Translations under genes and position numbers: made by a program | Part shown: one piece after another, positions 1 to 64,000 of the stretch | Position numbering within the stretch: position 1 is the stretch's first letter | Layout: each line of letters starts with the position of its first letter | The notes under the pieces: model-generated | Told to the model about the DNA's origin: nothing | Seen by the model: only the letters and a program-made list of their open reading frames with translations | Database searches by the model: none | NCBI GenBank assembly: GCA_025765595.1 | Contig: JAIVFH010000007.1 | Location: forward strand, 372,001 to 436,000 | DNA: 64,000 nt | Source: Obelidium mucronatum | Taxonomy: Eukaryota; Chytridiomycota; Chytridiomycetes; Chytridiales; Chytriomycetaceae | Direction of reading: 5' to 3'

Positions 1-3000
1 GCAGGGACTAGCTTTCAGTGAGTCACTCTGAACATTGTCGGAATTTTTTGGACAGTGGTTCCAAATGAAGCTAAAAGTGGCACACAGCCATTGCTGCAAA
101 AAGAAAGGGTGGGCAGCAAACAGGAGACTTGCAGGAGCCTGTTGAGCACAGGAAATGACTTGACCACAGTGGAAGGATATCCTTCCAGTGCGGCACAGTC
201 GGAACCAAAACAGCCCACCAGCAGCTCAAAATGAAGCTAAAAGTGGCACAAAACCATCGCTGCAAACAGCAAGGGTGGGCAACAGATGGGCGACCTGAGG
301 GAGCAGGGACTAGCTTTCAGTGAGTCACTCTGAACATTGTCGGAATTTTTTGGACAGTGGTTCAAAATGAAGCTAAAAGTGGCACAAAACCATTGTTGCA
401 AAAAGCAAGGGTGGGCAACAGATGGGCGACCTGAGGGAGCAGGGACTAGCTTTCAGTGAGTCACTCTGAACATTGTCGGAATTTTTTGGACAGTGGTTCC
501 AAATGAAGCTAAAAGTGGCACAAAACCATTGCTGCAAAAAGCAAGGGTGGGCAACAGATGGGCGACCTGAGGGAGCAGGGACTAGCTTTCAGTGAGTCAC
601 TCTGAACATTGTCGGAATTTTTTGGACAGTGGTTCCAAATGAAGCTAAAAGTGGCACAAAACCATTGCTGCAAAAAGCAAGGGTGGGCAACAGATGGGCG
701 ACCTGAGGGAGCAGGGACTAGCTTTCAGTGAGTCACTCTGAACATTGTCGGAATTTTTTGGACAGTGGTTCCAAATGAAGCTAAAAGTGGCACAAAACCA
801 TTGCTGCAAAAAGCAAGGGTGGGCAACAGATGGGCGACCTGAGGGAGCAGGGACTAGCTTTCAGTGAGTCACTCTGAACATTGTCGGAATTTTTTGGACA
901 GTGGTTCCAAATGAAGCTAAAAGTGGCACAAAACCATTGCTGCAAAAAGCAAGGGTGGGCAACAGATGGGCGACCTGAGGGAGCAGGGACTAGCTTTCAG
1001 TGAGTCACTCTGAACATTGTCGGAATTTTTTGGACAGTGGTTCCAAATGAAGCTAAAAGTGGCACAAAACCATTGCTGCAAAAAGCAAGGGTGGGCAACA
1101 GATGGGCGACCTGAGGGAGCAGGGACTAGCTTTCAGTGAGTCACTCTGAACATTGTCGGAATTTTTTGGACAGTGGTTCCAAATGAAGCTAAAAGTGGCA
1201 CAAAACCATTGCTGCAAAAAGCAAGGGTGGGCAACAGATGGGCGACCTGAGGGAGCAGGGACTAGCTTTCAGTGAGTCACTCTGAACATTGTCGGAATTT
1301 TTTGGACAGTGGTTCCAAATGAAGCTAAAAGTGGCACAAAACCATTGCTGCAAAAAGCAAGGGTGGGCAACAGATGGGCGACCTGAGGGAGCAGGGACTA
1401 GCTTTCAGTGAGTCACTCTGAACATTGTCGGAATTTTTTGGACAGTGGTTCCAAATGAAGCTAAAAGTGGCACAAAACCATTGCTGCAAAAAGCAAGGGT
1501 GGGCAACAGATGGGCGACCTGAGGGAGCAGGGACTAGCTTTCAGTGAGTCACTCTGAACATTGTCGGAATTTTTTGGACAGTGGTTCCAAATGAAGCTAA
1601 AAGCCCCACAAAACCATTGCTACAAACAGCAAGGGTGGGCAACAGATGGGCGACCTGAGGGAGCAGGGACTAGCTTTCAGTGAGTCACTCTGAACATTGT
1701 CGGAATTTTTTGGACAGTGGTTCCAAATAAAGCTAAAAGTGGCACAAAACCATTGCTGCAAAAAGCAAGGGTGGGCAACAGATGGGCGACCTGAGGGAGC
1801 AGGGACTAGCTTTCAGTGAGTCACTCTGAACATTGTCGGAATTTTTTGGACAGTGGTTCCAAATGAAGCTAAAAGTGGCACAAAACCATTGCTGCAAAAA
1901 GCAAGGGTGGGCAACAGATGGGCGACCTGAGGGAGCAGGGACTAGCTTTCAGTGAGTCACTCTGAACATTGTCGGAATTTTTTGGACAGTGGTTCCAAAT
2001 GAAGCTAAAAGTGGCACAAAACCATTGCTGCAAACAGCAAGGGTGGCCAACAGATGGGCGACCTGAGGGAGCAGGGACTAGCTTTCAGTGAGTCACTCTG
2101 AACATTGTCGGAATTTTTTGGACAGTGGTTCCAAATGAAGCTAAAAGTGGCACAAAACCATTGCTGCAAACAGCAAGGGTGGCCAACAGATGGGCGACCT
2201 GAGGGAGCAGGGACTAGCTTTCAGTGAGTCACTCTGAACATTGTCGGAATTTTTTGGACAGTGGTTCCAAATGAAGCTAAAAGTGGCACAAAACCATTGC
2301 TGCAAAAAGCAAGGGTGGGCAACAGATGGGCGACCTGAGGGAGCAGGGACTAGCTTTCAGTGAGTCACTCTGAACATTGTCGGAATTTTTTGGACAGTGG
2401 TTCCAAATGAAGCTAAAAGTGGCACAAAACCATTGCTGCAAAAAGCAAGGGTGGGCAACAGATGGGCGACCTGAGGGAGCAGGGACTAGCTTTCAGTGAG
2501 TCACTCTGAACATTGTCGGAATTTTTTGGACAGTGGTTCCAAATGAAGCTAAAAGTGGCACAAAACCATTGCTGCAAAAAGCAAGGGTGGGCAGCAAACA
2601 GGAGACTTGCAGGAGCCTGTTGAACAAGGAAATGACTTGACCACAGTGGAAGGATATCCTTCCAGTGCGGCACAGTCGGAACCAAAACAGCCCACCAGCA
2701 GTTCAAAATGAAGCTAAAAGCCCCACAAAACCATTGCTGCAAACAGCAAGGGTGGGCAACAGATGGGCGACCTGAGGGAGCAGGGACTAGCTTTCAGTGA
2801 GTCACTCTGAACATTGTCGGAATTTTTTGGACAGTGGTTCCAAATAAAGCTAAAAGTGGCACAAAACCATTGCTGCAAAAAGCAAGGGTGGGCAACAGAT
2901 GGGCGACCTGAGGGAGCAGGGACTAGCTTTCAGTGAGTCACTCTGAACATTGTCGGAATTTTTTGGACAGTGGTTCCAAATGAAGCTAAAAGTGGCACAA

Positions 3001-6000
3001 AACCATTGCTGCAAAAAGCAAGGGTGGGCAGCAAACAGGAGACTTGCAGGAGCCTGTTGAACAAGGAAATGACTTGACCACAGTGGAAGGATATCCTTCC
3101 AGTGCGGCACAGTCGGAACCAAAACAGCCCACCAGCAGCTCAAAATGAAGCTAAAAGCCCCACAAAACCATTGCTGCAAACAGCAAGGGTGGGCAACAGA
3201 TGGGCGACCTGAGGGAGCAGGGACTAGCTTTCAGTGAGTCACTCTGAACATTGTCGGAATTTTTTGGACAGTGGTTCCAAATGAAGCTAAAAGTGGCACA
3301 AAACCATTGCTGCAAAAAGCAAGGGTGGGCAGCAAACAGGAGACTTGCAGGAGCCTGTTGAACAAGGAAATGACTTGACCACAGTGGAAGGATATCCTTC
3401 CAGTGCGGCACAGTCGGAACCAAAACAGCCCACCAGCAGTTCAAAATGAAGCTTAAAGCCCCACAAAACCATTGCTGCAAACAGCAAGGGTGGGCAACAG
3501 ATGGGCGACCTGAGGGAGCAGGGACTAGCTTTCAGTGAGTCACTCTGACCATTGTCGGAATTTTTTGGACAGTGGTTCAAAATGAAGCTAAAAGTGGCAC
3601 ACAGCCATTGCTGCAAAAAGCAAGGGTGGGCAGCAAACAGGAGACTTGCAGGAGCCTGTTGAGCACAGGAAATGACTTGACCACAGTGGAAGGATATCCT
3701 TCCAGTGCGGCACAGTCGGAACCAAAACAGCCCACCAGCAGTTCAAAATGAAGCTAAAAGCCCCACAAAATCATTGCTGCAAACAGCAAGGGTGGGCAAC
3801 AGATGGGCGACCTGAGGGAGCAGGGACTAGCTTTCAGTGAGTCACTCTGAACATTGTCGGAATTTTTTGGACAGTGGTTCCAAATGAAGCTAAAAGTGGC
3901 ACACAGCCATTGCTGCAAAAAGCAAGGGTTGGCAGCAAACAGGAGACTTGCAGGAGCCTGTTGAGCACAGGAAATGACTTGACCACAGTGGAAGGATATC
4001 CTTCCAGTGCGGCACAGTCGGAACCAAAACAGCCCACCAGCAGTTCAAAATGAAGCTTAAAGCCCCACAAAACCATTGCTGCAAACAGCAAGGGTGGGCA
4101 ACAGATGGGCGACCTGAGGGAGCAGGGACTAGCTTTCAGTGAGTCACTCTGACCATTGTCGGAATTTTTTGGACAGTGGTTCAAAATGAAGCTAAAAGTG
4201 GCACACAGCCATTGCTGCAAAAAGCAAGGGTGGGCAGCAAACAGGAGACTTGCAGGAGCCTGTTGAGCACAGGAAATGACTTGACCACAGTGGAAGGATA
4301 TCCTTCCAGTGCGGCACAGTCGGAACCAAAACAGCCCACCAGCAGTTCAAAATGAAGCTAAAAGCCCCACAAAATCATTGCTGCAAACAGCAAGGGTGGG
4401 CAACAGATGGGCGACCTGAGGGAGCAGGGACTAGCTTTCAGTGAGTCACTCTGAACATTGTCGGAATTTTTTGGACAGTGGTTCCAAATGAAGCTAAAAG
4501 TGGCACACAGCCATTGCTGCAAAAAGCAAGGGTTGGCAGTAAACAGGAGACTTGCAGGAGCCTGTTGAGCACAGGAAATGACTTGACCACAGTGGAAGGA
4601 TATCCTTCCAGTGCGGCACAGTCGGAACCAAAACAGCCCACCAGCAGTTCAAAATGAAGCTTAAAGCCCCACAAAACCATTGCTGCAAACAGCAAGGGTG
4701 GGCAACAGATGGGCGACCTGAGGGAGCAGGGACTAGCTTTCAGTGAGTCACTCTGACCATTGTCGGAATTTTTTGGACAGTGGTTCAAAATGAAGCTAAA
4801 AGTGGCACACAGCCATTGCTGCAAAAAGCAAGGGTGGGCAGCAAACAGGAGACTTGCAGGAGCCTGTTGAGCACAGGAAATGACTTGACCACAGTGGAAG
4901 GATATCCTTCCAGTGCGGCACAGTCGGAACCAAAACAGCCCACCAGCAGTTCAAAATGAAGCTAAAAGCCCCACAAAATCATTGCTGCAAACAGCAAGGG
5001 TGGGCAACAGATGGGCGACCTGAGGGAGCAGGGACTAGCTTTCAGTGAGTCACTCTGAACATTGTCGGAATTTTTTGGACAGTGGTTCCAAATGAAGCTA
5101 AAAGTGGCACACAGCCATTGCTGCAAAAAGCAAGGGTTGGCAGCAAACAGGAGACTTGCAGGAGCCTGTTGAGCACAGGAAATGACTTGACCACAGTGGA
5201 AGGATATCCTTCCAGTGCGGCACAGTCGGAACCAAAACAGCCCACCCGCAGTTCAAAATGAAGCTTAAAGCCCCACAAAACCATTGCTGCAAACAGCAAG
5301 GGTGGGCAACAGATGGGCGACCTGAGGGAGCAGGGACTAGCTTTCAGTGAGTCACTCTGAACATTGTCGGAATTTTTTGGACAGTGGTTCCAAATGAAGC
5401 TAAAAGTGGCACACAGCCATTGCTGCGAAAAGCAAGGGTGGGCAACAGATGGGCGACCTGACGGAGCAGGGACTAGCTTTCAGTGAGTCACTCTGAACAT
5501 TGTCGGAATTTTTTGGACAGAGGTTCAAAATGAAGCTAAACGTGGCACAAAACCATTGCTGCAAAAAGCAAGGGTTGGCAGTAAACAGGAGACTTGCAGG
5601 AGCCTGTTGAGCACAGGAAATGACTTGACCACAGTGGAAGGATATCCTTCCAGTGCGGCACAGTCGGAACCAAAACAGCCCACCAGCAGTTCAAAATGAA
5701 GCTAAAAGCCCCACAAAACCATTGCTACAAACAGCAAGGGTGGGCAACAGATGGGCGACCTGAGGGAGCAGGGACTAGCTTTCAGTGAGTCACTCTGAAC
5801 ATTGTCGGAATTTTTTGGACAGAGGTTCAAAATGAAGCTAAACGTGGCACAAAACCATTGCTGCAAAAAGCAAGGGTTGGCAGTAAACAGGAGACTTGCA
5901 GGAGCCTGTTGAGCACAGGAAATGACTTGACCACAGTGGAAGGATATCCTTCCAGTGCGGCACAGTCGGAACCAAAACAGCCCACCAGCAGCTCAAAATG

Positions 6001-9000
6001 AAGCTAAAAGCCCCACAAAATCATTGCTGCAAACAGCAAGGGTGGGCAACAGATGGGCGACCTGAGGGAGCAGGGACTAGCTTTCAGTGAGTCACTCTGA
6101 ACATTGTCGGAATTTTTTGGACAGTGGTTCCAAATGAAGCTAAAAGTGGCACACAGCCATTGCTGCAAAAAGCAAGGGTTGGCAGCAAACAGGAGACTTG
6201 CAGGAGCCTGTTGAGCACAGGAAATGACTTGACCACAGTGGAAGGATATCCTTCCAGTGCGGCACAGTCGGAACCAAAACAGCCCACCAGCAGTTCAAAA
6301 TGAAGCTAAAAGCCCCACAAAATCATTGCTGCAAACAGCAAGGGTGGGCAACAGATGGGCGACCTGAGGGAGCAGGGACTAGCTTTCAGTGAGTCACTCT
6401 GAACATTGTCGGAATTTTTTGGACAGTGGTTCCAAATGAAGCTAAAAGTGGCACACAGCCATTGCTGCAAAAGCAAGGGTTGGCAGCAAACAGGAGACTT
6501 GCAGGAGCCTGTTGAGCACAGGAAATGACTTGACCACAGTGGAAGGATATCCTTCCAGTGCGGCACAGTCGGAACCAAAACAGCCCACCAGCAGCTCAAA
6601 ATGAAGCTAAAAGCCCCACAAAATCATTGCTGCAAACAGCAAGGGTGGGCAACAGATGGGCGACCTGAGGGAGCAGGGACTAGCTTTCAGTGAGTCACTC
6701 TGAACATTGTCGGAATTTTTTGGACAGTGGTTCCAAATGAAGCTAAAAGTGGCACACAGCCATTGCTGCAAAAAGCAAGGGTTGGCAGCAAACAGGAGAC
6801 TTGCAGGAGCCTGTTGAGCACAGGAAATGACTTGACCACAGTGGAAGGATATCCTTCCAGTGCGGCACAGTCGGAACCAAAACAGCCCACCAGCAGTTCA
6901 AAATGAAGCTTAAAGCCCCACAAAACCATTGCTGCAAACAGCAAGGGTGGGCAACAGATGGGCGACCTGAGGGAGCAGGGACTAGCTTTCAGTGAGTCAC
7001 TCTGACCATTGTCGGAATTTTTTGGACAGTGGTTCAAAATGAAGCTAAAAGTGGCACACAGCCATTGCTGCAAAAAGCAAGGGTGGGCAGCAAACAGGAG
7101 ACTTGCAGGAGCCTGTTGAGCACAGGAAATGACTTGACCACAGTGGAAGGATATCCTTCCAGTGCGGCACAGTCGGAACCAAAACAGCCCACCAGCAGTT
7201 CAAAATAAAGCTAAAAGTGGCAGGGACTAGCTTTCAGTGAGTCACTCTGAACATTGTCGGAATTTTTTGGACAGTGGTTCCAAATGAAGCTAAAAGTGGC
7301 ACACAGCCATTGCTGCAAAAAGCAAGGGTTGGCAGCAAACAGGAGACTTGCAGGAGCCTGTTGAGCACAGGAAATGACTTGACCACAGCGGAAGGATATC
7401 CTTCCAGTGCGGCACAGTCGGAACCAAAACAGCCCACCAGCAGTTCAAAATGAAGCTTAAAGCCCCACAAAACCATTGCTGCAAACAGCAAGGGTGGGCA
7501 ACAGATGGGCGACCTGAGGGAGCAGGGACTAGCTTTCATTGAGTCACTCTGACCATTGTCGGAATTTTTTGGACAGTGGTTCAAAATGAAGCTAAAAGTG
7601 GCACACAGCCATTGCTGCAAAAAGCAAGGGTGGGCAGCAAACAGGAGACTTGCAGGAGCCTGTTGAGCACAGGAAATGACTTGACCACAGTGGAAGGATA
7701 TCCTTCCAGTGCGGCACAGTCGGAACCAAAACAGCCCACCAGCAGTTCAAAATGAAGCTAAAAGCCCCACAAAATCATTGCTGCAAACAGCAAGGGTGGG
7801 CAACAGATGGGCGACCTGAGGGAGCAGGGACTAGCTTTCAGTGAGTCACTCTGAACATTGTCGGAATTTTTTGGACAGTGGTTCCAAATGAAGCTAAAAG
7901 TGGCACACAGCCATTGCTGCAAAAAGCAAGGGTTGGCAGCAAACAGGAGACTTGCAGGAGCCTGTTGAGCACAGGAAATGACTTGACCACAGTGGAAGGA
8001 TATCCTTCCAGTGCGGCACAGTCGGAACCAAAACAGCCCACCAGCAGCTCAAAATGAAGCTAAAAGCCCCACAAAACGATTGCTGCAAACAGCAAGGGTG
8101 GGCAACAGATGGGCGACCTGAGGGAGCAGGGACTAGCTTTCAGTGAGTCACTCTGAACATTGTCGGAATTTTTTGGACAGTGGTTCCAAATAAAGCTAAA
8201 AGTGGCACAAAACCATTGCTGCGAAAAGCAAGGGTGGGCAACAGATGGGCGACCTGAGGGAGCAGGGACTAGCTTTCAGTGAGTCACTCTGAACATTGTC
8301 GGAATTTTTTGGACAGTGGTTCCAAATGAAGCTAAAAGTGGCACACAGCCATTGCTGCGAAAAGCAAGGGTGGGCAACAGATGGGCGACCTGACGGAGCA
8401 GGGACTAGCTTTCAGTGAGTCACTCTGAACATTGTCGGAATTTTTTGGACAGAGGTTCAAAATGAAGCTAAACGTGGCACAAAACCATTGCTGCAAAAAG
8501 CAAGGGTTGGCAGTAAACAGGAGACTTGCAGGAGCCTGTTGAGCACAGGAAATGACTTGACCACAGTGGAAGGATATCCTTCCAGTGCGGCACAGTCGGA
8601 ACCAAAACAGCCCACCAGCAGCTCAAAATGAAGCTAAAAGCCCCACAAAACCATTGCTGCAAAGAGCAAGGGTGGGCAACAGATGGGCGACCTGAGGGAG
8701 CAGGGACTAGCTTTCAGTGAGTCACTCTGAACATTGTCGGAATTTTTTGGACAGTGGTTCCAAATAAAGCTAAAAGTGGCACAAAACCATTGCTGCGAAA
8801 AGCAAGGGTGGGCAACAGATGGGCGACCTGAGGGAGCAGGGACTAGCTTTCAGTGAGTCACTCTGAACATTGTCGGAATTTTTTGGACAGTGGTTCCAAA
8901 TAAAGCTAAAAGTGGCACAAAACCATTGCTGCGAAAAGCAAGGGTGGGCAACAGATGGGCGACCTGAGGGAGCAGGGACTAGCTTTCAGTGAGTCACTCT

Positions 9001-9770
9001 GAACATTGTCGGAATTTTTTGGACAGTGGTTCCAAATGAAGCTAAAAGTGGCACACAGCCATTGCTGCGAAAAGCAAGGGTGGGCAACAGATGGGCGACC
9101 TGACGGAGCAGGGACTAGCTTTCAGTGAGTCACTCTGAACATTGTCGGAATTTTTTGGACAGAGGTTCAAAATGAAGCTAAACGTGGCACAAAACCATTG
9201 CTGCAAAAAGCAAGGGTTGGCAGTAAACAGGAGACTTGCAGGAGCCTGTTGAGCACAGGAAATGACTTGACCACAGTGGAAGGATATCCTTCCAGTGCGG
9301 CACAGTCGGAACCAAAACAGCCCACCAGCAGTTCAAAATGAAGCTAAAAGCCCCACAAAACCATTGCTACAAACAGCAAGGGTGGGCAACAGATGGGCGA
9401 CCTGAGGGAGCAGGGACTAGCTTTCAGTGAGTCACTCTGAACATTGTCGGAATTTTTTGGACAGAGGTTCAAAATGAAGCTAAACGTGGCACAAAACCAT
9501 TGCTGCAAAAAGCAAGGGTTGGCAGTAAACAGGAGACTTGCAGGAGCCTGTTGAGCACAGGAAATGACTTGACCACAGTGGAAGGATATCCTTCCAGTGC
9601 GGCACAGTCGGAACCAAAACAGCCCACCAGCAGTTCAAAATGAAGCTTAAAGCCCCACAAAACCATTGCTGCAAACAGCAAGGGTGGGCAACAGATGGGC
9701 GACCTGAGGGAGCAGGGACTAGCTTTCAGTGAGTCACTCTGAACATTGTCGGAATTTTTTGGACAGTGGT
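1..9770. repeat. Satellite array of 136-bp and 301/302-bp units
   Basis: Head-to-tail tandem repeat reaching the left edge, so its true length is unknown. One 302-bp unit (1-302) is followed by sixteen 136-bp units (303-2478), then a mixture of 136-bp and 301/302-bp units to about 9770, where the last unit breaks off after the block ending gacagtggtt. The long unit is the short unit plus about 166 bp, inserted so that the stretch from aatgaagctaaaag to caagggtggg occurs twice. The insert carries a perfect 18-bp palindrome, TGGAAGGATATCCTTCCA. Variants (cacaaaacc/cacacagcc, gggtggg/gggttgg, aaaag/cgaaaag) move between units in blocks, as expected from unequal exchange. Long stop-free frames on the minus strand repeat with the unit and are not counted as genes. 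It could be a centromeric, subtelomeric or heterochromatic satellite; which one cannot be decided here. Confidence 0.97.
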
Positions 9771-10736
9771 TAAAATTCAATTAAAGCAAAGCACCAAAAA
9801 GTTGCACTTTTCCGTTCATGGACAATCTGTCACAATATTCCCATACAAGTCAGTCGGGCAGAGTCGGGTTCTTGGTTTGTTAAAAAAAAACAAAGTAGTG
9901 GCAAGGGCCAACATCCCACTCTGTACACAATACCAACGCCCGCAAATTGCATGTGACTGAGTCATGAACAGACTGCCAAAATACCACTTGCAGATCTTGC
10001 TGGGTCAAACTGCCGAACTCTACAGGCACCGGTAATATGCCAAAATTATGAAAGTGAATCAAATGCTACCCAGGATTCAATGAAGGTATAGTTTTGAACA
10101 GGTTACAAATAAAGAAACTCTCAGTGCATTTTATTTTTCATAATGTGATTTGTATGTTGAAATTCATGTTTCAAGATTCCCTTTCTTTCTTATACTGGAC
10201 CTCTTTTTCAAAAATCAAAAGGAGATCAAATTCGGGGGCCGAATGGAAGTTGGCTTTGGAAATAAACAGAAACCTTCGGGCACCTGTTCATCCTGCCCAA
10301 TATGCATCATAAAAGGCATGTCACTGACAGGACTTTTTGCCACCTGTATATCGTGTCCGTCATCGGCGATCGATTCCGGTTCCCCATACTTGAATCGTAC
10401 CAAAAACAAGATATCATAAAGACATCTTTTACTTGTGCCCTACTTTCACCCGTTCCAAACGATCTTATCTGTCCCACCAACGTTACCTAACTGAGCTCCA
10501 CACAATCGATGTTTCCACAATAGCTCATGTTGACAGTCGGAGGTGTTTGTCCCACGACTTCTTCCAGGAGAGACTGTTCAAATGCCGACAAAGGTTATCG
10601 AGAGTAGTGCGGGAATGTGAACTTTGTGGCTCCCGTAACAAATTGATCCTTGTGTTGCGTTGCTTAAAGTTGTCTTCTTATAAGAGCGAATGTTACCTAT
10701 TTTCTTTTTTTTTTGGGAAATCAACCTTTCTTTGAC
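9771..10736. other. Unassigned stretch between satellite and first gene
   Basis: No complete gene is recognised. The minus strand from about 10640 to 10215 has two neighbouring coding-looking stretches. One (about 10500-10620) reads as a soluble protein with a motif like LLEEVVGQTPP and is followed by an in-frame TAG. The other (10409-10215) is an open frame of 64 codons. A faint resemblance to an OB-fold (RPA32-like) protein is too weak to name. It may be a decayed gene or an unrecognised multi-exon gene. Directly beside the satellite the sequence is ordinary and AT-rich. Confidence 0.3.
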
Positions 10737-12742
10737 ATGAAAGTGTTTGTTGGTTTTTCGACACAGCCAAAAAAGGCCGTCACTCAAGACGAACTTGTGT
10801 TGCTTTTGCAAAATCTTGATGTGAAATCGCATCTATCGTTTCGCTTCAACTCTGAAAAGCAGTGTTTGTTTGCTGATGGTTTTAGCAACGAAGACTATGA
10901 AAAGGGTGAGTATTTTGTGATGACGTTTTTCTTTTCAAAAGGTCTCTGATACTGTTTGGGAAATGTAGTATCGAGGACGTACCATGGATCAAAATGGAAA
11001 GGCGGGGTTCTGAGGGTGGAACCAGCACAGCCCCACTACCTGGAACGATTAAAGAAGGAGCAATCTGATGTTGCTTCGGTTTCTCAAAACAATTCTGCTG
11101 TTTCAAATAAGAACCACGCCAGAAGATTAAAGCGTTTGATTCGATCATCTCGGATTTCTGTTGACAACGATATTGCCTCACCAGTGTCTGATATCAATTG
11201 GTTCAAACGAAAAGCTTCTGGTTGGAAGCTTGTTTCTATGGGTGGTGTCAAGAGACCGGTTTTGGTTGTTTCCTTAAAAATGAATCCAACCTCGAAGAAG
11301 GTATGGGATGATTCACCAGTTCAAGAATTATCACCACTCACCACTAATATCGTGCTAGCCGACGAAAATCGATCCATCAAAGTTTCCAAACAAATTCATG
11401 AAGCTATATCCAAAGGCGGTGGATCCATCTGTTTTGGAACTTGAATGGCCTGGCATTGAACACAATCCGCGAAAGCCGTTGTATCCCGTCAAAAAACAGC
11501 GCATATCTGCCATGTCCGACGGTGAAGATGACGACATTGGAGAGACCCTACCTGCCCGTAAAACAGCCAGGTCGTCGGATGGAGATCAAAAGCAGTCGCG
11601 AGAGTCTGAATGGTCGAAAAATGAAATCATGCCACCGAAAAGCTCAAAGAAATGGATGCCTTCCTTCCTTTCCAGTGACGATGAGTCTGATGATAACAAT
11701 CAAGATATGAATGGAGACAAGGAAGACATAGTGAAACCCGAAGATTTGATTGTGCCCGAGAGTTTAACAGAAGAACGTGAATCGAGTATGTCAATTTTGA
11801 GGGGTATGCTGGGGATGGCGACACCCACGGAAGAATCAAGAGCTTTGCACGCACCAGTGTTTTGGAAGGACATCCTTCGATTTGACCCTGATTCTTTTGG
11901 TGCAGATTCTTTATTACGACACAACGATATTGACGATGGGACCGCGGACGATGAGAGGGGGGATACTGGCGTTCATAGCGACACGATGGATGTTGACGTA
12001 ATAGAAAAAGAAGAGATTCCTTCTGGCATTATGGATTCGACAGCTCAAGGGGGATCTTATGTTGTAACGACCGATCTTCGAAGTCTGGTATTTGGAACGG
12101 TCGACGAAACTCAAAGCGCTGGTAGTTTGTTTTCTTGGTTGGGTGATCAGCCCGCAGATCAAGAGCCGTCAGGGCCTGGGATGCTGGGAGACTCTATTCG
12201 TGAGCGTGTTGGGGGTGTCATTAAGTCAACTGAGAAGTTTAGTCTGTTACAAGCGCTGGGAATTGATGATACCCCAGCAACCATAGACTCTGATCCCACG
12301 GTATGCTGCATTAGCACCCTTTCAGATTGTTTGGCTTATTTGTGCCAAAAAAGGTCAAAACTGATTCAGCTGGTGGTTTAAAACGTCCAACCAACTCAGC
12401 AGCAGTAAATTTTGGATCCACGGCGCTGTTCTTTTTCCATTTCGACAACCTCGAGTATCATTCAAGGTGTGTTTGCTACTTAGTCTGCTTGCTGTCTGTT
12501 TAATTTCTCCTTTTTTCTAGAACACTTTTTCACAATGATTTATCATTCATGAGAACAGCCACAGTGTATGTTTCTTTCTTAATAGGTGCTGTTGCTAATA
12601 GACTTTGGCTTATTGTGGCAGTGAATCAATCTCGCAGGAGTGGGAAGAAAACAAGTTGCATGTGACACAAGATTTCAAGAAGAAGCACAAGTCCGCAACG
12701 AGACGGCGTTCAAGAACTGTTCGCTCAATAAAGGGGCGTTGA
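10737..12742 (+). CDS. NOP8: NOP8/NOL8-like nucleolar RRM protein
   Basis: Predicted nucleolar protein for 60S ribosomal subunit assembly. The N-terminus (MKVFVGFS...) is an RRM-like beta strand. After an intron (10906-10968) comes the segment SKWKGGVLRVE..YLERLKKE, the block that follows the RRM in NOL8/Nop8 proteins. The middle is acidic and serine-rich. The C-terminus has the family signature EWEENK followed by a basic KKKHK..RRRSR tail ending at 12742. Introns read at 10906-10968, 11301-11382, 12467-12520 and 12566-12621, all GT..AG and phase-consistent. One join is unresolved: near 12301-12326 the frame changes, but the only GT..AG pair there encloses 25 nt and does not restore phase, so a sequencing indel, an unusual intron or a broken gene is possible. 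ATG 10737 is chosen because the RRM strand begins there. Confidence 0.75.
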
Positions 12743-12886
12743 ATTATTTTTAGTTTCTTTCCATTGTTGACACGGCATTCAATATTAAACCCCTGACAAA
12801 AAATTCTGCAAAAAATGTGTCACATCAAAAAAAAGTGCATAAAAACAGCCCTGTTCCCTTCAAATCTTCCATCAACCAATTTACCA

Positions 12887-15287
12887 ATGTCGTCGTCCTC
12901 AAGTTCTTCATCGAGCAGTTCTTCGAGCCAACAGCAACTTGCCACCACCACTACTGCAGACCAGCAAGCGAATGTGCCAACAAACGCGACATTTTTCCAA
13001 TTCATCGACGCAAGCTGTGTTGTGCCTGGCTCGGACGAACCCGGCTTGGAAAAGCGTACGAAATATTCGATCCATAAACTCATCCAGATCGCCAACAAGC
13101 ACTATCAAAACAAAGCAAAGAGGCTGAACCAGCTTCAAAAAACAAATGCCTGGATCACTCTTGAGGAAGAGATACCTGCCGAACTATTCTGTTTTCGTGG
13201 AGATTTCCTTCCAAATTCAACGGAACGTGAATTTTTCACTTTCAGCTTGGATGTTGTCTACGCCACGCTGGTTTACTTGTATCCGCCAATGCTGCTCACG
13301 AAAGAACTCATGAAAGCGCTTATTAAGGAACGCCTTAAAAATCAAAGAATTGAATTACAGCTGGAGCAATTAACTCAACAGTTGTCGATTAAGGGCCAAC
13401 CAGTGAGTGATTCTTTTTTTTAATCATGTTATCGCCACACTTTTCTCGGTTTGATATTGACATAATGCATTGGCAGGCACATCAGCCACAACTACAACCA
13501 CATCTCAATGACGCAGTTTGTTTTACTTTCTTAAATTATCATTGCTTGTTTGTTTGTTTTACGTATTGCTTAAGAGATTTCCTTGTACCAGGCCTCGGAT
13601 TTTGAAAGTGAATTTGAAGATCAACCTGGACCCCCTACTCCCGAGGTAAATCATGCTTGCCGAAATTTCTGACCCCCAGCAATGATACATACTAACTTTT
13701 TCATTTTTGGTGTTAAGATTGGATTCATCGCAAAGACATCGCCATTCAAAAAAATTATCGCAAAAACCAAGGACAGTATCGAGAATCTTGGAAATTTGGT
13801 GCGCACGCCCTTTTCAAAGTCCGCTGCCTCTCCAAAGAATCGCAAGAAGCAGCCAGAGTGAAATCGGCCAAATTTGCGGCCCTTTTTAATCCGTTCTCTG
13901 TGGCGTCAAGCTCTGCTGCCCAAGCTGCTGAAAGTGGTGAATCAACTACGGGAGAATCCAGAACATCAAGCAATATCGCAACTACGGGAGAATCCAGAAC
14001 ATCAAGCAATATCGCCGAAGCTGCTGAACCTGGAGCCAACACATCAACCGCCGGAGAATCCAGCATTTCAACTACAACTCTTCCACCGGAGTCCCGCGTT
14101 GTCAATTTTCACACGCTTGATGGAGTCGCTCTGTCATTCAAAGTGGACCGATGGAACGAAACCACTCCCGCATTCAATGACGTTTTCCAAAAGATTTTCA
14201 AGAAAAGTGAACTGCAGGAAAAAGAGTTCGGGTTTAGTAAGCTATTGGTTTCAGAGACTGGGACTGGAGCTCCACTCAGTAAGCTTTCTTGTGATCAAAA
14301 GACAAATATACTAAACATTGTTTCAGCTCAATGGGTCGCCAGCTTATACACGGACAAAAGGGTCATTGGAAGCGAAAGAGCGTATTTAAATCGAATGCAC
14401 CACATGGGATATGTTGTGTGTCTTCCTAAATACTCCACTTCTGACGATTCTGTCTACTGTATCCATTATGCTCGGGTTGCAAAGTGAGTTTTCTTGAATT
14501 TCTTTGTTTTCGTCGTTCCTGAAATTGTTTTCTAGTGTCTGGAGATTGAATGTTTACTTTCTTCATATACCTTCATCCATGGACAACTACCGCAAAGAAA
14601 GAGCCTTGGATCCCCGCGGAAATCTTGTTCTTGACATTGATGATGTGATTCTACGAGCTAAAGACGCCGATGAACCCTCCAATTCGTTTCCTTTCACTGA
14701 TTACCCGGCGAACCGTATTCACAACCTCACTGATGGCGGTACAGTCGTATTAGCCAGCAACGTTATCGAGACACTGATCACGTTGTCAGCAAATTTTCGA
14801 ATCCACCTCGTTTCAAATGCAATTCCAAATAGAGTAGAAGCTGTGAGGGCCTTGCTGAATGCACTCACACATCGAGAATTAGTTGAAAAGGCAAATGCCT
14901 TTTCTTCCAATGGTCGCTATTACGAATTCTTGAAAATGAACATCAGCAATCCAAGATGCAAGACGCTGTTGTCGATATTTCCGGAAGTTCCATCCAATTG
15001 CATCATTTTGGATGATACACCGCGGGCTTGGGATTTGAGCCAAACACACCTTGTCCTTGTAAGCCTATCCAAATTTTTCAGTTTTCATCATCTCATTGAG
15101 TTAATACTAACGCAACTCTCACCAGTTAATCAAAAATATTCCGAAAAACGAAGCATGGGATGTCAACTTCAACAATCCAAGACGATTGCGCTTACTTGAT
15201 CATCTGCACAATGAATATTGTTACCGCAGCAGATCGTTTGAGGATTCATTGAAATATCAACTGAGTGAAATGGACACCTTTGAATAG
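12887..15287 (+). CDS. FCP1/NIF-like HAD phosphatase with novel N-terminal region
   Basis: Seven exons join in phase: 12887-13402, 13477-13515, 13592-13645, 13718-13857, 13911-14483, 14536-15058 and 15126-15287, giving about 668 residues. An alternative in-frame ATG lies at 12815. The C-terminal third is a HAD fold of the FCP1/SCP (NIF) type: motif I LVLDIDDV (DxDx) just after exon 6 starts, then a conserved core and NCIILDDTPRAW near the end of exon 6, followed by an LDHLHNEYC-type tail. Such enzymes usually act on phosphoserine, classically the RNA polymerase II CTD; the substrate here is unknown. The upstream 400 or so residues (poly-Ser start, coiled segment, a tandemly duplicated 13-codon Ser/Thr motif near 13940-14013, then a globular part) match nothing I recognise. 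A stop in the unspliced reading (13859-13861) is removed by intron 13858-13910. Decayed fragments of this gene lie at 60.3-61.1 kb. Confidence 0.75.
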
Positions 15288-15786
15288 TTTTTTCTATCTT
15301 TTTTTTGGTTTTTCTTCAATTTTTGTTTTGCTTTGTTTTGCTTTGGTGGTGTGTTGCTGTTGCTGGTCTTGAATAAAACCGAATCATAGAGAATTCCTCC
15401 GTTGCTTGACTTCTTAAATCGTAAATGAGGATAATCGTTCTTTGTGTCTTCGTCTTTGTCGAACTTCGAAGGCGTTGTTTGCTGATCACAAATCCATCGA
15501 AAGCCGAAGCAGCGGCATCGCAACGACGAGGATCAGTCAATTTATCAAAGCAACTCGATGTGTTTCGGTCCTTGAGCTTGGGCAAGGCTTCTGAGACTCT
15601 GAGTTCCTCTGAAACCAACGAGAACAAGTCTCCATCAGCACAAACTAGCGGGCGCGTCGCGGCGTCTTGACAATTCGACTCAAGTCAAAGTGAAGATAAA
15701 TAAATTAAAATAATGCTCCTGCAGTCAATATTTATCTACTGTTCTCATAAATGTTTTTCTTTCAAGAAAAGACTAAATAGAACGAA
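15288..15786. other. Intergenic stretch with one small plus-strand ORF
   Basis: About 500 bp between the HAD gene stop and the next start. T-rich sequence at 15293-15350 looks like a 3' flank. A plus-strand open frame at 15425-15670 (81 codons, Ser/Ala-rich second half) has no recognisable domain and no splice context that connects it to either neighbour. The opposite strand is also open at 15316-15627, so neither is secure. Confidence 0.3.
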
Positions 15787-18635
15787 ATGGACAGCGCAAG
15801 CACAACGTCTTCCGTGTCGCTTCAAACGGATTACGTAAGAGTCCGGGCGCAGTTGGCTGTGCTAAAGCGGGCGCTTGTTGAGGTGGCCTACTCTTCTGTC
15901 AAACTACAGCAAAACACTAACGTACATTTAGGAACAAACACGATCAAATTCTCTCGAATCCACGCTGAAAAACAAAGAATTTCTTTTGCGCGACGCAACG
16001 CAGAAACTTGATCTTTTGTATTTGCAAAACGAGGCGCTTTCAAAGCGGATCGATTCAATGATTGGTCAGAGCCCGGCGCCAACCTCAACTTCATTCTTTC
16101 TATCCAGGGGGTTTATAAGGGTGTGTTTTTGTGCCTGACATTGTACCATAATGTGCTCACCTCATTAGTAGAAAAAACAATCAACCCAAAGTCTCAATAC
16201 CTCTGTTCCCTCTGACGATTTGGAAGTTATATTTAATCAAATGGAATCAAACGCTATTGAGAATGGTGGGTTCTGGCCGTTACCATGATTTCATTAAAAT
16301 CTTGGAATTCAGCCGATTTGAGAGAACAGTTGAAGGAAGCAAATGAATCATCCAAAACAATCCATGCACAACTGGTTCATGCAGAGCTGTCGTTAAAATC
16401 TCTCAGCGAAGCACATAATACCCTTCTGGCGCAGAATGAGACCCTCTCCACACAAATTCAAAAATGGCGTGATACTATCGATTCGCAAAAACGAACACAT
16501 TCAGATCAATTAAGCTCCATTTTAATGGTGCTAGATGATTGGAGAATGAGCTCACTCGATACTGTCTCACTATCAGATTCCGTTCTGCCAAAATGTGTTT
16601 CTTTTGCTGCCTTGGTGGATTCTATTCAGGGTTTAGAAGCGAATCTTGGTTCTTTCATCAACGAGTTCAAAAACTACTATTTTCTTTCTTCCCAAGCCTG
16701 TCTCATGGTATGTTTTGTCTTAACGTTTTTGTCATGCATATTCACTATCCTCTCGTCCAGAAAACAACAATGGATGAATTCAATGTCCTCAAAGACAAAG
16801 TTTTGTACAAACCGATTTACAACCCCAAAAATATGTCATTTCTCCACGAATTACGCAAATGCGTATCTAAGTGCTGCCAAGCTCAGGCCACAGCCCTACT
16901 TCAGCAATCACAACAACGGAAAAGCTCATTCGGTTTAGATTCACCCTCATCTACAACCGTGTCAATAAAAACTTCTGGGACAAAGTCAAAGCAATCGCCT
17001 TGGGATTCCAGCATTATCAATGATTTGAGGGATTTGGAACATGCTTTCGTTGAATTTGTGCATTGTATTGAGGTGGTTTCAACGCTTGATTCTACAACTC
17101 TGCCGTCTCGGGAATGTGCCACAAAGTACAGCCTACCGCTTCTACAAATATTGACTCTATGGAATCGCATCAACACTTCGATTTATGGGGATCGTATATT
17201 TCGTCATTGGAGATACAAATACTCCTCCGCCAATCCAACAACTATCGCTATTACAAATCTTCTTTCACATGTGTCATCTCCTTCGGCAAACATACATCCA
17301 ACTCAAAGTGATTTGGTGGTCGATGCATCAACTTTCCACGCAAACTACAAGCATCAAAACGAAATCATATCTTTGACTGCCGATTGTGTGATACGTTCCC
17401 ATCGTTCCCTCATTGCGCATGCAGAGACACAAACCATTTTCCATAGAGTCCAAAATTCCGTCGACACACAAACGACACCCATACCCACGAATTCATCAGC
17501 AACTGAAACAATACCGTTACCACCTTTGACGAACCGACAAGTTCAAACAAATCCACCGCCTTCAACGACATCTTCATCTACATCTCCAATCCGATTTCCC
17601 CTTCCAACCCAAATGACACAAACTGAGAGTGACTGGTCAACAAACTCATCTTCTCAAACAAATCCGACAGATTTCCAACGAGACGCAGTCATGCAGACAG
17701 TTTCGGAGGTTGAAAGGGACATAGTTGGACAAACGTTGCATCTTCAACACATTTCTACTCAAACTTGCGAAACGCGAGTCCTGGAGAATGAAGCTGTAAA
17801 TTTGGAGGCAGCTGTTACAGGCTGCAGAGTTCAAAATGGAACAAGCGTGGAATCAAGTCAAGAGGAGTTTGTGGAAGCAAGTGACGAGATCCCAGTAGAC
17901 CTGGTTGACGACAATGTGAGCGGTGTTAGATTGTCTAACAATGTCGGTGCTCTGGAAAAGTCTCCTCAAGAACTGCAAGAAGAAGAAGATGAAACCAGCA
18001 CAAAGACAGATATCACGACACCTCACAATCAATCGCCTTCTGCATCCAAGGGGAAGAAAAAGAAGAAAAATAAGAAAAGGAGTGGGAATGTGACGGCAAC
18101 ATCTAGTCACACGGTTGTCGATGTTATCGACTTACCAAAACCCACTGACTACTCGCAATTTGCTGCAACAGCAACAGCATCTGCACCAGAACCGTCAACA
18201 GACCCGTCAGTTGAAGTTGGTGGATTTTCGGAGGGTGTGCATTCCTGCACACCTTCAGAATCCAAGAAGTCTATTGAAATCCAAACCGATGTTTTGTCTT
18301 TATCCCCCCCTCAGGAACAACGGCTGCATGTGCAACAGTTCACCGTGAGAGCCAGCGCCACAGTTTCTACCAACTCTATTACCCTCCCAACGTATCAGCT
18401 TTTGTGGTTTTCGGCGCAGCAGGAATCCACCGAAGTTATAGTCGACAAGGAGGGATATCGTGGGTTATCGTGGGATATGGAACGTATCTCAAGGTTGGTT
18501 CATGAGAATCAATTAAACCAGGCAAGGGCGATACACTATGAGAGACTTTTGAAAGAGGAATTGGAGAAGAGAAATGGGGACGGGAAGAATCCACTGAGCG
18601 AGGGCGAGAGTGTAGTTGCTCAAGATCATGTATGA
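15787..18635 (+). CDS. PPP1R21: PPP1R21-like (KLRAQ) coiled-coil protein
   Basis: Five exons (15787-15882, 15932-16120, 16172-16265, 16313-16707, 16761-18635) give 882 residues. Once intron 15883-15931 is removed, residues about 15-65 align without gaps to the KLRAQ region of PPP1R21: YVRVRAQLAVLKRALVEEQ, then a coiled coil. The middle (WRMSSLDTVSLSDSV..; FINEFKNYY; FLHELRKC) fits the alpha-helical core of the family. About residues 450-650 are low-complexity Ser/Thr/Pro with repeated aromatic-free QT motifs (AETQT, DTQT, QTCE, IQTD); an acidic and Lys-rich patch (KGKKKKKNKKR) follows. The end is again coiled-coil. In animals PPP1R21 is the Fy-2 subunit of the FERRY complex, a Rab5 effector that carries mRNA on early endosomes. 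That role is inferred from homology only. The first intron donor (gtggcc) is non-consensus but is fixed by the alignment. Confidence 0.82.
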
Positions 18636-18747
18636 CGTATCAGTGTTGTGCGAACATAATAATAAATGTACATTATTCAGATTATTTTTCGTATACTCGT
18701 TTGAAATTCATATTTATTCCACCATCAATTTAACAACAACAGAGAAA

Positions 18748-20177
18748 TCAAATGGAATCAAGAGCCGATCTCAATCCCGCACTCATTCCAGACACAGTTG
18801 TGGAGCTTGCATCCCAGGTCATGGCGCCATAGAGAAGCTTAGATTGAGTCGAATTAGTGGTAATTTTCTTCATATATGCCTGGACAGTGGAAGCTGGAAC
18901 ATATCCTCCTCCTGGGGCACTTGGCTTGCTTCCTGGAACTCCGACAGCGAGAGGAATATTCAAGGAGCCGAAAGCGGCGGCCCATTCCTCAAAGTTGGGT
19001 GTTTTATCCAATGAACAATAGTTGTTGTAGAACTGAACACTGATGAAAGACCATCCGGCATTTGGAGCGAGGAATGCATCGCCCATAAACGCGTCTGGGT
19101 ACGGGCACTGTGGAGCGGCAGTAATCAACATATTCTTGTTGTTTGCTTTCAAATATTGGTTGACAATGACAAGCTCCTTTTGATCCGTGCCACCACCTTC
19201 AAGATCCCAGTCGATACCTTGAAAAGAAGCAAAATTAGAGTGGCAAATAACTTTAACAACAACGAAAAATGCAAACCATCGAGCACGACATTCCCAAAAG
19301 GCCTGTCTGGACCAGATCCACCAAAAAAGGAGTTGTGGAGAGTCTTTGCAAAAGCAGTTCCAGTTCCAGTTGGGACAGAATACGATCCCACACCACCACC
19401 AAGCGACAAAATAATCTTGATACCCATAGCTTGGCAGGCCGCAACCTCTTGTCCCCACTGCAAAAAGTTGGCCACAGAGGCCGCGTCAGGTGGTCCGAAA
19501 ACATTGTCGTATGCTCCAAAAAAGTCCAAGTCAAGGTGGAACTTTGTTGGACTAGCTCCACCAAAGATTGACAAGAAGGCAATGTTGATGACATCGAATT
19601 GTTTACTGTTGCAGTAGTCAATCAAATGCAGCTGGTTCTGGCCATTAGTGAACTTTCCACTGTTTTGACCCCAGTATGTGATGAACTTGTATTTGTTGTT
19701 TCCAATTGGAGAACCAGTTGGAACTGGGCTTGTAGTGACTCCTCCCGTTGTAGTCTTAGTAGTTGAGATGGTAGATTGAACGACTTGTGTGGTGGTAGTT
19801 GTTGTGGTTTTGGTTGTGCTGGTAGCGGCTTTGGTGGTACTTGTAGAAGCCTTTGTGCTTGTAGTGGTGGTCGTTGATTTTGTAGTAGTAGCCGCTATAG
19901 ACGTCACGGTGGTGGCACTTGTCTTGGCAGTTGTTTGAGGGGCCTGTCCAGAGGCACAGCCAATCCAGCCAGAGGTAGTGCAATAAGTGCCAGTTCCACA
20001 CGTTTGAATTGTGGTCCATCCCAAGATGTTACCGGCGCCATATGAGCATTGCTGCAATGCTTGACCACTGCATTGCCAAGCACCATTGGAACAAGTGGAT
20101 TGCGGCAGCGCAGCGACAGTGGAAGCGAGCAAAGCAAGGGTAGAAACCAGATGCATTTTTTTGAAGAGGGAAGTCAA
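18748..20177 (-). CDS. Secreted GH18 chitinase with CBM19-like module
   Basis: Two exons (20177-19277, 19217-18748) give 456 residues; an in-frame ATG at 20156 would give a more typical signal peptide (MHLVSTLALLASTVAALPQ). After cleavage comes a cysteine-rich CBM19-like module (QCSGQALQQC, TCGTGTYC), a long Thr/Ser linker rich in TTKT-type repeats, and a GH18 catalytic domain starting near YKFITYWGQNSG. The catalytic DxxDxDxE reads DGIDWDLE and is created across the 59-nt intron (19218-19276); its Glu is the proton donor. The domain type is the small fungal/plant class III (hevamine-like) chitinase. It should hydrolyse chitin outside the cell or in the wall. It is convergent with the PPP1R21-like gene (112 bp between stops). 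Confidence 0.92.
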
Positions 20178-20410
20178 AAATGATGCGGTGCTTTTAAAGA
20201 ATCTGATACGGGGGTCACTTGACTTATCACGCCATCAATTTCTGGATCACGGGTTTTGGTCACGCGAACCAACAAGCCTTTTTGCCTAAATACAATGGAC
20301 TTCTTGAACAACTAGCAGCAGTAGTTTCTATTTGGTTGTGAGTAGTAAGGAAATGCAATGGTTTAACATGGCAAGTTTATTTCATTGTGCTACATTCAAA
20401 TTCAATATCA

Positions 20411-21240
20411 AATAGAGATGAGAGCCGATCTAAAACGTGCACTCATCTCAGAAACGATGGTGGAACGGGCATTCCATGTCATGGCATCATAGAGCGACGC
20501 AGCTTTTGCGAGAATAGACTTCATATAAGCTTGCACTGCAGAAGCCGGAACATATCCTCCTCCAGGGGCACTTGGCTTGCTACCTGGCTACTCCGACCGT
20601 AATCGGGATCCACGGTGGTCCTAAAACTGTGGCCCAGGTGTCGAAGTTTGGTTGTGTCAAAAGAACAATAGCTGTCTGTAAAGTTAGCTTTCGAAAATTG
20701 TAGAATGAAGGGAATGCCAAATCTTACTTATTATAGGACCAGAAAGTGAACCCAGAGTTGGGTGTTACCCATCATCAAATTCTTAATGGCGGCAGGCTTT
20801 CAAGAACTTGTTAACAATGACAACTTTGGGTCTATGCCACCGTCTTCCAAGTCCCAGTCAATACCATTCAAAACGACATTGCCAAATGGTCTTTCGGAGC
20901 CTGTAATGCAAACAAAGAGTTGTAAAGAGTTTGTGCAAGAACTTTTCCCGTTCCACCTGCACTGGCATCTACCAAGCGACAAAAAAAGGACCTTGATTCC
21001 CACGGCCTGGCATGCTCAAATTCTTGGACCCCATTGCAAAAAGTGGGCGACCGATGTGAAATCCGCTGGTCCAAGTGTGTTATCATACGGACACAGCCCA
21101 CGCCACCCTGAGCAAAAACATATAGTACTCGGTCCAGCCTAACGTATTTCCACTTCGATAGGTATATTGTTGCAGGGTTTGGACCGCGTATTTGTACTTC
21201 CAAAAGTGCATACAGATTGTGGAAGAGCCAAAGTAACAAA
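20411..21240 (-). pseudogene. Decayed copy of the GH18 chitinase
   Basis: Minus-strand sequence parallels the chitinase at 18748-19700 but is broken by frameshifts and stops. The catalytic stretch is still readable at 20860-20885 (GIDWDLEDGG), and the 3' end at 20411-20590 matches the coding end of the intact gene closely (the GGGYVPAS..VQAY segment). The 5' module and signal peptide were not found. It is a tandem duplicate of the neighbouring chitinase that has lost function. Confidence 0.85.
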
Positions 21241-22050
21241 AGCTACAATATCGAGAGGTTTTCTTTCGACTGCCGTTTTAAATCCACTGGAGCAATCATG
21301 TCCGACAATCCTCTAGCACGTGAGTATTCACCCAACAGTCATGAGCTCTTTGTTCCAAGAACTCATTCCGATTTAGAGTAGCCGAGCTCTCTGGTATTGC
21401 TAGGTATAATTGATTTATCTTTTGGTGCCAGTATTTTTTAATAAATGGCGTGGCAGTTTCTTCATCGCATACAAAACGCCGGTGAAAAAACGGATCATCA
21501 TTTTTCGGATTGGTGGAAGTATAGAAGCTTTCGATTGGAGAACCAAGTTGGAGATCACTGATGCCTCAATTCCGAGATTACCTCCGACTTTGCACATGAC
21601 AGGACCCAAGACAGCAATTATGTATCAAAATGTACAGAGCGTTTCAGTATAGCAGAGTGACATCGGTGCTAGGACTTGAGCAGAAGCTGTGCTACAGTGT
21701 CGACATCTCCGCAACAGTTAACAAGGACAACTGCGGATAATATACATCTGACTGATCCAAATGATTTGTGCATTGATATGGCGGAGTGATTGTTTTCAGT
21801 GCATCATGTCTTGTTTTTGTTTTTTTCCTAGTTTTTTTCTTTCTTTTTTTTTTTGTCCCAAAGAGTTCTTGTTTTTTCCCAAGTAAGTTTGAGAGCCGCT
21901 GTCACCGCATCAATGTGCTTCCGATCAGGTCCAGCTACCTTGAGATTCAGATTGATTGTTTACCAGTTCAAGGAGTATTTGGGGTTGTAATCCTTCATTG
22001 TTGCTAACCAAAAAAAAGCACCTTTCATCCAACGAACTAGATCGATACCT
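21241..22050. other. Gene-free stretch upstream of NOG1
   Basis: About 800 bp with only short, unsupported open frames on both strands. It includes a strongly T-rich tract (about 21800-21870) upstream of the NOG1 start. No repeat or RNA gene was recognised. Confidence 0.5.
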
Positions 22051-24536
22051 ATGGGCTCCTATTACAACTTCAAGAAGGTTCAGGTCGTTCCAAAGGCCAT
22101 GGACTTTATCGATATCGTTTTGTCGAAGATCCAGAGGAAAACACCGACAGTCGTGCACCCAAACTACCAAATTTCTCGTATCCGTCAATTCTACATGAAG
22201 AAAGTCAAGTTTGGACAGGTTGGGGAGGGGTTGCTTATTTTGAGAAAATGCCTTTTTTTGCCAGGGGACACTCGTTCTGAAGAGTTTTCTTGAATAGGAT
22301 GCCTTTGACGAAAAACTGGATCAAATCTTGTCTGACTTTCCAAAGCTCGATGTAAAATTCCGCTTTTATTTCAAACCCGATAATCCAAGAGTGAAAAGAT
22401 CTGAAGTCATTATACGTTTCTTAGGAAATCCATCCATTCTACGCAGATTTGATGAACGTCTTGTACGACAGAGACCACTACAAATTGGCTTTAGGACAAA
22501 TCAGCACATGCAAGCACTTGATTGACAGCGTTGCCAAAGATTATGCTCGTTTGTTGAAGTTTGGTGACTCGCTTTTCAGATGTAAACAGCTCAAAAAGGC
22601 CGCTTTGGGAAGGTAAACTTTTCAATTCAAAATGTCAATTTTCATTCAATCCTTAACTCATATTCTTGCTTGCATTTGATTCTTTCAACAATAGAATGTG
22701 CACCATCATGAAGAGGCAGAAGGACTCGTTGGCATACTTGGAGCAAGTCAGACAACACTTGGCCCGTCTTCCCTCCATTGATCCAAACACTCGTACTCTT
22801 CTTGTATGCGGTTACCCCAACGTTGGTGAGTAAAGTGCCAAAAACTGGTGTTTCCCAAAAACCTTTAAAAACTAAAAATCCAAAAAAAAATATATATATA
22901 AATATATGTATATCAGGAAAATCCAGTTTCATGAACAAATTAACACGCGCCGAAGTAGAAGTCCAACCGTACGCCTTCACAACGAAATCCCTCTTTGTTG
23001 GACACATGGATTACAGGAACCTCCGTTGGCAAGTCATTGACACCCCTGGAATTCTCGATCACCCTCTTGAGCAGCGCAACACTATCGAAATGCAATCCAT
23101 TACAGCTTTGGCCCATCTCAGAGCCGCTGTTTTATTCTTTATTGATTTGAGTGAGCAGTGTGGATACACTGTTGCCGCTCAGTGCAACCTCTTTGAGTCC
23201 ATCAAGCCCCTCTTTGCAAACAAACCGACTGTCCTTGTTGTCAATAAGATTGATTCCATGAGAATCAACCAATTAAACGAAACCGATCGTGCTCGGTTTG
23301 ATGCTCTGATTGCCGATGGTGATGTGACAGTGTGCGAAATGAGTACATATACGGAAGAAGGTGTCATGGAAACCAAGAAGGCTGCTTGCGACAAGTTACT
23401 TTCTTCTCGTGTTGAAATGAAGTTGCGTGGAACAAAGATCAACGATGTTCTGCAAAAGTTGCATTTGGCGCAACCATTGGCTCGTGATGAGAAGGTTGGG
23501 GGTTTTTATTTTTTTTTCTGTTTTTTTTATTTCTGTCCTAATTCCATTATTATTTACAAACTTTCCACAGGATCGTCCAACAAGCATCCCAGAAAACGCT
23601 CTCAGCCGACCCAAATACGACAAGCTTGATCCCAACCGCCGCAAGCTGGAAGTAGACCTTGAAGTGGAAGCGGGAGGTGCCGGAGTCTACAATGTGGATC
23701 TCAAGAAGCTTTACCAACTGAAGGAATCCGAATGGAAGTATGACAAGATTCCTGAAATCATGGACGGCAAGAACGTTGCCGACTTCTTTGACGAAGACAT
23801 TGAAGCCCGTTTGGAAGAATTAGAGAGAGAAGAAGAGCGTTTGGAACGTGAAGGGTTTTACGACGATGAAGAAATCGAAATGGATGATTCAGACGAGGAG
23901 GCTTTGAAGTTGGCGGCAAAGGAAGTGGAGAAGAAGCGGGATCTATTAATGAGAGAGAGCCGCATGAAGAAGAGCAAGAACAGAGCGATTCTTCCACAAA
24001 AGTTTAAGAAAAGAGTGAGTACTTCATTTTCCTTTCCGTCTTTTATTATTTGGATTGCATTTCTTATACATGCTCCTAACAGACCGCTGCTGAAATGACC
24101 GCTGCATTCGCTCAACGGGGAATTGATATTGGTGATCGCGCTAGAAGTCTTACTCGCAAGCGAAGCCGTTCCGAATCTCGTGGTCCAGGTGCTGACGAGG
24201 GTGAGGGCAAGAGTTTGGCCAGAGAACAGTCCCTTGCTGCCAAGAGGCATAAGGGTGTCAGCCAATCCCGAGACAGAAGCACAATGGGTATGAAGAACGA
24301 AAAGGTTGGTTACAAACGACACCCCAATATTCTTTTTTCCGGTACAAAAGGAAACTAATATTCTTTTTTTTCTCCTTTCTCAGCAACAATCCGACTCTCA
24401 AAAGGTTCTCCACTTTGCCCAAAGACCAATGAACATGAACGCAAAAGCATCAGAATCCGACAGAAAAATTCTCACAAAGATGCCCAAACACTTGTTCAGT
24501 GGAAAACGTGGGTCTGGAAGCGCATCGCATCGTTAA
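22051..24536 (+). CDS. NOG1: NOG1 nucleolar GTPase
   Basis: Eight exons (22051-22218, 22298-22351, 22425-22612, 22695-22825, 22917-23494, 23571-24014, 24083-24304, 24384-24536) give 645 residues, the usual length. The N-terminus ([22 protein letters not shown]) is the NOG1 helical domain. The GTPase domain has G1 GYPNVGKSS (split by intron 4), G3 DTPG and G4 NKID. The C-terminal part carries the acidic block and the final [10 protein letters not shown] motif of the family. NOG1 binds pre-60S particles in the nucleolus and occupies the polypeptide exit tunnel during assembly. It is essential in yeast. The gene looks intact. Every intron is 68-91 nt with GT..AG ends. Confidence 0.97.
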
Positions 24537-24686
24537 AGACATATCGCTTTTATTTAGTCTATTTCTTTTTTCTTCTTTTGGTTTTTGTTTTGTTTTGCCC
24601 ATGAAAATAAAAATTGGTCTATTTTTTTTTATGAAATGAAACGAGCTCATTCTGCCCCAGCATTCTCCATCTTTGACTTTCTAGCA

Positions 24687-25005
24687 ATGGCGCATCCGAT
24701 GGGTAAATTTCCAGAGCTGAAGTCTAGAAGCCCCTAATTTCCCTACAGCCCCATCAATGCACCACCCAGAGCAAACACCTCTAGGACAGCAACAGCAACT
24801 TGACGAGCCAATCGAACCTTTGCCAAAGGCACCTATACTACGGCCATCTCGTTCAGCACAGACATTGAATGACGTCTATCGAATGATGCAATTGCCCAAT
24901 CTCGATCCAGAGTCGAATTCGGAATTGGTGATTGGGCTTACTCATTCATTACGCCATCCCACCAGGAAATATTCTGTCCAATATTCTATCAATACCAAGC
25001 ACTAA
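24687..25005 (+). CDS. Small hypothetical protein, two exons
   Basis: Exons 24687-24702 and 24749-25005, joined in phase across a 46-nt intron with a CTAAT branch site, give 90 residues. It starts MAHPMAPSMHHPEQ, has a Gln run, and a central segment (SAQTLNDVYRMMQLPNLD) that looks helical. No family is recognised. An alternative single-exon reading would begin at ATG 24757. It lies downstream of NOG1 and convergent with TBCCD1. Confidence 0.5.
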
Positions 25006-25137
25006 TCTATTGCAGCTTCATTTATTTTTTTGTATAAATTATTATTATTTTAACGACGAATAAGGAAAGTATATAAAACTATTTGACTCGAAACTTTCTA
25101 TATTCCATTTCACAGACACGTAAAAGGGGGGGCGTTG

Positions 25138-27032
25138 TTATTGCAAGAACTTTACGAACTCTCCAATCTTTCCCTTCATCTCCAACCACGCAAGGAACTC
25201 CTTCTCCACACTTTTTTGAAGACTCCCATCTCCAAACGAAAAATCATCCGTGTCTGTTTTCGAACACATTTGCTTTTTGGAACGATTCACATGTTGTATA
25301 CATTTCTCAACCCACGATAGATACACTTGCGGTAACGGGAAACAATTTTCCTTCATTGCCGTCAAGTACTTGGAATCAAACGCCATTGGAACAAACTCAT
25401 CGTCCTCATCATCGTCGGCATCAACATCATCGTCATCATCATGATGGACATTCCCAAACGGCACTTGCAACGGAAAAAACCGTGAAGGATGCATTAATTC
25501 GCACACAAACTCCGGCTCCAAAGGCTCTCCATTGTCTTTGAATACGCGAGGCGTGTCCCATAGATTCATCCACGGATCTTCCAAGCCGCGGTCCGCGTTT
25601 GCTTCCACTCGTGTTTCAAGACATTTTGAAATGTGGCTGCGCATTCCATAGTACCATACGTCACATGGACCCAGTATAATTGTTGATTGGTGAGAGTCAA
25701 CGGATTGCTCAAGATTTATTTGGAGAAGCGGTTGAGTCATGGTTGTGACATTCAATACGGATTGGCCTGTACAATCCACGGCGGATATTCCGTTACAGAA
25801 TGGCGCAGACAGTTTAATTGATTCGCAATTCGATATTGCAATTGTGCCAGGAATAGGCGCTATGATTATCCTCGTTTTGATGCAGTTGGATATTTCGACT
25901 GAATGCAGAGAATCAAGTGGATGTATGTGAATGATGCAATTATGGCAGTCTCTTATTTGAATGGTTTTGAGTTTGTTGAGGATGGGAGATTGGGGGATGA
26001 TTATGAACTCCTGTTGTCGGTTTGCAAGTGTGGCTGTTTTGAAACAGTGAGTATCCTTGATCATTGTAAAAGTATATTTTCCAAGTTCATGTATAAAAAA
26101 ATAAGACATACCATATTTCACAAGATGACACAAAGATGGATTGCCGATGGACGCGATTCCCAAATTTGGCGAAACTATCAATTCTGTGGCGTCAGAGATC
26201 GAAGCGGACGATGCGAACATGAACTGTAGCCATCGATCGAGCAGGCTGAAAGAAACGGACCACGTACAAGAGCTTGCTGAAGTATCTTGGTGGTTTTTGA
26301 ATCCTGATACGCCTTCATTCATGAATGTGAATAATGTGCGAATATCAACAAGCGCCCATTCTGAGACGTTTGAGTGATGAGGTCGGTATATTCCGTCCTC
26401 CAAAGATTTCAAGTAATTTTCACGTATTATCTCTCTCTCTTTACGATGAAGGTTAGTTGTATTCTTCACTACCACAGAAGCAAGCTGTTACCGTCATCGC
26501 CATCTGCCATTTGAGTGGCTTGGGGCCACAGCGGGACAAACAAAACTTCGAGCACCTTCAGTTCCTCTGCATCGAACCAAATATCATCCAAGAGCAGGTC
26601 GGAGTCAAAAGCATGACTGCCCGTGTTTCTGTCGTCTGGCACGATGGAGTCCAGGAAGACAGATTCGCTTTCAACAAACGACACTGCGGCGAGACCCGCC
26701 CCGGCAACCTTCAGCAGAATCAGCGCCTGGGCGGCCGCCGCGGCGGGATCGGCGGCGCGCGCCACGGGGCGCAGCTCGTCGAACAGCGCCACGACCACGC
26801 GCCGCGCGTCGCCGCCGCAGTCCGCAGCCGCGCTGCGCCGAACAGCGGCGCCCCACGCGGCGGCGCCCGCCAAGCCGCACGCGCGGAAAAGACGCAAAAA
26901 TTGCGGCGCTTCGAGCGGCGGCGCCGCGCCCGCAGTCGACAGCCGCAGCGCGAGCGCCGCCAGCGGCCGCAGCAGCGGCGTGCGCGGACACAGCCGCGGC
27001 GCCCCAAAGGCGGCGGCGGGACACAGCGACAT
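25138..27032 (-). CDS. TBCCD1: TBCCD1-like (TBCC domain-containing) protein
   Basis: Three exons (27032-26492, 26438-26112, 26033-25138) give 587 residues. The middle holds the C-CAP/cofactor-C beta-helix: repeated short strands such as TIQIRDCHNCIIHIHPLDSLHSVEISNC and TIAISNCESI, then TIILGPCDVWYYG. Before it lies the LFTFMNEGVS..FSLLDRWLQF block typical of TBCCD1. The extreme C-terminus (EFLAWLEMKGKIGEF) matches the family end. A run of Asp residues (DDDDDVDADDDEDD) interrupts the C-terminal region. TBCCD1 proteins position centrosomes or basal bodies and the Golgi in animals, algae and trypanosomes and are absent from most Dikarya; the role here is inferred. The first 110 residues are Ala/Arg-rich and coded by very GC-rich DNA (26700-27030) unlike the rest of the window. 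Confidence 0.82.
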
Positions 27033-27229
27033 TTGCTTTGTTTCTTTGTTTGTTTTGTTCGGCAGTGTTTGTCAGGCTGCAGTCTTTCTCCGCCTTGCGG
27101 GTTGCTCATTGTTCATTGACGTCAGATTCGCTTTCTTTCTTGGGGCTTATCTTTTCTTGATCTTTTCTTGGATAAAAAGCGGACTTTCTTTTGAAAGAAC
27201 AAAAAGACAAAACTTACACTCACTCACTC
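27033..27229. promoter_or_regulatory. Shared upstream region of TBCCD1 and tetraspan gene 1
   Basis: These 197 bp separate two divergent start codons. A TATA-like element (GATAAAAAGC, 27171-27180) sits about 55 bp before the tetraspan ATG at 27230. No clear element was seen for TBCCD1. Confidence 0.5.
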
Positions 27230-27784
27230 ATGCCCGACCACCAGCAAACAACCGCTAGCGCACCAATCGGTCAGATTGCCTACATGATCGCCTTCTCGGT
27301 GGGCATTGCACGAAACGACTGCGGTCCAGATCCAATGAAGTACGCCATCGCCAACGTGGTCCTCTGCGCTCTCTCGATTGCATTCTCTTGCTGCGCCTGT
27401 TTTCTTCCCCTTAAAGCACTTCCCTTGATTGCGCTCATTGGTTTTGCTATGGAAATCACTGGATTCGTCATTTTTATCCTTGGCTGGATCTGGTTCTCGG
27501 ATTACACTGGCGGATTCAACGTTGTTCAATATGCTAGAGAATTTGGTCCCAACAAATGGCTCGAGATGCCTTTGGTTCTTCAAATCATGTATTTCAACAT
27601 GTGGCTGTGTTTGGTGATGCTTTGTATTGCGGGTGTTGTTCTTGGAATTGCCCTTGTTTGTAGTTGTTGTATGGGAGTCACTGAAGTATGGTCCTATGTT
27701 CCAGTTTTTGGTGCGCGAATCAAGACATGGACAAGTTCCAAGAACAAGAAAGCTGTTGAACTTGAAATTGTTACTTCCAATTAA
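27230..27784 (+). CDS. Four-helix membrane protein, paralogue 1
   Basis: Single-exon, 184 residues. Four hydrophobic segments are visible (about residues 12-30, 42-62, 64-88 and 118-150). Between helices 3 and 4 is the motif WFSDYTGGFNVVQYAREF followed by GPNKWLEMP, shared with paralogues at 30962-31540 and 34773-34078. The N-terminal segment PIGQIAYMIAFSVGIARND is nearly identical to paralogue 2. I do not recognise the family. The start is set by the ATG at 27230, since the frame upstream of it has no ATG. A partial copy of its 3' end follows at 27830-27950. Confidence 0.8.
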   Translation: MPDHQQTTASAPIGQIAYMIAFSVGIARNDCGPDPMKYAIANVVLCALSIAFSCCACFLPLKALPLIALIGFAMEITGFVIFILGWIWFSDYTGGFNVVQYAREFGPNKWLEMPLVLQIMYFNMWLCLVMLCIAGVVLGIALVCSCCMGVTEVWSYVPVFGARIKTWTSSKNKKAVELEIVTSN

Positions 27785-27829
27785 TTTGAATATTTATATG
27801 AATAAAGAAATTCTATCTATTTTTGATTT

Positions 27830-27950
27830 CTTTGATCCTATCCAGTTTATGGTGCGCGAATATAGATTTGGACAAGTTTTAAGAACAACAAGAACAAGAA
27901 AACGGTTCAACTTGAAATTGTTACTTCCAATTAATTTGAATATTAATAGC
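27830..27950 (+). repeat. Tandem duplication of tetraspan gene 3' end
   Basis: This stretch repeats 27690-27790 (the last 30 or so codons, the stop and the start of the 3' flank, e.g. gttacttccaattaatttga) with scattered differences and a small insertion of aacaacaag. It has no start or upstream part of the gene, so it is a partial tail-to-tail-end duplication. Confidence 0.9.
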
Positions 27951-28201
27951 TTCAGTCGTTCGAAACGATAGCAGTCTTTAGAGCTGACGCCATCGTTTAC
28001 ACTGCCATTATGGCAGTCGTGTATTTCCTCTGAATACATTCTTGAATGTAGTCTCTGTTTCTTTTGTTATTTTATCAATTTTTGAAACTCCGACACCTGT
28101 CAAACACAAAACAAAAACCTGTCAAAATCCCAGAAAGAATAACCCGCAATAAATCTCTCCCAAAAACTGCCGAGCTAGACGAGGAGTAACAGCCAAACAA
28201 C

Positions 28202-30673
28202 ATGGTTCGTACAATTCCCTCCAACGTTTATTATAACGACTAACTGTATTCCCAAACGCAATAGCTTCCTCTCCGCCTCAATGTATTCATCCTGTTTTTG
28301 GGACTTCTTACCTTGTCTCTGGGGTTTCCGCTGCAAGGAGCTCATCGACGGGCGCTTAAACGCGACGATATTGCGTCAAGCGCTATTAGTCACCAACCAT
28401 ATGTTGTGACGCGTATTATTACAAGACATCGGTCCCGGACTACAACAACTACACCAACCACAACAACTACGGTAATTTTTAACAATATTGTGATTTACGT
28501 TACTTAAATGCTTATAAAATAACTTCCATTTAAGACGCCGACAACTGAAACCACGACCACTTCCACCGGAACAACAAGCACTTCTACAGAAACCACAACA
28601 ACATCGACGGAAACAACAAGTACTTCTACAGAAACCACGTCGACATCGACTGAAACAACTAGCACGTCTACGGAAACCACCTCGACATCCACAGAAACTA
28701 CAACTACTTCTACCGAAACTACAACCACCTCCACTGAGACTACCAGTACTTCTACGGAAACGACGTCTACATCGACTGAAACTACAAGCACGTCTACAGA
28801 AACCACAACAACGTCGACAGAGACTACTAGTACTTCGACGGAGACCACGTCTACTACCACTAGTACTGAAACTACGACCACATCTACAGAAACTACAACT
28901 ACTTCCACTGAGACGACAAGTACAACTACAGAAACAACTTCGACATCGACTGAAACTACCACCACATCCACCGAGACGACATCCACGTCTACCAAAACTA
29001 CAAGCACGTCGACCGCAACGACAACTACTTCCACCGAAACCACCAGTACTTCCACTGAAACCACATCCACGTCTACCGAAACTACCACTACTTCCACCGA
29101 AACCACCAGCACATCCACTGAAACCACAAGCACTACTACAGAAACCACGTCAACTTCAACGGCTACTACCACTACTTCCACAGAAACTACTAGCACCACA
29201 CAAACGACTACTACCACGACTTGTTTGGAGGAAACTCAATATGTAACTGTATACGACGAAGAAGATGCGGCTTCACCGGCAGATTCACCGTCAGAATCTT
29301 CATCGATTACTTCAAAGACGCTCTCGCCTCCGTCGCCTTCGTGGGAGGCTTCTGAAACAGAGACCACTTTCACGACAACCACGGAAACTGAAACTACTTC
29401 AACAAGTTCGACAACCACCGAGACTAAAACTACGACCACCAGCTCCACAACCACCGAAACCGAAACCACCACAACAAGCTCGACGACTTCAGAGACGTCG
29501 ACGACAAGCTCAACTACAGAAACGTCAACCACATCTAGCACTACCAAGACTTCAACCACATCTTCTACCAGTACTACCGGGACAAGCACAACTTCGTCTA
29601 CTTCGAGCTCAACCTCGACAACAATGACAACTACAACCACTACCACCCTCTTTGCTTGGCCAACCGTATTCCATGACCCCATTTTGGATAAGGACAACCA
29701 CCTTGTCGAGAGATTACGGTTTGTATTCAAGAGTCTGGACTACCCGAATTTGTAAGTATCTTCCTTGTGCATCCCTTTGCTTGGGTTATAACTCTTAAAA
29801 ATCAGATGCCTACAAGCCGACAGCGCCAGCGAAAAGATTATTAGTGCTCCATGTGACGATACCTCTGAATCACAGCATGCTTTTTCCACTCAAGGCGGCA
29901 TATTCCTGTATCCAGACACGTCTATCGGTCTTGGGTCCTGCATTGATACTATAACGGATAGCCCCGCTTCCGAGGAGGCAACTGTGGTGGCCAAAGCAGG
30001 ATGCCAACAACCATTTGCGAATTTATTTGACAAAAACATTATTTCGGGAGCCAACCAGGATATATGTATTACAATCACTAGTACGCCGTTTGACGTGGCG
30101 GTCTGGGATATTGGATGCGATGGAACAGTTACTGGACAACAGTTTACGGCGGCTTTGATTGATCACCCAGTCTATTGGCCGGACTTGGATGTTGTTGGTG
30201 CATCAGGAGCAGTTCAAAATACCAAGTACCACACGTGAGTTGTATTACCATTAATATTTTTTGGTGTGGAGGAGGTTAACAGGATTTTCGACAGATGTGT
30301 GACTGCTGGCCAAAATGTCTTGTCTGCAACTGTTTGTAATGCTACTGCTCCGAGTCAACAAATTTCCCAGATTGGGAACGCGTATGGATTCTCTAGTTCC
30401 AAAACATGTTTGTCTCAGACTAACTGTGGAGGCGGCTTGAACAAGGATACTGTGTCGCTGTATTCTTGTTCATCTTCGGCTTGGAAATCGAGCGCATGTC
30501 AATTGGATATTGCTAGTTTGGCATTTAAGGAAGATGGTACAATTGTTTATACTGATGGAAACGGTGGGGCTGATTTGGTTTGGACGCTGGATTCGGCCAG
30601 TGGTGATGTTTCATTGGAGGCGCGGAGGTCGGTCTTTGATCGCAACAATGGACAGTTCTTCAGGCCCGTGTAG
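28202..30673 (+). CDS. Secreted mucin-like Thr/Ser-rich protein
   Basis: Exons read as 28202-28204 (ATG only), 28265-28471, 28535-29751, 29806-30234 and 30295-30673, giving about 744 residues. A second acceptor at 30282 would add four residues in frame. The start codon is followed at once by a 60-nt intron (GTTCGT..ATAG with GACTAAC branch). The protein begins with a signal peptide (LPLRLNVFILFLGLLTLSLG). Exon 3 encodes two long Thr/Ser/Glu repeat tracts (28535-29220 and 29375-29640, units like TSTETT) around an acidic patch, likely heavily O-glycosylated. The Cys-containing C-terminal 240 residues are probably globular; a segment (LAFKEDGTIVYTDGN..LVWTLDS) resembles bulb-lectin strands, weakly. 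An exposed adhesin or coat protein is the best guess. Confidence 0.72.
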
Positions 30674-30892
30674 TAGAGATTATCAGACTTTCTATTCTTT
30701 GGTAGTGGAGACTCTCCTTTCCTTTTTTATCTTCCTTAACTTCTCTCTCTCTTTTCTCTCTGTCTCAAATCTGTCAATTTTTCTCTACTCTCTTTGTATT
30801 TGTGGAATCTTTTATTTATAGTTCTTTCTTATAATGAACATGGAATTGTTTGCTATTATTGTTCTCTCCTTCACACGGTATCTGTGGCAGTG

Positions 30893-30902
30893 CGCATAAA
30901 TA
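30893..30902 (+). promoter_or_regulatory. TATA-like box of tetraspan gene 2
   Basis: GCGCATAAATATT around 30892-30904, about 60 bp before ATG 30962. The same spacing of an A/T box to the start is seen for the other two paralogues (27171-27180 and 34822-34832). Confidence 0.45.
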
Positions 30903-30961
30903 TTCGAAGTCCGAAAGGAAATTTTATCTGCAAGAAAACCCCTTAAACACCTTGAACCCGA

Positions 30962-31540
30962 ATGTCTAGCGAAGATGCTCCAACGTTCAACATCTGGACT
31001 CCGATTGGTCAGATCGCCTACATGGTTGCCTTCTCGGTGGGGATTGCAAGGAACGATGTTGGACCAGATCCAATGAAGTACGCAATTGCCAACGTGGTCC
31101 TCTGTGTCCTTGGTCTCTTGACCGGCTGCTGCTCTTGTTTCCTGCCCCTTGAGGCAACTCCCTTCATTGGCTTCATTGCGTTTGCCATGGAAATCACAGC
31201 GACAGTCTTCTTTGTCCTCGGTTGGATCTGGTTTTCTGACTACACTGGAGGCTACAACATCTTGCAATACGCAAGAACTTTCGGACCGAACCAGTGGTTG
31301 ACTTTGCCGCTCATCATTCAACTCATGTACTTTACCACCTGGTTTACCTTTGTGATGCTTTGCGTTGGAGGGGTAATTCTAGTGATTGGCCTCATATGCA
31401 CCTGTGGAATGGGAATGACGGAAGTCTGGTCATATGTCCCTGTGTACGGCAAACGTATCAAGGTTTGGCTTGGCTCTTTCAAACCAAAGCCTCCCCCGGC
31501 TCCCCTTGTGGCCGTTGCAACATTCAAAGAAGCCTCATAA
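30962..31540 (+). CDS. Four-helix membrane protein, paralogue 2
   Basis: Single exon, 192 residues, very similar to the protein at 27230-27784 through all four hydrophobic segments (PIGQIAYMVAFSVGIARND, PMKYAIANVVLC, GWIWFSDYTGGYN, FGPNQWLTLP, TEVWSYVP). The tail differs (Pro/Lys-rich, ending FKEAS). The family is not recognised. The high identity to paralogue 1 at DNA level points to a recent duplication. Confidence 0.8.
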   Translation: MSSEDAPTFNIWTPIGQIAYMVAFSVGIARNDVGPDPMKYAIANVVLCVLGLLTGCCSCFLPLEATPFIGFIAFAMEITATVFFVLGWIWFSDYTGGYNILQYARTFGPNQWLTLPLIIQLMYFTTWFTFVMLCVGGVILVIGLICTCGMGMTEVWSYVPVYGKRIKVWLGSFKPKPPPAPLVAVATFKEAS

Positions 31541-31676
31541 ATAAATATTTATCACTTCCTTTTTGATTTGTCTCTTCGGGTTTGAAGATTAAGTCATTTA
31601 TCTTCAGAGTTATATTCAATGCACCAAGTTGGTTATTTTTCCTGGCTTTCGTGTCAGAATACATTATCTTTTTCTT

Positions 31677-31994
31677 ATGTCTCCCAAGACGATGAAGGCG
31701 GCGGCAATGGATATGACCTGGACGTATTTCTCACTGAAGTCGCGGCTTCTTTGTAACGTATTAAGTTTCCTCCAACAAGTCGTGAAATCTGACTTGGTAA
31801 TTATTGCCTGCCTTTTTTCCCTTATTTTTCTTTCTTTCTTTTTTCTATCTTCTTGTGGATATAATATGAATTTGTGTTATCCACTCCAGGTTGACATCCG
31901 ATGCAATTACAGTAATCGTGCAGAACTTTTGTTCACGGACTCAGTTATCCCAGCGCCTTCTCGATCCAGAATTTATATTTTAAAGCTCTATTGA
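31677..31994 (+). CDS. Small hypothetical protein, two exons
   Basis: Exons 31677-31796 and 31890-31994, phase 0, 93-nt intron (GTAATT..CCAG), give 74 residues beginning MSPKTMKAAAMDMTW and ending RSRIYILKLY. No domain recognised. The join is clean, but the protein is short and a different first exon (in another frame from ATG 31619) is possible. Confidence 0.4.
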   Translation: MSPKTMKAAAMDMTWTYFSLKSRLLCNVLSFLQQVVKSDLVIIACLFSLIFLSFFFLSSCGYNMNLCYPLQVDIRCNYSNRAELLFTDSVIPAPSRSRIYILKLY

Positions 31995-32062
31995 AACTTC
32001 ATCAAATAAATTTTGCTTGTGAGAGATGATTTTAAATCTACGGGATAAAGCAAGCTGAAAAC

Positions 32063-32476
32063 ATGCCTCAATTCAAAAGACGCGGAGAGCCTACAAAACC
32101 TATGAAACTCAATCCAGGAGACACTCTTGTAATCACAGGGATTGGCCACAGTCTGCTCGCCTTGGCCATTCCATTTTTTCGTAACTCCTTTATCGATATC
32201 CTGAAAGATGGCTACGTGGGCAGTTTAAGTCCCAATATCCACAATCTTCCGCGAACTGCTGCTCGCCACTCAGCCTGGTGGTTTGTTCAATTTGGTGTCT
32301 TGATGGTGTTGTTTGGTACAACTTTGAGTTGGATGATTGAAAATACCCATCAAGCCATTCCACAAGAAATCGCATGGGGAACTATTATTTTTTCTAGTAT
32401 TGGAGCGATCGGGTTGCCTATTAGTGGGTATTGGCTGGTACTTGTGCAGGGCATTTGGATGTTGCATTATCGTTAA
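32063..32476 (+). CDS. DUF6463-like small membrane protein
   Basis: Single exon, 137 residues. A short basic N-terminus precedes four hydrophobic segments (about 20-38, 70-92, 103-118 and 119-134). The arrangement TGIGHSLLALAIPFF, HSAWWFVQFGVLMVLFG, and GAIGLPISGYWLVLVQGIW is that of the DUF6463 family, which is common in bacteria and sporadic in fungi; function unknown. Lack of introns and patchy family distribution make transfer possible but not shown. It is convergent with RanGAP (42 bp between stops). Confidence 0.65.
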   Translation: MPQFKRRGEPTKPMKLNPGDTLVITGIGHSLLALAIPFFRNSFIDILKDGYVGSLSPNIHNLPRTAARHSAWWFVQFGVLMVLFGTTLSWMIENTHQAIPQEIAWGTIIFSSIGAIGLPISGYWLVLVQGIWMLHYR

Positions 32477-32518
32477 ATAAACATGGCAAAGGCATTTATT
32501 GAAGGAAACAAAGCAAAT

Positions 32519-34019
32519 TTAAACTTTAACGCCACCCAATGCATCTGCAAGCTCATCGACAGCATCCGACTTGTCTTCCACAACGTCATCGTCATCATCA
32601 GCATCTTCCTCTTCAACATCACTATCTGGCTCTTCCATATCCTCCAACTCATCCAACCCATCCACATGTCCATTACTTCTTAAAATCCCACGAATTTGAT
32701 CGACGACATCATCCTCAGCATCAAATGTGTTACCATTCAGATGCAATGTGCTCAATCGAGGTTTGTTTGCGAGAGCAGCAGGAATCAGCTTTGCACCTTC
32801 CAGATCCATTTCATTAAATGTGTAAATGAGGGTTTCGAGAAGTGGGGATTGCGGTGGAGCCAAAGCCTTGAAAAAGATTTTGGATCCTGCCTTTCCAAGG
32901 AGACAGTCACCAATGTTCAGAATTCGCAAATGTGGCCAGGATGGGAGGGATTTGGCGAGAGCTTTCGATCCTTCTTTTGTGAATGTATTGTCCTGGCAAA
33001 TAGCGTTTACTACATCCAGTAAAGAACAACCACAGAAATACCTGGACATCCAAAATTTGAAGAAGCGGGCACGATACTCTCAATGCCTCCAAAAGAACAG
33101 AAATGCCGTCAGGGCGAATTCCATTCTGGGGTAGACGCAATTCAATCAGGTTGGGTAAAACGGGGAACGCCATCGATAAGTTACGAGCAGAAGCAGATTC
33201 CAAACGGTTGCGACCCATAATAATGGTATTCATATTTGGGAGAGCGTTTTGAGTCTTCTCGTTGGCTCCTTCTTTGGAATTGGCAGCGGCCGCGTCGAGC
33301 AGGGATGTGGCAATCAAACGACCACCCTCTTTTGTGTTTTTTAGACGGATGGAGCTCGAAAAAAAAATCGGTTTGTACCAATTCCAAGGCCGTTATTGTT
33401 GAGTTTTAAGGTTGTGATAGATCTGTTTTCAATGAAGAGTCGACGAATAGGGGCAGCGCCTAGAAAATATATCAGATACAGAGGGGGACAACAGAGTATG
33501 ACAAGCACAAACCAACAGGGCCAAATGCATTGTCTGACAAGTCAATCACTTGAAGGGATTTCTGCAATGCAAGGTTTAACGTGGCAGGTTCCAAAAGAAA
33601 TCAAACAAGGGTACCTTATCGACAAAGGCATCTACAAAGGCGTCCAAAGCTTGTGGAATCTCGTCCTTCAATCGACCAGTAAAGATATCGCTCAAGTTCG
33701 CAATCTTAATACCCATTATTGGTTAAGAAACTCAGTAGCTTGAAGTTAAGAAAGCCCACCTTGAGACCCGTTTTACTCTTCAACGCTTCGGCAACGGCCT
33801 TCGCTGCTTCGACTCCAAAAGTGCTTCCTAAACGCATTGGTTAACTCTCTTTTGTTTCCATTTGTTGCAAACGTTATTTGAATTAAGACAGAAACCTGAA
33901 AACACAATTTCATCCAAGTCCGGAAGGAGATTCAACTCTGCCACTACGGCGTCGGCATCAGCGGCTGCGTTGAGCTTGAGGACGCGGCCTTCGAGAGAGT
34001 ATTTGTTGCTCGAAGTCAT
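32519..34019 (-). CDS. RNA1: Ran GTPase-activating protein (RanGAP/Rna1)
   Basis: Seven exons on the minus strand starting at ATG 34019. After MTSSNKYSLEGR the LRRs begin. The early exon 3 segment NLSDIFTGRLKDEIPQAL carries the IFTGR loop whose arginine is conserved in Rna1/RanGAP. Later LRRs include SLQVIDLSDNAFGP, LKLNNNGLG, MNTIIMGRNRL, NLIELRLPQNGI, LLQILDVQDNTF, LRILNIGDC and LSTLHLNGN. The end is a long acidic tail (EEEDADDDDD) as in yeast Rna1. RanGAP switches Ran to its GDP form in the cytoplasm and so drives nuclear transport. Introns were placed by GT..AG and phase (for example 33828-33895 and 33705-33759); all the joins give uninterrupted LRRs. Confidence 0.93.
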
Positions 34020-34077
34020 TTTGTTTATTGAGATTTCAAAAAGAAAAAATGTACACTGCATTATTGAGAAAATCATA

Positions 34078-34773
34078 TTAAATTGGATTAAAATCCGAAG
34101 AAACAGCAAAAAGAGGCGCGGGCGGCTTTCGACTTTCGCGCTTGGCTTTCATTCGATTCCATGCACGCTTTGATGCCTCGTCCACCTTGTAGGCAAGCTC
34201 ACCGGGTCCGTTAAGGGATCCGAAAACAACAAGACTGAAGATAAGACTAAGCGCCAAGAGGATTACGAAAATGCACATAGACACAATTAAGTGCCACTGC
34301 TTAAAATAAAAGACTTGTATGAGGTACGGAAGCTTCAACCATGCATTGGGTCCAAACTCCTGTGCAAATTGGATCACGTTATATCCCCCAGTGGTGTTAT
34401 AGAAGATGGCCCCCCAGAAAGAGATGCCCAAAAGGGAGCAAATTGGAATTGAGATTAGCAGGGCGACAAGAGTATGAGCAAGTTTCATCGTGAGGAAATC
34501 CAACACTGTTTCATCGCTTTGGGGTTCCTTGGGCAAGGACATTATTTTTCTGAAGCTGTAAACATGAAAAGCGAGTGCAATGATGCTCTCAGAAACACCG
34601 ATGGCAGCGTACTTGATCATGTCCATGTCATGAGTTCCAAGTCCCACCGAGAAGGCCGCCATATATGCCACGTTAACCGACGCTGATATCGCTACCGCAT
34701 ATTTGAAAATGTTTCTGAGTTTGTCCTTTGCTTTCTCGTCGAATTGATCAGCAGCTGGGGAAAACATGGACAT
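34078..34773 (-). CDS. Four-helix membrane protein, diverged paralogue 3
   Basis: Single exon, 231 residues from ATG 34773; the frame upstream has no better start. Hydrophobic segments occur at about residues 28-48, 58-75, 95-120 and 155-180. The inter-helix motif (YNTTGGYNVIQFAQEFGP, then NAWLKLP) matches the two plus-strand paralogues, and IKYAAIGVSESIIALAF matches their second helix region. It has an extra N-terminal stretch and a basic C-terminal tail (AWNRMKAKRESRKPP). A TATA-like stretch lies about 50 bp upstream (34822-34832). Function unknown. Confidence 0.75.
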   Translation of the reverse strand: MSMFSPAADQFDEKAKDKLRNIFKYAVAISASVNVAYMAAFSVGLGTHDMDMIKYAAIGVSESIIALAFHVYSFRKIMSLPKEPQSDETVLDFLTMKLAHTLVALLISIPICSLLGISFWGAIFYNTTGGYNVIQFAQEFGPNAWLKLPYLIQVFYFKQWHLIVSMCIFVILLALSLIFSLVVFGSLNGPGELAYKVDEASKRAWNRMKAKRESRKPPAPLFAVSSDFNPI

Positions 34774-34934
34774 TTTCAGACGTTCAGTTGGAAAGTGCGG
34801 ACACAGTAGAAAAAATAATTGATATATAAATAACTCATCCAAAACTCCATTCGACAGACTTTTTCTATTCAAACTAGCGAAATTTGACCCATACCTATCA
34901 GACTTTTTAGAGCTTATGCAAACATCTCCTTCCT

Positions 34935-36888
34935 TTATTTGGAAATTGAGACTGGCTTTCCTCCCACCCAAGAATTTGAATATAAAACCCCCGACGAGAA
35001 AGACTCATTATATACAAAAACGGTGAGATTTTTGAACAATTGCAAATCCGTGATATCAGGTGGTGCCCTGCCCTTCGGTTCCCGTCTAATATCCAGAACA
35101 CAGGTGTCAGTAAACTTTCTGCACATGACTTCATAACGACCACCGTCTTCGAATCGTTCTATATGATCCTCCACTCTGTTTCCTTCTCGCAACAACTCAA
35201 TTCCCCAGAAAACTGTCTTGTCATGTGAATGAACAGTGAAATCAATCGCCCCCCTGGTGCCAAACAATCCACCCACATCCGCGGATGTCACGAAATCATG
35301 TGTACATCGAAACAAGGTTCTGTAAAACTCCATTTGCCAAGCTCTTTCCGGAAGAATACCGGTGCCCAGCGACGACTGAATGTGTGTGTAGTCAATCGAC
35401 GATACAATTGAATAGACTAAATCGGCGAGACTGGCCGGGTTCTCCTTGCCTCTTGCGGCTGGAATGCCGAAAACCTTCTCCGTAAAGAAGCGCCGCATGA
35501 CTGGGGATGAGAACACAAAATCCTGATAATGAGCGCCATATTCCACAAAGACCCCTCTTAGAACAAGAGATTGAGCAAGTATCTTCACGTCTTCGGACAT
35601 TGCTTCCTCTTGGAATACCATTCCTTCACAAAACACTAACATTCTGACCACCACCAGTTCCTCGTTGGTGACTGTTCTAGCCGAGAGAAACGCGCGCGTA
35701 CTCTGAAGACGAATAAATACAGATGAATCATCCAAGCTCCTCAGAATATTATCAGCAGTCAGTGTGCCCCGATTTTTATCCGAGGAGAGAAGAACATCGT
35801 TGAGATACGCAAGCGTGGCATAGCAAAAGCCGCAATGCGATCCTGTAAACCGCTTCAGGTTTGTGCAGAACCGGTCCACGGTAGCCTCCGAGAGGATATT
35901 CGCAGCATTGAGATTGCGATGAACGAACTCTTTCAGCTCAGCGTCTGAAAAAGTCAACGAGTTTATCCCGAGCATCGATCGAGGTGTAAAACTGACTGGA
36001 GTAGACAATGAACAGCTTTGTTGAAACGATCCATAAGCACCGAACAGTAAAATGCGAAAATTACTTGCCCTGTTTGAACTTGTTGATTTAATCAAGTCCC
36101 AAACACACTGTGAATTGCTGCTAGGCGAGTCAGGACGAGATTGATAAATGATTTGAACTTCATCAAAGATGAGATAAATGACCCGATTCTTTGCAATCAG
36201 AAATAAATCACTCCACTTCACCCCTAGCTGCTCCTCGAATGCTGATTTAAATTGCCAACCTTCACCGCGACTGCTGAGATCAACCATGGACAAATTGATT
36301 ATGAGGCACTTTTCGGTTGCCCTTGTTTTTAGATGATGGGATATGAGAGTAGCCATTGACGTTTTCCCCGACATGGGAGGGCTTTTAATCAGCAACGGAT
36401 TGCTTTGGCGAAACCTTTCAAGGATGTTTGTAACGGTCTCTTCTCTCAGAACAGTAGTCGTTGTTCCAATCGTGACGCCTTCTGAATCACTGGATCCACT
36501 TCTTCCAAGCAGAACAGCAAATTCATTGCCCCAAGGGTCCGAGGGGCGGCGGGACAAATCGAAGGCCACGTTTTGCGACTTGATGATGAATAGGGCGGGC
36601 CCTAGCCGAGAGTACAGAGGCAAGCGTCGATAAGAGAGTCTCTGATTCCAGCGCAGGACCCTCGAGACCATCAACAACAGCGTGGAGGGTGAGTGGCCCG
36701 TAGTCTTCAGGAAGGCCAAGGAGACGCCGGTTGGCATCGCTTGTTGAGGCTCTGATGACATTACTGATGCTGAACAGCGTCTGAGCCCAAACTCCTGTGG
36801 CGTTAATGAGCTGGTGGGTGCGTATTCCAACCGGCTGGTTGCCCAAGTACCTGACAAAGATGTCTTGGTTGGGTATGACGTTGGCCAT
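34935..36888 (-). pseudogene. CRN-type NTPase-nuclease effector, copy 1 (frameshifted)
   Basis: Minus-strand Crinkler-like gene of the same build as the protein at 39562-37601: short header, P-loop NTPase (Walker A PPMSGKTS, Walker B-like VIYLIFDEVQ), a helical middle, and a C-terminal PD-(D/E)XK-like nuclease region (GAIDFTV..GIELLREGNR). The header-side frame from ATG 36888 and the downstream frame are offset by one base near 36597-36603, where this copy has one base more than copy 2. As read it cannot make the full protein; a sequencing error is the alternative. The first 45 or so residues differ from copy 2 while the following 180 are almost identical in DNA. CRN-family proteins can be host-directed or inter-microbial effectors; the role here is not shown. 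Confidence 0.8.
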
Positions 36889-37600
36889 TAATGTTTGTTT
36901 TGAAACCAAAAAAAAGTAGACTTTTCATGAACAAATGCAAAGAATGATTATGTATAAAGAAACAGAATTTTACAGTGTTAAGAATACTGCATTCAATCCT
37001 GAGCAGAAAACAGGAGTTGTCTGGGGGTCGTTCGGCGTTAGTTTTAAGGGTGTGCGCATCTGCCAGACAATAATTTGCGTGGCTGGATCCTGAAGGATAT
37101 GGATACTTTGAAAAGTCTTAAAGAGTCAACTTGAGTTTCACTCCAAATTTCCAGTGGAAAGGTTTCAATCCTTAAACTCGACTCAATTCGGCAGGGAAGT
37201 TCTTCAAATGATCTACGAACCATGTCAGGTTGACTGAATGCGAAACAGTAACGGCATATGTAAGTTTGCCTTTTGCTTTCTCGCCAAGTCAGTTTGTAGT
37301 GACAGAAAATGTTAGAAAATGTGTCAAGACCCAAAATTGCAAACCTCCAGATTAAATATGAACAGCATCAAAGCTAATTTTCCGAAATAATGTGTGGATT
37401 TTTTTCAGTTGGCCAATCAGAATCCAAGAAAATCCACATCGTAACGTCTGCCAATTTGCCCTTTGCTAAGTTCCCAGTCAATTAGCTGCGGTGGAAAATG
37501 TGGATATGACCCATAATTGTAGTGCTTCTAGAAATTGCTCGAAGAAAACCGCAAGACAATGATAAGCATCAAAGCTAGCATAATACGTGGATTTGTTTCT
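36889..37600. other. Spacer between the tandem CRN copies
   Basis: About 710 bp with no supported gene. A minus-strand open frame at 37334-37044 (96 codons) has no start context, splice sites or domain that I can support. It lies between the upstream end of copy 1 and the stop of copy 2. Confidence 0.4.
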
Positions 37601-39562
37601 TTATGTGGAAAATGAGACTGGCTTTCCTCCCACCCAAGAATTTGAATATAAAACGCCCGACGAGAAAGACTCATTATACACAAAAATGGTGAGATTTTTG
37701 AACGATTGCAAATCCGTGAGATCAGGTGGTGTCCTGCCCTTCGGCTCCCTTCTGATATCCAGAACGCATGTGTCAGTAAACTTTCTGCACATGACTTCGT
37801 AACGACCGCCGTCTTCGAATCGTTCAATATGATCCTCAAGCCTGTTTCCTTCCCGCAACAACTCAATTCCCCAAAAAACTTTCTTGTCATGTGAATGAAC
37901 AGTGAAATCAATCGCCCCCCTGGTGCCAAACAATCCACCCACATCTGCGGATGTCACGAAATCATGTGTACATCGAAACGAGGTTCTGTAAAACTCCATT
38001 TGCCAAGCTCGCTCCAGAAGAATACCGGTGCTTTTAGTTTTACCCAAAGACGCCTGAATGTGTGTGTAGTCAATCGACGATACAATTGAATAGACTAAAT
38101 CGGCGAGACTGGCCGGGTTCTCCTGGGCTCTTGCAGCTGGAATGCCGAAAACCTTCTCAGTAAAGAAGCGTCTCATGACTGGGGATGAGAACACAAAATC
38201 CTGATAATGAGCACCGTATTCCACAAAGACCCCCCTTAGAACAAGAGATTGAGCAAGCATCTTCACGTTTTCTGACATCGCTTCCTCTTGAAGTACCATT
38301 CGTTCACAAAAAACCAGCATTCTGACCACCTCCAGCTCATCTTCAGTAACGTTTCTAGCCGACAGAAACGCCCGCGTACTCTTGAGACGAGTAAATACAG
38401 ACGCATCGTCCAAGCTCCTCAGAATATTATCAGCAGTCAGTGTGCCCCGCTTTTTATCTGAAGCGAGAAGAACATCATTGAGATACGCAAGCGTGGCATA
38501 GCAAAAGCCGCAATGCGATCCTGTAAACCGCTTTAGGTTTATGCAGAACAGGTCCACGGAAGCCTCCGAGAGGATATTGGCGGCATCGAGATTTCGAAGA
38601 ACGAACTCTTTTAGTTCGGTTTCTGAAAAAGCCAACCACTTTATCCCAAGCATCGATCGAGGTGTAAAACTGACTGGAGTAGACAATGAACTGCTTTGTT
38701 GGGAAGATCCGTAAGCACTGAACAGTAAAATACGAAAATTGCTTGTCCTGTTTGAACTAGTTGACTTAACCAAGTTCCAAACACACTCTGACTTGTTGTT
38801 AGGTGAGCCAGGGCGAGAAATGGATTGATAAATGACTTGAACTTCATCGAAGATGAGATAAACTATGCGATTCTTGACAATCAGAAATAAATCACTCCAC
38901 TTCACCCCTAGCTGCTCCTCGAATGCTGATTTAAATTGCCAACCTTCACCGCGACTGCTGAGATCAACCATGGACAAATTGATTATGAGGCACTTTTCGG
39001 TTGCCCTTGTTTTTAGATGATGGGATATGAGAGTAGCCATTGACGTTTTCCCCGACATGGGAGGGCTTTTAATCAGCAACGGATTGCTTTGGCGAAACCT
39101 TTCAAGGATGTTTGTAACGGTCTCTTCTCTCAGAACAGTAGTCGTTGTTCCAATAGTGACGCCTTCTGAATCACTGGATCCACTTCTTCCAAGCAGAACA
39201 GCAAATTCATTGCCCCAAGGGTCCGAGGGGCGGCGGGACAAATCGAAGGCCACGTTTTGCGACTTGATGATGAATAGGGCGGGGCTAGCCGAGAGTACAG
39301 AGGCAAGCGTCGATAAGAGAGTCTCTGATTCCAGCGCAGGACCCTCGAGACCATCAACAACAGCGTGGAGGGTGAGTGGCCCGTAGTCTTCAGGAAGGCC
39401 AAGGAGACGCCGGTTGGCATCGCTTGTTGAGGCTCTGATGACATCACTGACATCTGTCAGCGGGAACTTTCTTGCTTCTTCCTTTTCATCAAAGTGCGTC
39501 TTGATCTTCACCGCATGGTTCGCCAAGTACTTGACAAAGAAGTCTTGGTTGGTTTCAACCAT
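37601..39562 (-). CDS. CRN-type NTPase-nuclease effector, copy 2 (intact)
   Basis: Single exon, 653 residues from ATG 39562. Header residues 1-45 (FFVKYLANHAVKIKTH..) lead into VIRASTSDANRRLLGLPEDY, resembling the ubiquitin-like header zone of Crinklers. The NTPase has Walker A PPMSGKTS near residue 165 and IVYLIFDEVQ near 235. The C-terminal 100 residues contain GTRGAIDFTV..VFWGIELLREGNRLEDHIERF, the PD-(D/E)XK-type nuclease signature seen in CRN proteins of chytrids, oomycetes and mycorrhizal fungi. No signal peptide is visible. Its start codon is only 23 bp after the glycerol kinase stop on the same strand. Role (host effector or genome-conflict protein) is inferred from family only. Confidence 0.82.
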   Translation of the reverse strand: MVETNQDFFVKYLANHAVKIKTHFDEKEEARKFPLTDVSDVIRASTSDANRRLLGLPEDYGPLTLHAVVDGLEGPALESETLLSTLASVLSASPALFIIKSQNVAFDLSRRPSDPWGNEFAVLLGRSGSSDSEGVTIGTTTTVLREETVTNILERFRQSNPLLIKSPPMSGKTSMATLISHHLKTRATEKCLIINLSMVDLSSRGEGWQFKSAFEEQLGVKWSDLFLIVKNRIVYLIFDEVQVIYQSISRPGSPNNKSECVWNLVKSTSSNRTSNFRILLFSAYGSSQQSSSLSTPVSFTPRSMLGIKWLAFSETELKEFVLRNLDAANILSEASVDLFCINLKRFTGSHCGFCYATLAYLNDVLLASDKKRGTLTADNILRSLDDASVFTRLKSTRAFLSARNVTEDELEVVRMLVFCERMVLQEEAMSENVKMLAQSLVLRGVFVEYGAHYQDFVFSSPVMRRFFTEKVFGIPAARAQENPASLADLVYSIVSSIDYTHIQASLGKTKSTGILLERAWQMEFYRTSFRCTHDFVTSADVGGLFGTRGAIDFTVHSHDKKVFWGIELLREGNRLEDHIERFEDGGRYEVMCRKFTDTCVLDIRREPKGRTPPDLTDLQSFKNLTIFVYNESFSSGVLYSNSWVGGKPVSFST

Positions 39563-39585
39563 TGTAAAAGGTTTCTTCAAAAATT

Positions 39586-41728
39586 TCAAACAGATCCAAA
39601 ACTCTTTTCCACAGCCTTCTTCCACTCCTGAAACCTCTTGTTTCTCTCAGTTTCGTCAATGGTGTTCTCGAAAATCCTGACAGCGTCATTGCGTGGCGCG
39701 CCGGCCTGATTACCAAACACATCTTCATGATTCCAACAACCCCCAACACCCAAACCAGCAGCAATTGCAGCCCCAAATGCCGTAGTCTCTGCCATACTTG
39801 GTCTGAGAACAGGAATATTGAGGATATCAGCTTGCAACTGCATACAAAGGTCTGAGGCCGTGAGACCCCCATCAACCTTGAGTTTTCGAATGGGTGTGCT
39901 TGCCGACTTGTTCATCATGTCAACAATCTGCGCCAAATAAGAAAAAAAACTCCCGTGTTAAAACCCCCAACCACTTGCAAGAATTCCCAACAGTCGTTTT
40001 TTTTTTTACCTCTTTGGTTTGCCAGCAAACAGATTCTAAAGTAGCGCGACAAATATGCGCCTTGTTACTATATTGCGTCAGTCCAATGATGCATCTGTCA
40101 GCGCGAGATATATTACATTAGGGGTGGGTGACAACACAGCAGAAGGGAAACCACTCACCCTCTCGCATCGTCTCTCCAATAGGGTGCATAAAGGCCGCTA
40201 AACGCTGGAACAAAGTAAACACCGCCCGTGTCTTCAACTTGGCCAGCAATAACTCCCACCTCCGCCGCACTGCTAATCAAACCCAAGTTATCCCGTAACC
40301 AACGAACAGCAGCGCCAGCAACGGCTATTGAACCTTCCAGCGCGTAAATCGGATGATCTTTGGGACCCAATTGATAAGCAACTGTGGTAAGTAGTCCTGA
40401 TTCTGGCGGCGGGATTACCATTTCCTGGCCAGTGTTGAAGAGCATGAAGCAGCCTGTTCCATAAGTGTTTTTAAGGTCCCCAGGGTGTGTACAACGTTGT
40501 CCGAGAAGAGCTCCTTGTTGATCTCCAATGCACTGTTTGGGTTCCCTTTTTCGTTTAGCTTCTTCCCCCTTTTGTAATCCAGGCCAAAACATTACCCCGC
40601 TGATTGGAATACCCGCAAACGGCCCATTCTTGATGAATCCATATACTTCAGAAGACGTTTTAATAACTGGTAGATTGACTTTTTCAAACCCAAAGAATCT
40701 AGACATGGATGGGGAGTGAGTAAGAGCGTGAGTGAGTAAGTTAGTGAGTGACTATTAGTCCTTCTTCGAAACAGCATTTTATAATCACCTTATTATTTCA
40801 GGGTCCCAGTCAAGAGTCTTCAAATTCATGAGCATGGTTCTACTTGCATTCGTCACGTCAGTCGCATGGATTCCACCATCAGGACCACCCGTCAAGGTCT
40901 AAAAAAAAAAAAAAGTTAATTGAATTAGGGGGTTATTTTTTTTTTTACACAACGTTAAAAAAAAGGAGAGTTTGTCGCTTTTTACATAAATAAGCCAGGA
41001 ATCAACAGTCCCAAACATCAATCGCCCTTCCTCATACGCAAGTCGAACGTTTGAATCATTATCAAGAAGCCATCGAAGCTTTACTGCACTAAAGTAAGTT
41101 GAAATTGGAAGACCGCAAATGTTCTGTTTTTTTTTTTTTTTTTGTAGTGTCAAAATTATCCCAAAACGTCATTTGAAAAAAAATATAATAATACCTGAAA
41201 ATGATGTTTCGACTTTGAAGGGGTTTTAGCAATTAAAGATGCAACGGTTTCTCGTGTACGAGTATCGAGCCACACTAAAAAATGGCAGAAATCAAATCTT
41301 GCACTCTGATTCTCCAAAAAAAAAAAAAAAATAGACGCACCCACTGCATCGCAAAGAGGAAGGCCAGAAACTTTATCCCAAACAACTGTAGTTTCTCGTT
41401 GATTTGTGATTCCCACTGCTGAGATGCGATTCTTGATTGTTGACGCTGAAGCCCCCGCAACCACTTTATCGATACAGCGATTCACTGAATCCGAAATCAT
41501 TGTTGCATTCATTTGAGACCATCTGGAACCAAAAAAAATTGGAAAAGAGGGAGGGGGGATGTTTAATTTTTAAAGGTCCGAATTGTGTTGACGATTCAAC
41601 ACAAACCCGGCATGCAAGTTGATTTGCTCGACTTCTTCCTGGTGGATTGCGAGTGGCGTTCCTTGGCTATCGAATATGATAACTCTTGAAGAAGAGGTTC
41701 CTTGGTCGATTGCAGCCACCAAAGCCAT
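39586..41728 (-). CDS. GUT1: Glycerol kinase
   Basis: Multi-exon FGGY kinase converting glycerol to sn-glycerol 3-phosphate with ATP. The start ([22 protein letters not shown] 41728) carries the ATP-binding DQGTSSSR motif. Following exons give [83 protein letters not shown] and the C-terminal [18 protein letters not shown] (FGGY signature region). Introns have GT..AG ends; several contain poly-A/T runs (for example near 41320 and 41130). The gene appears complete and intact, about 520 residues. It shares its strand with CRN copy 2, which begins 23 bp downstream of its stop. Confidence 0.95.
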
Positions 41729-41906
41729 TTTTTTTATTCTTGTTTTATTTATTTATACTATTTTTAATATTTATCAATTTAATAAAACATTATTGTTTCA
41801 ATTTTTAAAACATGACATTACTAGAAGAATATACGTTGCAATCATGTATTTATTTTTACCACCTTAGATCATCATCAATGAAAAATTTCTCCATTGGCCC
41901 CCCCTC

Positions 41907-44427
41907 TCAAACATTGCACAGATTGAGCTTGTGAAGTGCTTCATCAAGCATCGCTTCAATAGCTACAAAAATGTAAAAAAATAAAGTTAAAAAAAAAGCA
42001 AATTATAAAATAAGAGAAAAAAAAAAGAATGGTTACCTGGTGTAGTGTGATAATGGTTATGATCTGGACATTCCTGTGTCCATGGAAGCGTGATATCAAA
42101 AGAATTCATAATCTTCATCCCCTTCCGACGAAACACCTTCTCAGCATATCCAGACCAAACTTTAAACCGATAGTTGGTACGCCAGTCCAACTCCACAGCG
42201 TGACCACTTTTTTTATCAGGCGTCATGAAAAAAGCAACGTTGCCCAACCACGTAAACTCGATTGGCTTCTTGTTTTTCAAGTGTCGACGAGAGTTTATCC
42301 ATTGCAAGAAACTAACGACAGATTCTAGAACGTCCACGTATCGCTCCGTGTTGAAGTGACCGCCTCGAAGGAATCCAGCGGCAGGCCAATGTCCGAAATC
42401 GATAATCATTTTATCGTACTTAAAATATCCATTTCGGCTTCATCCATCTTTTGTTCGTCATTCCAGCCGCGGTAACTTGTGGTGTCCACGAATCGATTAA
42501 TGAATTCATAGTACTTGTACTCAATGTCTGTACTCTTGAGACCCTTGTACATTTGTGGAATCGCATCATCATCTCGTCGCCCCGCCTTTTCCAAGTCGAG
42601 ACCCAAGACTGGGGAAGCGTTTGGATGGGCCTTCAAGTCTTGGGGATTGAAAAACTTGCTTTGAATGTGAAAGTACTTGATGTTTCTGGGGACACCGCCG
42701 AGGGATCCACCCAAACGATCCGAGAGGCCCATTGTCAAAACTCTGGTGTGTGAGTCTCCGAAGATGCCCACGAATTGTGATTGCTTGGAGTGGCATGAGG
42801 AATTGGAGTGTTCTTCGAATCGTTGATCGAATCGGCATCCGAGGGGTTCCCTGTATATGTGAGTTTTTTTAGTTGAAGGGTAAGAGAAGAGGGGAAGTAC
42901 GCCGAAGGCGGAAGAGGCCGAAGGCGTTTGATAGAAAAAGCTGAAAAAGAAACACCGCCTTCGGCGGTAGAGACCCGCCTTTGGCGGTAGAAAAAGCTGA
43001 AAAAAGAAACACCGCCTTCGGCGGTAGGGATCCGCCTTCGGCGGTAGAAAGCTGAAAGAAGAAACACCGCCTTCGGCGGTAGGATCCGCCTTTAACGGTA
43101 GAAAAAGCTGAAAAAAGAAACACCGCCTTCGGCGGTAGGGCCCGCCTTTGGCGGTAGAAAAAGCTGAAAAAAGAAACACCGCCTTCGGCGGTAGGATCCG
43201 CCTTCGGCGGGATACAGAAAAAACACCGCCTTCGGCGGTAGAGACCCGCCTTCGGCGGAGAGACACCGCCTTCGGCGGTAGGATCCGCCTTCGGCGGTAA
43301 AAAAAACCGAAAAAGAAACACCGCCTTCGGCGGTAGGGACCCGCCTTCGGCGGGATACAGAAAAAAACACCGCCTTCGGCGGTAGAGACCCGCCTTCGGC
43401 GGAGAGACACCGCCTTCGGCGGTAGGAACCCGCCTTCGGCGGATTTCGGCAAAAGTACAAACCAAGTATAAGGATGACCAAAAGCCTTCATTCTAGCAAC
43501 TTCTCTGGGAGTTTCCTCGGTCATTCTGAGATAAACGCCTTGTTGAGGCTCGGTTCTTGAACAAAGAGGCAAAGAGGGATTAATCTCGAGTTCCAACTTT
43601 TTAGCAGTAAAAGGAGAACAATGATGTTGGCAAACATCAAGTTGCGTATCATCAGGAAGCAAAGGTTTAAACAGCGGATTGTGCCAGCCCTCCATGACTT
43701 CATTGACGGCGAGAAACGAGTCGTGGACATGAAACAGCTTCACTTTGAAGAGACCCGGGTTAGTGAGACGGAAGGAGAGCTTGTATTCGCAGTTGCCCAG
43801 GTGTTTCCACATGCTCGAGCTCGCGCGCTCGGGCCCGTCAAACAGCACGTGGAACGAGTCCGGACCCAGCTGGTTCTTGAAGTACGCATCGAGTTCGGGC
43901 GACAGCGACAGGGTCTGGTCGAAGGCGCGCGCACACTTTGCCTTGTCAGTGCGGCTGATTGCAAAGTAGCCCTGGCCGCAGAAGCGCCGCGACTCGCACA
44001 GCCGCACTTCGAAGTCGCCGGCGAGCGCCGCCAGCGGCCGGCAGTTTGCGCCAAAGTCCTTCGCCGCCTGCATGCGCGCGTCGAACGCCTCCCAGCGCGG
44101 ACACTCTTTCGCGGCGCCGTCGGCGTCGGGCTCGGGCTCGGCCTGGTGCGCCGTCGAGTCGACCACCGCCGGCGCCCGCACGTCCGGCTTGAGCGGCGGC
44201 AGCTCGTCGGTGTCGGTGTCTACGGCGGCGTGCGTCGTCTGCGGCGCTGTCTGCAGCCCCGGCTCCGTCTGCGCCTGCGGCTGCAGGTGGTGCGGGCTCA
44301 GCTCCTGGCGGCCGCTCGCAAGGAAAAACATTGGCACCAGCGACAGGCTGAAGATCACGGCAATTGCAAGCCCTAGCGTGCGCAGCGGGGACGCAGAACC
44401 CAGTATTGGCTTTGCGTTCAACGTCAT
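41907..44427 (-). CDS. Type II membrane protein with SGNH/PC-esterase-like domain
   Basis: Four exons (44427-43463, 42850-42490, 42418-42037, 41962-41907) join in phase to 587 residues. A single N-terminal membrane anchor (LGLAIAVIFSLSLVPMFFLA) and a Pro/Ala/Gln-rich stalk suggest a Golgi-lumen enzyme. The luminal part has FVGIFGDSHTRVL (GDS block with the candidate catalytic Ser) and, near the end, MIIDFGHWP and CPDHNHYHT (candidate Asp-x-x-His). This is the layout of PC-esterase/NXPE/TBL-like acyl-transferases or esterases acting on glycans; the substrate is unknown. Intron 42851-43462 (612 nt) is about ten times longer than its neighbours because it is filled by hairpin repeats, and it happens to be stop-free and a multiple of three. 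The stalk (43800-44330) is very GC-rich. Confidence 0.75.
42900..43442. repeat. Array of double-hairpin elements inside an intron
   Basis: Ten tandem pairs of short hairpins between 42953 and 43442. Each hairpin is ACCGCCTTCGGCGGT or a close variant, able to fold with a C(UUCG)G loop on the plus strand; the two members of a pair are separated by about 4-6 nt (such as agagac or aggat). The first pairs are spaced about 55 bp apart by a near-constant A-rich linker (aaaaagctgaaaaaagaaac). Some members have compensated or loop changes (cctttggcgg), others lose pairing (cctttaacgg). Two degenerate copies in opposite orientation lie at 42900-42926. The form matches double-hairpin elements known from mitochondrial DNA of Allomyces and other lower fungi; here the array sits in nuclear DNA. 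Confidence 0.92.
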
Positions 44428-44599
44428 GGAGAAAAATTTATCTACACTGTAAAACAGCAAAAAAAAAACAAGTTTGTTGGTTTCAGTGCGCCTCAATCAA
44501 ATAATTATACTACTGTTTGAACATTGTTTTCAATCTTTTAGTTGCGAGTGAATGCAAAGGCAATAACTTTATTCCCTCGTTTTTCTTTTCCAATTCACA

Positions 44600-45841
44600 G
44601 CACCTACAACTATACATCACATTTCATCCACATTTGTCCCATCCACTGAAAGAGTCAATTGTGAATAACTCACTGGTATTGATCCACACAAGCTCGGATT
44701 GTTATCCACCAGAAACTCAAAACTTACGAGACTTTCATCAAATTCTGGCAGTCTTCCAGAAAGATTGTTGCACCTCAAATCCAATTTCTCCAGTCTTGGC
44801 ATTTCATGAAAATTGGGAATCTCGCCTGTTGGGCCGTTTGCAAGAAAAGTCCAGAATCTCCAAATTGAAACACCCGCCAAACTGAGGAATACCGCCGAAG
44901 GCGGTTTGTCTTTCTTTATTCTGAGGAATACCGCCGAAGGCGGTGTGTCTTTCTTTAAGTGTCTTTCATTATTGCCCTCTCTATCACCGAGTCTTTACTC
45001 AACTTCTCTTCACTGACCCACCCACAACTAAACATCACATTACATTTCATCCACATTTGTCCCATCCACTGAAAGAGTCAATTGTGAATAACTCACTGGT
45101 ATTGATCCACACAAGCTCGGATTGTTATCCACCAGAAACTCAAAACTTACGAGACTTTCATCAAATTCTGGCAGTCTTCCAGAAAGATTGTTGCACCTCA
45201 AATCCAATTTCTCCAGTCTTGGCATTTCATGAAAATTGGGAATCTCGCCTGTTGGGCCGTTTGCAAGAAAAGTCCAGAATCTCCAAATTGAAACACCCGC
45301 CAAACTGAGGAATACCGCCGAAGGCGGTTTGTCTTTCTTTATTCTGAGGAATACCGCCGAAGGCGGTGTGTCTTTCTTTAAGTCTTTCTTTATTGCCCTC
45401 TCTATCGCCATGTCTTTACTCAACTTCTCTTCACTGACCCACCCACAACGATACATCACATCACATTTCATCCACATTTGTCCCATCCACTGAAAGAGCC
45501 AATTGTGAATAACTCGCTGGTATTGATCCACTCAACTTTGGATTGTTATCCACCAGAAACTCAAAACTTACGAGACTTTCATCAAATTCTGGCAGTCTTC
45601 CAGAAAGATTGTTGCACCTCAAATCCAATTTCTCCAGTCTTGGCATTTCATGAAAATTGGGAATCTCGCCTGTTAGGCTATTGCAAGAGAGGTCCAAAAT
45701 CTCTTAATTGAAACACCCGCCAAACTGAGGAATACCGCCGAAGGCGGTGTGTCTTTCTTTAAGTCTTTCTTTATTGCCCTCTCTATCGCCATGTCTTTAC
45801 TCAACTTCTCTTCACTGACCCACCCACAACGATACATCACA
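44600..45841 (-). repeat. Three truncated tandem copies of the LRR gene 3' end
   Basis: The last 90 codons of the LRR gene (45842-46115) plus about 100 bp of its 3' flank recur at about 45461-45733, 45040-45313 and 44617-44890 with few differences. Each copy keeps the stop codon side and is cut at the same base, just after gaggaata, where the intact gene continues with ggtccc. At the cut the hairpin ACCGCCGAAGGCGGT begins (45734-45748; 45314-45328 plus 45353-45367; 44891-44905 plus 44930-44944). The copies lack promoters and starts, so they are non-functional remnants. Confidence 0.92.
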
Positions 45842-47385
45842 TCACATTTCATCCACATTTGTCCCATCCACTGAAAGAGCCAATTGTGAATAACTCGCTG
45901 GTATTGATCCACTCAACTTTGGATTGTTATCCACCAGAAACTCAAAACTTACGAGACTTTCATCAAATTCTGGCAGTTTTCCAGAAAGATTGTTGCACCT
46001 CAAGTCCAATTTCTCCAGTCTTGGCATTTCATGAAAATTGGGAATCTCGCCTGTTAGGCTATTGCAAGAGAGGTCCAGAATCTCCAAATTGAAACACCCG
46101 CCAAACTGAGGAATAGGTCCCACCAACTCATTGGATGAAAGATTAAACTTTTCCAGTTTCCAATGGCTTCCAAATTCTATCGGAATCGTTCCAGTGAGTT
46201 TGTTATGCGACAAGTCAAATACGAAAAAGTGTCCTGCGACTGTCGCAAATTCATTAGGAATCGAGCCAGTCAGCTGATTATTATTCAACCGAAGATGCTC
46301 CATTTTGTGCCAAGGATGCCCTTTAACCAGCGTATCTGGAATCTCCCCAGTCAACTTATTAAACGAAAGATCAAGTTCACCCAGTCCTGCAATCAGTCCC
46401 AACTCAGCAGGAATCATCCCGTCGATTTCAAAATTACTTCCAAGATTCAAAGTTTCAAGACTTCGAAGTTCATGTCCCCATTCTGCTGGGATCGGCCCCG
46501 ATAGTTTGTTGAAGGACAAATCCAACACCTCCAAGTTGGAAACACCAGTCAACTTTGGCAACGCCCCAGAAAACCCGTTATGACTCAAATTCAATATGAT
46601 AAGCATGGAAAAGTTGATAAAGTCGGGAATGCAACCATACAGCTGATTATGCTGCAATTCAAGCAGTCTGAGAGTGGGCCGTTCATTCAAGCCATTGATT
46701 AAGGGCGGAAGCTCTCCCGTAAAATTGTTTTCACCCAGCTTAATTCGAATTTGGAGTTCCATAATCCAGCAGAGATGGGACCCGTCAACCGGTTGTTGGA
46801 CAAGTCCACATACTCTGCTTTCTGCAAGACTGCTTTTGGAATGCCTCCAATCAATTGATTGCATGACAAATTCAAGTCAAATATCTCAGGCCAGACCAGG
46901 GGAATCGGACCACCAAATCCGCAGTCTTGCAAGTTGACGTGACGTAAGGCCAAGTCACTCAACCATGGCGGCAGCACGGTGACACCGCCGTCACCAACCT
47001 TACCAAACTTTTGATTTTTAAACGATAGCACTCGAAGAGCCTTGAGTCTTGCGACTGCGGGCGATAGCACAGGCCTAGGTTGAGAATACCCATCTAGTCT
47101 GAGCGCCGTTACACTCTCATGATCTTTGAGGTACGTGGTCAGATAAACTTGCTGGTAAGATTCAGGCCAGTTCAGCCAATCATAGTCTGCTCGGCTGTTT
47201 TGGAGGACTACTTGGCCTTGTCTTGTTGTTTCAATATAACAAGCCAAGTTCCGAACAGCAAACGAATGGGACACGAGGATGTCTCTGATTGTGGAGCAAG
47301 TGGCTTGATATTTGTGTACTTTGTGGGGCGGGATCCATTGGAGGATGGCTGTGATGAGCTCAAGCGGAAGTGCACTCTCCACCAT
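45842..47385 (-). pseudogene. F-box-like/LRR protein gene with one frameshift
   Basis: The N-terminus from ATG 47385 (LPLELITAILQWIPPHKVHKY) looks like an F-box helix pair. It is followed by plant-type LRRs (LSCNQLIGGIP, VDLSNNRLTGPI). At about 46755-46770 the frame changes without a usable intron, then continues through about ten LRRs (LELQHNQLYGCIP, LNLSHNGFSGALP, LDLSFNKLTGEIP, LRLNNNQLTGSIP) to the stop at 45842. Total span 1544 bp. The break may be a real inactivating indel or a sequence error, because both halves are otherwise clean. An F-box/LRR protein would act as an SCF adaptor; the GxIP-type repeats are of the plant receptor style also seen in chytrids and amoebae. Confidence 0.75.
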
Positions 47386-47504
47386 TATTGAAGATATTAC
47401 TCACTGGATTTTAAAAAAAAACAGCACAATACTTTATTGCTTTTCATCTTATTAAAAAACATGGCTTTCTTTCCATCATACCGCCTTTAATTTATTTGTA
47501 GTCA

Positions 47505-48851
47505 TTAAAGGTTTCGAAGATCATTGTCACCCATCCACATTGGAAACCGTTTCAAGTTACACTCCAAAAACCAAGGAACCGAAACAATACTTGTATCATT
47601 GATTTCCGAAATGGGCTTAATTCTATCCTTGAACATCTTGATCCAGTCCTCGGACATCTCCGTTTCCAATTGAAACACATTGGAGCTCAAGAAACTGTTT
47701 CTCCAACGAAGTAAAAGGTCATTGTTGAGACCACACTCGGAACAACTGATTCTCTTGAGCATTTGGTAAGGAAGGTACCCATAATTCGTTAAATGCGCTC
47801 CACCTAGCAAAAATCTCCCAGAGTGACCTCTCAAACGGCCCGGGAACTTATTTTCCTTCTTTTCATACTCAATCGCATCCTTGAACTTGAAAAAAGTGGG
47901 ATCCCCAAGAGAGTAAGGATGACCCGCGACAGGAAAGTCAGTCGCAAACGCATCTGGCAATCGCCCCATTGTAAACCAGATCCCAATATCCACAGGACTT
48001 GCCTTCAACACACAGTTCTTGAGCAATCGAATATTTCTGAGACTTGGGATTTCATCAACGTCTCCAAAGGCAATCAAATCCTCGTCTCCATAGTATTTAG
48101 TTTTCAAATTCCATGACTTGATTGCATCCCACCGTGCTTGTTCTTGATGCCATTCATGCCCGAACGTGGACGTGTCCTTTTCGTGGCCAGGTTTCCCCGC
48201 AGTGAAAGCCGTCGAGTCGTCATCGACAATATGAATGACTTGGTTTGCAAACTTTTTGAAACGGGGGGTTGCCTTGAGCATTTCCCAGACAAGCGGCTTC
48301 CGGATCTTGTGGTGCTGCGCAACCATTGACTCGAGGAGGAAAATATGGTCAAAGGCCGTGTGGTACTGGTGCAGGGCGATTTCGAGGTTGTCCACGTCAA
48401 AGGCAAATTGCAATGCAATCGACATCCGGCGAGGTGTTTTGGCAGGCGTTGGTTCGAAAATGTCTGGGTAGTCTGAGCATCGCAGATCGTCTTCGTGCAT
48501 TGCCGGCTCGAGGCAGGTTTCGCTGGCTGGGACAGCGGGGTCTTTGGCAACGTGGGGAACAAGAAGCTCAATCAAGTCGGCAATGTGTTCGTCAATCTCC
48601 TTCTCGCTTCCCTTTTGGCCGGAAAGCGCAATAATGCTTTCTACTGGGAACTTGAGGTAGTCGGCTGAGAGGCTGGAATGGTTTGTGCCAGGGATGACTT
48701 GTATCAGGTGGTGGGACGCTTCGGGAACTGTTTTGGGGAGAAGGAAGAAGGTCGATCCCAGCAGCGTGCCAACGATGCATGCGATAATAATGACAGGCTT
48801 TCCGATGTAGGACGAGCGGCCGGTATCGTGCTCGACTTGAAACTGGAGCAT
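47505..48851 (-). CDS. GT17 family glycosyltransferase, type II membrane protein
   Basis: Single exon, 448 residues. An N-terminal anchor (VIIIACIVGTLLGSTFFLL, about residues 20-38) is followed by a stem and a catalytic domain: FDHIFLLESMVAQHHKIRKP, the acidic motif FGDVDEIPSL (DxD-type), and GGAHLTNYGYLP. This fits GT17 (beta-1,4-mannosyl-glycoprotein N-acetylglucosaminyltransferase, MGAT3-like). In animals the enzyme adds bisecting GlcNAc to N-glycans in the Golgi; fungal members exist with undefined acceptors. No introns. Intact. Confidence 0.85.
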   Translation of the reverse strand: MLQFQVEHDTGRSSYIGKPVIIIACIVGTLLGSTFFLLPKTVPEASHHLIQVIPGTNHSSLSADYLKFPVESIIALSGQKGSEKEIDEHIADLIELLVPHVAKDPAVPASETCLEPAMHEDDLRCSDYPDIFEPTPAKTPRRMSIALQFAFDVDNLEIALHQYHTAFDHIFLLESMVAQHHKIRKPLVWEMLKATPRFKKFANQVIHIVDDDSTAFTAGKPGHEKDTSTFGHEWHQEQARWDAIKSWNLKTKYYGDEDLIAFGDVDEIPSLRNIRLLKNCVLKASPVDIGIWFTMGRLPDAFATDFPVAGHPYSLGDPTFFKFKDAIEYEKKENKFPGRLRGHSGRFLLGGAHLTNYGYLPYQMLKRISCSECGLNNDLLLRWRNSFLSSNVFQLETEMSEDWIKMFKDRIKPISEINDTSIVSVPWFLECNLKRFPMWMGDNDLRNL

Positions 48852-49103
48852 GTTTCAATTCGAACAAGTATTTTTTTTTCAATTGAAACAGGCACATTAA
48901 AAAAACAATCCGTCAATATCCACCGTTTCATCTTTCGATGGGGTCAGAAACAATTCTTTGCGGAGTGTGGTCGCGGACGCCGAAAGGTTCCAACTGGAAT
49001 TTTTAGGAATCATCAAGATGATTCAGTGAATCATTAATGCTTTAAAGCTTTTATAACCTTCAATAACAACTACTACTACGACCCATTCAGTTATTTAGGC
49101 ATA

Positions 49104-50003
49104 TCACGCAGAAAGTAAACCATTCGTTGCACCCAAAACTTCACCAGGTGCAGCAGCCTTCTTGCTTCTGGAATAAACAACTCCACCAACAACAGCCAAC
49201 GCAACAACACCAACTATAGCAATTGCGGCGACCCCGGCAGTAGAAATAGAGGAGCTTGAAACTGGAGCAACTGCGCCCTCGCTCGCAGGAGCGGCAGCGG
49301 CATTGGCAGAGCTGCCAGTAGCAGCCTTGGTAGAAGAAGCACCAGAACTGCTGCTGCTACCGCTACCACTACCGCTGCTTCCACTATTGTTTTGAGCAGT
49401 GACACTGGTGCCCTTCACAGGAACTCCAATTGGAACACAGTTGGTGAACCCTGGAGACGCGAAGCAAGTGTATCCAGCTCCACAAGTAGTTGCCGTCACC
49501 CACCAAGGATCGTACGCGCACTGTCTAATGAATAACGAAAAAAAAATCAGTTCGATAACAAGCACCCCAAGCACCCAAAAGCACCCCTATGGAAAAGAAA
49601 GGGAAAACAGAGAGCAGATACTTACTGCAGTGTCTGCCCGTCGCATTGGTACGAGCCCCACTGGCCGTATGAGCATTCCTTGGCGCCCTTTGGCGGTGGT
49701 GGCTGACAGCCCACGCTTGCCGCTGGGTTGTTGAGAGCCGCATTGCAGGCATAGCCGACTGCGCCACAGTCGTTTTCTACAACCCAGGAATACTCGGCGG
49801 GTTCCACCTTGGTGCGATCGCATTGCCAAAGAACATTGGAGGAGTCGCAGCCACGGTTCCCAAACTCGGCAGCGCTGCAAGGGCCTGTGGAGAAGAATGT
49901 TGAGCAACATTGGTTTTTGGTGTCGGGTCTATGTTCGATGGGTACCGTGGGCAGATGCAAGCGTCGCTGCAGTGATCAAAAGGACGGCGACAGAGGTCTT
50001 CAT
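49104..50003 (-). CDS. Cell-surface Cys-rich CBM19-like protein with C-terminal membrane anchor
   Basis: Three exons (50003-49946, 49884-49626, 49524-49104) give 245 residues. Signal peptide MKTSVAVLLITAATLASA. Then two cysteine-rich modules; the second (YQCDGQTLQQCAYDPWWV then TCGAGYTC) has the same C-x-G-Q-x-LQQC spacing as the module in the chitinase at 18748-20177. A Ser/Gly/Ala linker leads to one membrane helix (VAAIAIVGVVALAVVGGVV) and a short basic tail, so it is likely displayed on the surface. CBM19-like domains bind chitin, so a wall-associated sensor or tether is a reasonable guess. Confidence 0.78.
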
Positions 50004-50237
50004 TTTTTCGTTCTTTTTTTTTCGCAGCTCAGACACAGCAACAACCCATTACAACCCATTAAAATTAGATGTAGATGGTCACGATCACTGCCATTATTAA
50101 CGTGATTCTTTTTTGTCAATTTGCTTCAATTTGTGTGTTCCTGGATTTTCCAAACTTGCCCGCCGGCCGACCCGCTTTCATAATATGTATGCCCACCACC
50201 CAACTTTTTTTTCGAGTAGTCAAAAGTAATCACCTCC

Positions 50238-51156
50238 ATGTACATTATGTCCTTCATTGCATTGGTGGTCACCTTCGGTATGCTCGCATTAGCGGGAGGA
50301 GGTCCAAGCCAAGATTTCGTGGCAGCCGAAAAAGTCACACACTTTACAAAACTCAGCCGCTACGCATTCATCAGTTACTATCCAGATTCAGAATCCATTA
50401 AAACATGGACATGCCTCCTCTGTAAAGACCCGTCCCTTTCAGGAACAACAAATATCATCACCACCGAATCAAAAGACAACTCCACACGAGGTTATGTGGC
50501 AGTAAATCCGGCTCTCAAGACAATTATTGTTTCTATTCGAGGAAGCGCGAGTGTTGAAGATTTTGTGGCAAACTTGAATATTCTTCAGCGGCCTTTGGCG
50601 GTTCCTGATGCGCCGTCAAATGCCTTGGTTCATGCCGGGTTTTCGGATCGATGGCAGTTATTGAGACCTTCAGTGACGGCTGCCTTGAACAGTGCGTTGA
50701 AACTTTATCCTAAATTTTCTGCCGCTTTCGTGGGTCATTCTCTTGGGGCTGCTGTTGATTTGGCTGTGTCTTTGCAAATACCAGCATCGCGAGTGCATAT
50801 CGTGAATATGGGGCAACCTAGAGTTGGGAACAAGGAGTTTGGGCTATACGTCAACAGTCGTGGTTTTGCTCAAGTGTCGAGGATTGTAAACTATAACGAC
50901 ATTGTTCCGCATTATGTGAGTCTCTTTTTAAATCTCTTGATTTTAAAGTGTTGTTGATTTCTTTTCATTCCCCATCAAGCCTCCGAGAGCCGCTGGATAC
51001 CAACAGCAGTCCACCGAATACTGGCTGAACCGTGAGGGCCGTCTTGTCAACTGCAAAGATAATGAAGGGGAAGATATAAATTGTTCCAATACTGTACGCG
51101 ACTTTTCAATTCCGAATCACTTTGTTTACTTTGGAATTGCAATTCCTGTGTTTTGA
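50238..51156 (+). CDS. Secreted class 3 lipase
   Basis: Exons 50238-50915 and 50980-51156 give 284 residues. A signal peptide (MSFIALVVTFGMLALAGGG) is followed by the alpha/beta-hydrolase core: YVAVNPALKTIIVSIRGS, the nucleophile elbow VGHSLGAAV, NYNDIVPHY (candidate Asp, interrupted by the intron right after it, next exon PPRAAGY) and a C-terminal His in NHFVYFG. This is the Rhizomucor-type lipase (PF01764) fold that cleaves triacylglycerols outside the cell. It is divergent from the surface CBM19-like gene (234 bp between starts). Confidence 0.92.
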
Positions 51157-52041
51157 AGCATGTTCATTTGGTGTTTTTATGATAGTATAAAGTGGGCCTT
51201 AACTTTGTGTCGCGTCTCATATCTGCCAATGCTCAGGCAATTGAGACAATTGTTTTTGTGTTTCATACGCCACTCCACCGTGAGATTTATTTATTTTTTC
51301 AACAGAACACCCCTGAAAAATCCCCACCATAACTTTGAGGGAAGATATTTATCTCGTGTATAATTCCTGACTTCCTTTTCCACTCAACTCTGCATTTCTC
51401 TTTTGCCACATATTTTTAATATCCCCCTTTGTCTCAGGTCCAAAGCACCGTCTCTTATCCTGCTGTCTGCTACTTTTCGAATTCATCTCGTTTTTCAAAT
51501 GCAAATTTCAAGGGAGAGGGTAGTTGTGAGGAACTTGCTGACTGTACACGCTGTTGTCGACATCAGGAGATCGGGTACCTGTGATCAAATACGTTAGAAT
51601 AAATAATTTTGTGTTTCAACGTATTCGAACTCTTCAAACGGGCCGAATGGCTCGCCTAGTCGTGTGACACGCATTTCAAATTCCCCAAATTAAAAATAAG
51701 CGTTCGAAACACACAAAAACACAGATTATAATTTGATGTGTTTTATTATAATTCCGTGCATTTTCTAATAAAATTATTGTATTATCTCTTTATCTCACAT
51801 GAGCTTGGAATCCAAATTGAATGTTGGGTTGGTATTACATTAAAAAAAGAAATAGACTCAAACTTCTGTCCTTTAATTGGTTGGATTTCAACATAATTTC
51901 AATTGCACTAAAAATATAGCGTATTTATTATTGGTAAATTTCATATGTGTCCTGATTGTTCGCAATATTGAAAAAAGAATCAAAAAACGTGATTTATTTG
52001 ATTAAAACGCGTAGAATGAAAGCATGAATAAACCACTTGTA
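51157..52041. other. AT-rich gene-free stretch
   Basis: About 885 bp with no supported gene. The region 51660-52020 is strongly AT-rich with long A and T runs. Short open frames on the plus strand at 51160-51600 have no motif. Confidence 0.5.
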
Positions 52042-53526
52042 CTACTGCTCACTTCCGCTGTCCAAGTCACTTTCGTTCTTTTGCTTCCCAACTACCGGCT
52101 TTTCCTTGATTTGGGCTTCCAAAGCGTCAAAAAAACGCTTGCTTTTCGCTTCCATGCTGCTTTTCGTGGCTGAATCGAAAAGAAGCGCACAATTCTCCGC
52201 GTATGTGGAATATGAAGTACAGGTAAGATTGAACTCGCCCGTTTTTCCAGTTGCGGCACGTTCTAACAAATGGCGAGTCTGTATGGTAGATTTCAATGAC
52301 TAAAATGGATAGAAAAGCATAGAACTCACCATTGCAGCACAAAAGAACATGAACTTCGGGTGTTTCGAGAGTTCCAGCAGCGGGCAGAGCTTCTTGACAG
52401 CGGAATGCGTGGCAACTTCCCGAGCAACGGCAAGGAACGGATCGCTAAGGAATTGGCCACTCTGCTTCACCACACCTGACGCAGTAGTTCGAACCGATTT
52501 CCAAAGGTACTTGCAATCGTCAGTTATCAAAGCGGCAGCTTCGGCAGCAGCGACGTCTATACTTGTTGACAGCTTGTATGGATTCAGTCTTTCATACAAA
52601 ATCGTGATGTCACGAAGCAGTCGACTGGCAAAAAGGCGGGTTGTCTTGATTTGCTGTAAGTAATAGTCTTTTAGAACGTTGTAGCCATCAATACAAAGTA
52701 GACACTCACAAAAGCAATCGCTGCATCAGGAACTCTTGTGACTTGTGCCTTGAATTGTTCGACAGTGATGCCAGCAGCCTTGGTCCAAGCTTCGCAGATA
52801 AGATCCTTCTGCGAGGGGACTGGCACGTCTTCTGGGAACGCATCCGAAATCAAGGTATGCTTTTGTATCGACTTTCGAAGCACATCTTGTTTCCTGACCA
52901 ATCTGTTGAGTGTTTGATATAACAACATAGATAAGACTTATACTTACTCAGTCAAGCACCGCTTCCAGCTGAACAAAAGGCCCGCTGGTTGATTTGGAGT
53001 AATCGCGGCTGCAGGTACACTTGCAGTGTTGGTTGGGGTTTGGTTGGCTCTCTGAGCGAGACTAAGGGGATTTGATTTTTTTGTTGAAGACGTGGCAATG
53101 CTGAAAAATAAGAGACGCATTAATAATATTAATAAAGACCCAAGACAAACCGTTGCTTCTTCTTTTGCTGTCCTGGTAATTGCTGCCTTTCAGTCATGTT
53201 CAGCATTGCAACTAATTCTAGTAAAGAAGTACTCACTTTTGAATGGTCCTTTTCTGATGGTATTCCCTTTCTTCTTCATCATCCTCCCCATCATTTTCTT
53301 CATCTTCTACGTCATCTTCAATGTCATCTTCTACATCATCATTGTAATTCGTGTCAGAGTCTTCATCACTTGTGTTGTGTCTACTCTTCATGAATTCTCC
53401 AGGATCATACGAGCTATGATACTGTGAGAATGGAATGGATAAGAATGAAACTCACCGTTGCTTTCCTTTCTTGGCATCATCACTGGTAATGGTTCTTGTG
53501 TTTCTGGAGTTGTGAAACTTTGTCAT
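52042..53526 (-). CDS. DUF6532-like protein next to transposase
   Basis: Multi-exon minus-strand gene; start ATG 53526 is proposed because it leads by phase-consistent splicing into an acidic N-terminal region (DDVEDDIEDDVEDEEND). Further exons give a Ser/Thr/Pro-rich linker and then a helical domain: KRCLTELVRKQDVLRKS, ICEAWTKAAGI, FASRLLRDITILYERL, KHPKFMFFCAAMTRHLLERAATGK, ending at 52042. The helical part has the order of DUF6532, a fungal family found mostly beside transposons. The junction after the acidic exon is ambiguous (one long or two short introns). It faces away from the Plavaka transposase with 146 bp between starts, so the two may form one mobile element. Confidence 0.6.
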
Positions 53527-53672
53527 TCACGTTTTTTTTTTGGAAATTTTTTTCGTAATGATTTCAAATGCCACGCACATGAAAGATTTCAAATAGTTTG
53601 ATTATTTGAAATCAATGTTTTGAATAAAATTGTCAAAATTTGTCTGCTACAATTTATTAATTTGAAATTCAT

Positions 53673-56600
53673 ATGAAAATATCAAGTCTTCATTGCCGTT
53701 GGTGCATGAAGAGTTTTGCTGGTCGGCGGGCCAACTTCTTGCGCACAAAGCATTGTGAAAAGAACCACGCTGAGGAAGTTGCAGCAGCTATGCAAACAAA
53801 TCCAGGGACTGCAATTTTGCAGGACATAATCGGTAAATTTACGCGCTGCACTTTCTGCATTTTATTAATTACTGAACGCAGCTCCTCCACCCTTTGTGAA
53901 TGAAGAACTGCACGCAAGCCACTCACATGATCCCTCGCCCAATCACTCGCCCAGTCAGGTATACGTCTCAGAAGCATCACCACCCCAAGATCAATCACCG
54001 CCAAACAGCCCTCAAGTTAACAAAAAATATGGCAAGTTTCTGTAAGGTTTCTTTCGCCAATTCTTTTCTCATGCTTGCTTAAACTCTAGGAAATCCACTG
54101 TCTCCAACCATCGTGAAGTCCATCTTTTTGAAACGCAAGCGTCAGATAAAGCAAAAATTCAGTCGACGTGATATTGATTTTATGAAGCATGTCATTTTGG
54201 ATAATCCAATGGGTCAGACAACTGTTTCTCGGTTTGACATTACTTTTTGAGCTCGTGTTGATTCTTTTCTAAATTTGTCATTTGTATATATAGATTACTC
54301 AAATTTCTAGCAGCTTCCATTCCAAAAGAGTACCTTCCTTCGTTCAAGACAGGTAAAGCCCTTCACAAAGCCGTGGACAAACTGCAACTGAGTGTGGTTA
54401 GTGGATCTATTGTTGAATCACTTTTCTCCTACATTTAACACATTATTCAGGATTGCAAGCGGCATGTTATTTCATTTGATGAAATATCCATCAGTCTTCC
54501 GACCAATTATTGTGAAGATGCTCGGACATTTTATGACTCAATGGAACCAATTGTCTATATTCGACCCCTTCGAAAAGTCATCGAAACTACGCTTCAAGAT
54601 CGATCTCTTCAAAACCATTTTGTGTATGCGTTTGAAGAGCAAAAAGATTCAGAAAATAATCGAATTTATTCTGAGGCTTGGTCATCAGACCGTTGCAAAG
54701 AGCTTCAGGTTGATTAATTATTATGTGCCTATGTGGTATTTATCCAATTCTTTACACAAGGAAATGCTTCCGGCCGGTGCAACGCCTTTATTACTAACAA
54801 TGGGTTCTGACTCTGCCGTTGCCACCAAACTTGGGAAAAATTCATTCCACCCATTTCATTTTGACTTTGGTAAGTTTTTGAGAAGCGCTGCATGGATTCT
54901 TTTGCCGAAGGCACCATCACTGCTTTTGATTTCTTTATTGCCAAAAAAAACTAACACAAGTTAAGCAAATTTAAACAAGGACTATCGTGTAATTCTGTCT
55001 AATCGTTCTCGAAAGTTGGTCTTCTACATGCCAGACATCAAACGAAAGTCAGATAGCCAATCAAACTCTCCTCCTTGGTTTACAACCTTTAAACGGGCGT
55101 TTTTTCATGCTGTTCTGCGTCTGGTATTGTCGGATATTGAAGATTGGATCAAATAGTGAGTTGTAATTGAATCAAGCTTCAAATCTGATCTATATTTTAC
55201 CAGCGGGGTACATTTAGAGAGCCCTGACGGGAGAATTCGACACTTCTATCCAGTTCTCATGCACGTTAATGGAGATTATCCGGAATTATGTTTGCTGGCA
55301 ACTACCATTGCAGGAAAGTCAGCACCTATGACTTGCTGTTTTGTTCCTGAAGATCATTTGTGTGATTGTGGAGATCCTTGTGGCAAGCACTATGATGTCA
55401 AGACAACAGCAACAATGAAGACTCTAATTGAACAAGGTAATTTACTGGCAACAAAGACTGCGCGAACAAAATTCTTTAAATCAAAGGGAATTGTGGAATA
55501 CATCCAGGTATGATTACTATCATGCATTGCAGTTAATTTCTCTAATACCAAGATAGAATGCGTTTTATGCTTTTGGTGATACATTTTGCGTTCATCGAGC
55601 AATCACTCCCGACAAGCTACATGTCAATGAATCTGGAGTTTTTGCTCACCATTTGTGGGAGTTCATCAAAGTAATTATTGAGAAAGAACACACTGTTATT
55701 GGAAAGGATTTACTTGATTCCAGGTACGCTATTTGGTTTTGCTAGTTTTTCTTACTGCTCCCAAGGTTTCGACGCCTGCCAACGTTTCCTGGAGTGAAGA
55801 CATTCAAAAATGGGGTGACTCCTCATAGCTGCCTGACAAAAGACGATTATCAAAGCATCATGAAAGTGAGTGAAATGTTTTAGTCAAGACACTCATCTAA
55901 TTTTGTGTCAGTCATTATTGCTCTGTGTGGAGGATTTATTGGATGACAACCACTTGGAGTGTCTGAAAACTTTTATTGACTTGGTTATGTCCATTTCAGC
56001 ATCTTCGTTCACTGATTCAGATCTGGACGCTATGCAGGTGCAATTTGAAATTTTTGAAGAGCAAGTGAAGTGCTTTTTGCAGAATTCACCGGTATGACTG
56101 CTTTGTTTGTTATTGAATATTAATTGGGACATCAGTCTGAGCTTTGCTTTCCCAAACTGCATACTTTTGGCCAGTATGCACACATGATACGAAGTTTAGG
56201 CGCTCCTGACGGTTACGGTACAGAGGCAGTGGAAGCCAGCCACGTATCTGACGTTGTGAAAGCCTACTTGGCCACTAACCGAAAGAACATGGAAGAGCAG
56301 GTATGGCTTGAATTTGAATTATATTTATGCTCATAAAATGTAGATGATACGTTTTGTTGCACGCCAAGACAAAATGTTGCTTGTTTCTAGGATCTTTGGT
56401 TTGAACAATTCCAAAGAGAGATCTATGACTGGCGAATCACACAAGTTACTCAAATATCTGTTCCAAACGTCGATTTCTCAACTCAATAGGGCTGCTGATC
56501 TGGATTTAAATGGTATTCAGAAGAAGATTGCAAGTCACGTGAATGTCAAGGACAATAAGGTTTCTGTTAAATTGCATTTTTTTGGTTCATTGATTCACTG

Positions 56601-57051
56601 AGCTATATTTCAGATTAAATTCTATCGCACTGTTAAAATTGTTGATCATGATGAGGATGGAAAGGAAACTATTCAAATGATCAAAGGGGGAAAAAAAGAT
56701 CAGGAACACTGTCTTTATGATGTTGGAATGGGTAACGGAATTAAAGGATGCCGTTGGAGATTGGGTGGAGTCGTTGCGTATTTTAAAGTTTGGAGTAAGG
56801 AATCCGAAGCTAGTTTTGCACTCCTGCAGAAATACGAGACTCTTCTGCCTCGTATGCAGAACGGAACAGGCTTATGGATTTTTGAAAAGCCGACTCCAGG
56901 TTCTACAGTTGTCATCCCACTCAAGAAGCTTGGAATGAGGGCTTGGGTAGTACCATACTTTCAAGATGGCAATGAAGGAGCAAGTGGGAGAGTTTACTTG
57001 AATAGTTATTCTGACAGATATGTCTGGTCTCAGATTCCTCGCTCTTTCTGA
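53673..57051 (+). mobile_element. Plavaka-type transposase gene
   Basis: Intron-rich gene with an N-terminal C2H2-like finger (CRWCMKSFAGRR..H), a Pro/Ser linker and a long DDE-type domain. Typical Plavaka blocks appear in order: RHVISFDEI, PLLLTMGSDSAVA, LVLSDIEDW, GVHLESPDGRIRHFYPVL with NGDYPE, a Cys cluster (MTCCF..CDCGDPCG), KLHTFGQYAHMIRSLGAPDG with EASHVSDVVKAY, and a final domain ending SQIPRSF. Most of the dozen or so joins are in phase; the one near 54050-54090 could not be resolved, so a lesion there is possible. Plavaka elements are DNA transposons described from fungi. Its own terminal inverted repeats were not found by eye. Confidence 0.82.
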
Positions 57052-57195
57052 TTTTGCAATAAATCATTTTACTTAGGGCAGAATGCAAGATTTTATTTGT
57101 TTTGAATAAGGTGCAAACAGGTTGGGTTTGGGTCAGGTTTCATCCCAAAACTGAACGTTCAGGTTCGGGTGTTGGGGTAAACCCGAAACCCGTCA

Positions 57196-59290
57196 GGTTT
57201 ATTCCGCAGGTCTTTGGGAAATCGTCCATTGTATTGGGGTAAAGCGTTGACGTGTATGACTTACGTGGCAAATAGGTCGCCGTATGCGGACTTAAAAGTT
57301 ACACCGCTTGAGGGGTTTACTGGAGTTAAACCGGATTTTGGGAAAATGCCATTGTGGGTGTTTGGAGCTGCTTGTTGGGCGAAAGTGCCAAAGGAGCTGG
57401 TTAGGGGTAAAAAGAAGTTTAACTCGCGCTCGAGAGCATGTTTATTTCTTAATTACGTTCAGGGCGGTCATGCCTATGAGGTGGTGGATGTTGAAACAAA
57501 AGAGGTTTTTGTTACAACAAACCTAAAGTTTGATGAACGCGGTGATTCTTTTGAGGGAAAGTTTCCAGAAGAATTGGATGACATGTGCAATTTGTTGAGT
57601 GGAAGTGATGGAGAAGATGACGATTATAAAGTACCTCGTGTGGACGAGGGGTGATGGGAGGGGAGTTGGTGAAGTAGATGAGGATGATGTACCTGATGAA
57701 GCAACGGATTATGCTTCTGAATATGGAACGGCGTCATCGCCAGCATCTTCAACTACAACGTCAATGTTTGGAACTCCTACCTCAGCTACGGCGTCTTCGG
57801 GTCACCAACTCAGTCGCGTCCACGTCGATCTATCTTGAAAAAGAACTACAATGAGGATTCGGAAGATGAGTATGGGCATTTTGCTTATGCTATAACAGTC
57901 CCTAGAACCTATCAGGATTTATTGCGGCTCCGTCCAGAAGAACAGCAGATGTGGCGTTTATCAATGGAAAAAGAATACGATGCACTTACCGAGGATCACG
58001 ACACATGGGACTTGACAGCCGATAAGCTGAGAGATAAGAAGGCTTTGCCATCAACTTGGGCTTTTGCAAAGAAAGAGGGTCCGACGGGGTTGATTACCTC
58101 GAAACGTTCGCACCGGTTGCGAAGTTGGTGGCCATTCGGGTCGTGTTTGTTTTGGCAGTTGCGTGGAAAATGGAAATTCACCAATCTGATGTAAAAGGTG
58201 CATTTGTCAATGCGGACTTGGAAGGCGAAGAAGTCTGGATGAAGCAACCACCGGGTTTTGAAAAGTTTGGACCTAATGGGGAAACGTTGTATTGTTACCT
58301 GAAGAAGGCACTGTATGGTTTGCGTTAAGCGTGAAACTGTTGGCGAAAAATGTTGAAAGCATTCATGGAAAGTATTGGGTACTTAGCACTTATCGCGGAG
58401 AAGTGTATTTTCGTGAAATTTAGTACGGTTTCTGGGAAACCAATTATTATCATTGTATGGGTCGATGATATACTGGCGTTATTCTGCAAATTGGATCGAG
58501 AGGAATTCGATTGATTCTGGAAGGCGTTTACGACCAAGTTTAAAGTTAAGGACTTGGGGAGTGTAGCACAGTATGTTGGAACAACTATCAAAAGGAATGT
58601 TGAGGAAGGGTGGTTATCAATTGATCAAACTTCGTCCGTTTTGGAGATTGTAGGAGAGCATCGATTGTTAAATGGGAAGGAGCGGAAGACTCCGTTTCCA
58701 ACTGGTGTGCGACTGGAGAAGTTTGCCAAAGGAGACTTTGAGACGGAACATAACTACCGTAGTCTTGTTGGGAAGCTGATGTATCTGATGGTTTGGTCGC
58801 GACCGGAGTTGAGTTTTTACCTTGGAGCTTTGGGTAAACACAACTCGAAGGCGAGTACGGCACACTGGAATGCTGGACTGGAAGTTGTTTGTTATTTGTC
58901 AGCAACTTCAAATTACGGTCTTCAGTACAAAGACAATAGTCACCTGAATCTGGAAGTTTGGGTGGATTCTGATTGGGCTGGAGATTTGCAGACAGGTAAA
59001 TCGGTCTGGAGCTACCAAGTGTTCTCGGGAGGCAATCTTGTAAGTTGGAAAAGCAAGCAGGACTCTATTACGTCAACATTGACAGCAATGGCGGAAATCG
59101 CGGCAATCTTTTATGGTCTTGGTGAAGGACTCTGGCTGATGGAATTGTTGAAGGAACTTGGAATCAACATCAAATCCTTCAAAATCTACAGCGATAATAT
59201 GCCTGCAGTTAAGATCGCGAATAGCGATAAGGCGTTGGAACGGATTAAGCACGAAGTGGTTCGCGTGGAATTTATTCGCGATCATGTTTG
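57196..59290 (+). pseudogene. Ty1/Copia polyprotein remnant
   Basis: Decayed pol: integrase tail (ANRSPYADLKVTPLEGFTG, FGAACWAKVPKE), a reverse transcriptase N-part (LETFAPVAKLVAIRVVF, QSDVKGAFVNADLEGEEVWM, then KQPPGFEKFG, KKALYGLR), a WVDDIL active-site block near 58460, and RNase H (VWVDSDWAGDLQTGKS, EIAAIFYGLGEGLWLMELL). Frames change at least four times and stops interrupt it (for example after YGLR at about 58326). The gag, protease and 5' LTR are missing. It lies inside the TIR element. Confidence 0.93.
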
Positions 59291-59481
59291 ATCCGGAATT
59301 GTTGAAGTTGGTCACGTCGCGGGGGTTGAGAATTGTTCGGATATTGGAACGAAGAACTTACCGTATCCACCGTTCGTGAAGCACAGGGAGTTCATGGGCG
59401 TACGACCTGTTAGTGGCTAAAGAAGTTCAGTGAAGTGTTTGGGGGTAGTTCATTGCAAGTTAAATTACAAATTAGGGGGTG

Positions 59482-59681
59482 TGTTGGATTTTGGATAGTT
59501 TTTGGATGGTGGATGGAATTAGTTGAAACTGAATTCGCGTTTCAGAATGGTTCAACGCTGTGATTAAATTTTTGGGCCTGGAATTCGTATTTAAGGAGTG
59601 GTTTTCCCCTTTGTTTTTCTTCATTGAATTCTGTGTTATTTATTTGGTTTGACACATACAAACAAATAGAATATCCACCAA
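59482..59681 (+). repeat. Candidate 3' LTR of the Copia remnant
   Basis: A purine run (attaggggg) is followed by TGTTGGAT at 59482, a normal Copia LTR start. A roughly inverted end (ATCCACCA) lies near 59675. A TATA-like gtatttaag sits inside. No second LTR is present to confirm the boundaries. Confidence 0.45.
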
Positions 59682-60276
59682 TAGTATGGGAACAAGTAGA
59701 AATAAATAGTTGTTAATAAGAATAAAATTTAAAGGTTTATAATTTATTCACATAAAATTTTGGCTGAATGGCGTTTTTATTGTTAAATTGATATTGAAGG
59801 TTATGAAAATAAAAAATTGAATGCCAAACTTGCCAAAAGTGACAAAAAGGGCTGTTCGGCAGGGAAAATGGAAGGGGTGTCGGTCAATTGGGTTTTGTTG
59901 TGTTTCCTCGGGTCTGTGAAATAGTCAAAACTTTCCCAACCCCCAATCGATCGGGTCCGGGTTGGACCAGCTGAGTTGACCCAAACCTGCTTGCACCTTA
60001 GTTTTGAACAGAAGGTATCTAGGATGCAATTGAACTTTCTTGAAACCTTGCAAAATAATTTTACCGTATTACTCATACATTTGGATGCCTTCGGAATACC
60101 ACTAATTGTTATGACAATTTGACACAGGTTTGAATGTATTTCAAATTTAATAAAATAATTTTTTTGTGTTTGGTCTGTGTGTGAATGCGTTTGAATGCAT
60201 TTGGTATTCTCCAAATAAAATAAATGTGTTTGAACGCATTCTTGCACACCCTCTGATTTCCTGATGGAGACTTGGG

Positions 60277-60385
60277 ATTCTAGCCAAACACACCTTGTCA
60301 TAGTGAGCCCATTTGACACGTCATTTATTTTTCATTATCTCATTGAATTATTACCAATGCTACATTGTCACCGGTAGCGCCGATT
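60277..60385 (+). pseudogene. Fragment of the HAD gene: 3' exon edge and intron
   Basis: Matches 15026-15125 (the end of exon 6, including agccaaacacaccttgtc, and the following intron) with substitutions. It lies upstream of the fragment at 60745-61105, which corresponds to an earlier part of the same gene, so the order is reversed relative to the parent. Confidence 0.8.
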
Positions 60386-60744
60386 GCCGCCTTTAACTTG
60401 AATCGAACAGTCGCTTGCATTCCAGCAAAGAAACTCTGGTGGTTATGAATACACGTTTGCCCCAAGGTTGAAGTCCTTCCAGTTTGCCCTAAAATTAACA
60501 ACGGTCCCGGGAAAATATAGGGGGAGAGAAGTCGTGGCTGATGGGTCGGGCTCCTTCATTTTTGGAGAGGGTGATTCAGGCTTTATCTGGGTCATGCCTG
60601 GTCATGCAGCCCGAATCGCCAAAGGGTCATGAAGTGCAATGTACCAACTGGACGGATCTCCCGCGACTCTGATCGCGGTTGATGATCCATCCAGATGATA
60701 CGTTGATCATCATCACACCTGGTCCGCAGGCGTTTGGCACACCA

Positions 60745-61105
60745 GACATTCTTGCTGATTACCCGGCGAACCGTGTTCACAACTTCTCTGATGGCGGTAC
60801 AGTCGTGTTAGCCAGCAACGTTATTGAGACTTTGATCATGTTGTCAGCATCCATCTCGTTTCAAATGCAATTCCAAAGAGAGTGGAAGCTGTGAGGGCCT
60901 TGCTGAATTCACTCACACATCAAGAGTTGGTCGAAAAGGCGAATGTCTTTTCTTCCAACAGTTGCTATTACGGATTTTTGAAAATGAACAGTAGCAATCC
61001 AAGATGCAAGACGCTGTTGTCGATATTCCCTCAATCTCCATTGAATTGCATCATTTTGGTTGATACACCTTCCTTGAGCTTGGAATATGTGTTGTCATTG
61101 TAAGC
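60745..61105 (+). pseudogene. Fragment of the HAD gene: central phosphatase exon
   Basis: Corresponds to about 14690-15060: DYPANRVHNFSDGGTVVLA and VEAVRALLNSLTHQELVEKA are still readable, but a deletion near 60848 shifts the frame and the motif IILDDT has become IILVDT, losing one of the conserved acidic residues. No start or motif I is present. The 400 bp before it (60386-60744) matches nothing I recognise. Confidence 0.88.
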
Positions 61106-61908
61106 ATATTTATATCTTTTATTTTTTCATTATTATCTTATTAATATTGAATTGCACATCACTGCACCAGTTGGTCACCTCTTTCTCCGCTTTTTTCAAC
61201 ACCCAACCAATGCCATCCACGTTAGCATCTGCCCTCGCAAAAATTAAATATATGTAGAATATGCTTCGCTGCTTGGGATATGTTTACCGGAAGTTGCGTT
61301 CAACTTTTTTTGCGTTCAACTTTTTTTGCTTACTATTCAGGGTGAGGCGACCTTTTGCAATACGATTCCCATTTCTCAATCACCGAAACTTTTATTCAGG
61401 GGTCAGTGCTCCACTATCAAAGAGCCTGTGATCTTTGTTCCCAAGAGTTTCTGAAAACTGCATGATACTGGATGACAAACCACAACCTTGGCCGATTCCA
61501 CCTTCTCATAAGAAGTGAATGTAACATTGTCACCAACAGTTTGTCAAGCTAAATTTAGCTTTGGAACTTGCCCTAAAGGTAGGTTAAGATGGGTAGTGAA
61601 ACGACTCGGCCCTTCCCTTCCTATTCGCCTCGCTGCCAGCGAGGCGAACAGGCCAGTCTCTCGCTCGTCTGCTCGGCTCGTGGCTAGTGTACTAAATTAT
61701 AACTAATTTACCATTCAAGCTACACAACATTATTATATGTATTCCAAAGCTTAAAATATTGGTTATTTTGCGTCCACAAGCGTTTCTCGGAGAAGATAAA
61801 GAAATTCACCTTGAGCCAGTGCACAAAACACACAGGAGACAACACCATCAATTCCGAAGTAAAGATTCAAGAGATTTTGGTTCATGTACAGCCAAATGGT
61901 TTCAGAAT
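61106..61908. other. Gene-free stretch before the SDR gene
   Basis: About 800 bp without a supported gene; contains the stem-loop at 61624-61648. The last 100 bp or so would be 3' flank of the minus-strand SDR gene. Confidence 0.5.
61624..61648. repeat. Perfect GC-rich inverted repeat
   Basis: TTCGCCTCGCT, three bases, then AGCGAGGCGAA: an 11-bp perfect stem with a GCC loop in gene-free DNA. Its sequence is unrelated to the ACCGCC hairpins at 43-46 kb. Confidence 0.8.
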
Positions 61909-63120
61909 TCAAAGTTTAGATTTATTGTCGGTATACCTCACAAAAATATCTTCAAATCCGCTGGGAATCTTTCCTGAAGCAAAATACGAAACCCTCCTTT
62001 CAGCCGCTGCATCGCTACTTTCAGAAAACTTAGGGTCTTCCTTAGTACTGGGATTGCCACTGCCAACATTGTCAAAACCAAAGTATGCCGGAAACATGCG
62101 ATGTGGAGAATATGGCACTATATCGTCTTCTATTCCCTTACTCAAGTGGGCTCCTCCGGTAACTTGGATCGTTGCTCCTGTGATGTAAGATGCGCCTGGT
62201 GAAAGCAAAAACGCGATTGTAGATGCCACTTCAGCTTCTGTCCCCAACCTTCCAGCGGGATTCATGTAGTGCGTTTTCGCCGTGTGAGTCCTTTTTTTTT
62301 TCAGGGCATTACTTTAAAAAACCTCACAACAACATATATACACGAGCGCGCACCTTATAACCTCGGTATATTTACTTATTCCACTTCCCAAAATAGTCCC
62401 AGGCGCGACACAATTGACGCGTATTCCATGAGACCCCCATTCTTGAGCAAGAGTCTTTGTCAGATTTTCGACACCCGCACGAGCGGCAGCAGTATGCGCC
62501 ATGAATAACTTTCCATTTCGAACATCAGCAATCACGTTTACAATGGCGAGTGGTGTGGGATGAGCGTCATGGCGGTGAGTGGATTCCATTGCTTTGATGA
62601 TGTTCCAGGTTCCATTCAGATTTAAGTCAATAACTGCGCGCCATCCATTGTCTGATATGTTTTCAGCAGGGGAAGGAAACTGTGTTGAAGTGTTTTTTCC
62701 CCGTATTCTTGAGGGTAGCTTTCATACACCTTAGAAAAACACACTCAACTTGACCTCCAGCATTATTCACAAGCCCATCAAACGCGCCATATTTATCTAC
62801 AAGGGCCGCAACAACTTCTGTGACTTGCTTCGGGTTCCGAATGTCCAGTTCAACAATGTCGCAGAGCCTTCCAGGAACAGTCAGGATTTCCGCTTGAACT
62901 CTCAAAAGATTCTCCTTGTTTCTTCCCGCGATGAAAACATGTGCTCCGAGCGAAGCCAGTTCGTGGGCAGTGCAGCGTCCGATTCCTGAACCGCCTTAAA
63001 AAAAAACATAAATGAATTTCTGGAAAGACCCACATGATAAGAAAAATAATAAATACCGCCAGTGATTAGAATTCGCTGTTTTAAAAAGAGGTCCTTTCGA
63101 AAACATGAAGTGTACGTCAT
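61909..63120 (-). CDS. PECR: Peroxisomal trans-2-enoyl-CoA reductase-like SDR
   Basis: Four exons (63120-63057, 62994-62750, 62679-62354, 62290-61909) give 338 residues. Short-chain dehydrogenase fold: the Rossmann glycine motif ITGGGSGIG is completed across intron 1, NNAGGQ ends exon 2, and FPSPAENISDNGW, AAARAGVENLTKTLA and RVNCVAPG follow, the order seen in PECR/2,4-dienoyl-CoA reductases. The usual YxxxK Tyr is replaced in this subfamily's style (HTAAARAG). The last three residues are SKL, a canonical PTS1, so it should work in peroxisomes, reducing enoyl-CoAs with NADPH. A C-terminal extension of about 50 residues precedes the SKL. Confidence 0.85.
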
Positions 63121-63162
63121 GGCTTTTTTTTTAAATAATTGTTTATTGCAAATAAAATTAAA
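63121..63162. promoter_or_regulatory. 42-bp gap between divergent start codons
   Basis: The SDR ATG (63120, minus) and the LENG1-like ATG (63163, plus) are 42 bp apart. The gap is mostly T and A runs. Either the transcripts overlap or the 5' leaders are extremely short. Confidence 0.5.
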
Positions 63163-64000
63163 ATGGTTTGTAGCTTTCGCTCTCTATCCCGCTTACCCCT
63201 CGTTCTTTTTCTTATTTGCGAACTGACTCCTCGTTTTTATTTTGTCCATTTAGGGTGGAGGTACTACTTATACGGTCTGAAAGGTCCAAACCCTTTTAAC
63301 TACCACACAAACTTCAAAAGGCGGACTCGTAATCCTCAAACACAAATCATGGCACGTGTACAATGAAAAAAACCGGGAAAAGGTCAGAAAAGACGAAGAA
63401 AAGGCCCAAAAGGAACTTGATGAGAAGAAGCAGCGAAGTGTCAAAGCAGTTGAGTTCAAAAACAAAACGGTTGATTTTTCGACTCAAAGGTCAAACATAT
63501 CTTGGATTATAGGATCAGGAGTATCGGTTAGAGGTTCTGAGATCAAAGAGCTCAACGAGGAAGCGAAAGGACACGGAGGTGGATGATAGTGCTGATCATG
63601 ACCCAAAGGATTTTGTCTCTGCAGGAAAAGAAGGGGTGCATCTCAATTTGTTTGGAGATTTAGAATCTGTAAGTTGTTCAACTTACTGTTTGGTTGTTGT
63701 TCTTTGAACTTCACGCTTTAGAAAAAAGGCGACGGGAAAAATACTGAACATGAAGCAGAAAAGGCAGCAGAAAAGCAGAAGTTTGAAAAACAATTCACAA
63801 TGTATTTGGGACAAGAGGTTGGAAAAGATGGCGCCCCGGTTATTCCTTGGTATGCGAAAGAATCAAGTTCGGTTCAAGATAAGCTTGGAATAAAGAGGTT
63901 AGTGTTTTATACAGCTCGAGTAACATTTTACTTCCTTATGCAATTCCCCACAACTCAGGGTAAAAACCGAGCAATTCGAAGATCCAGCCGCAAAATTTAT
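63163..64000 (+). CDS. LENG1: LENG1-like (Cir_N domain) protein, 3' end outside the window
   Basis: Exon 1 is only the ATG (63163-63165), followed by GTTTGT. Exon 2 is a 7-nt microexon (63254-63260). Exon 3 starts at 63321. Spliced, the start reads MGGGGLVILKHKSWHVYNEK, then NREKVRKDEEKAQKELDEK, the N-terminal Cir_N motif (KKxWHV.N..N...V..DE) of LENG1/CWC25-type nuclear proteins. Later exons contain GVHLNLFGDLES and PVIPWYAK, matching the HVNLF..LE and PPWY landmarks of LENG1. The junction between exon 3 and the part beginning near 63550 is not resolved. An intron at 63669-63721 is clear. Function is poorly known; relatives are nuclear and splicing-linked. Confidence 0.75.

Follow-up and report, generated by a model that had tools for sequence, protein, structure and literature searches.

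A nuclear family of small hairpin repeats in introns of the chytrid Obelidium mucronatum

Repeats that fold into hairpins have mostly been described from organelles and bacteria. In a 64,000-nucleotide stretch of the Obelidium mucronatum genome (the window), a spliceosomal intron of a nuclear-type gene is filled with short hairpins. Our reading, to which we give a probability of about 0.5, is that a nuclear hairpin repeat family multiplies inside existing introns under a structural constraint on the sense strand, with no need for a transposase. The system would allow one to test in nature whether repeats arise from single-stranded folding during transcription, and how introns of 50–90 nt grow tenfold yet still splice; for most of the predictions, the chytrid genomes already available and RNA-seq would suffice as a check. 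The original prediction, made from the sequence of the window, concerned the intron itself; three findings go beyond it, namely the GNA rule for the loop, the rule that ties the hairpin strand to that of the gene, and how many other arrays there are.

The hairpin-filled intron (Table 1) is in phase 2 and has the ends GTTTGT...ATACAG. The annotated host protein, P0001, splices it out, which joins HPYTW to EPLGCRF in the junction peptide; its 100%-identical match is BDR26DRAFT_915394 (the window lies on contig C7). A Siphonaria protein has the junction reading HPYTWEPLGCRF as well, differing by one change. The two other introns of the gene measure about 47 and 71 nt and lie 3' of the mapped exons. 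The length of 612 nt equals 3 x 204 nt and the coding frame is open throughout, so stop codons are uninformative, and splicing was deduced from the annotation, the paralogues and the proteins of relatives. The array was also considered as a coding insert, which was rejected because the annotated model removes it and it is absent from those proteins of relatives that were read. The gene had been predicted to encode an SGNH domain, which Pfam did not bear out, giving no family at E<=0.001 for the host ORF and only sub-threshold matches for P0001. Residues 1–60 of P0001 (window 44463-46027) form an LRR-like start that matches a duplicated region at four places, and the gene model may be a fusion. 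The translated array matched no protein at E<=0.01, in a search that also missed the species' own sequence, and the one match of Rfam in 42000-46500 (22.2 bits, gathering 60, E 0.22) is below threshold and was put down to chance.

Table 1. Positions in the window of the host exons, the intron and the hairpin arrays
Feature	Position	Strand	Basis
Intron, 612 nt	42851..43462	-	P0001 exon mapping, protein continuity, and position and phase common to five paralogous contigs
Exon upstream of intron	43463..44463	-	P0001 residues 25-358 map to 44463-43462
Exon downstream of intron	42418..42850	-	P0001 residues 359-502 map to 42849-42418
Array of 20 hairpin cores, with GAA-type loops and T-rich linkers on the sense (minus) strand	42898..43443	-	
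Second cluster, five exact hairpins in 423-bp tandem duplication	44891..45748	+ (GAA loop)	

With up to two mismatches, ACCGCCTTCGGCGGT occurs at 24 sites in the window against 0.07 expected; 19 of these lie in 42954-43443 and five in the second cluster. Cores of the form CGCCNNNGGCG with a TTC/GAA-type loop number 20 (42900-43441), 19 in one orientation and one in the other, and additional, degenerate hairpin copies are discernible beyond these. The prediction of a nuclear intron built from a tandemly amplified, hairpin-based array was upheld. Its description as ten double hairpins holds approximately: the core-to-core steps measure 19–20, 28–29, 35–37 and 56 nt, and twice four hairpins follow one another at intervals of about 20 nt. 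The linker, described as constant and A-rich, is A-rich on the plus strand but not constant. The second cluster lies within a tandem duplication of about 423/381 bp (44614-46115) beside an LRR gene.

Confinement of the motif to this locus had been named among the findings that would count against the prediction, and the genome-wide search returned thousands of copies instead. Exact CCGCCTTCGGCGG has 1,752 copies in 48.3 Mb, compared with about 0.6 by chance and three for the reversed pattern. Together with six other disjoint patterns (639, 232, 83, 1,231, 21 and 216 hairpins), the total is 4,174 hairpins against 70 for the reversed controls, a count that covers these seven stem and loop patterns. 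The 100 matches listed of the 1,752 to CCGCCTTCGGCGG form 19 clusters in 5.24 Mb, with 1–19 exact copies each, and the sequence around every one of these clusters was retrieved. Extrapolation gives about 175 clusters for the whole genome, which is probably an underestimate because the listed contigs have 19 exact copies per Mb versus 36 genome-wide.

The repeated unit is a palindrome of 13–15 nt with a 3-nt loop, and units are set apart by linkers that are T-rich on the sense strand (59% T in linkers of 11–60 nt, n = 103). Hairpins up to 150 nt apart have the same orientation in 223 of 233 neighbor pairs, and 20 nt is the commonest distance between cores (74 of 233). Tandem Repeats Finder detects 56-nt and other periods in the intron array, as expected if the arrays were ordinary intronic minisatellites without a structural rule. 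We consider this explanation quite improbable, since what different loci have in common is the hairpin, not the linker, and since the stems covary, also with once-per-locus counting, and the loops obey a rule, as described below.

Pairing had been predicted to be kept while the bases vary, and the outer stem pair behaves in this way. In hairpins with a TTC loop this pair is C-G in 1,752, both sides are changed in 639, only the right in 232 and only the left in 83; the 639 double changes compare with 11 expected under independence, and as array copies are related, these hairpin and covariation counts overstate the independent events. Among the 100 listed of the 639, by eye, 94 are Watson-Crick pairs, one is G-T and five are mismatched. 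When each end combination was counted once per locus at 19 loci, 62 of 87 combinations pair (shuffle mean 40.9) and compensated pairs that are not C-G number 15 (shuffle mean 3.7), and none of 5000 shuffles reached either observed value. The compensated non-C-G pairs stem from six loci (L012, L013, L017, L019, L020 and L021). Single-sided changes number 232 at the sense hairpin's 5' end and 83 at its 3' end.

The loop on the sense strand is almost always GNA closed by C-G (C-GNA-G), with GAA in 1,752 hairpins. With the same stem, the middle base of the loop is changed in 1,231 hairpins (among 100 listed, by eye, 86 GTA, 11 GCA and 3 GGA), the first base G in 216 (95 AAA among 100 listed) and the last base A in 21, which is near the reversed control of 9. 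The AAA loops show the pattern that a CpG C-to-T change on the opposite strand would give. C-GNA-G DNA mini-hairpins are described as extraordinarily stable in the portion of PMC4686876 consulted, and the special stability of the GNA strand is taken from that paper, not from computed energies; folding energies with standard parameters show no difference between the two hairpin strands, as DNA or as RNA. The d(GCGAAGC)-type hairpin shares with the Obelidium hairpins a GNA triloop closed by C-G on a G-C stem; it is an oligonucleotide structure, whereas the latter is a genomic repeat (PMC4686876, in part).

The main rival to our reading is functional RNA structure, in which the hairpins are kept by selection and compact long introns or bind a protein. 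The compensating stems fit such selection equally well, and the loop rule also speaks for it. The minimum-energy fold of the sense intron (z -8.3, 20 shuffles) places most of the array in one closed domain and keeps both intron ends out of it, namely the 5' splice site and the last stretch, as this rival would have it. However, a single closed domain finds no support in the centroid fold, and better folding than shuffles is seen for the antisense strand too (z -6.9). Taken with the paralogues and the turnover of arrays described below, we regard selection on RNA structure as unlikely, while still the strongest competitor.

The location of the arrays was assessed from the flanks of 23 of them, viewed by eye in the presumed sense orientation only and not blind, with four clusters outside this view. 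Plausible GT and AG sites with coding on both sides were seen in 18, a donor only in three (L015, L021, and L023 at 4239) and neither splice site in two (L009 at 3957 and L019 at 5708). Coding junctions were then scored on both strands by codon score, the hexamer coding score being too weak, for the clusters first listed and for L053, L056 and L057 from a similarity search; the 29 rows become 27 when three tandem copies at 44.9–45.7 kb are merged. The GNA strand agrees with gene sense in 21 rows, disagrees in three (window 44.9–45.7 kb, L009 at 5597 and L019 at 5706) and is undecided, within 1 unit, in three (L010, L012 at 4540 and L013 at 6279). The proportion of 21/24 gives p = 1.4e-4, the independent n being slightly lower with L053 and L057 near-identical. 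The exception in the window is the second cluster, in which GAA is on the plus strand and nearby coding on the minus strand. The introns that this scoring predicts were used for strand only; for the window, both the donor and the acceptor that it picked were wrong. Pfam backs the strand and the gene beside L012 (GH35), L017 (ABC transporter) and L016 (UBR1-like). The sampled arrays are mostly in introns, usually with the GNA strand as the sense strand.

The 16 arrays in which stop codons were counted, among them the related pairs L012/L058 and L053/L057, contain 88 in sense versus 230 in antisense and 250 in single-base shuffles. Because sense stop codons are few, tolerance of intron retention may be a cause of the strand rule. 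The sense-strand rule is also a point for selection on RNA structure, and the mostly sense orientation, together with dispersal across the genome, would suit a mobile element that moves via RNA, whether by reverse splicing or by reverse transcription, in the manner of introners or of the Allomyces elements, for which RNA intermediates are suggested in part of PMC2800124. This RNA route appears improbable: the position of the intron is ancestral at this locus, intron ends differ between loci by eye, and sharing outside the arrays consists of poly-A-like runs only in the one search inspected.

The age of the intron was evaluated from paralogues. Five paralogous contigs (C58, C278, C74, C562 and C17), whose junctions were read, carry an intron of about 55–92 nt at the same codon and phase; C278/C74 and C562/C17 are near-identical-looking pairs, so at least three distinct paralogous genes are represented. 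TTC/GAA-type cores are absent from the 5.5–7 kb around each of the five junctions, and C562 and C17 have one unrelated GC-rich core each. The position and phase are the same in hairpin-free paralogues, and therefore the array entered, or grew in, an existing intron; we infer entry into a short intron followed by local multiplication. That the same intron is spliced without hairpins in five contigs argues against selection on RNA structure.

The first 10 kb of contig C466 are 97–99% identical to window 41460-51540 and carry the same intron array, longer by a single A within an A run, and by its sequence C466 looks like the other haplotype. The short contigs C466, C582 and C412 resemble large ones as a second haplotype or a recent duplicate would, and parts of the assembly probably contain both haplotypes. 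As repeats are easily misassembled, an assembly artefact or contamination was weighed; it is very improbable, since the same array recurs in two contigs whose flanks have diverged, conserved fungal genes contain or adjoin the arrays, and the paired exact pattern has 0 matches in the viral and 0 in the prokaryotic collections.

These contigs also allow arrays to be compared between near-identical copies. The window intron array is the same in both haplotypes, with no turnover there, and the duplication at 44.9–45.7 kb has five exact hairpins in the window versus three in C466 (L044). In the part compared, C582 and C1:373–378 kb are identical over about 170 nt ahead of the array; their arrays are rearranged, and the matched stretch has a net 179 nt more in C582. 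Between C40 and C412, identity outside the array is mostly 84–100% per 100-nt block, with three indel blocks at 60–77%, compared with 26–89% in five hairpin blocks. In two of three near-identical locus pairs, arrays change much faster than their flanks, and such large differences between near-identical copies are a further point against selection on RNA structure. Among the loci compared there was no clean empty/filled site for a single hairpin. MITEs and other TIR transposons are marked by terminal inverted repeats and a target-site duplication at a single insertion; no common boundary of the arrays was visible by eye in the flanks.

Multiplication within existing introns could proceed as follows. 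After a hairpin had entered a short intron, the palindrome would fold in single-stranded DNA of the displaced (non-template) sense strand, or in the transcript, and slippage, template switching or hairpin-templated repair would duplicate it locally. Copying of one arm from the other would make the palindrome perfect again, so that compensated stems and the loop rule could arise even if the host gained nothing. Orientation would then be filtered by splicing or intron retention, the sense version, U-rich and with few stops, being better tolerated. The outcome would be a self-amplifying structural repeat that is tolerated in introns and needs no dedicated transposase. A narrower form, in which a selfish C-GNA-G mini-hairpin folds specifically on the displaced non-template strand, accumulates in sense in introns, which are transcribed but non-coding, re-perfects itself and lengthens introns without any enzyme, is put forward tentatively, as somewhat doubtful. 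A version acting through R-loops was not favored, by reasoning, as the linkers give U-rich RNA.

Bacterial REP/BIME sequences are short GC palindromes that occur in clusters and alternate between two spacings. The Obelidium arrays are like them in the clustered GC palindromes and alternating spacings, but the copies lie in eukaryotic introns and no Y1 transposase match accompanies them: PF01797 (RAYT/IS200-like) had 0 matches in the genome at E<=0.001, in a search that was positive in 5 of 14 controls. A PF01797 stretch in P0001 (14.5 bits, cut-off 23) was taken as chance.

Of the systems compared, the mitochondrial double-hairpin or repetitive hairpin-forming elements of Allomyces and sponges (PMC2800124, in part) work most alike. 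They too are short hairpins, single, paired or clustered, that are dispersed, lack coding capacity and have no known function, and their trait of two hairpins with a short linker is found in O. mucronatum, where the spacing peaks at 20 nt. The compartment differs: the contigs that carry the Obelidium arrays have spliceosomal introns and nuclear-type genes. Cox1 (PF00115) had no match in the assembly, so that the comparison covers the nuclear side. The Obelidium family is further distinguished by its intronic location, sense bias, GNA loop rule and compensated stems, whereas the sponge elements have conserved stems and variable loops (PMC2800124, in the portion seen). By analogy, the family resembles organellar double-hairpin elements, the type that the original prediction had named as its closest parallel, and membership is not claimed. 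Fusarium mitochondrial palindromes are mobile, optional between relatives and linked to indels, and passages of PMC7218506 compare them with mitochondrial hairpin elements; they are palindromic repeats as well, but mitochondrial, intergenic and, as far as the passages show, unrelated in sequence.

Introners, including the Amoebophrya type with inverted repeats, are likewise repeated intronic elements with inverted repeats able to form hairpins (PMC9860276 and PMC7789003, both in part). From the same partial texts, introners create introns, whereas the Obelidium intron is old by position and phase in paralogues, at this locus only. Introners share sequence up to the intron ends, and the ends differ by eye among the 23 arrays. 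In Amoebophrya, one inverted repeat pairs the intron ends, while the Obelidium intron has many small internal hairpins.

A survey of 118,019 genomes reports, across eukaryotic kingdoms, a higher density of inverted repeats in introns than in exons, and the word "chytrid" does not occur in its main text (PMC13155455). Our literature search, which returned partial texts, gave no description of nuclear intronic sense-oriented hairpin arrays; of four motif strings, one turned up in a single paper, an unrelated bacterial study, and the two papers that name O. mucronatum deal, by title and abstract, with a protein family.

Hairpins are also embedded in larger tandem units. On C56, hairpin arrays recur near 77, 84 and 91 kb at a spacing of about 7 kb, and on C62, near 107–109 kb, hairpins with GTC loops are partly about 357 nt apart. 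The window itself holds a 9.5-kb satellite-like array at 229-9776, with periods of 136 and 302 bp.
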